From Owenia fusiformis (taxonomy: Eukaryota; Annelida; Polychaeta; Sabellida; Oweniidae): a DNA stretch of 64,000 nucleotides. Below, piece after piece: positions 1 to 64,000 of this stretch. The DNA is taken from positions 53,337,885 to 53,401,884 of the forward strand of contig CAIIXF020000001.1 in assembly GCA_903813345.2 (NCBI GenBank), written 5' to 3'. A program made the translations under genes and the position numbers. The notes below the pieces were generated by a model. That model had not been told where the DNA came from and did not search any database. It saw only the letters and a list, made by a program, of their open reading frames with translations. Within the stretch, counting starts at the first letter, position 1. Each line of letters opens with the position of its first letter.

Positions 1-15
1 GATTTTATGTCTTTA

Positions 16-228
<213 letters not shown>

Positions 229-1538
229 TTAGACTTCAGCTTTGTGTGTTTTTATGATGAATTTATACTGTTCTTGCTAAACCTGAAAATATAAAATAAC
301 ATGTTCTTTAGAACAACATTACATACAGTAGAGTATAAGACTAGAGTACAATTATCAAGGAAGGATGACAAGCGAGTCACATTCACAACCATCTATTCTT
401 TATAAACCTAAATTTCTTCTGTAAGAGGTATATGATAGATAGAGCTGACTGTGATGCGAGCAGAAATAATCTTGATCTTCATAATTTTATATTCATAATT
501 CAGTCATACTGAAATCTACAAACAAACAAAAAATGTGGGTTCATCAACTTTGACATTTTAATTTTATTTGAAAATTTATGTGATTTCTAAGATGCTTTAC
601 GTGCCATTCACAGTTCATATTTATTTTTTAAGTGCAACAGGTGTTTATTATCTATGTTCCTTTCTTTTTTATAATGTTATCTAGCAATAGTTTTGAACCA
701 TAAACAAATTGGGACATTTCTGAATCTTAACCTTTGATAACTTCAATATTTGATCTTAGTGTCTCGATTCCTCTTCATTGAAGTTCCCATTAATTTATAA
801 ATCCACAAAAACATTAATCTAGTAAAGGAGAAGGAGATAATTACCATGGTTCAAAATTGAACTCATGATTTGTCATTGATTTTTACCAGTTTTTATCTGA
901 ATACCTCACCTAGATGTGAAGTTTTCATCACTTTAAGTCATTCCATACTTTTTTCTTTATCTTGATGTATAATAAATAACAAGTTATAGTAATTTTTGCT
1001 AAATATGCAAGAAATAAAGCATTTTAACAAAATTTTCAATTTGGCGTTTTCAAGGATGATTGGTTCCCAGAGTTCCAAGCCAATTCTCCAAGCAGAGCAT
1101 TCAGAGCTATTGTACCTTAATACTTCTGAGGTAAGAAATGCACCGAAGGAACTGCAATGGAGAATGGCTGATTCTCCAGCCACAATAGCTTGTTCAAAAC
1201 AACAACCAGGGAATGATCAGTGTAATTTCCTGGCAACATACAGTAGCTTGCTATAAATTCATAAAAGCAATCCAAAAGATTTGAACTAATGTTTTGATCA
1301 CTTGTCGGTTTTTTAAAATATTTCACTGGGTCATAAGACCAAAATTCACTCTAGCAATTCTGAAGAGAAAACTGGCGGTGGTTTAATTTCATAATCATGA
1401 CATACGAGGTCATGACATCCTTGACATCAATCCTAGTTCAAATGTGACATTTTGTTTCCATTAGCTAATCAATAAATGTCATTTGACCGATCAGTGATGT
1501 CCATCCATGATATGATTTGATTGACATGATCATAGCTA

Positions 1539-1617
1539 AGTTAAACAAGTTAAACCCAATATACGGCTTTCCTTATAATCTGAATTTTCCTGGAGCCGTT
1601 ATTGGGTTTAACTTCCT
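1539..1617. repeat. Short inverted repeat
   Basis: AAGTTAAACCCAATA on the left is mirrored by TATTGGGTTTAACTT on the right, with CGGCT/AGCCG also pairing inside, around a loop of about 30 bases. It looks like the remains of a small terminal-inverted-repeat element. No target duplication was recognised. Confidence 0.7.
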
Positions 1618-2232
1618 TGGCAAATTCTGGATCGATTGGAATAAATTTTCCTCAATAATGTGAGACAGATACTTGAAAATGTGAAAACACCCTGAAAACA
1701 CATGAAGAGAGCAATCCAAAGAGGGCATAGTGAACAGAAGCAACCCTCGCTTATATATGGTTATTTTGAGAACTTCTCATTATCCGTGACAGAGGGGACC
1801 TGCGTTTTTTGAGTCAATCTTTCATTCTTTCATGGATTTCTTCCATTGTGGTGAGGAGACTCTGAGGAAAGAAGAACTTTAAGTACTCCGGGCAATGAGA
1901 ATGAAAAGCTACAGGTTTCCAGTGCAAGCTTACACAGTCAGTATACAGTTAGCCAAAATCAAGTACCCAACAAGCCCAAATCATTAGTCTCTGCCCCAAA
2001 TCATAACCGCATACCGACTGTGACAAGAGGAGGGAAAGTCCCAGAGATTAGAGATAAAAGACATAGCGTCTCTTGATAAACACCTTCATTTATTTGAATT
2101 TTCAACGGCTAGTATCAAAATACTACGCTTTGATGTGATATTTTAATTGTTGTGGGCATATTCCATACATCTTTCCTTATCTAATGTTAAATGAGATGGT
2201 ATGATATTGGTTAACACGGAAAATGAACATAA

Positions 2233-2263
2233 TCATGGGCTTTCAACTAATTGAAAGCCCATG
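2233..2263. repeat. Near-perfect small palindrome
   Basis: CATGGGCTTTCAA and TTGAAAGCCCATG face each other across a short spacer, giving a 13-base stem. It has no coding context. It could be a tiny miniature element or a chance palindrome. Confidence 0.6.
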
Positions 2264-2673
2264 ACATAATATTATTCAAGGTGAATTTCGAAAATTTTGA
2301 GGCCGCCATTTTTGTTAGTCTTTTTACCAATCAGAGCCATAGGTCGTCTCAAGAGTCAATACAGGTTGACACTATAAGCGTAGGTCATTGAACTCTGGGG
2401 TTAATCCCCCTGGCCCTGGACTGTGAGCTATAGTGGGGAACATAAAGAATTACTATACATGTAGCTACGAAAAATACATGCTGTCGCACATGTAATAAAT
2501 TCTTACCTCAGTGTATTCAGTACGTGCTCTATTTTCTCCTTCCTAGTAAGTTCAAATATAGTGGCATTTGTGTCAAAAATGACAAAAAGGAACTTAAAAA
2601 TTTGAAGTGGATATTCACATATTAATGCCGACTCTTCACATGTTGAGGTGATTTTGGAGCCCGATTACACATA

Positions 2674-2800
2674 AAGGAGGATTGGCTACCAGAATGCAAC
2701 ATGACAAGTGCCAGTTTTCAAAATGCTGTTCCGCCATTTTGAAACCTGTCACGAGTAAATAAGGTTAACTGATGTTGCATTCTGGGAGTCAATCCGCCTT
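2674..2800. mobile_element. 127-bp miniature element with imperfect terminal inverted repeats
   Basis: The ends pair over about 27 bases with a few mismatches: AAGGAGGATTGGCTACC on the left, and AAGGCGGATTGACTCCC read inward from the right. Both continue into CAGAATGCAAC. The interior has no coding capacity. Size and ends fit a miniature inverted-repeat element; no clear target duplication is visible. Confidence 0.65.
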
Positions 2801-3033
2801 AGATCACAAACATGGCGATTCATGAAAACATTTGTTTGATTTGGTAGGAATTTATCCATCATTTGCAGGTATGAAGCTTAGGATTCATTTATTGTGCTAC
2901 TTAGTGAACGGGAATTATTTTTCTACTACTTGGGAGAGTTTGAGACACGAAACTTAGAATTCAGCTCATTGTGACAACTTTTGATGGTTGAGGTTTATAA
3001 TGAGGGGCCCCTATATAACGTCTCCCACTTCAT

Positions 3034-3168
3034 AATGTCCATGGGCGTAGCGCCATTTTTCTAAGTAGTACGCCACCACCACAGGAACAAGAGTTGAGTG
3101 AATCAAAAACAGCATACAAGGGGGTCTGGGGGTTCTCCCAGCGTACTGGGCGCTACGCCCATGATGTC
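3034..3168. repeat. Inverted repeat with GC-rich ends
   Basis: The left end has ATGTCCATGGGCGTAGCGCC and the right end has GGGCGCTACGCCCATGATGT, which are reverse complements with few differences, separated by about 90 bases. It is probably a decayed small element. Confidence 0.55.
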
Positions 3169-3994
3169 AGATTACATTTACACCAATTCGAAGAAAAATT
3201 CATTCCATCAGTATAAAGGACCACCAGAAAAGCAACTGACGACACTTCAAGGAAAAATTATAAATACGACTTCTCGATCTCCACTAGACTGCTCGATCTC
3301 CACTGGCTTCTTGAAGTTAATGAGCCTAGCTCAAATATTATTGCAAAATTCACAACTTGAAATTCAAATCATGGTAAAAAATGCTCCATGCCAAATTTCA
3401 AAACTACAGTTACAACACCGATTATCTGATCCCAAAATCTGTACAATTTTGATAACATTGCATTAAAAGTATACACTATAATATTTGCAATATATTTAAA
3501 TAATTTAGAATATTATAAAACGAGGAATAAATACATAAACATCAAACTTTACCTAAACACAACAACACGTCGGTGCTTTGTAACCTCAAAGTACACATGT
3601 GACTCGAAAGCAATTTCAATTAGCTCATTTCCGACTAGAGTTCAAAAGATGGCGCCAAAGTAAACAAGTATTAATACAGACTTTACAGGGTGGTCCAAAA
3701 AGTGAACCCTTGCAACAAACTATATCTCAGTTTTTACCCGCATAAATGTGCTAATATTCTCACATATCTCACTCGAAAGATATTAAGCAATAATACATCT
3801 ACAATATTAGGTATAAAATTGGCATATTCCAAGTTCAGGTGTGCCCTGCCCGGTTCCCTTTTGTTTGAGACAGAAGACTGAATCAATGAATTATTATTGG
3901 CAGATAATATGGATATTATTGCAAATAGCAATAAATTTGATAATTTCAATATTACTACTAAAAGCGATAAATTAATATAATCTGCTATAGGCCC

Positions 3995-4145
3995 GTAACC
4001 ATGATTTACCAATGGGGAGCTATTGCCAAGAGGGGTGGGGAGGGGAGCTTTTTGACAGTTTTGGCAAAAAAAAATCATGCGAAAAGTGCTCAGAATGGTG
4101 AAAAACTGCATGATTCTAAATGAATTTCCTGGGGGGGGGGGGGAG
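3995..4145 (+). repeat. Dispersed repeat copy 1 (AAAGTGCTCA / GCATGATT family) ending in poly-G
   Basis: It contains AAAAGTGCTCAGAATGGTG and, a little later, TGCATGATTCTAAATGAATT, followed by a run of G at 4130-4143. The same succession of blocks occurs at about 19975-20110 and 51380-51550, so this is one copy of a dispersed family, possibly the 3' part of a retroelement. Confidence 0.55.
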
Positions 4146-4754
4146 TGGAGGGAGTGGCTGCTCCCCCCTTGCTACAGTCTGTGCTAATGTTATACTTTCA
4201 AGTGTACCCTGTTCTTCAAGAAACATATTATTTTAGAGCGATAATAGCAAGGTTATTAGATATTATCTGCTCATGTCAATTTCGAGTGTGCCCTGTTCTT
4301 ATTAACAAATACCCCGGAACAAAATTTATTTAGCAATAGTTTTGATAGTGATGATATTATCACTATTAGCGATAATGTTGAAATAATAAAGGCTTCAGTC
4401 AAATTCAGATTTAGACAAAAGCAGAATAAATGACACTTTGATCAAATTTTGATAAAAACATCCCATCGAAATAACAGTGGCTGACAATAATTGGCAAGTA
4501 AATGTGACATTTTGCATAAAGGTCATTTCAATATTTTATGAATTATCTTTTTGCTTCATATCAACAATGTTTCTAAAGGGAAACATAAATAAGAAAGCTT
4601 GCATTTCAACACTGTCATTCTATGGTAAAATGTGAATAGCGATCTTTTAACAACCAATTTATAATCAGTTATGATCAATGTCAGGGTCTTCAAGTAGCAA
4701 AGCTCATGAAATTCATGCATGTCACCACCTTATTGCTCACAATATTATGAATCT

Positions 4755-5085
4755 TTTTTGACCTTGAGAAGGTCATTGAAGGTCAAATCTCAAATCTAAA
4801 GTCAGATTTGAATTTCTGAGAACTTGTAGACGATTTCGAAAAAAATTTGGTCAATTTGAAGCAAGTTGAAAAAATACCCTTTCAAACTTTTTTGACCTTG
4901 AGAAGGTCATTGAAGGTCAAATCTCAAATCTATAGTCAGATTTGAACTTATGAGAACTCATGAATGATTTTATAAAAAAAGTTGAAAAAACCTTTTTGAC
5001 CTTTTCTTGACCATGAAATGATCAATGAAGGTCAAATCTTAAATCTAATGTCAGATTTGAACTTGTGAAAACTTAAAAATGATTT
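4755..5085. repeat. Three-copy tandem repeat rich in AGGTCA half-sites
   Basis: Three degenerate units start near 4755, 4888 and 4993, so spacing is about 105-135 bp. Each has a TTTTGACCTT segment, an AAGGTCAAATCT block, then GTCAGATTTGAA and a T/A-rich tail. The first two units contain AGGTCATTGAAGGTCA, a direct repeat of AGGTCA with a 4-base spacer, preceded by the reverse half-site TGACCT. The third unit has one half-site mutated (ATGATCA). Confidence 0.8.
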
Positions 5086-5185
5086 TGAAAAAAATTGAAG
5101 TCAGTCGAAACAGTATTTGTTAGTAGATATTGGACATTGTAAGAATTTGTTACAGACGCCAAAAAACGTAGACCATAACAATATG

Positions 5186-5213
5186 TCACCACTTTTTGGT
5201 GGTGACATATAAA
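5186..5213. repeat. Small hairpin (TATGTCACCAC / GTGGTGACATA)
   Basis: An 11-base perfect stem with a short T-rich loop. The preceding block GTTACAGACGCC also occurs at about 27460 next to another GGTGACATA, so the hairpin probably belongs to a dispersed repeat rather than to a gene. Confidence 0.6.
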
Positions 5214-6006
5214 TCATTTTATGATTGTAGCAAGAAACTCTCAAGCATACATTGGCTTTGATTCTCCTATAATTTCTCTGTACTTGTGAAGAAGTATAAA
5301 AGAACAGTAAAAACAGAGTAAGACAACACACATATTTATTGATAAATACTATGTCAATCAACAACACAAAAAATGAAATATAGAGGTCATGGGGGTTTCA
5401 AGACTCCCACATATTCATCAATTTTTATACTGACATGTGTGCTTGTGTGTGTGGTGGGTAACACATTAAATAACTGCTCTGCAAACATATAAACACAATA
5501 CTTTATGTTAAACATGATGTTAATGAATAAAAGTCAATGGTCCATAAATTATAGTATTTTTAGCATACAGGTTCCAACTTCATTTTTAAAGAGGAGATGG
5601 AAAATCAAATCAAAGTTTTTTTTGCATTTCAGGACCACAGTGAAATAATATTTACCTTATTTTTCAGCTTCATTTCACTGACCTTTTTTATGCAAATTTT
5701 TGTACATATTTCATATAAAGTTATAAAACTGTAAGAAAAGACATAGATATGCCAAACAGCTTCAATAATAAATAATTTTAGTCTCCACATTCACTAATAA
5801 GCGGGATTTCATTGAACAAACTATGGTGTCATGAGATCTGATAAGAACATGTTGATATGTGACAGTTCTTTGTAAGTGGATTATAGCAGACAAACAATGT
5901 AATAGTAAAATATCATCACTTTTAACAATCTTAGATCTTTGTCAACAGACATATATGGCATGAGAATATATGGCCGTTTTTATCCAACAAAATGACATAC
6001 ATACAT

Positions 6007-6506
6007 NNNNNNNNNNNNNNNNNNNNNNNNNNNNNNNNNNNNNNNNNNNNNNNNNNNNNNNNNNNNNNNNNNNNNNNNNNNNNNNNNNNNNNNNNNNNNN
6101 NNNNNNNNNNNNNNNNNNNNNNNNNNNNNNNNNNNNNNNNNNNNNNNNNNNNNNNNNNNNNNNNNNNNNNNNNNNNNNNNNNNNNNNNNNNNNNNNNNNN
6201 NNNNNNNNNNNNNNNNNNNNNNNNNNNNNNNNNNNNNNNNNNNNNNNNNNNNNNNNNNNNNNNNNNNNNNNNNNNNNNNNNNNNNNNNNNNNNNNNNNNN
6301 NNNNNNNNNNNNNNNNNNNNNNNNNNNNNNNNNNNNNNNNNNNNNNNNNNNNNNNNNNNNNNNNNNNNNNNNNNNNNNNNNNNNNNNNNNNNNNNNNNNN
6401 NNNNNNNNNNNNNNNNNNNNNNNNNNNNNNNNNNNNNNNNNNNNNNNNNNNNNNNNNNNNNNNNNNNNNNNNNNNNNNNNNNNNNNNNNNNNNNNNNNNN
6501 NNNNNN
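6007..6506. other. Assembly gap of 500 N
   Basis: Exactly 500 unknown bases, the usual placeholder length for a scaffold gap of unknown size. The left flank is the start of an ACAT microsatellite, a likely cause of the break. Frames running through it have no meaning. Confidence 1.
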
Positions 6507-7230
6507 TCATTCGTGAGTTTCAATGGCAATGAGTCACGAGTAAAAATCACTATGCAAGTAACTGTATCATTTTCACATTACCAGTTATAAAGGTTATACA
6601 TTATGAACATCATCGGTCAACAATGAGAATCTCAAATGTTACCCTTATTCACAAATTCTGAGGTAGAATCAATATACTGTATACTGTACTGTTTTGATTA
6701 CAAAAAAGTTGGTTGCTAATTTATGGATGTTTTGATCAATTTGAAATTCATAAAACTGATGGAGTCTTCATTTTGAAGGATTAGGGTAATGGTGAAATGC
6801 ATGTGTTTTCAAGAAATGACTACTGTACTCATCTCAACTATACCAAATCACTAAACTGTACATTATACAATATTCTTTCCACTCTTGCATCAATATACAT
6901 GTGTATTTCCAAATTGTAAGCATTTCAAAGTTACTTTTCCACATTTTCAAACTAGAGATTTCTTTCAATTATTATATCAAGGAATAAAATAACTGTTTCA
7001 GAATACAAGCACATTTCTTACAACAACAGAATATTTAAAAGAGAATCCATCTTAGACACCATATAGTCTTGATAACTGTAGGTAACACAATATGGGATAA
7101 ACCTCAAGTTACATACTTCTCTCAAAAAGTTTTTCAAGAGGATGTTAACTTCCCCTGAGACACCAAGTGTTAAAGCATGCAAGGATGTACAGTACTGTTC
7201 ATGTTTAGCAATTTCATCATAAATACATGT

Positions 7231-7497
7231 AGAGAGAATTCGCAACTCACTTATAGGCATGTTTATTGTTTTCTGTTTCCGTATAACATATAACTTATGA
7301 AGCATTGGATTACATCATCATTCATTGCGCAGCTCTATACATCCATAAGTGTGATCTTCTTATAAATCGTAGTCTATACATAAGAATATCACACTGATGG
7401 ACGTATAGAGCTGCACAATAAATGATGACGTAATCAAACGCTTTAAAAGTTATATGGAATAATAAACATGCTATATGTGAGTTGCGAAATCTCTCTA
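7231..7497. repeat. Long hairpin, arms of about 130 bases
   Basis: The left arm begins AGAGAGAATTCGCAACTCAC and the right arm ends GTGAGTTGCGAAATCTCTCT. In between, blocks such as GCAGCTCTATAC / GTATAGAGCTGC and GGATTACATCATCATT / AATGATGACGTAATC pair almost to the centre near 7370. It has no coding potential. It lies about 370 bases beyond the stop codon of the downstream-ending DNAJC16 gene, so it may be in or near its 3' untranslated region. Confidence 0.85.
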
Positions 7498-7865
7498 ATA
7501 TCTGACCAAGAACAAAATTAGATAAAGCCAAGACTTTTACACACTATCCAATGTTGACTTCCATTTGCCATACTTATGGAGGGGGTGTATAATGATTAAT
7601 GCGAGACTAATCTCAATTTGGTTACATAATATATAGTCTTGCATCCAGTCTTTATCTCTTTATCTCAATCTCATACTCTTAATTTCAGTCACCAGACGTG
7701 TCCATACCATGAGTAGTGTGGGACTCCAGTGTGGATGGTTGACTACCTGTGACCAAAATAATGCGAGGTATAAAAAGCAACCACTTTACCATTGAAGTTC
7801 GAGTCACAAAATCAGTATTGCACGGTACTATGAGCTGCTTCGTATATATATGTATGAAACATATG

Positions 7866-10800
7866 TTATTCATCCATCTCAGGCCAGTAATCGACCCTAA
7901 ATCGTTTCAATGAGCCTTCACAAAGTCGCTCCATCCACATAATAAGTCCATCGAGAAGGTGCTGCTCGGCTACAAAGTCCTCATCATCACTGTCACTATC
8001 ATCGTTAAATCCAATAAAATCACCAAACTTATTTCGTCTCTCTTCAGCTGCCAAAGCCCCGTGATAAATACAATAATTCTTCCTATGACCATTTATTGCT
8101 AAAACTGTTCCAATACAGTTTTTAGGATTAATGCCATCTAGACTCCTAGAAAAATCTAAAGTCTCCTCAAGTAGGTGTTTATACCACGATAAATAATTGT
8201 CTATGTGCATAAAAGCAAACTTAAAGGCATCACCCCTGGAAGGTAAAGTAACATCTGTTAAGAAAATACACATTCAAGGAGCCAAGGAACTTTGTGCACT
8301 GAATAAACTAGAGAATAAGGTTTTCATACTTAATTCTAAATACTTCACACTATAATGTTTCACATAATTTTATACAAAATCAATTTCATTAAATATGTAG
8401 GTACACAAAGGTAGGAAAACCTGTTTTGTTTATCAAACCTCACCTTGAGTATGGAAATATGACCTGCACAAACTGAGAGAGGAGCAGGTGTCGAGATTCC
8501 TGATCTACCAATAAGAGAACTGTACGCTGGCCTGGCTCAAGCTTGTTTATTAATAGTTGAAACGTCTCTGGTCGAAGCTCATTCACTGGAACGTTTGGCT
8601 CAGAACTAAAAATAATGTTTAATGAATTGTTGTTTAGAATTTGTATGTCTGTGGCCATGGAAAGTTTGGCTTAGAACTAAAAATAATATTTAATGAATTT
8701 GATTTTGGATGCTGTCTGGCTCATGCACTAGAATGTTTGGTTCAGAACTATTAATGATTATTGAATCAAAATTTAGAGATGTGAGATTATCGGTGGAGTA
8801 TGTGAATCAGAAATGGAAATAATATTTCAACAAAAATTTAAATATTCAAACAAATGATCCAGTGCAACCACAATGCTCACACAGTGAACTTCAAAATTGT
8901 CAGAGCCAATTTTATGTGATGATCTTATCCACAATCTTACCTATTTCCACCACTACGTGTATTCATTTCCTCCCTTGCTCTCTGAGCACGGTGTCTGGCC
9001 CTTGCCTCCATGTATTGCTCTGACTGTGTCCAACTAGGGTTTTCTCCTTCTCCCATCAGACTATGCATGAAGAACCCAACACACACTACCATTGTAATGG
9101 CTATCAACACAGTGACTACCATCATTGAATCATGCCTGAAAATTGAATTACATGTACATAACTATAGTCTTGTATATATTCGAATATTCATTGCAAAAAT
9201 TCAAATGAAGTTTCACAGATTTTTTGAAACATATATAGGAAAGAGCAATTTATATTTCATATGCTTTCATCTCTAAGTATTTATCATAAAGGAATAGGGA
9301 AACAATTCCAAAATATTGCATCATTTTCAAAATTATACATAACAGCATTATCATTCTTCATGTAAAAAATAATTCTTTGGAAGTGAAATTAATATAACTA
9401 GCCACTTACATCGAAAGATATTCACACCAACTATCATACCAATCTAGAAGCCGATTCAAGATTCTTGTCCACAGGCTCTAAAGCAACAAAGGAAAATTAT
9501 CACAATTGTCAGGGAAATAATCTGAAATCTATTAACTGTCAGAAAACTATCCTAGACTTTCTCTCTGTAAATTAAGTTAACATTTAAAATTCCATAAAAG
9601 TTGCGATAGCTAGTATGTTTGTGATCAAGAGATCTTATCACTAAAAACTATTAAATTGCTAGTTCTTATGTTATATTAGGCAAGATGAAAGCTTTGTAAA
9701 ACTGACACATTCATAGATTCAGAATGTTCCGGATCAATGTCAAACTGTTATGAGTGCCAATGACTTTAAAAGACATCGTGAAGAGTATTTAATATTCTCA
9801 AGAATTCTACTAACTGCTGCATGTTCATTAATGAGTTGGGGGAATGTAACAGTGTATGGCAAATTGCCCTTATTGGACAGCAATGTTGCAAGTACGTCAT
9901 CAAGGGCCTTCATGCTCTCATTTTGTTTTCCCTCCTTCAAGCTCCATCCATCAGTTAACAGTTTGAAGGTTACTTTTTTAGATTCCTTCCTCCAGAGAAT
10001 GGCCACCTAAAATTGAATAAAGTCCATTTTATTATCCAGTATGCCTATTCCATTTCAGATTTGCATCAATAATTACACCAAGAAAATGTACAAGGTTAAC
10101 TCTTTCAGTCACTTCCATCCGTGTTCATTTGGCTCAGGGTGGAACACATTGAGGACTGAGTGTGTAACATGATACAAGAGTTCATGTACACGTTAAGCTA
10201 AAAGTGCATGATTAGCTAGTCCCCAAACATATTGTATTTATAGCAAAGTAAGTCTCTAGCTAGGAGACCAGACATGTGGAAGCAAAACATTTAAAGGATA
10301 GAGGTGATGAATGAAAAGATATCATTCCTTATGAACATGTTTAATTCCAATTAACAATATACCAGACATTTCATATATTGTCCTGCCATATTAATTTCAA
10401 TAAAGTAAAACCAGAATATGTGTACCCTCTGTAAAGAAAAAAGGTACATTGTCCTTTATCAAACATCTTTTTTTATTTTTCGTTTATTATCAAACCAAAC
10501 ATTCACATAAGTATAAATGTATACCTTGACCAATACAGTACAAATGGAGAAAATTTCAAATTTTTTGTTCATATGGTAAAACCTTGAAGATGTCATAAAT
10601 ATGAGAAATCCAATACCTAGCAATGTGCTCAATAAAGAGATCTTCTGAGACATTAAAATAAATTCTTAGTTACATTTAGTGGGATACACCATTTTAAAAA
10701 GTTTTAAATCCAATAAAACTTTGTGGAAAATATCAATTATAGAATGAAAGTCTGATTAATTACAACCACTCTGTGATTAAATTTGAGGTAATATTCTTCA

Positions 10801-13800
10801 GATTCAGACGTCTCTTCTCAGTCCAAAGGGGTAGGGCTATCATATATAACAATAAACTTGAAATTGTAAGATAATTATACCTCTTAATCTTTCTCAATGA
10901 GCCATAAATGTGATATACAAGGGTTGATCAATATATTCGCTTTCTTTTCTATAAGTTCATTTCCTATAAATGCAAATCTCCACTCACCTTCAATGCCTCT
11001 CCATAGTTCTCAGGTTCTGCTACAGATAAAGCCTGTATGAATGGTTGCTGACTGTCAGCATGCATGTATGCAAATCTCAACTCACCTTTAATGCCTCTCA
11101 ATAGTTCTCAGGTTCTGCTACAGATAAAGCCTGTATGAATGGTTGCTGACTGTCAGCATGCATGTATGCAAATCTCAACTCACCTTTAATGCCTCTCCAA
11201 AGGTCTCAGGTTCTGCTACAGATAAAGCCTGTATGAATGGTTGCTGACTGTCAGCATGCATGTATGCAAATCTCAACTCACCTTTAATGCCTCTCCATAG
11301 TTCTCAGGTTCTGCTACAGATAAAGCCTGTATGAATGGTTGCTGACTGTCAGCATGCATGTATGCAAATCTCAACTCACCTTTAATGCCTCTCCAAAGGT
11401 CTCAGGTTCTGCTACAGATAAAGCCTGTATGAATGGTTGCTGACTGTCAGCATGCATGTATGCAAATCTCAACTCTCCTTTAATGCCTCTCCATAGTTCT
11501 CAGGTTCTGCTACAGATAAAGCCTGTATGAATGGTTGCTGACTGTCAGCATGCATATATGCAAATCTCAACTCTCCTTTAATGCCTCTCCATAGTTCTCA
11601 GGTTCTGCTACAGATAAAGCCTGTATGAATGGTTGCTGACTGTCAGCATGCATGTATGCAAATCTCCACTCACCTTTAATGCCTCTCCATAGTTCTCAGG
11701 TTCTGCTACAGATAAAGCCTGTATGAATGGTTGCTGACTGTCAGCATGCATGTATGCAAATCTCAACTCACCTTTAATGCCTCTCCATAGTTCTCAGGTT
11801 CTGCTACAGATAAAGCCTGTATGCATGGTTGCTGACTGTCAGCATGCATGTATGCAAATCTTAACTCACCTTTAATGCCTCTCCATAGTTCCCAGGTTCT
11901 GCTACAGATAAAGCCTGTATGAATGGTTGCTGACTGTCAGCATGCATGTATGCAAATCTCCACTCACCTTCAATGCCTCTCCATAGTTCTCTGGTCCTGC
12001 TACAGATAAAGCCTGTATGAATGGTTGCTGACTGTCAGCATGCATGTATGCAAATCTCCACTCACCTTCAATGCCTCTCCATAGTTCTCTGGTTCTGCTA
12101 CAGATAAAGCCTGTATGAATGGTTGCTGACTGTCAGCATGCATGTATGCAAATCTCAACTCACCTTTAATGCCTCTCCATAGTTCTCTGGTTCTGCTACA
12201 GATAAAGCCTGTATGAATGGTTGATGACTGTCAGCATGCATATATGCAAATCTTAATTCATCTTTAATGTCTCTCCATAGTTCTCAGGTTCTGCTACAGA
12301 TAAAGCCTGTATGAATGGTTGCTGACTGTCAGCATGCATGTATGCAAATCTCAACTCACCTTTAATGCCTCTCCATAGTTCTCAGGTTCTGCTACAGATA
12401 ACGCCTGTATGAATGGTTGCTGACTGTCAGCATGCATGTATGCAAATCTCCACTCACCTTCAATGCCTCTCCATAGTTCTCAGGTTCTGCTACAGATAAA
12501 GCCTGTATGAATGGTTGCTGACTGTCAGCATGCATGTATGCAAATCTCAACTCACCTTTAATGCCTCTCCATAGTTCTCAGGTTCTGCTACAGATAAAGC
12601 CTGTATGAATGGTTGATGACTGTCAGCATGCATGTATGCAAATCTCAACTCACCTTCAATGCCTCTCCATAATTCTCTGGTTCTGCTGTAACAGATAAAG
12701 CCTGTATGAATGGTTGCTGACTGTCAGCATGCATGTATGCAAATCTCAACTCACCTTTAATGCCTCTCCATAGTTCTCAGGTTCTGCTACAGATAAAGCC
12801 TGTATGAATGGTTGCTGACTGTCAGCATGCATGTATGCAAATCTCAACTCACCTTTAATGCCTCTCCATAGTTCTCAGGTTCTGCTACAGATAAAGCCTG
12901 TATGAATGGTTGCTGACTGTCAGCATGCATGTATGCAAATCTCAACTCACCTTTAATGCCTCTCCATAGTTCTCAGGTTCAGCTACAGATAAAGCCTGTA
13001 TGAATGGTTGCTGACTGTCAGCATGCATGTATGCAAATCTCAATTGCTGGTGGTTCTCATAGGATTGTGAATACTTGCGGAATGATATCAAGTGTTTGAT
13101 TTGGTTTTCCAGTTGACTCTTCATCGTTAATAAAACAACGCACAGTCTGAAAGTTACACATAGAAAATTATATTTTGGCTCATTGTATGTTACTATTTAT
13201 TATTATTTGAGGAAAAATGAAGATTAATCCAAATATAAATTAAATACATTTCGATTTGCTGCCAATTTGTTTGGAAAAATCAGTCAAATGCTAGAGCATT
13301 GATATAGAGTAAGGTATTAGTGATTTTTCTTTCTATAATAATGTACAGCTTTAAATTGATTCACAGTATATCTGAAAAATACATTTTCTGAATAAAAATA
13401 TTTGAAAAGTACTACTGACACTCGAGTTGACTTGGATCGTCCAACTGGGCATATGTCATCAAATATTGGCTGGGAAGATAATCTTGGAAGTATAAGGTAT
13501 TTATGTGCATCCAACAGTTCATCTATGCTACTTCTTGCTAATGTTCTGGTCTGCAAATAATAAAATGATTTCATCAATTTACCAAAGAATTTAGGTGTTA
13601 CTGTAACTAAAATCATTTGTTACTGAAGCAGAAAACATTTTGATCCTCCATGTTAAGGAATAGGAGAGTAGGGGACTAAGAGATTGTTTATATCCAAAAT
13701 GAACAATTTTTCTTTATTTTTTCCCAAAGGAAATTATTAAATTAAGAAAATATTGAAAATGCAAGGATGATACATTAAAAAAGACATTCTTTGGAATAAT

Positions 13801-16800
13801 TCATTTTGTTTCACTTTTTTAGTTTTTCCCTCAGGCACAATGTGCATTCGGAACATATTAATATATATCGATAATCATTACAAGTAAATTAAACTTGTGC
13901 AATCTGTCTGTTTTTACTATTTCTTTTACTTACAGAGAGAGTAGCTGCTGGTCGAACTGGATCATCATTGAATATCATGAGTGTCTCCATACCTTTACTT
14001 GCTCTATATTTACTGCTAAATTCACGAATATCCGCATATTTGAACGATGCAAAGGCACATGATATACGATCTCTAAATGCATATGCTGCTGCCAGGAATC
14101 GTAAAGGTGGCTCTCTTCTGTCATCAAACAAAACTGCACGGACCCTGTTGTCATGCCAACCATTTATGTAGTCAACATAATTTGAATCATCAAGCTGCAA
14201 AAGTCAATTGGCACTGTTTACACTTCTATATACATGTAAATTTTGGAGAATGCATTTTGATTTTGCATATTTCTGAGGACAAAGGTATTTTCAATCTTGA
14301 CTTAATCATTCTATATTATTTCCTTAAAAGATCCTAGATTTCTTGTAAAAATTTGAAGGCCTTAAGTTCCTAACTGTACGTTTAAATTTACTTGAGGAAT
14401 ATTCTATAATAGGCATCTGCATGATAAACAGTACCATGGCTACTGAGCTAACATGGTCAAAGTACAAGTACACTCAAAGACCAATGAATTGGTGAACCTT
14501 CAAAACACATGTTTAGACTATAAGGATTGAAAATGTAATACAGTATGTTTGTTTTCATCAGACCCATCTTTATATTGATGAACCAGAGGTAAACTTAAGA
14601 AATGCGAGAATCGTGATAATGCTCATATATGAAGCGGGGGCATCAACATTTTACTCGAGGAGATCATATTAACCATTGGAAGAATGTAGAGAACTGTTTA
14701 AAATCAAACACAACAGGAATTTTTAATTACTGTAAGTGTATCAGAAATGCACTGACATCAGAAAATACACTTCTGGAGTTATTACAGATTTCAGTGGTGA
14801 TTTTATTAGGAGGAAAATATGTATTTTACTTTTGCCTGATATCTACTAAAATAATGTGTATATTTATTTTGATTTAAGAATCAAATGATCTAATGTACCT
14901 GTATAATTTGAAGGAATTGATGGCATCTTTTGAGTTCAAAAACCTGAAAAGATGGCTTTGGGCAACAAAAGTGGTGGCAATTTTGAATTACCTTGACTTG
15001 TAATCATTGTAAACCTATAAATGAGGTACGTTAGGTACTTGTACAGTTTCAAGCAAATTAATATTTTTGGAAGTATGACCAAAAAGAGCTGAAAACATGC
15101 ATTGAGCAGGTAGATGTACTTTTTAGTTGTCTGTGAATGTTTTGTTTACTTTATTTGGCAATATGCTCATACTGTTCTGAGTACATCAGGGGAGCATCCA
15201 GTTGTTATAAATTGACAGCCATCCATCTAGTTTTTCTAGAATGTGGGGTTTACCAGTATTTGATTGTGCTTAACCCCATAGTATTGAAAAAAAACTAGAT
15301 CTTTGGTTGTCAATTTATTTTTAACAACTGAATGTTTTCCCGATGTACTGATAACAGTATGGGCGTATTGGCTTCTAAAATACTAAAAAACATTCAAATA
15401 TGACCAATTAAACTACACCTACCTGTTCTTTTAATAAAATAGCAGTTTTGTTGTTATATCCTGTAATGAAAATGCTCGATACATTTCCACCCCCTGAATA
15501 GTTGTTTACATGTTAGCTGAACAAAAATGCAGCAGCAATTCTGTTCTTGGGAATATTTAATTATCATAATTAATTATCTCATCAAAAATAGCACCAGCTT
15601 GATAGAAAATTCTGATTGCAAAGGAAGGAACTTATTAGATTGTGATTTCATAACTCGCGTTCATCATCAATTTATGTATTAGTCACAATTATCATGTACA
15701 TTTTAATACTATTTTTATTATAATATTGTTTACAATATAAGAGAGTATATCTATAAATGTCTCAATTTTTATTTTTTTTTATTTAAATTTCTATCTGAAA
15801 CTTTTTACAAGCAATTCCTAATCCAGATTTTGGGCGATCTCCATTGTATTATAGTTCAATTATAAAATACAAGCCTCCTAGACTTCTAACAATGCAAACT
15901 TCAAATCTGAGCTCGCGAATGACATTCCTTGCGCTCGAACCACAATTCTCACGTCGTTAACGTGAAATCTTTAGTCGTGCACCATCATTTCCACACTCCC
16001 GAACATATTTCTCCACTTGTGAACAGAGGTCCGTGCTTGCAGAGGAATTCAAATATATATTTTTGTCAAAAGGCATGCCCAAGGTCACATATAGAAATCA
16101 TTCATTGTCTGTGTTGGTCATTTGATTAGAACTTAATACCGAGATACCCATAACTCACCTTTGTAATGATGTCACTTGGAAACAGACTTCTGATGAAAGA
16201 GCGCAACTCCTGTACACCAATCCGCTGACTGAAGTGTTGAATTCTGCCATTAACCACTGCTACAATTTGTGGCACCTGAGATATGTGGAGCTTAGACACT
16301 AGACGACCATCCATGTTAGCATGCACTGAACCATACCCAAGGCCTATACAAGTGACAAATATGAAGTGGTTATAAATAGGTTTTATAAATCCCCTATCAA
16401 TTAATGTTGCAAAGGCCGGGCAAATTGAAATCTGGGTTTGAGTCAGAGATATTAGGGATCAGGTATAGGACTGTTGACTTTCATTCCTGCATTTAAGTGT
16501 GAAATAAATCTTGTGCCAAACTCACCCATAACATGAAGGTCCTGTGTAATTTTCTCCCATATGTGCTCAGTCTGCATACATCCAAAGCAGAAATCTGTAT
16601 AGGCATACACAACAAATGGTCTATAATGACTTTCTGCTAAAACTTTATTTTGGAAGTGCCTAAAAATTCAAAATTAGGTAGATGTAACACAAGTAAATAA
16701 CACTTATTAATCAGCAATCTGCCCAAAAAATATATTCTCTCGGCCTAGTCATTAAATAACACTTTTCATGGAGTCCAATAAAGTTTTTAAAGAAAAGTTC

Positions 16801-19570
16801 CTTATAGATCCAAATGAATATCACCTATCATTAAATGCACATTCTTTGAAAATATGAAATCAAAATAAAATGGATCCAATGTATCATCTTCAACTCACAC
16901 CAGCTAGCAAACATATTGTTGTCTAATAAAGATCAAACATACATGAACGTCATCCTATGCTTTCCAAATGATGATTCTCTTCCTCTCCCAAACCCGCCTC
17001 CGCCTCCAAAGAAATGAGCAAAAGGATCATGCTCTCTCCGCATGTGATTCTCCTCTCTTGCACTTGTTGTGCCAAAGTTATCATAGTCTGACCGCTTCTC
17101 TGGGTCTGATAAAGTCTGAAAGTATATCATGAATAACTTATTTATATTATCAATTTGGACATCTATACATCTATACATCTCCAGAGGTCAACTAATATAA
17201 ACCTTCAAAGTACTCTTGACTAAAATAGAAGTTCATATTATCAAGGTAAATAGTAATTTCAAGGATGCTTAACAGCTATATCTTATTTGAACTCTAAGTG
17301 ATTGTGGTATACATATATTATTGTATAAATAAAACATAATAAAAAAATAAAAATATAAAAAAAGTGATTGTGGTTACTCAATAGTCAATACTCAAGGGTT
17401 TGGAGTAGACTGTATATTGTTTTATAATATGATTGAAGGAATAGTCTACATGTAAGAAGAATAAAACAAGTAGATAGGAAAAATTAGGCCACATGTGTTA
17501 TGTTAGTGAAGTCTAACAAGATGAATATACATGTACAAGTATTTACAATATACAAGTATTTACAAGACTGTATTATTACTCCTAATGCCTAAATAGTGGC
17601 TCCATATAGGTTAAGTTTGTGAAGTCTGAGAAAATGAATATAACATGTACAAGTATGTATCATTACTATTTACTCCCAATGCCTAACTCACATTTGACCT
17701 ACAGAAATCATATAACAGTCGTAGCTTCCCAAAATCGAGAGAAATATGCAGCATAAATTATAAGCAGTATAAGCAGTACGATTTTCTATATCGATTTTGT
17801 GAAGCTGACCACTGTACACTCGTTCTGTTGAGCAAATGTGACTGAGACTTCAAATACCTCATAAGCCTCATTTATCTTCATGAATTTTTCAGTGGCTTCT
17901 CTGTCATCCTTGTTTTTATCAGGGTGCCTGAAATACAAAACATTTTTTCTTATAAAACTTGTACTTTTAAACACAGGTTTGAATCAATTCGCTGCATTCA
18001 AGCAGACTTCTATACATTTGTCTTATTACTACTTTTTAAATAGATTTTTATTAAACCTTACATTTTTCTTATATTTGTACTTCTAAATGTATTTTTTATT
18101 TAATCAGTAAATTTTTAACCTTACAAAGAATTTTCATATTTTTGTACTTTTAAATAGGCTACATCTTTAACTTATTTAGCACTATTCTTGAACCCTTTAA
18201 AAGTTAGTAGGATACTTCCATTTTAATGATTTTCAACAATTCTAGGAAATGTGCAAGAGGGGAATTTTCCATTTGCAATATATCTTTCAATACATTTTTT
18301 CAATCATCCACAGTGCGCAGAATTTTTTTCTTGGGAATACTCAATAAAAGACATCAAGTTAGGAAGGTCAGACTTCCAAAAATTGACTTTCCGGTTTTGA
18401 AGGTAAGATAGCTTTTCTAATATTGCTTGTGGGTCTGTGTGACCTGCACCATTGTTTTCCATGTAGTATTTTTACCAAAGTGAAGCTTATTTTCGGTTTG
18501 GAATTGATCATTGTGATACCAATTAATATTTCCCAGCATTATATCTCGATTCTCTGACATTTGTCAGTCTAATATGTTATGATTACAAAATTTGAATTTA
18601 AACTGCCGTCATTTTTGCACTTCAGAATGTCTATCTTAAGTTTTTGTCTTAATATCCATTTATTCTAATGTAATATTTCAAAATAACCAAGAAGTGATCG
18701 AAATGTTCAAATCTTTTTGAATGCTTTTATGAATTTATAGCCAGTTATTGTTGTCGAATGCCCATGGTCAGACAGAAAAGCAAACCATTTCCAGCTGTCA
18801 CATAGAACTCCCTGAACTATCTATTTCAGGGATAGATCTTGAGAGTTTCACCATTCCCAGATTTCATGAGAGGCAGTTTACAAGGGCTAACAAGGAACAA
18901 GTTGAAATCTGGTGGTATGTTTCCTTTGTTTACAAAAGCTTTGAAAGCAGTATTTAATATTTATCATTCGTGTCTCCATTGGCCTTGGGAAAAGTACTAC
19001 TTAGGTTATGTATGTACCTTGCATTAGTGTTTCATACATTTTAGAATGTAAATTGGCTCTGGGGAAAGCTCTCTTCTTTCGAGTTCTCCAGCCTGGCCTT
19101 CCAGACTTTGTCTTTTCTCTTGAGTATTCCCCCCCCAAAAAAGATTCTGCTCACTGTGCAATCATCATGTGAATTTATTCGTCATTTATAGATTCAATAC
19201 ATTAGATCATGGGCATTCAATCTATTGAGTCCAATCTAATTATCACCAGAACTCATTTTCCACCCTTTTCCAAGAAACTTCAGTTACACCGTCCAGAAAA
19301 CTATTTGCCAAAACATCATTTGATTTTCACCTTTACAATCCTCTTTCATTCCTCTAAAATTTTACTCCTCCAAATAAGCAAATTAACTTGAAATTAATAT
19401 GAAATATTATAAATCTGAAATTCTCACCACTGCCTTGCAAGTTTTTTGTATGCATTCTTTATTTGCCTAGGTGAAGCACTTTTAGCAACTCCAAGTATAC
19501 CATAAAGGTCCTCGGCGACAACAACATATATGATACATAAAACAAATAAGAAGAACAGTCGAAATGACAT
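7866..19570 (-). CDS. DNAJC16: DnaJ homologue subfamily C member 16 (13 exons, 759 aa)
   Basis: ER/secretory-pathway J-domain co-chaperone with thioredoxin-like segments. Exons in coding order: 19428-19570, 17858-17927, 16943-17115, 16526-16659, 16159-16343, 13934-14194, 13420-13550, 12951-13146, 9815-10006, 9410-9477, 8941-9135, 8444-8605, 7866-8235. All phases join and total 2280 nt. Seen: an N-terminal hydrophobic signal (residues 1-19), a J domain with WHPDKNK (HPD at 49-51), a glycine-rich patch, a thioredoxin-like region with CFGC (153-156), one membrane span (about 522-541), a DDSDSDDED acidic patch and the C-terminal block MWMERLCEGSLKRF. From memory, order, length and these blocks match vertebrate DNAJC16 (about 780 aa). 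The weakest junctions are the exon 7 donor (GT|GTCAGT) and the exon 13 acceptor (TTCCAG|GG), both chosen because they keep the frame. Intron 8 carries the tandem array described separately. Confidence 0.95.
10985..13043 (-). repeat. 98-bp x 21 tandem array of an exon tail plus splice donor (DNAJC16 exon 8/intron 8)
   Basis: The landmark GCATGCATGTATGCAAATCT recurs at 11058 and then every 98 bases to 13021: 21 copies, with one +3 insertion near 12690. Read on the coding strand, each unit is 93 nt of exon 8 sequence (31 codons, from LRFAYMHADSQQPF to YGEALK) followed by 5 nt of intron (GTGAG). The copy nearest the exon (12951-13043) is the genuine exon end. The others extend into intron 8 in the same orientation. 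Most copies keep AAAG|GTGAGT; copies near 11470 and 11570 read GGAGAG, and the one near 12250 reads GATGAA, so they have lost the donor. Reading past the first donor meets a stop at once (V-S-stop), so only the first donor yields full-length protein. Confidence 0.95.
15159..15370. repeat. Hairpin, arms about 100 bases, in DNAJC16 intron 5
   Basis: The left arm contains ATACTGTTCTGAGTACATC and CAGTTGTTATAAATTGACA. The right arm contains the complements TGTCAATTTATTTTTAACAA and GATGTACTGATAACAGTAT. The central part pairs through CTAGTTTTTCT / AAAAAACTAGAT. It looks like a foldback or decayed terminal-inverted-repeat element between exon 6 (starts 14194) and exon 5 (ends 16159). Confidence 0.8.
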
Positions 19571-19755
19571 TTTAAACGACTATATATATCCACTAAATTT
19601 CTTTCGGTTTCCAATAATTTAATTTGAAACGAGCAATAGTTGACTCTCGTTCTAATTATATTGTTTCCGTTTCCGGTTCATTACGCGCCAAATTTAAAAT
19701 TAATTTTTTTGTTGTCTTTAAAATCCCGTATAAATACTGTAAACATACAAGTACA
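19571..19755. promoter_or_regulatory. Compact bidirectional promoter region
   Basis: Only 185 bases separate the two divergent start codons, so the core promoters of DNAJC16 (minus) and the coiled-coil gene (plus) must overlap here. Visible sites: TTCCGG at 19671-19676 (ETS core) and GCGCCAAA at 19685-19692 (reverse of the E2F consensus TTTSGCGC). A TATAAATA at 19729-19736 is too close to the plus-strand ATG to act as a normal TATA box for it. The site calls are motif matches only. Confidence 0.6.
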
Positions 19756-22700
19756 ATGCCCCGTGTTGATCTAGATGAAGTGTTAAAGGAATTTGAAAAG
19801 TGGCACACGGTGAGTCAATAAAAATGGGGTTGGGGACCCGCAAGGCCGGAGGTTCTCTTTTGGAGGAAAAGATCCCATCTGATCTTCTTGAATTGAACCC
19901 TACAATACATGCGTGGGTTTACCTATGTCAAAGCCTGCTGACTGATTCTGATATATGAATAATCAGATCCAGCCACTAGTAGCCGGGATTTGCCAAGGGG
20001 GGGGGGGGTCACTTTTTGAAAAATTCCAAAATCACTTAAAAAGTGCTCACAATCACAATGGTGAAAAACCGCATGATTTTGAAAGAATTTTTGGGCTTTG
20101 TATAAAAAACCTCCTACCCCATTACATACCCACCTACCCACGTACGTTGGACATTTTTTTTAATCAAAATATTTATTCAAAAAACAAACGCAAAGTACAT
20201 ATAAATACAAAACAATACTTGAATCAATAAAACTATACAAAACGGAAATATTCATTAGATCTATATCCTGAATTAGAATTTATACAATAGTAAAATAGGA
20301 TTTACACATATACTTTTAAACATTAGCAATATTGTTATTCACTCAATTCCAATGGTAAACCAGTGAAGTACATGTTCAAAACTATATGTCTGTACAAAAA
20401 AACAGTATAAAATAAAATAATATCGTTTTAGATTTTCAAATATTTGATATGTCTAAATACATAAGGGTTATGTACTGGGAGGTTTTGGATATGGGGTTTA
20501 TCCAGAGGGAGATATGCATATCTACCTGAGGGACCGTAGGGACCGAAGGTAGATGTGCATATCTCACGAGGGATGAACCCAATATCCAAACCGACCGTAC
20601 ATAACTGCTTTATCCTATACCAAGTAGAGTTTTCTAATTTTCTTTCGATTTTTTCAATTTTTTTCACATTTTTCAAATTTTTTTCAATTTTTTCAAATTT
20701 TAATTTTTTTTCACATTTTTTCTTTTTTTTCAATTTTTTGAAAAAAATTAAATTTTTTTTTTTCGAAGCGGGGAGATATGCGCTGGAGCGGGAGATATGG
20801 CGGGAGATATGGAGGCTCAGGATATGGAAACCTCAATACGGGATATATCTTACCAACTTATCTCCCTAAAACTCTACTTGGCATAGGATAATGAGGTTTA
20901 TCCCATACTTGGACGTGTTACAGGTACATAAAGCCGGTTTGTAAAAACTTGTATTTTCATCAGCGGGCAGATATAGCTTTACGTCCCGCTCCGAGCGGGC
21001 AGATATAGTATATCTGCCCGCTACGTCATAATCGCCGCTCGCATATTTGTTCATAATTTGTAACGTTCGCGTAATGACTGTAAACGACAATGGAGAAAAC
21101 ACAGACAATCGGGATCTGTTTGATGGTTTAAAAAATGGAAGGAGCATCCACTTAAATAATTCGAGAAAATAAATGTGGGAATATTTGAGAGAACAGAAAA
21201 ATCCGCCCACGGCCAAGAAAACAAAACTGGACATGAATATTCTAGAATTCATGACCAAGATTCGTATGGGATAAACATATTATCCTATAGTCGTTTCAGG
21301 ATATTGGGATTATCCCTTGGCCAATATAATATATTTCCCCTCGGGACCTGCGGCCCTCGGGCAAATATATTATATTGGCCTCGGGATAATCCCAATATTC
21401 TGAACCTCATATAGGATAATCTCTATATATCCAGTAGAACTTGGGCAATATCAAAACAATCAAAAAATGAATTGAATCAAGACCACGAAACTCTGTCAAA
21501 ACATTCTAAAAAGACCATGAATAGGTGTGTCAAAATTTGTTTATGGAATTCTTTCTTTTTTACACACAAGTTTATTGTGTTTATGGAATTAATTTTTTTG
21601 ATTCTTTTGATACACAAGTTTATTGTATTCATGAAATTCATTTTTTGATTTTTTTGAATTTTTGACGCACAGGTTTATAGTATCTATGGAATTCTTTTTT
21701 TATTTGTTTTGACACATGGTCTTAGGGTTCACGCCCGGTGATCGTGAATATAGGACGGAGGGGGGAGCAGGCAATTTCAAGGAAATTCAACAAATGAAAT
21801 CTGGAAGATTTATTTTTTCAAGAAAAAGTTTACTATTGAATTGCTAAATGGATAGGCGCATGGTATGGTAGAATATGTTAGGTTTTCTGGAGTTTTTTGG
21901 AGTTTATAACTATACTCTGCACGCAGGGTATCTATACAGGGTACAAAATGTAAATTAATCAATAGTACAGGACGCGAGAAAGTAAGCTGATATATACAGA
22001 ACGATTTGCTGGTTTTATTCCCAAACCAATCCTGTGATGAGTCAGTAATAAACTAAGAAAAAATTATTATTAGAATTATTAGAATTATTTGTTTTGTACA
22101 ATGGTGCGATGGTACATTTGTGAACCGCTAAGTGGAAATGGTCTAATAACAAACAAAATAATGATAACAACGTACAAAATCATTATTTCTAATCCGCGTG
22201 ATATCCAGTGGTATATATCGTCGCATGAGAATAACTTTGTACTATCTCACATTTTTACGGAACTGAGAAATCAAGGTATGAAAGTTTAGAGGTCTGTATC
22301 TTACTTAGTATTGCTATGTGAAACTTGATTTTTTGTATGTCACCTTGTCTCACCCTAGAGATATCTTATATGAAATATCATACCTTGAAACAATTTACAA
22401 GATCCTTTTTTAAAACTATGGAAATGGAGTTGATACAATTTCCCACCGGAATAACAGCTTATTTCTAATTTCAAATTGTCATATCTGATATCAACTGTTT
22501 CAACCAATCAACTCTCTAAGAATTGGTCATGTGACTTGCAAAACTTGGAGTTATCTTATATTAAAACAAAGTATGCCAATATGCATGTTATTGTATCTAG
22601 AATGAAATAATGTTTTGTAACACAATACCATGCCAGTTTGCATGCCTGGCCTTTCATGTTTTAGTTTTAGAACTATTACAAGAAGATCAAAAAATAAAAT

Positions 22701-25700
22701 GATACAGTATGTGTAATCCCATGCATATTCAAATTATATGCCCTCAATTACTCTTTGTATTATGGATGCTCATTGGATTATTCATGGCCATATGATATGA
22801 AATAGAATTACTAATTTCCTCGAAAACCTAAATCCTTGCTACCAGGGAAGATGAAAAGTACAAATGACCAGTTAATTAAATCATGTGAGCAGTCAAAAGT
22901 ACCCTTTATCTTCCCTGCTACCAGGTCTTATGGGGGTTTGAATGGCCAAATGCAATAGAAATACATATACGAAGCTGTCATCATTAAATGTTGAAAAAGA
23001 CCACTTATTTGTTTCTTCAAATAGAGTACATAATAATAGGTTATATACTAGATATAGTAATCAAAACAAATAGTAACTGTCATATTTTGCACTACATTGC
23101 TCAAAGGCAATCACTGTCTGTATACTACAGACAGTGATTGAATTTGAAGAGCCTGATCAGATCGGCGTCATTGGGCCTAATATAAATATATTAAATTGCC
23201 AATTGAATTGCTGTCCTACAGACTATATAATGTTGTTCTTTTTCTGGTTTACAGTTCCTTTCTCGCCTAACGCATGAAAATGAGGTAAAAACGGATACTG
23301 TGAAAAGTTTGACTAACGATGTGGACAGGCATAAGCTCAACGAAAGAAGGCTAACATTCGGTAAGTTTCCCTTTGGGTTATCTATATGATTTAAGTGTTT
23401 TTGAAATGAGTTTCCAGATTGGAAACTGTTTATGTTGTTTTATGTTTATTATTGAGACGCATAGATCTTGATTGGAATCTGCCATTTTCAATAAAAATAT
23501 CCAGGTCCTGAATATTATTATTATATTAAAGGATATCTTTTTTTGCCCGAACAGCTAGCACGTACAGGCCTCAGTACCATGAGTGCCTCGTTATTGTATT
23601 CAGAAACATGGTAGCAAAATAGTTACAAGTAATCGATCGATTATTTGATAAAAAATGATCTCCAAATGGTCTGTTTTCTTATTCGAATAATCCTACTATA
23701 CGGTTCAACTTCTTTTACAGTTTAAACACACAAAATCATACTTTATTGTTAAAGTCCCTATATAAAGCTTAAGCCACTTTGGCTTTTTGTAGTCTTACCC
23801 AATGTTATCAAAGTGTGATATGTGAAACTTTGGTTTTTGAAGGACTTTTTGTTCAAAAAATTTGAATTTATTTAAAACTTACTTTTATAGGTCACGTGTA
23901 TCTTTTATTAAGCCACGATTCATATCAATGCATAGCATTCATCCTCGCATGTTTGTTTGCCGAAAAAATAAGAAAATCGGTTCAGCAATAAGGTTGAAAT
24001 GAAATTATCAGTGCATGAAAATGGTTCAGAGAAAAATGCATTTCAAAATTTTAGTTCTCATAGAAACCAATGATACAATGATATCTAAAATATAATATAT
24101 TCTTCCTTTTAACCTGGTTAGACAATCAACATTGGTTTATTTTTGAATCTTAGCATATTTAGGAAATATTGACATAGAAAATGTTTTTTCAATTTTTTTC
24201 AAAAAGTTTTTGCCACCTGAGTGAGTCATAATAATGACATCACCAATGTTGCAAAATATTTTTGATATGCTTAAACATTGAAGTGGCCAATTAAATATGG
24301 CATTTTATTATTGAAATAGTGTGTCCTTTGTTCAATCTTTGCATTGGTGTTAAAAAGATAATCTTTTTTGAAATGTATGAAGAAATATTTGATGAATAAA
24401 AGATTTTAACTTTTTTTGAAAAATGACGGGAAATTTGAATATTTCAGAAATGAAATGCTCGCAACTTTAAAAAAAAAATTTTCAAAAATCTTTAAAAAAA
24501 CTTTTAAAGTGATGGCAAATAGTAAATGTATGATAAAAAATATTTTCAAACCATACATGGGGACTTTAAACGTTTTACTTTGAACGAAAAAATCATTCCC
24601 TCTGATTTGCTTGAGACGGTTAACCTTTTCCAAATTTTAGAGCTGTCGAATCAAAGAAAATCAATCGAAAGTCTTCATGGAATTCTGAAGAAACGATGTG
24701 ACTATGAAGGTTGGTGCTATTTATTCACATATTCTACATCAATTCAATTCTACGAAAAATTATCATTTACACGTTTGCTGATAGGTATATTGAAAATGAT
24801 AAACGAGAGGTTTACTTCAATTGCGGCACCATTCTCAGTAAATATTGATATGATAAACATACGAATTTCGAATTATGACTTACTGAACCTGACAGCAAAA
24901 TGATATCTTATTATGTGGTTCATAAAAAATATGTTCATAAAAAAAATATTGTTTTTGTTGCAGATGAAACAAGACTTATGAAAGAGAAAATAGAACTATT
25001 GCGACAAGAACACGCCAGAGAGGAGCGGGTAAGGTGACTGATTACGCGAGAAACCCTCGTTCTGTTTTAAAAGATTTTTCATCTTTGTCATTAGTTAACG
25101 TTAACGTCATTAGCTAATCTATTATAATGGGGAACAAAATTGATAGGCAAGCATAGAATCAAGTTTTAAAACGCTATCAAATGTAAACTTCGAGTTGCCA
25201 AACTTAGATAGGGTGTGTCACATTCCTATCCTATCAACCAAAAAGACCAACAAAATCGATGGGTTGTTGATATATAATTTCAGCTCCATAGAGAAGAATT
25301 GGCGTCTCTAAAGGATAAGCTGGACGATGCAATTGTTGCGGGAAAGGCTGAGCTCGATGAAGAAGTGACGAAGGCTATACAAAATGGTAGGTACTCTATC
25401 GTGTGTTTTTTGAAAATAAAGAGATCGTCTAAGCCCTAGTGTATCTGATGTCATTCTTCAATTTCAGCATGGGCTTTCAACTATTTATTTCAGCCAAACC
25501 GTTTGATTGATTTCAAATTTTCTCTTTCAATTTTTTTTTAATATAATTTATTATTTATTTATTTCATTGATATATTTTAAAATACAATTACAATAGCATC
25601 CCTAAATCGCCAGAGGGCATTATATAGGAATGGTGAGAGGCTGGGGGTGGCAGGCAGACAGGGTCCCGGGCCGGAGCAGGTGTGACAGGACAACAGGATA

Positions 25701-28700
25701 TCAGAAAGAGAGACACGAGGGAGGGAATTAGCTATTGTCTATAATGAAGTCAAGTATCAGTGAAATGGCTTTAGAGTTTACATCTATGCTTAAGTTTGGG
25801 CTTCCTGTTTTCAAAATGGAGATAAAATCGTACTGGGAAAGATTATTATTGAGAGGTTCTAATTCAGCAAGTTTATCCCAAGTTTATCTCTTTCAATTCA
25901 TTTCTAATTATCAGCAATGTTTCTTGATGTTCTCTCGAAAATTCTGTCAGCATATAAAGACAAACCTTTTGACAGATTGATTCGCCTCGGGGATGTTTCC
26001 TAGTATGAAACCTAAAAGCATTCTGGGTCAAAAAATTTACAACTAATTACTTTGACCCCTTATAATCAGAACAATATTTATGCGCAAGTGCCAACGGGAA
26101 AGTACCCACAATGGTTACAGAACGCAGCAAAAGAACCTCTTAAACTACACAATAATATTGCATGCTAGCCCCCCTATCACACCAAACTAGTGCCAGTCCT
26201 ACGAAAACGTCGTAAAACGGGCTCAATCTGGCTGTGGTCGGGAAATATGTCTAAAATAATTAGCTACTTCGTTCATAAACAGTCTTCAATACGTCCATCT
26301 CGTTCGCAGTTCGTTCAGGTCGCACCACGTCGGTGTGCGACGTCGTATAACGCGTCCTTTAGTCTAGAAGGTCATCATGACCTGATTACAGAACGGTATG
26401 GTCGCCATCGAATTTTGAATCGATTCAAAATTCTAAAATCACCTTCCCGTCTGAGAACGTTCATGTCCTTAGAAAGTTGCACCTACGTTCATTCCGTTCG
26501 CACACAGTTTAAAACCAGTTTTGAAGAAGGCAGTGGCAACTTGTTTGGTGTGATAGCTATATTTTTGCTAACTCGTTCATAAGCATTTAAATACGTTCTT
26601 AATCAGTTTAAACTCGTTTGCAATTAGTTCTACCTCGTTCTCAATACTTCCTCAGACAGTTCAACTCGTTGTTAAAACGTCCCTAGTAGGATTGAAGTAC
26701 GACGGTTCCGTTCGTAGTACGTCCAGCTCGTCGTTAGTACGCTGTCACTCGTTCTAATTGTAGAACGTATCGACCACGAGAACATTTTGAGCATGTTCTA
26801 AGTTCTAGAGGACCTACACGTTCGAGTTCGTTCGATGGAGTTTGTAAATAGACCCCAAACGGTTCTAAGTACGTCCAATCCGTTCGTACACAATTAAAGC
26901 CCGTTTTCAAGAACGTAGTGAAAACTAGTTTGGTGTGATAGTAGGGTAATATTGCTAATTTTACTGTTATAGTAATACTATATTAAATGGACCTGATTAA
27001 GATGGTATGCATTAGCCAACGGACAAAAAACAAGTAGTGTGCTGACGTTACTTAACAATTTTTGATATTACGCTTAAAGACAATGATTTTTAATTTTTTT
27101 TTAAACCGTGTCCACTCTCGTTTGTGTAAACGTTATCATGATTTTTACATTTTAAGGTAAGAAAGAGATGGACCAATTGCAAGCAGCCTTGCACAACAAA
27201 GATGTCGAAATAGAACACCTCCAGATGCAAAAACATGAGATTGAAAAGGACAAACAAACTGAGTTAATGAAACTGAGACTTGAGGTATAAAGTATACAGT
27301 ACATACAGTATCAAATATAACCGGGTATAGTCAAAACGAATGTTGTAAAACTTTAGAATATTTTATAAAAAAAATCAATATTTAAGTCGATTTGGATCTT
27401 ATCAGATAACAAGGCATTATCTATTTAACATGCAACATGTCACTATCTGCCATTTGTTACAGACGCCGAATGCCGAACACCGTCCACAGAAAAAGTTGGA
27501 GACTATAACAATAGTGTTGGTGACATAAAAACCGACTAACAGTGCGAAAGAAAGAACGATAATATACTCCCCCATAAGTTTGGCAACCTTAGCTATCCCA
27601 TTGAATTACGTGTTAAAGCCTCTTTACGTTTGAATTTTTATTTACTTAACCTGTGATGTTATAACTTATAATATTAATGGAAACATAACTTGACTTTATT
27701 TCCAATACCTCCAAATTTTCCCAATATTTTTCCTAAATTACAATATGTCGGATATTGATGATAAATTTGATGAATTTTTGAAAATCGTCATTCCGAAGTA
27801 AACGGAAATGTTGGGTTCGGGGCATATCAGAAATCAGGATATCTATTCGGTATACGATTGAGCAAAAAATATTTTTATATAGAAAATGGAATTGTCTAAC
27901 TTTTTTGTTCTCTAAGTGTTTAGTTTACTTGATGAATACTTAAGTTACAGCGCTTCAATGTCATTTTTGAAAATAATTTTTCGCCTCCTGTGTTATTTCA
28001 ATGGGAGAGGTTTTTTGAAAAACAATTTTGACTTTAAAGCCCGAGGAAAAAAATTGAGAAAATTTGGAGGTATTGGACATGAAAGTCAAATTATGTTTCC
28101 ATCAATAGTATAAGCATTTTCATCGCAAGTTAATTTAATAAAAATTCAAAGGTAAAGAGGCTTTAATACGTAGTTCAATGGGGGAGCAAAGGTTGCCAAA
28201 CTTATGGAGGGGAGTGCACATGATAATTTAAGATTGTTCATGTGTTTAATTCCTTTATTTATAGTATGATTCAAAGTTACTAAAGATTCAGAAACAAAAT
28301 GTAAGCAAGTCAGCACCTTCAGCCTCGGCAAACCAAGATATCTTCAGAAAGGTAAAATAATTTCCTTATTCGTTGTTGTTGGGAACATTTTCTTCAAACA
28401 TTTCTCACAATTTGACTATCATATATTGATTCAATACATTTAGTTAAAATATAAATTGCTTATCTAAATGATTACATAAAAGAGTATGAGACATTGTAAA
28501 CAACATGTATGTTTTATGTATATACAAGTATGTAAGATGAATAGTGTTTTCAAATAGCTAGGCGATTGGGCGCCGTAACCAGGAGGTTGCGAGTTCGAGA
28601 CGCGGTGTGCTCCGTGCGTTTATTCATTGCTAACCTTGCCCAAGTCGGTCTCTTTTACTTATCTTGATTTCTATTATGACAAATAATAATTCAATATCAG

Positions 28701-28971
28701 GATAAGTAAAAAAGATACCGACTTGGGCAAGGCTAATACAAGGCTTGTACCTAGCAAGACAGCTTGGAAATTATACTTTACTATTGGATAACAAGATATG
28801 TGTTCAATTATTGTTTAGAAATTGCAACATATTAAGACAGAGACAGAACGAGAGGTTGCAGGGCTCAAACGTACCATAACTGACCTGGAACAAAAGCTTC
28901 AAAAGGCATCTCTTCAGACTAGTCAGATGGGTCAATCAGGTCCCCTCAGCAAGAGAAGACGTTTCCCCTGA
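19756..28971 (+). CDS. Uncharacterised coiled-coil protein (7 exons, 231 aa)
   Basis: Exons 19756-19809, 23255-23360, 24964-25028, 25284-25386, 27157-27284, 28265-28351 and 28819-28971 all have GT-AG borders and compatible phases, totalling 696 nt. The product starts MPRVDLDEVLKEFEKWHT and is almost entirely Glu/Lys/Leu/Gln-rich heptad-like sequence, consistent with one long coiled coil. It ends in a short basic tail, LSKRRRFP, which could be a nuclear localisation signal. There is no catalytic motif, signal peptide or membrane span. I do not recognise the family; a small spindle, kinetochore or meiotic coiled-coil protein would fit the length and the E2F-like site upstream, but that is inference. 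A polyadenylation signal AATAAA lies at 29068-29073. Introns 4 and 5 are largely filled by transposons. Confidence 0.85.
19975..20115 (+). repeat. Dispersed repeat copy 2 (AAAGTGCTCA / GCATGATT family)
   Basis: Begins near a run of G at 19998-20007 and contains AAAAAGTGCTCACAATCACA, then CCGCATGATTTTGAAAGAAT. It lies inside intron 1 of the coiled-coil gene and shares block order with the copies near 4084 and 51488. Confidence 0.55.
20450..21035. repeat. Cluster of palindromes and a long T-rich tract
   Basis: In intron 1 of the coiled-coil gene. There is a palindrome around 20510-20565 (GAGATATGCATATCTACC facing GGTAGATGTGCATATCTC). A second pair is TATCCTATACCAAGTAGAGTTTT (20612-20634) and AAAACTCTACTTGGCATAGGATA (20869-20891). 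Between them lies a 130-base tract of T with scattered C/A/G. A nearly perfect GC-rich palindrome sits at about 20994-21022 (GCGGGCAGATATA / TATATCTGCCCGC). It is probably several nested or rearranged foldback elements. Confidence 0.7.
21279..21420. mobile_element. 142-bp palindromic element
   Basis: ATTATCCTATAG...GGATATTGGGATTATCCC on the left is answered by GGGATAATCCCAATATTC...CATATAGGATAAT on the right, with GGCCAATATAATATAT / ATATATTATATTGGCC inside. About 60 bases of each arm pair. A nearly identical single arm occurs at 59395-59455, so this is a dispersed family. Confidence 0.8.
21530..21720. repeat. Degenerate short tandem repeat, unit about 60 bases
   Basis: Three successive versions of ACACAAGTTTATTGTGTTTA...GGAATT followed by a T-rich run. 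The units are diverged and have no coding potential. It lies in intron 1 of the coiled-coil gene. Confidence 0.6.
23106..23140. repeat. Small perfect hairpin
   Basis: CAATCACTGTCTGTA and its complement TACAGACAGTGATTG are separated by a few bases (15-base stem). It lies about 115 bases upstream of the exon 2 acceptor of the coiled-coil gene. It may be the whole of a tiny element; no function is claimed. Confidence 0.6.
23755..24130 (+). repeat. Dispersed repeat, copy A (intron 2 of coiled-coil gene)
   Basis: This stretch (landmarks TCAAAGTGTGATATGTGAAA, AAAACTTACTTTTATAGGTC, ATGCATAGCATTCATCCTCG, GACAATCAACATTGG) reappears in reverse complement at about 47550-47830 with many substitutions. 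Part of it also recurs at about 41600-41900. It is therefore a moderately old interspersed repeat. No coding frame is evident. Confidence 0.7.
25545..25980 (-). mobile_element. 3' end of a LINE-like retroelement (minus strand)
   Basis: Read on the minus strand, a frame running from about 25900 to a stop near 25733 (KLAELEPLNN...ISLILDFIIDNS) is followed by an untranslated stretch and an A-rich (AAATAAATAA-type) tail around 25545. A terminal reverse-transcriptase segment, a short 3' untranslated region and a simple-repeat tail fit a truncated non-LTR retrotransposon. The plus-strand frame here is its antisense shadow. Family not determined. Confidence 0.5.
26162..26946. mobile_element. 785-bp non-autonomous DNA element flanked by a 9-bp duplication
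   Basis: TAATATTGC is present at both 26153-26161 and 26947-26955. Near both ends is the block CTATCACACCAAACTAGT in opposite orientation. The last 15 bases of the right end (GTTTGGTGTGATAG) also occur internally at about 26546. The interior is more GC-rich than its surroundings, with many CGTTC/GAACG words and no transposase. It occupies much of intron 4 of the coiled-coil gene. A 9-bp duplication is typical of Mutator-like elements. The ends are not perfectly symmetrical just inside the duplication, so borders are approximate. Confidence 0.65.
27562..28219. mobile_element. 650-bp foldback/terminal-inverted-repeat element (GTTGCCAAAC family)
   Basis: Fills most of intron 5 of the coiled-coil gene. 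The left end ACTCCCCCATAAGTTTGGCA mirrors the right end TGCCAAACTTATGGAGGGGAGT. Pairing continues inward for roughly 170 bases (for example TTAAAGCCTCTTTAC / GTAAAGAGGCTTTAA, and ACCTCCAAATTTTCCC / GAAAATTTGGAGGT). A half copy is at 57045-57220, and end fragments lie near 7565 and 58023. No transposase is visible. Confidence 0.8.
28555..28630 (+). repeat. tRNA-like segment, probable SINE head
   Basis: TAGGCGATTGG followed about 25 bases later by GGTTGCGAGTTCGAGAC resembles the A and B boxes of a tRNA-type RNA polymerase III promoter. The segment does not fold into a complete tRNA as far as I can judge, so a tRNA-derived SINE fragment is more likely than a functional tRNA gene. Confidence 0.4.
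28628..28746. repeat. Inverted repeat, arms about 40 bases, in intron 6 of the coiled-coil gene
   Basis: GCTAACCTTGCCCAAGTCGG on the left pairs with CCGACTTGGGCAAGGCTAAT on the right, continuing through TCTTTTACTTATC / GATAAGTAAAAAAGA. It directly follows the tRNA-like segment, so the two may belong to one composite element. Confidence 0.75.
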
Positions 28972-30420
28972 TGAGGACAATATAGACATTCAGAAATGAC
29001 CAGAGCTTTGAGAAGTAAAAATATGTGGAGTAACATTTTTGAGTAAACATACATTGGCACCCCAAAAAATAAAACCATTAAATAGAAGATAACTTTGAAA
29101 TGCTTTTTATTTGAAGTTTCTAGCTCAATTTTGAAGGAAGTTTTTGTGAAATTCAAAACAAATCTTAAATTATTTTGCCTCCGCTTCTGCCACGATCGCA
29201 ACCCCCCTGACTGAAAACCGAAATTATTTTGGCGATCGCACCCTCCTGACTAGCTGGCTACGCCCATATTCATTAAACGTTTTGTTTTTAAGTCACATAT
29301 ATCACAGACGGTAGTGTCACATAAAAGCATTCTATTTCCTCTACCTATGAAGACCTATAGACACGATAATACGATACGAATCTAGAAAAAAATAAGACGT
29401 TGGGTAGTGATGTGAAGTTCTGTGTTAGTTGGCATAGTCATTTTGTCCTGTCTTTCAGAATCTTTATAAGCTGGTCGATTTTTTCATATTTTGTGAAAGG
29501 TGCACGTACTTCAGTTGAATTTCGGTAAATGGTGTAAAGAAAAATTTGAGGCCATTATTGAGAAAATTTTGTTTTTTAATTTCAGTATTAATAAGTATTC
29601 AATTTTAATGAGGGTAGCCAGTAGTCTTGTCTGCTTCATGCCTGGCATCGTCATGTTTAGGTTTTTCAATGTTTTTAGACATTACAATTCAACTTGTCCC
29701 TCCTTTTTGGTGTTACTACGATCATTTTATGGCTTGTTATTTCATGTCACTACATATACTTTATTTGACACATCAACTTTTACAGCTGTAAGTGGGGTAT
29801 TCCATTTCCGCGATTCCATTTTTTGATAAAGCCCTAGAAATACATAGTACTCCTATGTAATTTAATGGTTTATCATGTTTATTGCTGAGTTTTAATGTTT
29901 TAAACACCCCAATGGCGTTACACAACCTAATATTTAAGTTCATTTTAAGATTCATAAATAGTATCTGTATTTTCAAAGATAAAATAAACACATACAGTCA
30001 AAATATATATTGTTCAATAATATTATTTCCACAGAATCATACATTACATGTGTATACTTTCACAGTGCAATATATTAAATTCACAAAAAATTAAGTTGGC
30101 ATAATGATGAAAATAAAATCTACATACATACCACAACAGTAACATATTTAAGCAATGTTGGAATGTACATTCTCATTTTCATGTTTTGGAATGATTGTGA
30201 TTAACTACTTTAAAACAGTCTGGTCTAAAAAAAACACGACTGATTATATGACAAGAGTACACAGAGATGGGCATAAAACAGCAAAGGCAAGATATTTATT
30301 ACAAGGATTGTAACTTGTAGGTCATCAATACATATATATGTACATACTACAAATTTTTTAAAAATGCCCATAAGTTCAACTTAAAATGTCCTGTTTAAGA
30401 ACCCATATTCTAACCATTCA

Positions 30421-30555
30421 AAATGGATTCTAGAAATACTATTCCTCATGAATGTACTTGTTGGGACTCGATAAACTTGAGTTTTCTCAGAAGAACTCAA
30501 GGTGATGAGTCTCAACAAGCAGATACATGTGGAATAGTATTGGTAGAATCCATTT
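30421..30555. repeat. Hairpin of 135 bases
   Basis: AAATGGATTCTA...ATACTATTCC pairs with GGAATAGTATTGGTAGAATCCATTT. The stem continues through GTACTTGTTGGGACTC / GAGTCTCAACAAGCAGATAC and CTTGAGTT / AACTCAAG around a loop of about 10 bases. Mismatches are few enough that the RNA would form a long stem. No coding potential. Confidence 0.8.
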
Positions 30556-30819
30556 CAAGTAGTTACTTGCTTTCTGGAACTTTTTGTTGGCTCTTATAAG
30601 GAAGTCCTCAATGGATAATGTGTCAAAGCATGTTTATTGTTTATTGTTCAATCTATGTTTTGCTTCTCACTAATGGGAAATTTAGTTTTTGATTTTGCTA
30701 AAATCGCCAAACATAAACGGGCTTTTTAAAACACGTGATCCAAAATAGGACTTCTGGTCAGGTCACCGAACCGTTTGCTACTCATTCTGAGCATAAGTTG
30801 GGCCCGGTCCAGGCAAGTG

Positions 30820-31095
30820 ATCACCAAGTCCAAAGATAGGCCTATCCATATACTCAGATACTGTTTGAACAAATACATCTCACTGCTCTCTTTATTATGC
30901 TGTCAAAATTATTGACACGAAAATGTTTATTATTCATTCTTGGAATGTTTTGAGTCATCCAATATTCTTGTACTCGTATTTGCCGTAAATTCGTGAAGGT
31001 AGGCATTATAATGAAAAGCGTCTCCAGCGCCCTGACAGCTTATACGACATTTGAGCTCATTTGTGTCTTGGGCATTATGATCACTCGGATATTCT
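30820..31095 (-). pseudogene. Tandem partial copy of the T-box gene's last coding segment and 3' UTR
   Basis: On the minus strand, sequence from about 31095 down to 30970 resembles the final 130 coding bases of the T-box exon at 31301-31440. Shared blocks include GGCATTATGATCACTCGG and TTTGCCGTA. Downstream sequence resembles that gene's 3' flank (for example ACTCAGATACTG and TATTCATTCTTG). Relative to the gene, the copy has one net 18-base deletion, which keeps the frame. It reads SDHNAQDTN...GAGDAFHYNAYLHEFTANT and stays open to a TAA beyond the original stop. An in-frame stop lies 6 codons upstream. It is called a pseudogene fragment because no start or obvious in-phase acceptor was found. 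Confidence 0.75.
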
Positions 31096-31300
31096 GAGCA
31101 TTATTTGAAAGTGCATAACATCTAGCGTTTGTCATTAGTCTAGATCACCACCAACAATGCAACATACATTTACATACTCAGATACTGTAAGAATGAATGC
31201 ATCTAATTGTTTTGTCTTTTCTGTTATCGAACTTATGGACACGAAATATGTCTACTATTCATTCTTGCTTGGAATGTGTTGAATCTCTCCCTCAGAATTC

Positions 31301-34300
31301 TCATCCAATATTTGCCGTAGTTTCTTGCATGTGGGTGTTATACTGGAAAGCATCTCCAGTACCTTGGGCTTGATAGTCACCCTGAAGCGCATAAAAGCTG
31401 ATGAGACCGTTTGTGTCCTGGGCATTATGATCACTCGGAACAGTCTGTTCTGGAGACGTCTCTAGTGTGCTTTGGGCATCTGATGACATTTTGCGCCTCT
31501 TTGCAACGTGTAACTCATTACCTGGGGATACAAGTTCTCTTCCACTTGATTGTTTAGGATCAGCTACGGGCCAGTCGCACTTGGAATATGACACTTCGCT
31601 ATCATCGCTTGCAGAACCAGTTGAATGACGAGCAGATCCAGAGGTGGTCGGTGAAGAGCCACTCGCTGTCATGCCTAGATCATTATAGTACCCGATAGAC
31701 GCCGGTGTCTTGTATACGTTTGCGGGAGTTGTAGCATCAATGGCGTTGTAATTATATCCTCCGACTGAATTTGCAAACATAGACGTTTCGTTCATTCCAG
31801 CATATTGACCGGAGGTGTTAATTGACTGCTGATCGTACCAAGTTATATTTCCGTTTGATGGGTACTGGTCCTGGGAATGTTGCTCAGTATAATCCGACAT
31901 CGAATGAGGAAACGATTGTGTTTCATGCACTTGTTGTAGCATTGGCGGCCTAAGTTTCATCATGGGATGCTGTGGCATCGGAGGGTGATTCGAATACCCG
32001 CCGATCGGGTTCATCAGTGTTGTACCATGCGGCATTCCAGCGGCGCGCTCTCCACTCCTGTCAAAACCTCTATCGTACGTGTCTCGGAAACCTTTGGCAA
32101 ATGGATTGTGGTCAATTTTTAGCTGAGTAATCTGGAAGATATTATTCAAATATGATTTCTGTCGTAATATTAAAATCAACGCTCTCGCCCTTCCGACGCC
32201 GGATTTTCTCGCATATACGCCCCCCTAAATTTAGGCCCATGGGCCAAAAATCGAATGTAGTACGCTTATACGCCCATGGGCCTATAAAAAATGACTATTT
32301 ATTGATTTTTTCAATAAATTCAAGAGTATTTTATCACTGGCAGATCGTTCTGTCATTACTTTGTTTCAACATTAAGTTCAACGCTGTGCCGTAAGTGGCA
32401 TTGGTGGATCGTTCTGTTGTTACTTTGTTTCAACATTAAGTCCAAGGTTGTAGGTGACATTTCCTATAATTCTTTCAAAACATGCGGTAGGACTACAACA
32501 GTAGGTACGGTAGTCTTTGAGGAAGATGGCTGATGCCCACCTTTACGCCCACTGGGCCAAAAGTCGAAAGTAGTACACTTATACGCCCATGGGCGAAAAA
32601 TAAGAGGTAAAATAACAGACGAAATTACCCCTTCTTTCAGTTATACGCCCAGGGCTTATATGCGAGAAAATCCGGCAAAGACTCTTTAATTGAACTCTTA
32701 AAAGTAATTGATGATTAAGATTAAATATGCAAAAATCAGAGGCAATGTGGATAGGGAGAAATACTTTACTGTACGCCCGGTATTATTCGCGAGCTTTAAT
32801 TTCGCGAATTTTGCGAAAACACGGTTTCGCGGCTATTAAATTTCGCGAATACTGTATTTTATCGTATTCGGGGATTCCCCAGTATATGATGTCCAATCAA
32901 ATTGCAGGCTATGATCACGTGAACAATCTTGCGCACGTGCGCTTTCATTGCCGCGCATGCGCATAGTAAAGTCATGGAGTTGCACAGTACTATTGAAGTA
33001 CTATAACTCGATCCAAACTAGTAGATAAAACGAAATGCATCAGAGCCCCGGGTAAAAACAAATTCCCGGGGATTTAATTTGCAATTTCGCGACGATAATT
33101 TTTCGCGATTTTAACACCCTCGCGAAAAGCGCGAAAGTTAATCGCACGCGAATAATACCGGGCGTACAGTATTACTTAATAAAATAATGTTTTATACATG
33201 AATTCATCTGGAATCTAAAACAGCATTATCGTGGAGGTGAACGGATCAAAAGAAAAATACTAGCATTGAAAACGGTGGGTTAAATATGGTGGACATTTTT
33301 TCTGTGCAAAGTGCTGCAATATTGGTCTGGGTATCACGTTTAAAAAATGCAAAAAATTATGAGTCAAGCTGGAAGCATATGTTCCTTTACTTTATAAAAA
33401 GAATGGGACATGTAGGTAGATTTGATTACAATATAAAATAAAATATGCAGAGTTGAAACCAAAATTAAAACAGGATGAAATGCCATCATTTTATGTTGAT
33501 CTTGTTAAACAATGGTTAGACAATAAAGATTTCCATAATGAATTAAACAATGATGATATATTATGGAATAACAACAGTTTGAGATATGGAAGAAGAGTTA
33601 TATATTTTGAAGAATGGGTTAAAATGGATATAAAGAAAGGAGTGGTTTCGATATGGTGAACTTTTTGAACACGTGTTTCTCTTAAACCAGTCATCAAAGC
33701 ATTCTGGAAATTTTACACATCGTCAATTTAATGGTCATCTTTTGGATGGTAACATTACAATTTGAAATATATATATATATAAGCACATCAGACACTTCTT
33801 TTGTTCTTGGTATCATCTGTTCAGAATGAAATGAAACATCTATCCGAACCTCACTGGAACAAAACGACATAAACACAACGTGTTTAGGTCTCTCAATATT
33901 GTAATTGTACAAAGGAAGTTTGGTTGATTTTAAAAAAAGTATCTTGTTAATGAAATAAAAGGTTTATCTTAATTTTTATCTTTTTTGGGGGTTTTGTTTG
34001 AAGTTTTTGCATATTTTTTCTTAAGTCAACCAAAATTTCCTTTGTATAGATATAATATTGAGAGGTCTAAGAAAATTTTGTATATGCTATTTTGTTCCAA
34101 CAAGGTTCGGAAAGACATTTCATTTCATTCTCAAGAATTGGTAGAAAGGGACAAAAAACAATTGCACTAAAAAACAAAAAATGTTAACAAAAACAGTTAT
34201 AAAAAAAATATATAAATAATTTTGCATCAAATTATTGCCAATCAGTCAACATTACATCAAGGACCATGTTTTTTGCAAAATGTTTTCAATAATTGGTTTA

Positions 34301-37300
34301 AGAGAAAAACATTGTTGAATTCAGTTCACCATATCGATACCTATCCTTTAGACAAATTATTGATGAAAATGATCAAATAAAGGAGTTTGAGGAAATTTTA
34401 AATGTCATAGGCCCAAGACCAGAGTTAAGAATGCAATATAATAATTTGTTAAAATCTATTTGTATAATAAAACCATTGTTCACAAAATCAATGAAAATAT
34501 GTATAATAATATTGTTATAGCAACAGCAAAATTAAAAGATTATAAAAGTATGATTATTAAAAACCAAACAGAACTACCTAATATTCCTGAAAAATGGGGG
34601 GGGGAGAGTGTAACATAGATAATTATGAAATTGTTATTTAGAACAGTTCAATGTCTGAAAGAGCAAAGGTCCCTTTATTATAAGATAATATATAAAATAT
34701 ACCCAACAAATGAACTACTGTTTAAGATGAAAAAGAAAGATTATAATGAATGTGAAAAATGTAAATTGAGAGACATATACAAGGATTCTTTGTTGAGTGT
34801 CCACATATTAAAAAGGTTTGGGAATTGGTGAAAAAATATTTTCACGATAAATTTAACAAAAATATTGATCTTAATCCAACAGAAAAATTGTAAGGGACAA
34901 ACGATCAAAAAATTAATTTAGTTATTTCAGTGGCACATAATGTTATTATGTGCCACAATTATATTAAAAGTAGAGCTGCAAACTGTCAACCCACCCAGAA
35001 TATTGTGAAAATAAATGGCACTCCTATTGAGGCAGTAAACACTACAATACATGTTGGAATTCCGCTATCGGTCTCTGGTAACATTACCGAATACATTGAA
35101 GACAGTCTTTCTAAGGGCTGTAGAAAGTATTATTCACTACTAGGCCTCGGATCGGGAGTCGGTGGTATGCGACCTTTAACCCTGTCGAAGCTTTATAACA
35201 CTTTCGCCACCCCATCAATGACGTATGGTGCTAGCGTTATCCCTTATTCATCAAAAGATATCAATAAACTCGAAACGGCGCAGCGAAAAATTGGCAGGAA
35301 AATACAATCCTTTCCCGAATGGGCGGAATGCCCCGTAGCCTACGAGCCACTTGGATGGGAAGGTATAGAATACCAGATCGATACAGCCAAACTAATGTTC
35401 ATATGGATGTTACTGAGTTTGCCTTGCAACAACATATACAAAAGACTGTTGATTTTACGAATGACACTCATGGAATTTGACTTTAAAGGAATTAAAATGA
35501 CATCCCCCATCGCACACATGTGGTGCACGGCCAGAAAATACGATCTTTCGGAAATTGTAAAATTAATGTTAGATGGACAAATGATCTCCAAAAGTAGTTG
35601 GAAACGTCTAGTAAAGTGTAGAATTCGAGACCTACAAGAATCAATGTTTCGAATAAGATGCATGTTATACGAAGGTTTATCTTATTTTATCAATGGTCAC
35701 TCATGTCTAATTCCAAATAGCTGGTATGTTTTGTGTCAAAGGATGCCACGATTGAAAAAACAATTTACAACTGTTGTGAAGTTAATGACTGGTCAATTAG
35801 GTCTAAACGGTCACAAAAAGTGGGATATCACAAAAGAAAATAGTCGATTGTGCAATGTCTGCAACTTAAATGAAATTGAATCAATCGAACATTTTCTTTG
35901 TCATTGTGAGTTGTATGTTGAAGAAAGGTTAGCACTAAACGAAATCTATGAATATAACGATACAAGTAGTGTTAAAGATCGCATCAATCTGATCTTAAAT
36001 TGTACAAACAACGATCTTGCATTGCAAACTGTCTTAATAATTCATTCAATGTATATCAAGAGACAAGCAACGCTCACAACTTCGCTCATTTCAAAAACAT
36101 GAGCAAATAATTTATCTATTTTCATATTTATGTATTAACTCCAAATTAATGTACAATTGTAACTCTCTTATATAAGAGGTAAATAAAGAATACAATACAA
36201 TTAGCAAATATAAAAAAGGGAGACCATCCAAACTTGGAGTTTTATTTAACTTTGAAATATTAGAAAAATGTAAGTGTTACACAACCTGTTGCTGTTGCTA
36301 GTATTGTATTATGTTATTTGTATACTTGTATCTCTCATTAGGAAATAAAAAAGGCAGAATGAATTTAATCAGTTCATAGTACGACGAAAAACAAACAATT
36401 GCAATCTATGCTACATATATTCTCAACATTTCAACAAGTTAGGCAATCATCTGATCATGAAGATCACATTCTACTACAATGAATTAAATGACATGCCGAT
36501 AGATTTGACAATTCAGAGAAGGTTTCTGTCCACAGACTTGACCGTACCTGTTAAACATACAGTCTACAATACATTGAAGTAATACATTGAAGTAGAATAT
36601 GACACCATTAGGAGAGAATGCGTCATTGTTCAATATGCCAAAACTAAAAGTATTTTTAGGATGCAGCAGTCGAATCTTTTCTCTTTTTGGTAGACGCATT
36701 ATCATTATGGATATTTGTTTACAAATATAGCTTTTCCTTGAAATCACATGTCTCAAATGATATTTCAAGATTTAAAATCAGGTTTTACCCTGCATCGGTG
36801 CATGTGTATTAATATTTTCAAAGTGCACTCCTTGTCCCAATACATAGTGTATTATGCCTATGGGAAAATTTAAACTTTATTGTTGCAGAAATACCAAAAT
36901 GCCAGCATCAATCCTGTCTCTTTTGGGACACCTTGTATACTTACATCTGTATTCTGGTATGCAGTAACTGCAATGAACTGTGTCTCGGGAAAGCTATGCG
37001 TCTGGAGATTCTTCTGTTCTCTGGACCCACACGTGTTAACCTCTATCACGTGTATGCGAGGCTGGTACTTATGCATTGAGTTCAGCACAATCTAAAATTT
37101 AGATCTTAAAATTATATTGCAATGATATATCAAAGACAAATTGATATGGAGCATAAAGTAAAAAATGCAACGATATTATTTTACGTTTGATTATCAAAAT
37201 AGAGAAATAATTTAAACATTATTTCTTTTGGCCTCACTCATGTCATGTAGCTATTGAACACAGGGTAAGTACCTTTAGCGTGACCGTTGAAAGCTCGGAG

Positions 37301-40300
37301 TTCTGTACGGCACGAGGTTGATGAAATTTGAGCAAACTGATGTTTTCATCGTTTCAGAAAGATCTGCTCTGATTTCTAGATATTCTTATATGTGAATGTC
37401 TGTAACAATATCCTGGACAGAACTTGACGGTTAATTTCATAGTTAAACCTACACAAACTCCGGATGTAGTATACGGTATAACGCGCGGGTAAGATACGGT
37501 ATAACGCGAATTCGAATTCCGTGTGTTGTACCTTACCGTTAACCTGCGTTATACCGTATACTATAATATTCGGGGTTTGTGTAAGTTAAAGGTTTAACTA
37601 AGAAATTCACCGTTAAGTTCACTGTCTAGGATGTTGTACAGACATTTACATATAGAAATATCTAGAAACTAGACCAAATCCTTTTGAAACGATAAAAACA
37701 TATGTTTCCTCACATTTTATCACCCTCGTGTTGTACCGTACGCCGCGCGTTCAACTGTCACGCTTAAGTTGGTGCGGAAGTCTTACGCTGTGTTGAACGC
37801 GTTAAGTAAAGTAATAAAATATCGAACTTACAAATCTCTGGTCGCATGTTTTATTGTTTGTAAGTTTAAGCTTGCTGAAAACAATGTCCTGCTTCATCCA
37901 ATGGGCCCCAGTATTGGGGGAATCGGGATGCAGATACACTCGTCCATCTGAAAATGAGTGTCAAGATATTTGTATTGAAACAATGACGTAATCAATATTA
38001 ACCAAAACTAACCAACATACCAAAAGTTTAAATTAGTTTTAGAATAGGTACAACATTGTTACGTTTAGAACATGTAGAAAGATAAGTATAGACTTATGTG
38101 ATTAGAATTAGAATTTATTTGATTTTTCCAAAATTGTTCCACCTTTGTTACCTCACAGTGTTACCATCTTCGACTTCCAAGGTGTTAAATCACACGTGAA
38201 GTTGGAGCAACTGAAACCTTGTGAATCAAGATGCAGTGTTACCTGATTGTAAAAATCAGGTCCATATGTCTTGATTTTTTTTAATTGATACTGAAAACGC
38301 TTCTGGCTCACATTATAAGGGCTCAAAAACGGAAACATATCCATTCGAATTTTTACGAAACATGTACAGTATTGTTTGTAATAAATTTTGAATAAATAAA
38401 TTTTAAAAAAAATAAAGTAGTTATGGCCCTCGGTATTGTATCTTAACGGAGTTGTGTTTTTCAACTATAACATAATAAGTACGATTCAGTATAAACTACT
38501 AAAATTGATGTTTTTAACCATTTCCGTATCATGCATATCAAAAATATTATTTTGAATAGAAATCAAGTCAAAATGACCACTTTGTTTAAATATTCCAGTC
38601 CAAATTTTGAATTAAAAATGAGTTCAAATATTTGTAAATCGTGTGTTTAATATATAGCAGCATAAACATATCTAAGTATGAATTTCCCTTCTGCTGATGA
38701 GGACAATTGAAAGATCTGACTTTAATCAAAATGATTCTGACTCGGAACCTATTTACGTATCCATGACAACTGTAGAACATCAGTCCGGTTTGAACAGTAA
38801 GGATAACAACGGAGGTAAACCAAACACATGGGTCCCCGCCTGCCTGTGAGTTTCAACCACGTTTGGCCCTCAACTACAGACCAAATTACACTGAGGGACT
38901 CTAAATAAGTTAATCAAGGTGCGTTTGGAGGAAGTATTTTCAGTTCGTTACTATGATGTCAGAAAATGTGTGACCAACAAATCACTGCAATATATGTGTG
39001 ACTGACAGTATCATGCAACCAGTAACTCTAATTAAGGGTTCACCTGTTGCAATATTATCATTAGGAATAATATGATAGAATGATCCCATTTATATACACG
39101 TACATATTATTGAATAGTAGTTACTGTACTTGTAGACAATAAGATTGATTGAAATGAGTCATGAGAGAATCCTTATTAATTATCGTTTAATAGTTCCTAT
39201 TTGATTTTCATTTATATTTCATAACTTATTTATTTAATAATTGAATTCGAATGGGCTCATAACATTTTATAAATTGAAATTGCCAGAAAAAAGCTCGACG
39301 GTCTGGGAGGTATATGTATTTCAAAAGGAATAGTCGACTGGGACTTGTGTCGTGTGTGTTTTATTAACGTTGTTATTCCCAGACTTCCCATCTTTACGTT
39401 CACTTGTTACATAGTTTGCTAAAATAGATAATCTCTGAGTGTGACCCCAAGTGACAGGAAATACATCAACTTACACCAAACTGCCAAAAGGAAACGTAAG
39501 AGGGAGAAATATATATGGTAGAGTGTAATGATCATCTGATCATTGTTCTTACTTTGTGGTAATTGTTCAGCTTGTCCACAAGGGGTCCATTTTCCTGCCT
39601 GAAATTTCCAGTGATTGGGATCGGACAGAACCATATCTATGAAGACGTTGAAGTGTTTGTGGGGGTCAAGTCCTGCCAGACTAAATTGAAGTGTGGGGAA
39701 CATTCTCCTGAAACACAAAATACTTGGAAGTTGAAATGAGGATATATAACTTAAGTTACAAAATACAATACGTAAGAAATTAAATTACTCATGCGAATTG
39801 TACTTAGTAAATGTAAGTTACAAAAAACAATACGTTTTTAGTCATTACTTGTGTAATGCGAATATTGTGCAACAACGTAATATGTACGATAATAAGTGAT
39901 TTCAAGTTCTTATTCAAAAGTGTATGCCATCATTTTAATCGAATACTGTTAAATTTTAGAATTTCAAATTTTATTTCAAATCGTATCGGCACAATTCAAC
40001 TTTGATAGAGCTCTCAACACGAAACCAATTTAGCAGACTTTCTTCGATCATTGCATATTTACATTTTCTCCCCCCAACCATTGACTTTTCTACGAGCCTC
40101 ATTGCCCATTTGAAAGGTTGATCCATTAAACGCCCACCCTCTTGTCGAATAAACTCCCATGCCAAATAAACGCCCAGCGGGCCTATCCGCGAGAGTGTCT
40201 GGTAACCTTTTTAAAAAATCTAAATGGTGTGCAATCACCACTCACCAAACATTTTAGTGATTTTTGCAATTTGCACAAGGGTGGAACTGAAAAATCTCAA

Positions 40301-43300
40301 CAGCTTATTTATCAATGTTTGTTTTCTGTGACAATTTGATTGATTTGTTTTCTTTGATAATTTGATTGAATGTGGAGATTGTCCCCAAGAAGAATTTCTA
40401 TTTTTTCCGCCAAACATAATGCCATAATCCGAGGAGAGATCTATAATATTTATTTATCTGTTTTTTTTATATTTCCGATTTGAAGATAGTTATAATGGCA
40501 GAACTGCGAATAATATATTTACGAGTACAGCTATTCTGAATTTCAGATACTATAATTTGTGATTAATAGTAATGTTTCATTTCGAGATTGTATTGCGTGT
40601 TCATGACACATTTCACCTGTCATGAGTATTGCAAAACAATTGACCAATGCTGCTAATTGGTAAATCATTAGTTTCGCTTTAACAGGATAAACACTATTAC
40701 TGATCAAAAAGTTACAAAATACATCAGACGCTGACCACAATGCGCTGTTTGTTTGACAGCCACTAAAACGATCACATGTTAAACACATCATTTTGAAAAT
40801 GCATGGGACTTGCATGAACAGAGAATGAACAGAGAATCAGAGATATGGATATCATTATATCCCCATCATACCTGTATATTGTATTTACCGCAAGCATACA
40901 GTTTTTACCCCGATACAGGTTAGGTGGTCAATTAACACCTGCGAGATTTCTCCCAATACTTATTTGTGACGGGACCCATACTACTATGCATTTGTATCTA
41001 GCATGTGCCAAAATTCAGCGTCATTTTGGTTAAAAAACAAAGCGCGGGGATCGTTTTCAAAATAATATGGTCCTAACTTCTGCTGAACTTGGGATGTCTA
41101 TTTTCGCTCTTTCTTAATAATAATAAAAAAACAAAGAGAAATGGTTAATGGTCCTCGTTCAGAACACTAGAGAAAATATCAACAAACGTATGGAAATGTA
41201 TAAGACAAAACAAAATTGTTAGTATCATATTGTAATTGTGATATATTGTAATTGTATTTTGTAATTGTATTGAGTGACGTCATATCCATCCCATCCGATC
41301 TTTGATGCTTCTAGAAATCACAGTTGGAGATAACAATGTTGATTTCAAACAAATTATATCTCATTATTTCAATAACTTTTTGGAAAATATGACAATAATA
41401 ATGTTGAATGGAGGCCCCACGCAATATTAATCATTAAATATTACACTTTACACTTGCAAAACACCATTATGAAGATTGAACAAATGACACCTATTTTGAT
41501 AATAAAGTACTAGTATCACATCTAATGTACCACTTAAATGCTAAATAGCATACTAAAAACATTTTGACGAAGTGACATCATCATGAAAAAAATTTAAAAA
41601 AAACTTTAATTTCAAAATAGGCCAATGTTGATTGTCTAACTAACTTGTAAAAAAGAACATAAATTATGTTTTAAATAGTCTTGCTAGGAGCCCCTATTAC
41701 CACCCTGAAAGTACTTAACTACACACCTTCTCTCACAGGTGAGTAGTGGAGGAAGAGCTCACGGGGCTTGTGCCAAGACTATAACCGTGACTACCATTGT
41801 TTCCATGAGAACGTTAACTAATATTTAAAATATACACATTTTTCTCTGAAGCGTTTTCAAGCATGGATGAGTTCAATTTTCGCTTATTTATCAACAAAGG
41901 TCCATGTGCAGTATGGCAAGTGATTTTAGGCGATGATATCTTTCACCATGAGTACTTTCTGGGCATAAATACAGTGGTTTTTATTAAAACAATGTTTTCT
42001 TTCAAGTGAAGTTCCCATGATTAAAATATCAATCAAGCAATTCGAAAAATTATGAATAGGGACCTAGGGAATCTATTTACTCAAAAGAGGATCTCCTTTT
42101 TCTGATTTTTATTACATGAAAAGCTTATTCAAAAAGGGGTCTAAAACTTCTTCAAAAGTAAAATGGTATTGAAAGTCTAGTTTTGAAGATATCAATTTTC
42201 TATGACCAAAATTATGCTGAAAACAATGGATAGCACGAGTTTTCCCATTCCACATTGGATATGTGGTTTTTAACTTTAACGCATTTCAATACCAATCCCC
42301 TTTTCAGAAGTTGTTAATATAGTGTAGAAGAAACTTTCTTTATGGTTAAATTGAGAAAAAACAAGATCCTCGTTTTAGAAAATAAGCATAACATTTTAAA
42401 AAAATACCAAGGCGGGGTCCTAAACCATAATTTTCAGAGAGTTGGATAGATATTTTACAATCACGGGGACTTCACCTAAAAGAAAACATATAATTGTTTT
42501 AATAAAAACTACTGTATTTACATGTAAGAACTTATATATAAATGTTTCTATTTTTACATAAACTGTTTCAATATGGTCATTTGATTGCTTACTTTTTGAA
42601 TTCAAAGTAGTCACAAACATTTCTGTTTTGACTATATTTAGATCTTAGCTTCCCTCATTTGGATCAATTTGACAAGTAAGGGAACAAACTGCGCATCTTG
42701 ATCTACCAAGTTTTGACGACAGGAACATACTATGCCGTATGCACAGTATGGAATCGAACCATTGATGTACACGAATGTTTTACTTACCGTCCTTGTTTAG
42801 TTATGATCATTTCGGTAGTGTGTTGGTGAAACTTGCTCCAAATGTCTCTATTACAGAGATAGACACATGCCTTCCTGGCCGGATATGTCGATTCTTCGGG
42901 TACAGAGAAATTATCCGTTTGCGGGTACATGGCGTAGTCGCTTCTATTTTGAGTGTACGCCATGGGATCTGCTTGTTGTTGAGAATGTAGAACTTGCATT
43001 TGAGACTGTGTTGGCATGCTACTCGCCGGTGATTGATACATGGAACCGTTTTGATTTTGGACATGATATGCGTAATCTTGATCATTCGGATAGCTCGCCG
43101 CTGTGATACTCGTGTTGCCATTTTGAAGCGTTGTGAAATCTTCAGTTGCACAGTCCGCTTCAACAGATGCATTTCCGTTAAATGGTCCGGATCCTGCCGG
43201 GTCTTCTTCGATTTCTTTGGGCGTGTGACTATAACTCTTGAGATTTGACAATGCATTGTTGAATTCGATGTTACTGTTAACATCATACAGGCCCGCTTGG

Positions 43301-43449
43301 GTATCATCTTCAGTAGTGTCTATTGTTGAAGAATTATCTTTAGCCTCGGGATTGCTTTGAGCATCGTCCTTGGAATCTTCTCCAATATCTTTGGAACCAT
43401 CTCCTTCATTGTCCTGATCGTACTCAGACGTGCTTCCTGATTTTAACAT
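31301..43449 (-). CDS. Tbr: T-box transcription factor, Tbr/Eomes/Tbx21 class (5 exons, 636 aa)
   Basis: Sequence-specific nuclear transcription factor. Exons in coding order: 42788-43449, 39553-39707, 37832-37947, 36945-37091, 31301-32131, total 1911 nt, all phases consistent. The ATG at 43449 follows an in-frame TGA five codons upstream. Residues 1-190 are acidic and Ser/Gln-rich. The T-box spans about 193-378: [73 protein letters not shown]-like [33 protein letters not shown] and [14 protein letters not shown]. The C-terminal 258 residues are rich in Ser/Gln/Tyr/Gly with a basic KRRK, as expected for a transactivation tail. The wording of the T-box matches the Tbr1/Eomes/Tbx21 group rather than Brachyury or Tbx2-6. 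The family has roles in mesoderm, endomesoderm and neural patterning. The class is confident; which single vertebrate paralogue it corresponds to is not meaningful in an invertebrate. Confidence 0.95.
32198..32676. mobile_element. 479-bp terminal-inverted-repeat element (GCCGGATTTTCTCGCATAT ends)
   Basis: GCCGGATTTTCTCGCATAT at the left end is the exact complement of ATATGCGAGAAAATCCGGC at the right end. Internal blocks such as TATACGCCCATGGGC are repeated. There is no coding capacity and no clear target duplication. The left end is only about 67 bases from the T-box exon 5 acceptor. Confidence 0.8.
32769..33169. mobile_element. 401-bp GC-rich terminal-inverted-repeat element flanked by TA
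   Basis: CTGTACGCCCGGTATTATTC on the left is mirrored by GAATAATACCGGGCGTACAG on the right, and both ends abut TA dinucleotides, as for Tc1/mariner-type insertions. The interior is unusually rich in TTCGCG/CGCGAA words for this AT-rich neighbourhood and has no transposase. It sits in intron 4 of the T-box gene, 92 bases beyond the previous element. Confidence 0.8.
33240..34961 (+). mobile_element. Degraded LINE (left part)
   Basis: Several frames give pieces of a non-LTR reverse-transcriptase C-terminus: [19 protein letters not shown] (about 33462-33520), and [20 protein letters not shown] followed by a CEKCK zinc-knuckle-like element (about 34680-34760). Frameshifts and stops separate them. 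An inverted pair of about 150 bases (33780-33925 against 34010-34160) interrupts it. The element continues after the younger insertion, from about 36204 ([17 protein letters not shown] in another frame). Confidence 0.65.
33770..34165. repeat. Inverted repeat inside the degraded LINE
   Basis: On the right, CAACCAAAATTTCCTTTGTA, TATAATATTGAGAGGTCTAA and GTTCGGAAAGACATTTCATT match, in reverse complement and with substitutions, the left segment 33790-33930. Both arms encode similar short peptides (YNIERSKK / YNIERPKH) when read in opposite directions, so the arms are copies of a once-coding or conserved segment. Confidence 0.6.
34962..36196 (+). mobile_element. 5'-truncated LINE inserted into an older LINE
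   Basis: It contains an open frame to 36102 (about 380 residues from the junction). The frame carries the downstream part of a non-LTR reverse transcriptase ([60 protein letters not shown]) and a terminal [19 protein letters not shown] knuckle. A short 3' untranslated region ends in AATAAAGAATACAAT. The duplication ACAATTA flanks it (34955-34961 and 36197-36203). The catalytic (YADD-type) domain is missing because of 5' truncation, so it is not autonomous. The frame is uninterrupted, suggesting a recent insertion. Exact clade not determined (CR1/L2/RTE-like range). Located in intron 4 of the T-box gene. Confidence 0.8.
36197..36290 (+). mobile_element. Degraded LINE (right part, after the younger insertion)
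   Basis: Resumes the older LINE after the second ACAATTA: one frame reads [19 protein letters not shown], a C-terminal motif style seen in non-LTR elements. It peters out by about 36290. Confidence 0.5.
37271..37770. repeat. 500-bp foldback filling T-box intron 3
   Basis: Arms of about 240 bases. The left arm has TTAGCGTGACCGTTGAA, CATCGTTTCAGAAAGATCTG and ACCTACACAAACTCCGGATG. The right arm has the complements TTCAACTGTCACGCTTAA, TCCTTTTGAAACGATAAAAA and CGGGGTTTGTGTAAGTTAAA. The centre is GC-rich (GTATACGGTATAACGC / GCGTTATACCGTATAC). It occupies about two thirds of the 740-base intron between exons encoding the middle of the T-box. Confidence 0.85.
41590..41910 (-). repeat. Dispersed repeat, copy C (partial)
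   Basis: GCCAATGTTGATTGTCTAACTA and, further on, GCATGGATGAGTTCAATTTTCGCTTATTTATCAAC match in order the blocks of the repeats at 23755-24130 (reverse) and 47550-47830. It is interrupted by unrelated sequence around 41690-41820. Located in T-box intron 1. Confidence 0.55.
41964..42524. repeat. 560-bp foldback in T-box intron 1
   Basis: The left arm begins CATAAATACAGTGGTTTTTA and continues AACAATG...CAAGTGAAGTTCCC and GGGACCTAGG. The right arm ends with the complements GGGACTTCACCTAAAAGAAA and AATAAAAACTACTGTATTTA. Arms of about 260 bases pair with moderate divergence and leave a short centre near 42250. No coding capacity. Confidence 0.8.
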
Positions 43450-46400
43450 TTCACTAGGTATTCACAAGTTTACCGTTAGAGGTGTAAAATGTTGTTAGTA
43501 ACACTTATCAGCTTCACAAGTTCAACACGTAATTGTGTTAAACACGTCTGTTTCCTTGTCTTTCGCAACGGCTTTATTTCAAGGGCATTTATTAGATTTG
43601 CCGCTTCAACTGCCTCAGTGTTTGGCATTTGCTGATTAGAATTTTCAACCAATGTTCTTCTAGCGACGAAATCTTACTAAGCTAATCGAAATATTCCAAT
43701 TGGTCTGTTTATAAACCCAGATTTATTTAATTTTGATGATGTTGTTTTAGATTTAGATCAATAAACAAACACTATTTTGACAAATTTGTAAATCTTTCCC
43801 CGTTTTGATATTCTGTGGCAACTGTATGACTGTGGACGAGTTTCCTGTTAGTTAAGAATCTACAAAGAACATCGGATCTTATAAGGAAATTGCCCCTGTC
43901 CGATGTAATTCTGATCAGCCAATAAGAATGGACACTTCTAGAAACAAACCAATAAGTTGGCTAATATCATGAATATTATAACAAACAAACTCAATTATGT
44001 TATTTGAGGCAAAATAGCGCAGCATTGTTTATGAATCAGTCTTTTAATACTAAATTCAAAATTGTGATCTAAAAAGGATCGTAATTTATTTAATGACTTT
44101 AATACTCACTAGACTAAATGATGTGTTTGGATATTCAATAAGGCCTAAGGAACGGCATAAATACCCACCCATCGTCAAAAGGACTTGTAAAATATCAGAG
44201 ACAAATGAAGTCTAGAAGTTATTTTATATCTCATATATAGCCGCTAAGCCTACATGTATGTTTTGAGATAGACAGTCTCTGAAACTGCCCCGGGGAAACT
44301 GCATATTATGCCCGGGAATACACGAAAGAGTCATTCCGAAATAGTACACTTGAATTAATCATGGACCTTTATCAGTTTATCAAATGTTTTCAGCTGTTTT
44401 TTAACATATATATGTTTATTTATCTAGAAGATTTCACATTACATACATTTCAACTGGTGAAATCGTTTGTTGATGAGGAATGGCTCGTTTAATGAGTTCG
44501 ATACAACGGACAAGTTTATTTTGTCCAGAGAAAAAATAAGGTCATCATTTATAGTCCGTTAAATCTTTAAATACTCTATTTTAGTCCGTATTAAGAAACA
44601 TTTATTTTTCAAGACAAACTTTTGAATTGCTAAATGAATAGGCACACAGGGTAAAACATGTTAAATCTTTTAGGATTTCTTTTGAATCGATACGCTTCTA
44701 GGATATGAGATCTATCAAAAACGGTGCCACTCCAACAACGTGCACAAGTTGTCCAATGAACAAAACATAATATTGAACACAAAATGAGGAAAGGGAAACA
44801 CGAAGCAATGCATTTTAAAAAAACTAGAACTTGCCATTTAGCAGTGAACGGTTTTACTATCAGATAGCAAACTTCAGTCAGGTAACAAATCAGGTATACA
44901 AAAAGATCCCCCTAACTTGAATAATTTTAGTATAATTAAATGATCAATTGTCCTTTTTGAGTTCGATAATTAATGCAAGAAGGAACATTTCATTTTTCAT
45001 AAGTTCTGTGTAGAGTATCGACCCGACTGTTTTCAAGTAAAGAAGTAAACAGTCTAACACAATCTTTGTCGCTAAGAATTATCTCAATTTCATGTAATTT
45101 CTTATAATTTCTAAAGGAGTTATGCTTTCTTATTATTACACTGGTCAATAGCACATGTTAACATCATATCAAAATGTGATTAAAATGTCAGGCTAGTTGA
45201 AACTTGAAACCATGTCCTCAACTTCTCTGATCACCCCCCCCCCCTATCTATGAGCATTAAGACAAAGTGATTCTGTCGGAATTTCTTTAAGGAAAGGTTC
45301 AAAAGATTAGCTGTATGATGTCACGTATATCAAGGAATTAGCCTAACTACAGTAACTAAGGAACATTTTGATTCTCTATTATATTTTATCAAATCAATGA
45401 ACCATTAGACATATAAAAAACATAAAAAGATAAAGGTTGTGAATTGAATTTTTTGTATTGAACAAGTGTTGATTGCCAAAAAAAGGACATATAACCTTTT
45501 AATGCTTGATACAGACGGAACCGCATGATAGAGAAGGGCCAAACTTCATTTGGTACTTGTGGAGGGGCAATTTTTATTTGGTGCTTGTACTTTTAAAATG
45601 TGTATCCATTGAGTGGATCCAATTAGTTCCATTTGATGCCTGATACAGTGTTAACGTTTTATTGAAGGGGCAGTTTCTTTTTTTAAACATTGCAAACATC
45701 TTTACACACCTCTATTTTTGACTGAGAGTATTGTTGGATCACACATTCCTCGTTTTTTTATTAGAACAATATCACTTTAGAACAAAAAATGATGACGTGT
45801 CAATTGAATTATATACCGACAGATCGTGAATTAGTAACCCATCTCAATTTTGCAAAATTAATTTCCTCATTAGAAAATGAAGATCTTCATTAATTTTGGC
45901 AAAAGTTGATTGTAGTAGACTGAATTTTGGTAATTAAACTGCTTCGTACAGCTCTTCAAAATTGCTTCAAATGTAAATGGTCAGTCAAGTAAAACTTGAA
46001 TATCGCACCCAGTCTCTTCTGCACTAAGGTTCCAATACACCGTTGGAAAGCTGGGAGTATCAGCTTTAAGAATCTAGCCTCCATTTGAATCTTCGCTGAA
46101 TGCAAAATTAGATATTAACCCTTTCATCACCAAGGGTTGAAATTAAGAAATCAATCATGCTTTTTCAATCAAAATATATTTTGACAATCGGTTTCTATTT
46201 TCAATCTAAATGTCCATACCAAAAAAGATTGTGGTCTCGGCAATGCAGCAGTATAAAATTATATGATGATTACACTTTGTGATTAGGATTACATTTTCTC
46301 TTACCACCCAAATAACCATGAAAACAATGCAAAGTTTCTCTTTTACACCATAATTTTCATTGATTTTTCATATAAAACAGAAGAAAGTACTTTAATTGAA

Positions 46401-46660
46401 TAAAGGATATATTTGTATCACTCTCCATGATCAGTTGTGTGATTTTGCTTCTCTCTTTAGTTTATATGAGGGTGGGAGGGTGGTTGTATGCGAAAATATA
46501 TGGTTTCAGAATGCGTATATGGACTGTTATGTCTGAGAAGATATTCATTGGAATCACTCAATATTAGGCATTATGCATGCTTGAGATGGAATTCTACGTT
46601 AGAGTGAAATAAAAAGAAACTGTAAGCATGAGTAAGTAGGTGTGACAATAGAAGTCAAAG

Positions 46661-46983
46661 GTCAAATATTTGGCTTGATGGATTCTACTTAACCTTGATA
46701 GTGCATCACCAATGCCACTTGTTTAGATTGCGGGCAGTGCTCCTAATTAGCAATTAATTATATATAAGTGAACATTTAAGGGTAAATTAAAAGGTCAAAG
46801 GGATATGATGATACCCAATGTTGTACATTCTTAAATACCCTAATTACATATTATTTTCAAATATAAAATCTTATTTCTACGGAAAACAAAAATTCTTACG
46901 CATTAATGACCCCTATCTCACCCTATCTGGATTAAAACTCTTAAATATAGGTTAAGTAGAATCCATCAAGCCAAATATTTGAC
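46661..46983. mobile_element. 323-bp element with 35-bp perfect terminal inverted repeats
   Basis: GTCAAATATTTGGCTTGATG at the left, continuing to AGGTTAA-complement, is exactly mirrored at the right by CATCAAGCCAAATATTTGAC, preceded by AGGTTAAGTAGAATC. The interior is non-coding. Perfect ends imply a fairly recent insertion, but no clear target duplication was found. Confidence 0.85.
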
Positions 46984-46990
46984 TTTGAGT

Positions 46991-47124
46991 GCCACATTTT
47001 CGGGAAATAGTGTAAAAAAATTTCCCCCGGGAATATCCTGTCCACTGACATGTTCCCTCGGCCTGCAGCCTTTCAGGATATTCCATCGGGAAAAATATTT
47101 TGCACTGTTTCCCGAAAATGTGGC
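46991..47124. repeat. 134-bp palindromic element abutting the previous one
   Basis: GCCACATTTTCGGGAAA at the left faces TTTCCCGAAAATGTGGC at the right, with AGTGTAAAAAAATTTCCC / GGGAAAAATATTTTGCACT and GGAATATCCTG / CAGGATATTCC pairing inside. It starts only 7 bases from the end of the 46661-46983 element. Confidence 0.8.
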
Positions 47125-47549
47125 AGTCACTATCCTATTGAGAATGGTGAGCTTGACCGATTTAGTAGAATGGAATATTTGTATAATATTTCTTGGGGAG
47201 GAACAAGAACTGGCAAGGCTGTGATTTTAATAAGATACATCATCAGTTTCAATAATAAACATGACAATCATAATGCCTACTTATTATCACCTTTTGCGGT
47301 AGACTAATTCATTAAATTGACGAGGAGTAAACAATACTATATCGTACCATTCTAATAAAGCATATTGAGTCTATACAATTATTTTATCCTCCATTCGTAA
47401 GTCTTATTTTTTCTACGAGCCCTGACTTAGACTTTCAATGCCCTTTTATTTTTTAATACCGGACAAAAAATCATCCTTGGAGATATGTGGCACAAGCTGT
47501 TGAGACAGAGAGTCTCCTAGTAAGTACAACTATATATTGAAATATTGAA

Positions 47550-47840
47550 CCATTTCCATGCATGGATGAGTTCATTTCTCGCTTATTTATGAACCAATTT
47601 TCTTTATTTTTTCGGCAAAAAAAACATGAGGATAAATATATGCATTGGTGCGAATTATCGTTTATTAAAAGATAAGTGTGACCTCTAAAAGTAAGTTTTA
47701 AATAAATTCATGATTTTTTCAATAAAAAGTCCTTCAAAATCATTTTTTGAAATTAAAAAGAAAAATTTCACACATCACACTTTGATGATATTGGGTAAGA
47801 CTACAATATAAGCCAAAGTGGTTTCAACTTTAAGTCTACA
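47550..47840 (-). repeat. Dispersed repeat, copy B
   Basis: Reverse-complement relative of 23755-24130: ATGCATGGATGAGTTCATTT, TTTTTCGGCAAA, AAAAGTAAGTTTTAAATAAA, CACATCACACTTTGATGA and AGACTACAATATAAGCCAAA all have counterparts there in the opposite order and strand. Confidence 0.7.
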
Positions 47841-48639
47841 ATGACAAATGTACATCATGGGCTATTTATTATGATGAATATTGCAAGGTGATAATTACCA
47901 GGATATTAAAGTATCAATTGTATGTAGCTGTTTATTTATGTTATGTCCAGTATTTATCTTTGTCAACAACTGTTACTTGTGCAGGCCCGTAAGACACTTT
48001 TCTCCAAGGGGTACGGTTTTTAATGAAGAGAACATAAAATTGTCGTTTTTCCCGCGTACATCTAATCACTTAATTCAGAGGGTGGGGGGGGGGGGGTCAG
48101 TTACCCTCTGTATTAAAGGCAGAATCAGATCTATAGGGGGTGACAAAATTACAAGCAATGTGCATAATTGACCTACCAATCTATTGCTTACAATATCAAA
48201 TACAATATCTCCCAAAAGATTAACAATATGTTATAAATTGGTGAAGTTATTAATGATTCAAAGTGCAAAAATGGGTGAAAAATGTTTAAATTCTCCCAAA
48301 TAATAAGAATGGTAACCATTCTTTTAGAAAAATAATACATTATTGTAAAAATCTTTCGTTTTCCTTGAATAAAGTATGCACTTTTGTGATTTTTAGAAAA
48401 TAGACATGTCAAGGAATGACATGAGCCAAAAATATTTAAAATTGAAACAATTTTTCGTTTAGCCTGCTCGCTATCTCTGATTCTCTCTTTAAGGCCACTC
48501 GGCCTATTTTGTAGTATTTTATTGTTTTCATATTGTTTTTATACTAAATATTGTATGAGCAATTTGGAGAAACATTAGAATAGGCCTAGGAGGAGGGTGT
48601 GCTAGAAGGCAATAGAATCAATCTAAAGAAATTCTGATT

Positions 48640-50330
48640 TTTTTAATCATTTTCTTCTCAGAGAAGCGAGTGGGCATCACAGGAAAATTTTACCAATTCA
48701 AGATGCTGTCTGGTTAATTCTTAGCACTTTTAACATGTTTAATGTGTTTGAGTAAATGCATGCTTTAGTTTTTGGGATGCGGTGTCAGAATTATTTATGA
48801 TTTCATTATGTCACTTGCTGATTTCTGGGCACTGTTAAAGTGTTTTAAATTAACAAATGCAACTTACAAACATTCCCAATTGTTTTGTGGGGGGTGAGGA
48901 GTGCCCCCCCTAGAAACTTTTACACTTTTGAGATGCTATTTAGTGCTTTCTGGGCACTTTCGAAGTGTATGAGTCAATAAAAAATGTTAGATGTTTTTGG
49001 GAGGTGTCAAAGAGGATAAAATGGTGAGGTGAGGTTACTTGTGCAGGCCAGAGGGGGTGCAAGGGGTTTTCCCTCCCCCCAGAAACATTGACCATTTCAA
49101 AGTGCTATTTGATGATGTCTGGGCACTTTAAAGGTGTTTTTAATTAGATAATACATGAAATTCATATTTTTTGTGGGAGATGTGATGGATGACCAACTCT
49201 CCTAGAAAATTTTACAATTTTAAGATGATATTTGGTGCTCTCTGGGCACTTTTAAAGTGTATGAGTCAATAATAAAAAAAATGAACAACAATCACAATTT
49301 TTCAAATTTTGGGGTGCCAAAGGGAAGGGGGTGCCAAAGGGGGAGGTAGGGTTGGGGCCAAAGGGGGGAGCAAGTGCTTGTCCCCATATCTGTCCCACAG
49401 AAACATTGACCATATAAAAGTGTTATTTGATGAAGTCTGGGCACCTTGAATGTGTCTGAGACAATACATGAAATAAATTCAGAATTTTTGTCAATAACGC
49501 AAATGCGAGTAGGTAGTTACCAGTTTCACCACCAGGTGGCTCGTTCGGGTCAGATAGCATGGTGGGTATAGTAGAAAGTTTCCTTTAACTTAAATTACAT
49601 CTGTTTTAGTGGTTCAATTTTCATATAACCCTTATGTATCTAATAGTTATGCAAATCAAAATATATCCAGTAAATGAAAATGTTACCTGACCAATACAAG
49701 TAAAGATATTTCACTTTTTGTGATTTTGTAACATGGGCTCTATGGAGAATCAACCCGAACTAGAAGTCACACTTTCAAAAATAATTAAATTTTCATACCT
49801 GATAAACAATTTTCGAAACCATATTTCTAGATGTACTTTTACATGTAAATTTCAAATATGATATCGCTTTGACTAAATTTTGAATATTTAATGACGTAAA
49901 TCAAGATTATTTCTACTCGCATCTAGTCGATTGTTTTGTGGGGGATGTGAGGGGTGGCCTAGTTCCTTAGAAAATTTACAATTTTAAGATTCTATTTGGT
50001 GCTTTCTGGGCACTTTTAAAGTGTATGAGTCAATTAAAAGATTAAATCATATTTTTTCTATTTTTTGGGGGGGGGGGGGCGAGGGGGTTGAGGATGCCAG
50101 AGGGGGAGCAAGTGTGAGTCCCCAAGAAACATTGACTATATCAAGGAGCTATTTGATGATGTCTGGGCACTTTTAAAGTGTCTGAGACAATACATGAAAT
50201 AAATTCAGAACTTTTCAATTGTTTTGTGGGGGTGTGAGGGGTGGCCCATTCCCCCAAGAAACAATTTTAAGATGCCATTTGGTGCTTTCTGGGCAATTTA
50301 AAAGTGTATGAGTCAATGGTATAATACTTT
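48640..50330 (+). repeat. Degenerate tandem array of two alternating units
   Basis: The block TCTGGGCACTTTTAAAGTGT recurs with variation at about 48824, 48947, 49119, 49243, 49433, 50008, 50163 and 50290. Copies followed by ATGAGTCAATA alternate with copies followed by CTGAGACAATACATGAAATA. Other shared blocks are AGAAACATTGACCAT and TTGTTTTGTGGGGG. Spacing is 120-190 bases except for one gap of 575, explained by an insertion. The array includes long G and C runs. No coding frame. Confidence 0.8.
49496..49926. mobile_element. 431-bp insertion inside the array
   Basis: Interrupts an array unit: the repeat reads ...GAATTTTTGTCAAT up to 49495 and resumes ...CGATTGTTTTGTGGGGG from 49928. The inserted piece begins with AAATGCGAGTAG and ends with CTACTCGCATCT, a 12-base inverted pair with one mismatch. 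TCAAT/TCGAT at the junctions may be a diverged 5-base target duplication. No coding capacity. Confidence 0.6.
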
Positions 50331-50469
50331 TTTCAAAAAAAAATCCCAATTTTTTTTTTGGGGGGGGGGGGGTCAGGGGGGTGCGGTCGGACCCGTCGCA
50401 TCCCCCCCCCCCCATCTGACGGCCATGTTGTGATTATAAAGTAGGTTTTCCATAGGATGAAAAAGAGAT

Positions 50470-50940
50470 AGCATTTTGTGTCAAAGCCAGGTAATAAGAT
50501 TTTTTGCATTCTGTGATAAAAAAGAGAAGGACACTGTTCAACACAGAATCTTGGAATCTATTCATTTTAATGAGGAGCGTCAATCATTTTATTTTAGTTT
50601 AAGCCAGAAATGTAATGAAGTGTTATTTTCATACTTTATCTCTGTAAGTATAGAAAAGAAACTTGGTTTTATTTTAGGTGATGATGTATTTTTATTATGG
50701 GGCATGATCATTTTAGAGTTGTTGATAAGATTGTTAAACCATTTTCAAGTAAAGTATACAAGCCTAGAGATACAAGGGTGTCTTGATATCACACCGATAT
50801 CTTATTCTTAATGTATGATATTTTGATTTTAATAACTGTGACATGTTTTAGAGGCACCTAGAATTCATATAATTTTATAGTGCCATCGTTTCAAAGATGT
50901 AGTTTCTGAATAATAAATAAATGAAATAAATAAATAAGGA
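50470..50940 (+). mobile_element. LINE 3' fragment
   Basis: A frame from 50476 to 50811 reads FCDKKEKDTVQHRILESIHF...QSFYFSLSQKCN, in the style of the region after the reverse transcriptase in non-LTR elements. It is followed by a 3' untranslated stretch ending in the simple tail AAATAAATGAAATAAATAAA at about 50915-50936. The upstream catalytic part is missing. Confidence 0.6.
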
Positions 50941-51379
50941 GTGGGTTTTATTACTGCATTTGTATTTAACCATTCGGTGATTTTTGAAAACTAAAAACCT
51001 GTATGCCCAGAGGTATCTATAGAAAAATCAATACCATGTTGTATTATATAAGCATTACAATATGCACATCCTCCGATCACAGGGCTTCAAAATCCAGAAT
51101 ATATTCTTTCTTTTTACCCCCTGCGATAAGCAGTGAGCATTTCCCCGATTAAGAACTCGCAATCTGATTGGCTGTCGCAACACTGCGACAGAAATCATGT
51201 ATAAGTCATTGCGCATAATTAGATCATGTGATATATTTATAATCTGGCGCTTCCAAATTGGTTATAGCAGGGGGAAGAAGGAGGTACGGATTCTGGATAC
51301 CTGCTTAGGAGGATGCAATATGCATAGAGATGAAAGGCACTGGATGGTTGGATCGGTCTATGGTTTTAATAGCAGGCAG

Positions 51380-51555
51380 GCTCTTGTTTTCAACAGGAAG
51401 CCCGGTAGCCAGATTTTGCCGTTTTGGGTCAGTTTTCAAAAAATCCCAGGTGGTTCATTTGACATCTGGTCCTGCGAAACCACTGAAAAAAGTGCTCAAA
51501 ATGATAAAAAAAAATATACTGCATGATTTTGAAACAATTCCCCCCCCCCCCTAGC
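51380..51555 (+). repeat. Dispersed repeat copy 3 (AAAGTGCTCA / GCATGATT family) ending in poly-C
   Basis: It contains AAAAAAGTGCTCAAAATGAT then CTGCATGATTTTGAAACAAT and a run of C (51541-51552). Block order matches the copies near 4084 and 20039. Confidence 0.55.
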
Positions 51556-52199
51556 CTGACGGGCAGCCTCCCCCTTAGAATGGGCCCAGAAAAAATTGTT
51601 GCCCCAAAGAAATTTAGGGCCCTTATTAACTGGCCTCTTTGGGCATTACTGGACCTTGTTGGGCCTTATTTTTAACTCCAGGCCATATTATCAAGTAAAT
51701 GGGCCTTAGATTTTCAAAATTAAGAACGTTTTAGGGGCCCAAAAATTGATTTTAGACTTAAAATAAATTTGCCCCACCCCTTGTTAGTTTTCAGATCCGC
51801 TCCCACTGAATGCAGGGCTCAGACATGCAATCTACTTGAAACGTTTCAAGTCCTTTAGATATGAAGTAGCTTTGATTTCATATCTTTATAACTAGCCTGA
51901 ACTCCCTGTGAAGTCAGTCAGTACCAACCATTTTATTTTGCACGTTATCCAGTCTTCACACTTTTATCGGATTTCATTTTTAATGCATACTAAAACTATT
52001 TAATACAAAGAAAGATGTGTTCTAAAACTTACATTTTATAATCAAACAATATCAGTCTTATATTTACCAATGCAGTGTGAGAATATACGATCGAATAATA
52101 CAAACAAAGATAATGGCAACTCCGCGGAGTAGCAAATCCCATGGCCCAACGAACAAAATATCAATTAGCGAATTCCAATCAATTATACTCATTACTTTG

Positions 52200-52505
52200 G
52201 TTAAATTGAAAAAATTAGATTTTAGAATTGCAAATTCCTGCAAAGCAACCATTTTGAATTTTCTGAGATACAAATCTGAAAAATAATACCATAATTGTGA
52301 TCTACTCCAAAATTCCTTCAATTTGAGTATAATATAGCCATACTTTGAAGGGATCGAAAAATTAGTGCGAAATCGTACATTAGACGGTCATTTTGAATTT
52401 TACGAGGCTCGAATCAGAAAAAAGATACAATATTTGCAATCTACTCTTAATTGCCTTTCATTTGAGTATAATAAAGCTATACTTTAGAAAGATCTAAAAT
52501 TTAGC
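52200..52505 (+). repeat. Two-copy tandem duplication, unit about 150 bases
   Basis: The blocks CATTTTGAATTTT, AATCTGAAAAATAATACC, TTTGAGTATAATATAGCCAT and TACTTTGAAGGGATC in the first copy reappear as CATTTTGAATTTTACG, AATCAGAAAAAAGATAC, TTTGAGTATAATAAAGCTAT and TACTTTAGAAAGATC in the second. Diverged and non-coding. Confidence 0.65.
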
Positions 52506-52619
52506 GAAAATTTCTGTTTTCCTGTCCCCCCCATACACGGCCCCTGGGGGTCAGGATGAAAAACACAGAATATACGTGAAATAAATAAATGTTGTGAATA
52601 TACTACCAAAATTTCAAAC

Positions 52620-52845
52620 TATAATATTAATTACTTTGGTTCAGAATGAAAAATTTATGATTTTTGCGAAAAGGTCGCGTCATTTTTAAAGCGGCGGCCA
52701 TCTTGAAAAAAAAATTTTGCGTAAAACTATACACCAATATACATCTTTCCACTAAATATGAAGAAAATCCATCTACTAGTATTTGAGTTATCTTCCTATC
52801 CCTACTGAACTTCGTTCGTTGGGATAATGAGCCAATGCAATAAGA
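52620..52845 (-). repeat. Dispersed repeat related to 62970-63610
   Basis: On the minus strand, CGAACGAAGTTCAGTAGGGA is followed by ATAACTCAAATACTAGTAGA, a TTCTTCATATTTAGTGGAAA block and AAGATGGCCGCCGC. The same order appears on the plus strand at 62974-63600. The intervening CGTCCGTCC stretch of the other copy is missing here. Confidence 0.65.
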
Positions 52846-53701
52846 ACAATCAATGAACACGTACAACTGTACAACAAAATACTCAATCAGGAAACGCCTT
52901 ATCCAGAAAATATATATCATATAATTTGGAAGTTAAAATCAAAAGTAAACGTAATAGATTAAAAAGTGTTAAAAAGAATAATTGGAATAGGTGGTGATCC
53001 TGATAAGTAAAGCTGATTATTCTTAATGACTCACCCAATAACATATCCAACTATATATGCTTGATCCTATCCTACAGTACTGTTAAGGCTAAGAGAGACA
53101 GAACGCGAGAAACCGGGCGCAAAACGACTGATGTGTCTGAGGGTGGGGGCACGTATATACTCCCTCAGAGACAAAGCAAGAGGCAGGGATTATCCCAAAA
53201 AGAGAAACATCAGTCTTGCCCATTTGTCAATGACACGTGGCTAGCATGTCAAAATATTATTTATGACTGACCTAATGACTGACGCTGGTGTCGAGAGAGC
53301 AGAACAAAATTAAACATATATGATTGGATGTACAATAAAAATATAAGTGTGCCAACTGACTTCATGGAAATACAATTCCCTCGGAAACAAAACACAAATA
53401 CTTTTTATAAGTTCAAAATGAGCCATTTGATTGATTCATAAATAACATCTACAAAGTATTCCAATAGTAATTTTCAATTTCAATGGTGAAACTTGCCCGG
53501 CTACGATTATACACGGGGAAACAACACGGAACGAAGGTTGTTCAGCTTAGCTTCCTGGCTTACCTCTGAAGCTTGTACCCTGTAATCTCTTTATATAGGT
53601 TAGCGAGGCGTTGCGCCTTACAGTTTTAATCTTTGGCGAACACTTGAAGACCAAAAATTTGCTTCGTTCGCGAATTTAGCGCAGCATAATCGACAACAAA
53701 A

Positions 53702-56700
53702 ATGGCCAGTGCTGGTGCTAAACTAAAGACCGTGCTTTTCCTTGGAAGTGTACGCGAGAACAGACTTGGTGCACGCGTGGCTACTTTCATGAAGTCACAA
53801 CTCGAGAAACACAACTATGAAGTGACTGTTTTTGGTAAGTTGAAGTCGAATTCATTCACTGAAGAATATACTTAAAAAAATTGGGTTTCTTTAGGCCTAG
53901 TCTCTGGCAGTTATCTTTGAACGAGATAAATCGTTACCTGTACAGTGGTTTCAATGCAAAATGACACAGGGGAATTGGAAATGTCTCTGGACTACAGCAT
54001 CTTGATCCATCAAATTATGACTGAAGGAATACACTGGTTTAACAGTATGGGACTAAAGCCCGGGACTAAAGAGGTTAATATAAAAGTTTATTGTACAAAC
54101 AAACATAGCGATACTAGACCTCACTTAATCACAGGTTGGTATCGAAATATTTGTCCGCTGTGACGGAGCATGCTATTTTTCAGAAAAACACTAAGAATAC
54201 TTCACAATTTATTTTTTACTCATATGCTTCGTTATACCATACAAAATTACTTACTCCATGCAATGGATATATCATTTGCGGGTAACTTTCACTTCTGTTT
54301 GAAGTCCAATTACGCTGGGAAGAAAAGCTATTGAAAATGGCGCCGGAGTATCATACTTCAAAATGTACCATTTCTTGTTTAACTTTCTAATGGCACGATA
54401 TAGTGACATGATAATATTTACACATGGTTTCAGCATAACTATGAAGGTATAAATGAGATGTTGATGTATTTGGTCTTTTTAATTCTTTTATAAAAAATAA
54501 TGTTTATTTTTTTTGTCCGCTGTGACTGAGCAGTTGCAAATGTGAACTGTGAAAATGCTCCGTCACAGCGGACAAAAAATATTAAAATTATTTTTTATAA
54601 AAAAATTAAAAAGACCCAATGCGTTAATATCTCATTAATACATTCAGAGTTATGCTGAAAACATATGTTAATATTATCGTGTCACTATATCATGCCATTA
54701 AAAAGTTAAAAAAGAAATGGTACATTTTAGAGTTTGATACTATGGCGCCGTTTTCAATAGATTTTACTCCTAGCGTTATTGGACTTCAAACAGAAGAAGG
54801 TTACACGCAAATGATATATCCATTGCACGGAGCCGTAAGTAATTATCTTTGATATAACGAAACATGAGTTGAAAAATAAATTGTGAAGCATTCTTGGTGT
54901 TTTCATGAAAAATAGCATGCTCCGTCACAGCGGACAAATCTTTCGATACCAGCCTGTGTTAATGTCAAATCAGGATATGTAGGCTAGATCTGAGGACACG
55001 GGGAGTTTAGGTTGCACCATGGTTTTTGTTGATATCGTGTTTTAAAGTAGCAACAATTAGTGCAGAGGGGCCATTCAACGATCATGGAACGGTGTCAAAA
55101 TATATTAAGTTTGGATATTTCATCAAGATTTACATTTATTTTTATTATCTACATTGTACAAAGAAACCCCCTACATGAGAGATTTCAGCTGATATTCCTC
55201 TGGTGGATCTTAAAAATATAAAAGTGGATTTCCCCTTTTTGAAGATTACTGAATTTACACTTCTTATATAGCCGTAGGGACCGGGGGTTCGATGGGTTCG
55301 GACGAACCCCCGGTCGGGATTTCCCCCCAAAAAATATTTGTGGAAAATTCATTGCAATAACCAATAACATATATTCAATTTATATGACTAGTAGATACAA
55401 ATAGTAAATTTACACTTCTCTCCAAAAGATTGGCAACCTCAGGCACGGGGTGGGATTGTTTAATTTTGGGAAGACCCCGGAGCATCATAACATTATGCAA
55501 AGAAAAAATATCAATAATTTCGCACAACTTATTTTCCAACTTAAAAGCTGCTCCATCTACAGTGAAATAAACCAATTGTCTTAATACTGATGAAAACACA
55601 TTTTCTTTCAAATCTTTTGAGGACTTGTCAGTCCCGGGGACTTAACGAGATTTTTTTGTTTGAAATAAAACAAAACGGAGGGGCACATGTGTCCCCGGGG
55701 CTGACAAGTCCTCAAAAGCAAATATTAAATAATAGAAACATTTTGAAATGAGTTATTATAAAAAGCATATGTATCATTTATACACACAAGTATTTGATCG
55801 AATGGGTATTTATTATCCATTACTTTTTAAGGAAAAATAAATCGATTGCGAAAAAATCAGTTTTGCTTTTTTCAGATGCACGTTCATCTCGGAGATCATT
55901 TTAAGATTGAATTGTTGCTGTTCCAGTGTATTTAGTATTTACTCTATTTTCAAGAATATCGAACTTTAGTGGATCGCGTTTATGTCATTAGTTATAATAT
56001 GTTTAGCAAATAAATGGATTAAAGTGTCTCACATATTCGATCAAAACTTGCCATGCAAACATGTAAGTCTACTTTACTGGGCCCCCCTTGCTGTAACAAG
56101 GAACACAAAACACATTAAAACGTAAACATAAACCAATTAGTCACTTCACTATGAAAGTGAGGGGTGGACTAACACAATATCAGTGGTCATTTACTGTGTC
56201 AACTTAGTAACCCTTGCATATCGTGCTCACTCAAGTATTGAATTTTTTTTTTATGATCTAAATATTTGTGGTTTATAAAAAAGCGATATATTTTAGTTAG
56301 AAATACATTAATAAATATATTCATTCAAACAGCACTAGAATGCGGGAAGAAAGAGCAATGGTGACAAAATGCAGACAGAATTTTCCGTAAGGGTTTCAAA
56401 CATTTCTGGACACAATCATACATGTACTTCATTTGTACTGTTATTTTTAGTGCTGTATTTATAGATATAATTTCACGTATTAAAATCATATTTTCCAGCA
56501 ATGACTTCAAATTCGGAACCACACACATATCACATTTTCTTCAATAACTCCAAACATGTGTAAACATTGACCATGTGCATATAAATTCAGATTTCACGAG
56601 CTCTTTCCTATTCGAGTACCTCATACACCCCTGCATGGATTTGGGTTGGATTCGCCTTTTATACGTGAGCCGATACACATCGCAAACGCTGATTGGATAA

Positions 56701-59362
56701 AGATTGCGAGAATCTTTAAGGGAGGCAATAGGTGAGTATGTCTGTGGTACTAGATACAAGTGTAAGGGTACACACATTACGTGCAGTGGAAAGTTATGTT
56801 CAATAAAAAGGCCAGATACACTCATCTTTTGCTGAAGAAAGCAAAGGCGTAAGCAGGATTATCAAATAAGTCTAGATTTATTATTTCGAATGAGTTTTCA
56901 TTTCATTTTCATAGTTAAGGGAAAAAGTTCATAATAAAAAATATTAAAAAATCACGTGATGTACCAATATGCATTGCTTCATGATAATCACTTTTTATTT
57001 TCTAAAAAACTGATCAACTGATAATCACCAACGGATTAAAAAATTCAACAAAAGAAGTAAAAAAATTGGGAAAATTTGGAGGCATTGGAAATGAAATCAA
57101 GTTACATTTTAATCAATATTATAAGTGTTTTCCTCGCAGGTTATGTAATTAAAATTCAAATATAAAGAGGAGGCAGGGAGCTTAGGTTGCCAAACCTTTG
57201 GAGGGGAGTGTATTTGCCAGAAAGACAGAGGATAAGCCTACCACAAGTTTCAAATCGTGTGTCTAAAAAGGATTTGGCAGCATTCTTGAATAAGATAATA
57301 ACGTTAATAACGTAATTAATAACGTTAATTTCTCATAAACAAATCAAAGTTTATAATGATTCACAAGTTCATCTAAAATGTTTTCATTTCTCAAAACATT
57401 CATGATTCTCGTCATTAATGATCAAAACAGCGGAACGGTGATAGAATGTTTCATTCCATATGCAATACAATACTATTTGTCATCTGTTACTTCTATCGTC
57501 AGTACCAATTGAGAGTATTCGTGCAGCCATTACGACTTTTATTGTGCGCCATTCTTCAAAAATATTTGCTATTCAATATACTAGTTTTCAGTAAATAACT
57601 GTAAGTTCATGAGGTATTACAAAATACCCTGCGTGCAGAGTCTAGTTGACGAAGCTCTCTTTTAAGTAGTGAAGTCAAACGAATGCAAAGGGTAATTACA
57701 AAATGAAATATCAAATAAAATTCTTTTGATTTGGATTCTTTTCAAAAATCATCTAAAACAAAAAGTGTGGGAAAATAGCATGTATCAGAATTTGACATAT
57801 CTTTGAATGAACTCTAAAGCATGAATTGGGATTCCTTAGAGATATGTTATAATTTGCCCTCAACAAAAGTTGGCTCAATGTATGCTAAGTTGCTAACCCA
57901 TGATTTGGATTTCATTGAACAATTAAACAAGTGTTATATTCAAATGTATGATTTTGCTACCAGATTTTAATATCTTTTCAGTAAAAGATTCACCAAAAAC
58001 TATTTCAATATAGAAAATCAAATTGTTGCCAAACTTTTGGAGGGGTGTACATTGTATGTATGACAAATACAAAAAAATGCTTTTATGTGAGGTACACCAA
58101 TGAAGGGGGAGATTTGTGGATACATAAAAAATCGAACCCCTGGTCACCAATTGCTGGCTACGCCACTGTCTTAATCCTGAAATTGATAGTTTATCCATAT
58201 ATTTTAAGAAAATAGGTATGTCAAAGAAGATATTAAGCCAAATGTTGTCTTGATATCTCAGAAAAAGTTAAAATTTTCCTATTTTCTCTCTACAGGCCTT
58301 GTTGCCACTCTAAACTCTGACTTGGGTATGATTTGGTTTTGGTAAAACATGAATACAGGGGACAGGAAATCTTTCATACCCCTCGATACCTGGTTCCACC
58401 ACTCCCGCGATGATTGCCTTGTTTTATAGATCCAGATGTAATGGAGTTCGGTATGTTGAAAAAACCCATATTCTTTTATCCTCCCGACAGAGCAGGGGCT
58501 CCTCAATGGCTGATTGATGCAGAAAATGCGGTAAGTCAGTAAGATCAACACAATAAAGCTAACTTGTGGGTGGGTTACGCGTCGGAAAGATAAAAGGAAC
58601 CGCTACTGTACCACTAGGCCCAATATTAAAAACGTATTTACAATGACTTTATAATTATTTCGTCTATTAATGCATTGACTACATCTACATCAATAATCTG
58701 CAAAAGGCTAATAAATAAATCTATGGTTACTCCCTGCTTGGCCCATGTAACCTCTAACATTAGATTGTCACCCATTGTATATAATTTCGACAATGTTTAT
58801 GTTGATAACTTCTACAGGTTAAAGAGGCCGATTGTTATGTGATCGTTAGTGCCGAATACAATCACTGCATCCCACCAGCCTTGAGCAACATGATGGATCA
58901 TTTTGGAGGCAGCAGTTATGCGTATAAACCCAGTGGGATCGTTTGCTACTCTCCAGGTTTGCCATCGACTTCTGTGTATCATCTTGTCATTATACATTAT
59001 ATCACCACGTTTATGGTTCCCGCTGTTTTTGATTTTATTCAATTGAGAAACTCTAAACTGGTTAAACTAGGTGAATAAAAAATATGGTGGTTGAATATGA
59101 GGCTTACTTTAACCTTGGTTTTTCTTCAGGTATTTATGGTGGTATGCGTGCTGCAATGCAACTCCGAGCCATGACAGGCGAATTAGGATGTCTCAGTGTA
59201 TCCAATATATTTGGTATTCCACAAGTGAACAAGGCAATCGATGAGACAGGAAAGCCCTTGGATGACCACATGGAAAAGGGGGCAAACAAACTTATTTCAC
59301 AGTTAGATTGGATGGCCCAGGCCATGAAAGCCCGGAGGGACAGTGTTGGAATACCAAAATAA
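53702..59362 (+). CDS. NADPH-dependent FMN reductase-family protein (4 exons, 201 aa)
   Basis: Flavodoxin-fold oxidoreductase that would transfer electrons from NAD(P)H through bound FMN; probably cytosolic because no signal or membrane segment is seen. Exons 53702-53834, 58430-58530, 58818-58956 and 59130-59362 have GT-AG borders and consistent phases (606 nt). Residues about 9-23 ([15 protein letters not shown]) form the phosphate-binding strand-loop typical of the family. [19 protein letters not shown] (residues 89-107) is the flavin-contacting PEYN-type motif with an S-A-E variant. [15 protein letters not shown] in exon 4 is the family's G-G-RA-QLR helix. The length is normal for the family (170-210 aa). 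The ATG has a good context (AAAAATGG). The physiological substrate (quinone, azo dye, chromate or none) cannot be inferred. Intron 1 is 4.6 kb and repeat-filled. Confidence 0.93.
54130..54958. mobile_element. 829-bp foldback element with 5-bp target duplication
   Basis: TTAAT occurs at 54125-54129 and again at 54959-54963. The ends read CACAGGTTGGTATCGAAA and, inward from the right, CACAGGCTGGTATCGAAA. Arms of about 390 bases pair nearly throughout around a centre at about 54540. The word TTTGTCCGCTGTGAC(G/T)GAGCA occurs four times: at each outer end and facing each other at the centre (54518 and 54555). No transposase. It lies in intron 1 of the FMN reductase gene. Confidence 0.88.
55614..55718. 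mobile_element. 105-bp miniature inverted-repeat element with 5-bp duplication
   Basis: CTTTTGAGGACTTGTCAG at the left is the exact complement of CTGACAAGTCCTCAAAAG at the right; pairing extends to 27 bases with one mismatch. CAAAT flanks both sides (55609-55613 and 55719-55723). It lies in intron 1 of the FMN reductase gene. Confidence 0.85.
57045..57220 (+). mobile_element. Half copy of the GTTGCCAAAC foldback family
   Basis: TTGGGAAAATTTGGAGGCAT, CATTTTAATCAATATTATAAG, AAATTCAAATATAAAGAGG and GTTGCCAAACCTTTGGAGGG follow in the same order as in the right half of 27562-28219. The left arm is absent. Located in intron 1 of the FMN reductase gene. Confidence 0.7.
58015..58055 (+). repeat. End fragment of the GTTGCCAAAC family
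   Basis: TTGTTGCCAAACTTTTGGAGGGGTGTACAT-like end at 58020-58048 matches the right terminus of the elements at 28190 and 57187. Nothing else of the element was recognised nearby. Confidence 0.5.
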
Positions 59363-59394
59363 TCCATTCTGTATAGTAAATAATATTGTATATA

Positions 59395-59455
59395 GATTAT
59401 CCTATATGAGGTTCAGGATATTGGGATTATCTCGAGGCCAATATAATATATCTAC
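59395..59455 (+). repeat. Single arm of the palindromic family seen at 21279-21420
   Basis: ATTATCCTATATGAGGTTCA, GGATATTGGGATTATC and GAGGCCAATATAATATAT match the reverse complement of 21361-21420 almost base for base. It sits just past the stop codon of the FMN reductase gene, within its probable 3' untranslated region. Confidence 0.75.
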
Positions 59456-60421
59456 TACATAAGAACTCTATATTTTGATTGATTATAAGTCAATTATAAC
59501 ATAACCTGACTAACTGTTCAAAGAACATAGATTGACCGAACAATTTCAGCCTTTCAAGGTATCAACAAAATTAACAAAATTTAATGACTTCATATGGACC
59601 ATGAGACCATTGGTTCACATTTTAAAGTCAATGTATCTCAAGAAGTGTATTGTGCATGGACCTGAAATTTCAGATATGAATGTAAGATAGGAGATACTAT
59701 ATACTATACTAAACATGTAAAAATAATAAGATCTCGTCTCTTGAGAAGCATTTGTGCAAACTTTTCGAACGACCCTTGTATATGAAATATAATCACATAA
59801 TCACATAATATTGCTGATATTTTTACACTAATTTAGTAGTTTGAGTATTAAAAACTACAATTAAAATGTTCTATCAAAGTGTATTATATTGACCACAATT
59901 ATTTATTTATTAACAACCGCTTATCTAAACCAGTATTTATCATAATTTCTTCCATGGGCCTTATCATGTCAATACATGCGGAAGTGTAACACATTCGGAC
60001 CACCTGGAGCATATATCTAATGAGGTTTTTTTTTTAATTACCCTGACCTACATGTGACACCTTCGACCACTCTCAATAGGCCTCGTGTGACCACACCTTG
60101 ATCCGCAATTCTAAAAAACATTATTGCATTTGCGATTTAAATGACGTCTGACTAGATTAGCATACTATTTTCAATATGAATAGTACCTGGTCACTCCATT
60201 CAAAAAATGAGCTTGCCATAAAAGTAGATTAAACCGTCAGTCGTAAGTTGAATTCGCGAATGCTACCTTTATTAGTATTAGAAGTTAGAAATGACCGCAA
60301 TCCGATTCGCTGTCTCTTTGAAGCTACTCATTCCTGTGAATAAGAGAAGATGAGGTTTATAAACAATTCTTACATTTCTTTTCCAAGGGATTACTTAGCT
60401 ACCAAAATATCATTTTCAAAC

Positions 60422-61174
60422 GGAATGTTATAAAAACCCTTCGACCTGCACCTTCGACCTTCACCTTCGACTTACAGGGTGTCCAAAAAGAAAATATTAT
60501 AGAATTTATTTTTGCCGATCTCAGACCACGCAAGAGTCACTTGATTTGTGGTTCACAGGTGAGATCGTTAAGATCTTAAATTGTAGCAACGTTTGCAGTA
60601 CTTTAGGAATAGTTACAGGGGTGAAATAGCGTTTTCTTATTATCAAATTAAGATTCTGTTGATGTTGATCGGGTAGTTTAAATGGAAGTTTCCCTTTTTA
60701 GAACTTACTTCCTGGTTTTGATTGATTGAATCGAAGTAAGATTAGAGTACATGTAAGTAGCGATCAATTACTGTTCTATTTATTGAGTTCCAATGTTATA
60801 GTCTTGTTGTGTGATCAATATTAAAACGGGATATGGCGTCAATAAGTTACAATAACTTGTTATTTAACTTTGAAATCTTGTCCGAAAAGTGATGACGTCA
60901 CCAGGCCTATAAAGTATTTCGCCGATGTAAACTCAAGAGATGGCAGCTATAGCTTTCGACGAGGACAGAGCTCCGTTCAATTTCATAATCTATGTGAAGT
61001 TGGACTTAGTCGTTTTTCAAAGAAATATTTTGGGACTTTGACAATTTTCATAAAAAAAGTCAAAGGTGCAGGTCGAAGGGTTTTTATAACTTTCTTTTTG
61101 GCCCGCATTTTGAATACCCTGTAGGTCGAAGCTGAAGGTCGAAGGTGCAGGTCGAAGGGTTTTTATAACATTCC
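60422..61174. mobile_element. 753-bp terminal-inverted-repeat element with 9-bp target duplication
   Basis: TTTTCAAAC lies at 60413-60421 and 61175-61183. The element begins GGAATGTTATAAAAACCC and ends with the complement GGGTTTTTATAACATTCC. The inverted repeats continue for about 80 bases and consist of tandem CTTCGACCT / AGGTCGAAG words. The right arm contains an extra partial copy starting about 61060. The interior has no transposase. A 9-bp duplication and long terminal repeats suggest a Mutator-like non-autonomous element. Confidence 0.85.
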
Positions 61175-62969
61175 TTTTCAAACGTTCGATTTCGCTACCT
61201 GAACCTCCGGCCATGGGCTTCAGGGCATACATCTAGGCCTACTCAACATATCTGAGATCTATGCCCATATAACTGTTGAGTTATACTAGTAGAAATACTG
61301 AACCATCAGGGCTTTCTTATAAAGTACTAGTTGGTCTGAAAACGTCTCAACATGCAACATGCACGGCTACCTCGTATGGATTTGTTCGAATTGTTCCATA
61401 TGTTCATCCTTCATTCAAAGAACTTATCTCTCAATTCATTATGGAAAGAAGTGAAATACTCTTGGACCAAGGATGCCAAATGTTGTTCAATTTTATTCTA
61501 AGACCTGAATTCTCCCTTTCGCGGTTCACTCTTTGAATCAGAACGTTCGCAAATATGTACTGAAAAAGCACTCAAAAAGGACAACATTTGATTGGTCAAT
61601 ATTTCCCCACTATGCATTTCGCGTAGCTATATGCGTGACCCGAAAGTTCTAAATCAAACTAATTACGCAATTTTGTTTTTACACCCGCACGCTAAATAAA
61701 ACAATGACACCATCGGAAGTATTCTTCGTTGTCATTGCTTTAATAGTCAGTATACCGAGTTTAATCAATAAAAGATTGTACAATGACCAACAAAATTCGG
61801 AAACGAGTATTATAGATTTGCTTTCGGACCACTGAACAGATTGACCTAGATAATAGCGACGCGTCTTCTTTGGTCTACTGCTCAGTTGTTTGTGGGTTTT
61901 CAACGTAACTCTATAATGTAATTTGAAGATGAATACTTTTATTCAGTTGTTGCATCGATGTTGCAGTTTGTAGTGCGGTAAGATTGTCAGGGAAGTATTG
62001 AAAGTCGAATGGAATTGTTTTTTCCAAAATGGCGACTAGTCAACTGATCATGTGACCTTCTCTTCCGGAATATTTTCTCACTTTTCAATCATCGTTTTCA
62101 CCACGCTATGAATCAATACAATGAAAAAAATAGCTGTTATATTAAGACTAATAAGAGACCAATCGTTTCTAATAATTTTTTCTGTACTCTCGTACGGGAA
62201 AATGAACGAATATATCGTTTGAAAAATAGGTGTGAAAATCCCCATGTTAAATCTATGAGGGAAAACAAGGAAGTATAAATTTGTTCCTCTGCGAACTGCA
62301 TCATGGGAAATATTTTGACCTTATAAGGAAAGATTTTCGCGTCTCCTCTTTTGAAGAGGGAACAACGATTTCGAGAATTAAATGACTGAATGAGCTTGAA
62401 TATAAGAAGATGGTGGAGGCACTTGCGCCAGGATAGGCTGTAAAGTATGGCATGGATTTGGACTGTTCGTACTGTTCTTTGTAAGTTAGGCCTACTTCTG
62501 AGGCTAACATTGCATAGATATTGATTCTGAAAACAATGATTTTGTAAGACAAAAATTTACCTCATTAGCAAATTGTCATGCAATTGTTCAATTTTCTACA
62601 TCATTGGTAAACGCATACATGTTACTTCTGTACAACACGATCATTAATGACATTATTTTGGTCAGCTGAATTAATTCACATTATTGTGTTATTAAATCAA
62701 CCGTTAATATTTCCACTACCTTTATTTTCAGCTGATAACTTTTCTATTTAATAGTTTCAAAAAGTAGTACTCTGAAAATGCTTTAGTAATTCATAATTTC
62801 TCTTGAACGTAACATCTAAAATGCAGCTTGTAAGAAAAACAATTTGCTAGTCCTATAGGCCTACTTCTCAGCATGTGGTGGACCAGGTTAGTTATATTAT
62901 ATTTTTGTAAATTTAAAATAAACAATCATTATAGAAACACGTTTCAACTAGAAAAAAAGATTTTTTATT

Positions 62970-63610
62970 ATCCCATCGAACGTAGTTCGGAGGGATATAG
63001 GGAACGCCTCCGTCCGTCCGTACGACCGTCCGTCCGGGCAATAACTCAAATATCGTTGGCCTGATTTTATTCATATTTTGTAGAAATATACCCTATGGGG
63101 GCGAACTCCCGTGCAGTGATACATCACTGCGGCGGGCAGGTGTCTCGCCGTAAGCATGGTAACATCGTAATAAACAACTGACGTGATTGGTTCTAGTCCC
63201 ATGCACAGGTCGCGTGATTGTAACATTTAGACAATTTCATTGGTTGAATTGCGCGTATTAACTAATAAACAACACGTGCGGTAAACTTTTATCAACACAA
63301 CTTTTACTCAGAATTCCTTCCGCGGGGATTTGCTCTTATATTTCATTGATTTTGGAATATTTTGACAAAATAATTATTGGTGAACATAAAAGAACATATA
63401 TTTTATAAGTTGTGTGAAAAACAAGTACATCTGAGACAAAAAGGGGGACTATCTTCCCCAAATTTTGGGGATTCCATAATCTGCCCGCCGCAGTGTCTAT
63501 ACCGAGACACTGCATAGGAGTTCGCTATGGGGGTAGAAGTTCTGGTCAAAAGCCGATTTTCAAAATGGCCGCTCATTCAAAAATGGCGGCCATTTTAGTG
63601 CCGGTTTTAC
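62970..63610 (+). repeat. Dispersed repeat with CGTCCGTCC stretch, interrupted by an insertion
   Basis: Begins CCCATCGAACGTAGTTCGGA, followed by a CGTCCGTCC run, then ATAACTCAAATATCGTTGGC and CATATTTTGTAGAAATATAC. After the insertion at 63102-63524 it continues with GTAGAAGTTCTGGTCAAAAG and AAAATGGCGGCCAT. A related copy lies in reverse at 52620-52845. Confidence 0.65.
63102..63524. mobile_element. 423-bp terminal-inverted-repeat element with 9-bp target duplication
   Basis: CTATGGGGG is at 63093-63101 and at 63525-63533, and removing the insert restores the surrounding dispersed repeat. The left end reads CGAACTCCCGTGCAGTG and the right end read inward CGAACTCCTATGCAGTG. A second pair CACTGCGGCGGGCAG / CTGCCCGCCGCAGTG lies inside. 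Non-coding. It is probably in the same broad class as 60422-61174, although its terminal sequence differs. Confidence 0.85.
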
Positions 63611-64000
63611 AGTAATTTAGGTACAATATGTAAAACTGTAATAGCAATATGTTTTAAATGTAAAAAAATATATTACTTAAGCTTGAAATGTAGATCTTAA
63701 AGAAACACATCTTGTCTGATGACACTTTTTGCTATATACTTTGTTTGTAAAAATGCCAGCCATGGCTGTTCGATGGGATTTGCTACGCTTTGGCGTTGCT
63801 GTTGTCTAGTTTATAATCCATGTAATGTCAATTATTGCTATTTTGTATCCATCCACCTATATCAACTGTTCGATTGACATCCTAATTTAATTTCAGGTCC
63901 ACACGAAAAAAATTGCCATGGCTTGTTCAATATATACTAGCTCTTATTTTCGTCAACGTGTCCTCATTAACTGACAATGTAAGTTTTACACATTAATATT

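Follow-up and report, generated by a model that had tools for sequence, protein, structure and literature searches.

Boundary-spanning repeats in other animals and the host gene

Tandem repeats that copy the end of an exon together with its splice site have been described in lancelets. There, minisatellites known as mirages lie across exon-intron boundaries in the Adh3, globin, TnC, and PGBD5 genes, and the accessible portions of the two reports describe both 5' and 3' boundaries as affected and splicing as undisturbed (PMC3087553, PMC3902484). In the accessible text of one of them, mirages are also proposed as a source of new introns, globins included (PMC3087553). In human segmental duplications, the part of the report available to us describes internal tandem repeats at exon-intron boundaries (PMC2812944). 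Minisatellites of C. elegans and of an earthworm are intronic, and the portions of these reports at hand do not describe copied exon ends (PMC4039745, PMC12783039); the earthworm repeats, according to the same partial source, lie in an intron of metallothionein genes (PMC12783039). Among the titles and abstract beginnings that we consulted, none reported copied exon ends in an annelid.

Here, we describe a repeat of this kind in intron 8 of DNAJC16 in the annelid Owenia fusiformis. The gene lies in the window, which is the whole 64,000-nucleotide stretch of DNA that was analyzed. The initial annotation knew of no described counterpart to this arrangement, but the lancelet mirages, as presented in the accessible parts of their reports, are boundary-spanning tandem repeats and provide one (PMC3087553, PMC3902484).

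The gene name DNAJC16, given earlier, was upheld on a Pfam match to the DnaJ domain (4.3e-29), a PDB match to entry 2cug, and a likeness of the later exons. Specifically, the DnaJ domain of the host gene matched mKIAA0962 (2cug) at 1.1e-20, among 66 matched sequences, and KIAA0962 is presumably DNAJC16. The later exons resemble those of DNAJC16, and the name of those parts, which is probable, comes from this likeness; a Pfam search of the stretch holding exons 7 to 9 and of two other stretches of the gene matched no family. Exon 8 reads ...QQLRFAYMHADSQQPFIQALSVAEPENYGEALK as far as AAG/GTGAGT (slashes mark splice sites), and its final 93 nt form the exonic portion of the first repeat unit. 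To judge from the reading frame, exon 8 would be spliced at 12951, with K/VAILWRK running into exon 9 in phase 0. The initial annotation had also stated that any other donor leads to an immediate stop, and indeed, read-through beyond 12951 gives V-S-stop at once. The coordinates of these features are collected in Table 1. At about 6000 to 6510, the window holds a run of N, either a gap or letters withheld.

Table 1. Arrays, repeat units, and exons, with positions in the window unless a myosin stretch (L) is named
Feature	Position	Strand	Basis or detail
Array of 21 units (98 nt in all but unit 4, which has 101 nt)	10983..13043	-	TRF, unit cutting
Unit 1, authentic exon end	12946..13043	-	Cut units
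Unit 8, donor lost (GT to AT)	12257..12354	-	Cut units
Units 15 and 16, GA in place of the donor GT, change common to both	11473..11668	-	Cut units
11-nt partial copy GAGATTTGCAT, array passing into unique intron	10970..10980	-	Cut units
DNAJC16 exon 8, 196 nt	12951..13146	-	Acceptor TTTCAG/A, open frame ...YGEALK/, end AAG/GTGAGT
Exon 9, first base	10006	-	TTTTAG/GTGGCC, frame V-A-I-L-W
Open frame with what we take to be the last DNAJC16 exon (C-terminal region)	7866..8273	-	Open reading frame
Intron 10 end and exon 11 start array, about 2.5 copies, period 71, 73% matches	8577..8750	-	TRF
Boundary array, L036			Donor side, degenerate
Boundary array, L039			34 bp x 4, donor
Boundary array, L045			61 bp x 4.5, acceptor
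Array of apparently a whole exon with both splice sites, L048	2031-3237 of L048		122 bp x 9.9, stop in some copies
Boundary array, L049			17 bp x 2.2, donor

Anatomy of the exon 8 array and variation among its copies

TRF reported a tandem array at 10970-13043 (period, 98; 21.1 copies; 96% matches) with a score of 3869, which is far above chance. The initial annotation had counted 21 tandem copies of a 98-bp unit, and the same count was obtained when the minus strand was cut into 21 head-to-tail units (10983-13043). The make-up given for the unit was likewise borne out, in that 93 nt are like the end of exon 8 and 5 nt (GTGAG) are like the intron start. Unit 4 owes its length to a 3-nt in-frame insertion, and with that insertion set aside, the mean pairwise identity among units is 96.9% (range, 92.9 to 100%). 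Unit 1 carries a private silent base (GCT, with GCA in the other 20 units). The word that forms the partial copy at the intron side of the array, GAGATTTGCAT, is also present in the exon, near the unit start. In total, the array accounts for 1981 nt of the 2944 nt of intron 8. Additionally, 194 nt taken from the end of the array nearest the exon served as the query for a search of the genome DNA, in which repeat numbers are lower bounds; at least 17 matches were reported, and those reported all lie within the intron 8 array.

The array had been presented as up to 21 competing donors. The number of units stands, and the number of donors does not: GT is kept in 18 of the 21 units, with AT in unit 8 and GA in units 15 and 16. 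The changes of units 15 and 16 are probably one event. Across the units, 19 of the 98 columns are variable, both GT columns included, and changes affect 3 of 42 cells in the GT columns versus 32 of 2016 elsewhere (Fisher P 0.03, toward less conservation). The GT columns vary among units, and the donors are therefore without a sign of upkeep by selection. Furthermore, unit 20 has a stop in the exon frame. Some variants are common to neighboring or nearby units (units 15 and 16; units 17 and 19), a pattern such as local turnover would leave. Silent changes make up 7 of the 16 variable exon-part columns (P 0.025 under equal rates and 0.058 with transitions counted double), and this excess could hint, weakly, that the copies are used for coding or that they stem from the exon at more than one point in time.

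DNAJC16 contains another boundary array, on the acceptor side of exon 11, which is older and shorter than the exon 8 array. Exon-like starts follow an AG at 8747, 8676, and 8605 in this array, the last being authentic. Using the phase left by exon 10 and reading by eye, we found that only the start at 8605 stays open and that the starts at 8747 and 8676 reach a stop. Compared with the authentic copy, the upstream copies of the exon 11 start have 38 and 42 identical places over 55 nt. In both DNAJC16 arrays, the frame is kept by the splice site adjoining the exon body.

Arrays at exon ends elsewhere in the genome

The entire genome (498 Mb) was scanned for triples of the donor word AGGTRAGT spaced 60 to 90 nt apart, with the reversed word as a control. 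Tandem triples were found at 1141 places for the donor word versus 603 for the reversed word, and the single words occurred 33163 versus 47644 times. Per single-word occurrence (1141/33163 versus 603/47644), this is an odds ratio of 2.8, in which the places within one array are not independent and the accompanying P value carries little weight. The excess could mean that donors favor array birth. We set aside a preferred birth of arrays at donors, given that the myosin sample described below has no enrichment at exon edges.

The donor triples examined were the first 100 of the 1141 places, which all lie in the initial 53.4 Mb of contig 1 and group into 11 clusters, the exon 8 array included. 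The first donor closes an open frame in nine of the 11 (L011, L012, L014, L019, L020, L021, L022, L023, and the exon 8 array), and it is plausible that these nine begin at the end of a coding exon; L017 and L018 were not counted among them. An acceptor-like AG lies upstream in eight of the nine, and in L021, none was located and the frame is open throughout the 79 codons shown. When the eight other exon ends were compared with Pfam, two were over the cut-off, matching Rieske_4 (3.4e-8) and Fasciclin (2.9e-8), and the remaining six, which are short peptides, gave no match over the cut-off. The control-word places listed on contig 1 also form 11 clusters, and six of these were examined (L024 to L029). 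The clusters left out were 19350485, which coincides with a donor array, and 24600397, 24601283, 28159847, and 48979389, which have a dispersed or local-repeat look. By our reading, L029 also belongs to the boundary arrays, its exon being a TSP1 exon (Pfam 1.4e-15), and at the edges of the other five control arrays (L024 to L028), judged by eye only, no exon was seen.

Among the first 100 listed places for each word, at least two copies within 120 nt were found in 5 of 79 donor clusters versus 3 of 97 control clusters. Three of the five multicopy donor clusters (L060, L063, and L064) begin with an open frame that the donor closes. Pfam matched L063 to ELO (7.4e-12) and L064 to Muted (5.9e-15), and the tetraspanin match of L060 was weak (0.058) and below the cut-off. 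In L060 and L063, a two-copy repeat also lies upstream, at or near the acceptor side. In L061, two donor words are spaced by 39 nt, TRF reported no array, and an open frame was not seen; L062 has an array starting near the edge of its stretch. Within L060, at 282-1488, a tetraspanin-like exon has a tandem repeat at each of its two ends, one of 120 bp x 2 and the other of 54 bp x 18.

We also used a sample chosen without regard to repeats, namely, 30 stretches, some of them overlapping, around myosin-head matches (of 92 matches). Ten of the 30, picked for an array close to the match or for another suggestive feature, were read in detail, and by this reading, boundary arrays are present in at least 5 of the 30 (Table 1). 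The exon-like peptide of L048 had no Pfam match. Arrays cover 8.8% of the 97182 bases of the myosin stretches, with overlaps counted twice. Edges of exon matches lie within 30 nt of an array in 5 of 94 cases, versus 9.06 expected from random intron positions, an expectation that is somewhat generous in that exon occupies half of the space flanking an edge. Two of the five edges near arrays come from one exon of L039, and the L048 exon, having no match, is outside the edge set. Within these limits, arrays at exon ends look like the residue of a heavy general minisatellite load, occurring at or below the random rate.

Two groups of clustered matches were noted in addition. At G000:C9:37986009-37994334, 12 tandem matches to approximately positions 18 to 84 of the myosin head profile lie within 8.3 kb and have the look of a single myosin gene with many alternative exons clustered together. 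At G000:C6:27033687-27048438, three clustered matches to PF16915 (Eryth_link_C) are over the cut-off within 15 kb; we take PF16915 to be the annelid blood-pigment linker family, confined to annelids, and these matches hint at an annelid genome. The COX1 family gave no match, and PF14830 gave none either, in this genome or in the control genomes.

Explanation of the array and comparison with described repeats

The exon 8 array is, with high probability, a boundary-spanning minisatellite, or mirage, that is tolerated as a functionless by-product while the exon-proximal donor defines the exon. The observations behind this reading are the anatomy of the array, the reading frame, the decay of its copies, the recurrence of such arrays in the genome, and the lack of enrichment at the sampled exon edges. 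Because there is no excess of arrays at exon edges, and mainly for this reason, we favor a tolerated by-product. We infer how the array was born, that the donor at 12951 is chosen, and that the array is neutral. A stretch from within exon 8 to just beyond its 5' splice site would have been duplicated in tandem, either by slippage or via the 11-nt word that the exon has in common with the start of the intron. Unequal exchange would then have enlarged the array to 21 units. The extra copies sit in intron 8 because all of them lie downstream of the authentic donor. The spliceosome most likely picks the donor nearest the exon; this donor makes the exon as short as possible, in keeping with exon definition, and it alone leaves the frame open. 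The remaining copies would be removed along with the intron. If another donor were used, the transcript would meet an immediate stop and presumably be decayed. The array would have no function of its own and would be tolerated, the exon still being defined by the donor closest to it.

The initial annotation had suggested a U1-binding array, a decoy, or a dosage control. In a functional splice-site array of this sort, the extra donors would bind U1 and slow splicing, serve as a decoy, or block early polyadenylation, tuning the dose of DNAJC16. The locus does have 17 extra consensus donors (AAG/GTGAGT) downstream of the authentic one, and use of any of them would include the first junction and its stop, a plausible dose valve. 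However, the suggestion is unsupported by the donor GT, which is no better conserved than the other columns; arrays of this type are found in several unrelated genes and at acceptors too, and the sampled exon edges show no enrichment. With donor columns unconserved and similar arrays in other genes, we rejected a U1 or dosage function as the best reading and regard it as very unlikely. We see slightly less chance that the units hold latent cassette exons. If the cryptic acceptor CATACAG/GC were paired with the donor, each unit would supply an in-frame exon of 45 nt (48 nt for unit 4), allowing a variable number of ALSVAEPENYGEALK blocks. The word CATACAG/GC and a length divisible by three are kept in all 21 units, GT is kept with no stop in 17 of the 21 (unit 1 among them), a branch-site-like word (CTGAC) lies upstream, unit 4 differs by exactly three nucleotides, and silent changes are in some excess. 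These features are set against an intervening piece of 53 nt in which a pyrimidine tract is almost absent, a stop in unit 20, three lost donors, residue-changing substitutions in several units, and the place of the 15-residue block, presumably within a conserved part of the DNAJC16 protein. It is accordingly a slim chance that the 16 usable units beyond the authentic one are 45- or 48-nt cassettes, yielding DNAJC16 with a variable number of 15- or 16-residue blocks; if they were, the boundary minisatellites of this genome would form a lasting supply from which new exons and in-frame repeats could arise.

Tandem clusters of mutually exclusive exons place many near-identical exon pieces in a row, and the exon 8 array is like them in this serial arrangement. 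We rejected such a cluster here: in place of an acceptor and a donor belonging to each copy, the unit has no intron sequence beyond GTGAG, and the acceptor-like word examined in the unit is cryptic and inside the exon part. An assembly artefact, in which the true array is shorter or longer or the array is an error, is about as improbable as cassette exons. Tandem arrays are often mis-sized, and a lancelet mirage was mis-assembled in a draft genome, according to the accessible text of its report (PMC3087553). Against an artefact, 19 columns vary among the units, one unit has a 3-nt insertion, and similar arrays are present at other loci.

The exon 8 array shares several properties with lancelet mirages as the accessible parts of their reports describe them (PMC3087553, PMC3902484): tandem units with an exon end and its splice site, both boundary types, and perhaps local copy turnover. 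Its units are head-to-tail minisatellite units, and the unit spans the exon-intron boundary with the splice signal (GT in 18 of 21 donors). Unit length is similar to those given for mirages in the same partial sources (10 to 72, 60, 108, and 150 to 160 bp), and the 21 copies here compare with 3 or 6 in BflGb6 and 3 in PGBD5, the lancelet cases with a copy number given there. Unlike in lancelets, the unit in DNAJC16 is nearly all exon (93 of 98 nt), and the host is an annelid. The human boundary repeats, in the available part of their report, are likewise minisatellites at exon ends able to duplicate splice sites and alter splicing; they differ in their mean 30-bp units repeated 4 times, their recent paralogues, and their transcript evidence (PMC2812944). 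The potato RdRp and ATP2A1 cases, from what is accessible of their source, resemble the exon 8 array in that a tandem duplication copies splice signals, whereas here no new intron is seen arising and an existing intron has seemingly been enlarged (PMC4974935). Some boundary arrays may nevertheless feed intron gain, as proposed for lancelet globins in the accessible text (PMC3087553).

Each array also provides a natural experiment on splice-site choice, in which a single acceptor is followed by many equal donors (18 here). These donors have an identical core, and position should therefore decide which one the spliceosome takes. The exon 8 array is a long and tidy example of a described kind of repeat, in a lineage for which we found no report in the titles and abstract beginnings consulted. 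It extends to an annelid a kind of repeat that is described in lancelets and, on a smaller scale, in human duplications, and it suggests that such repeats are common there.
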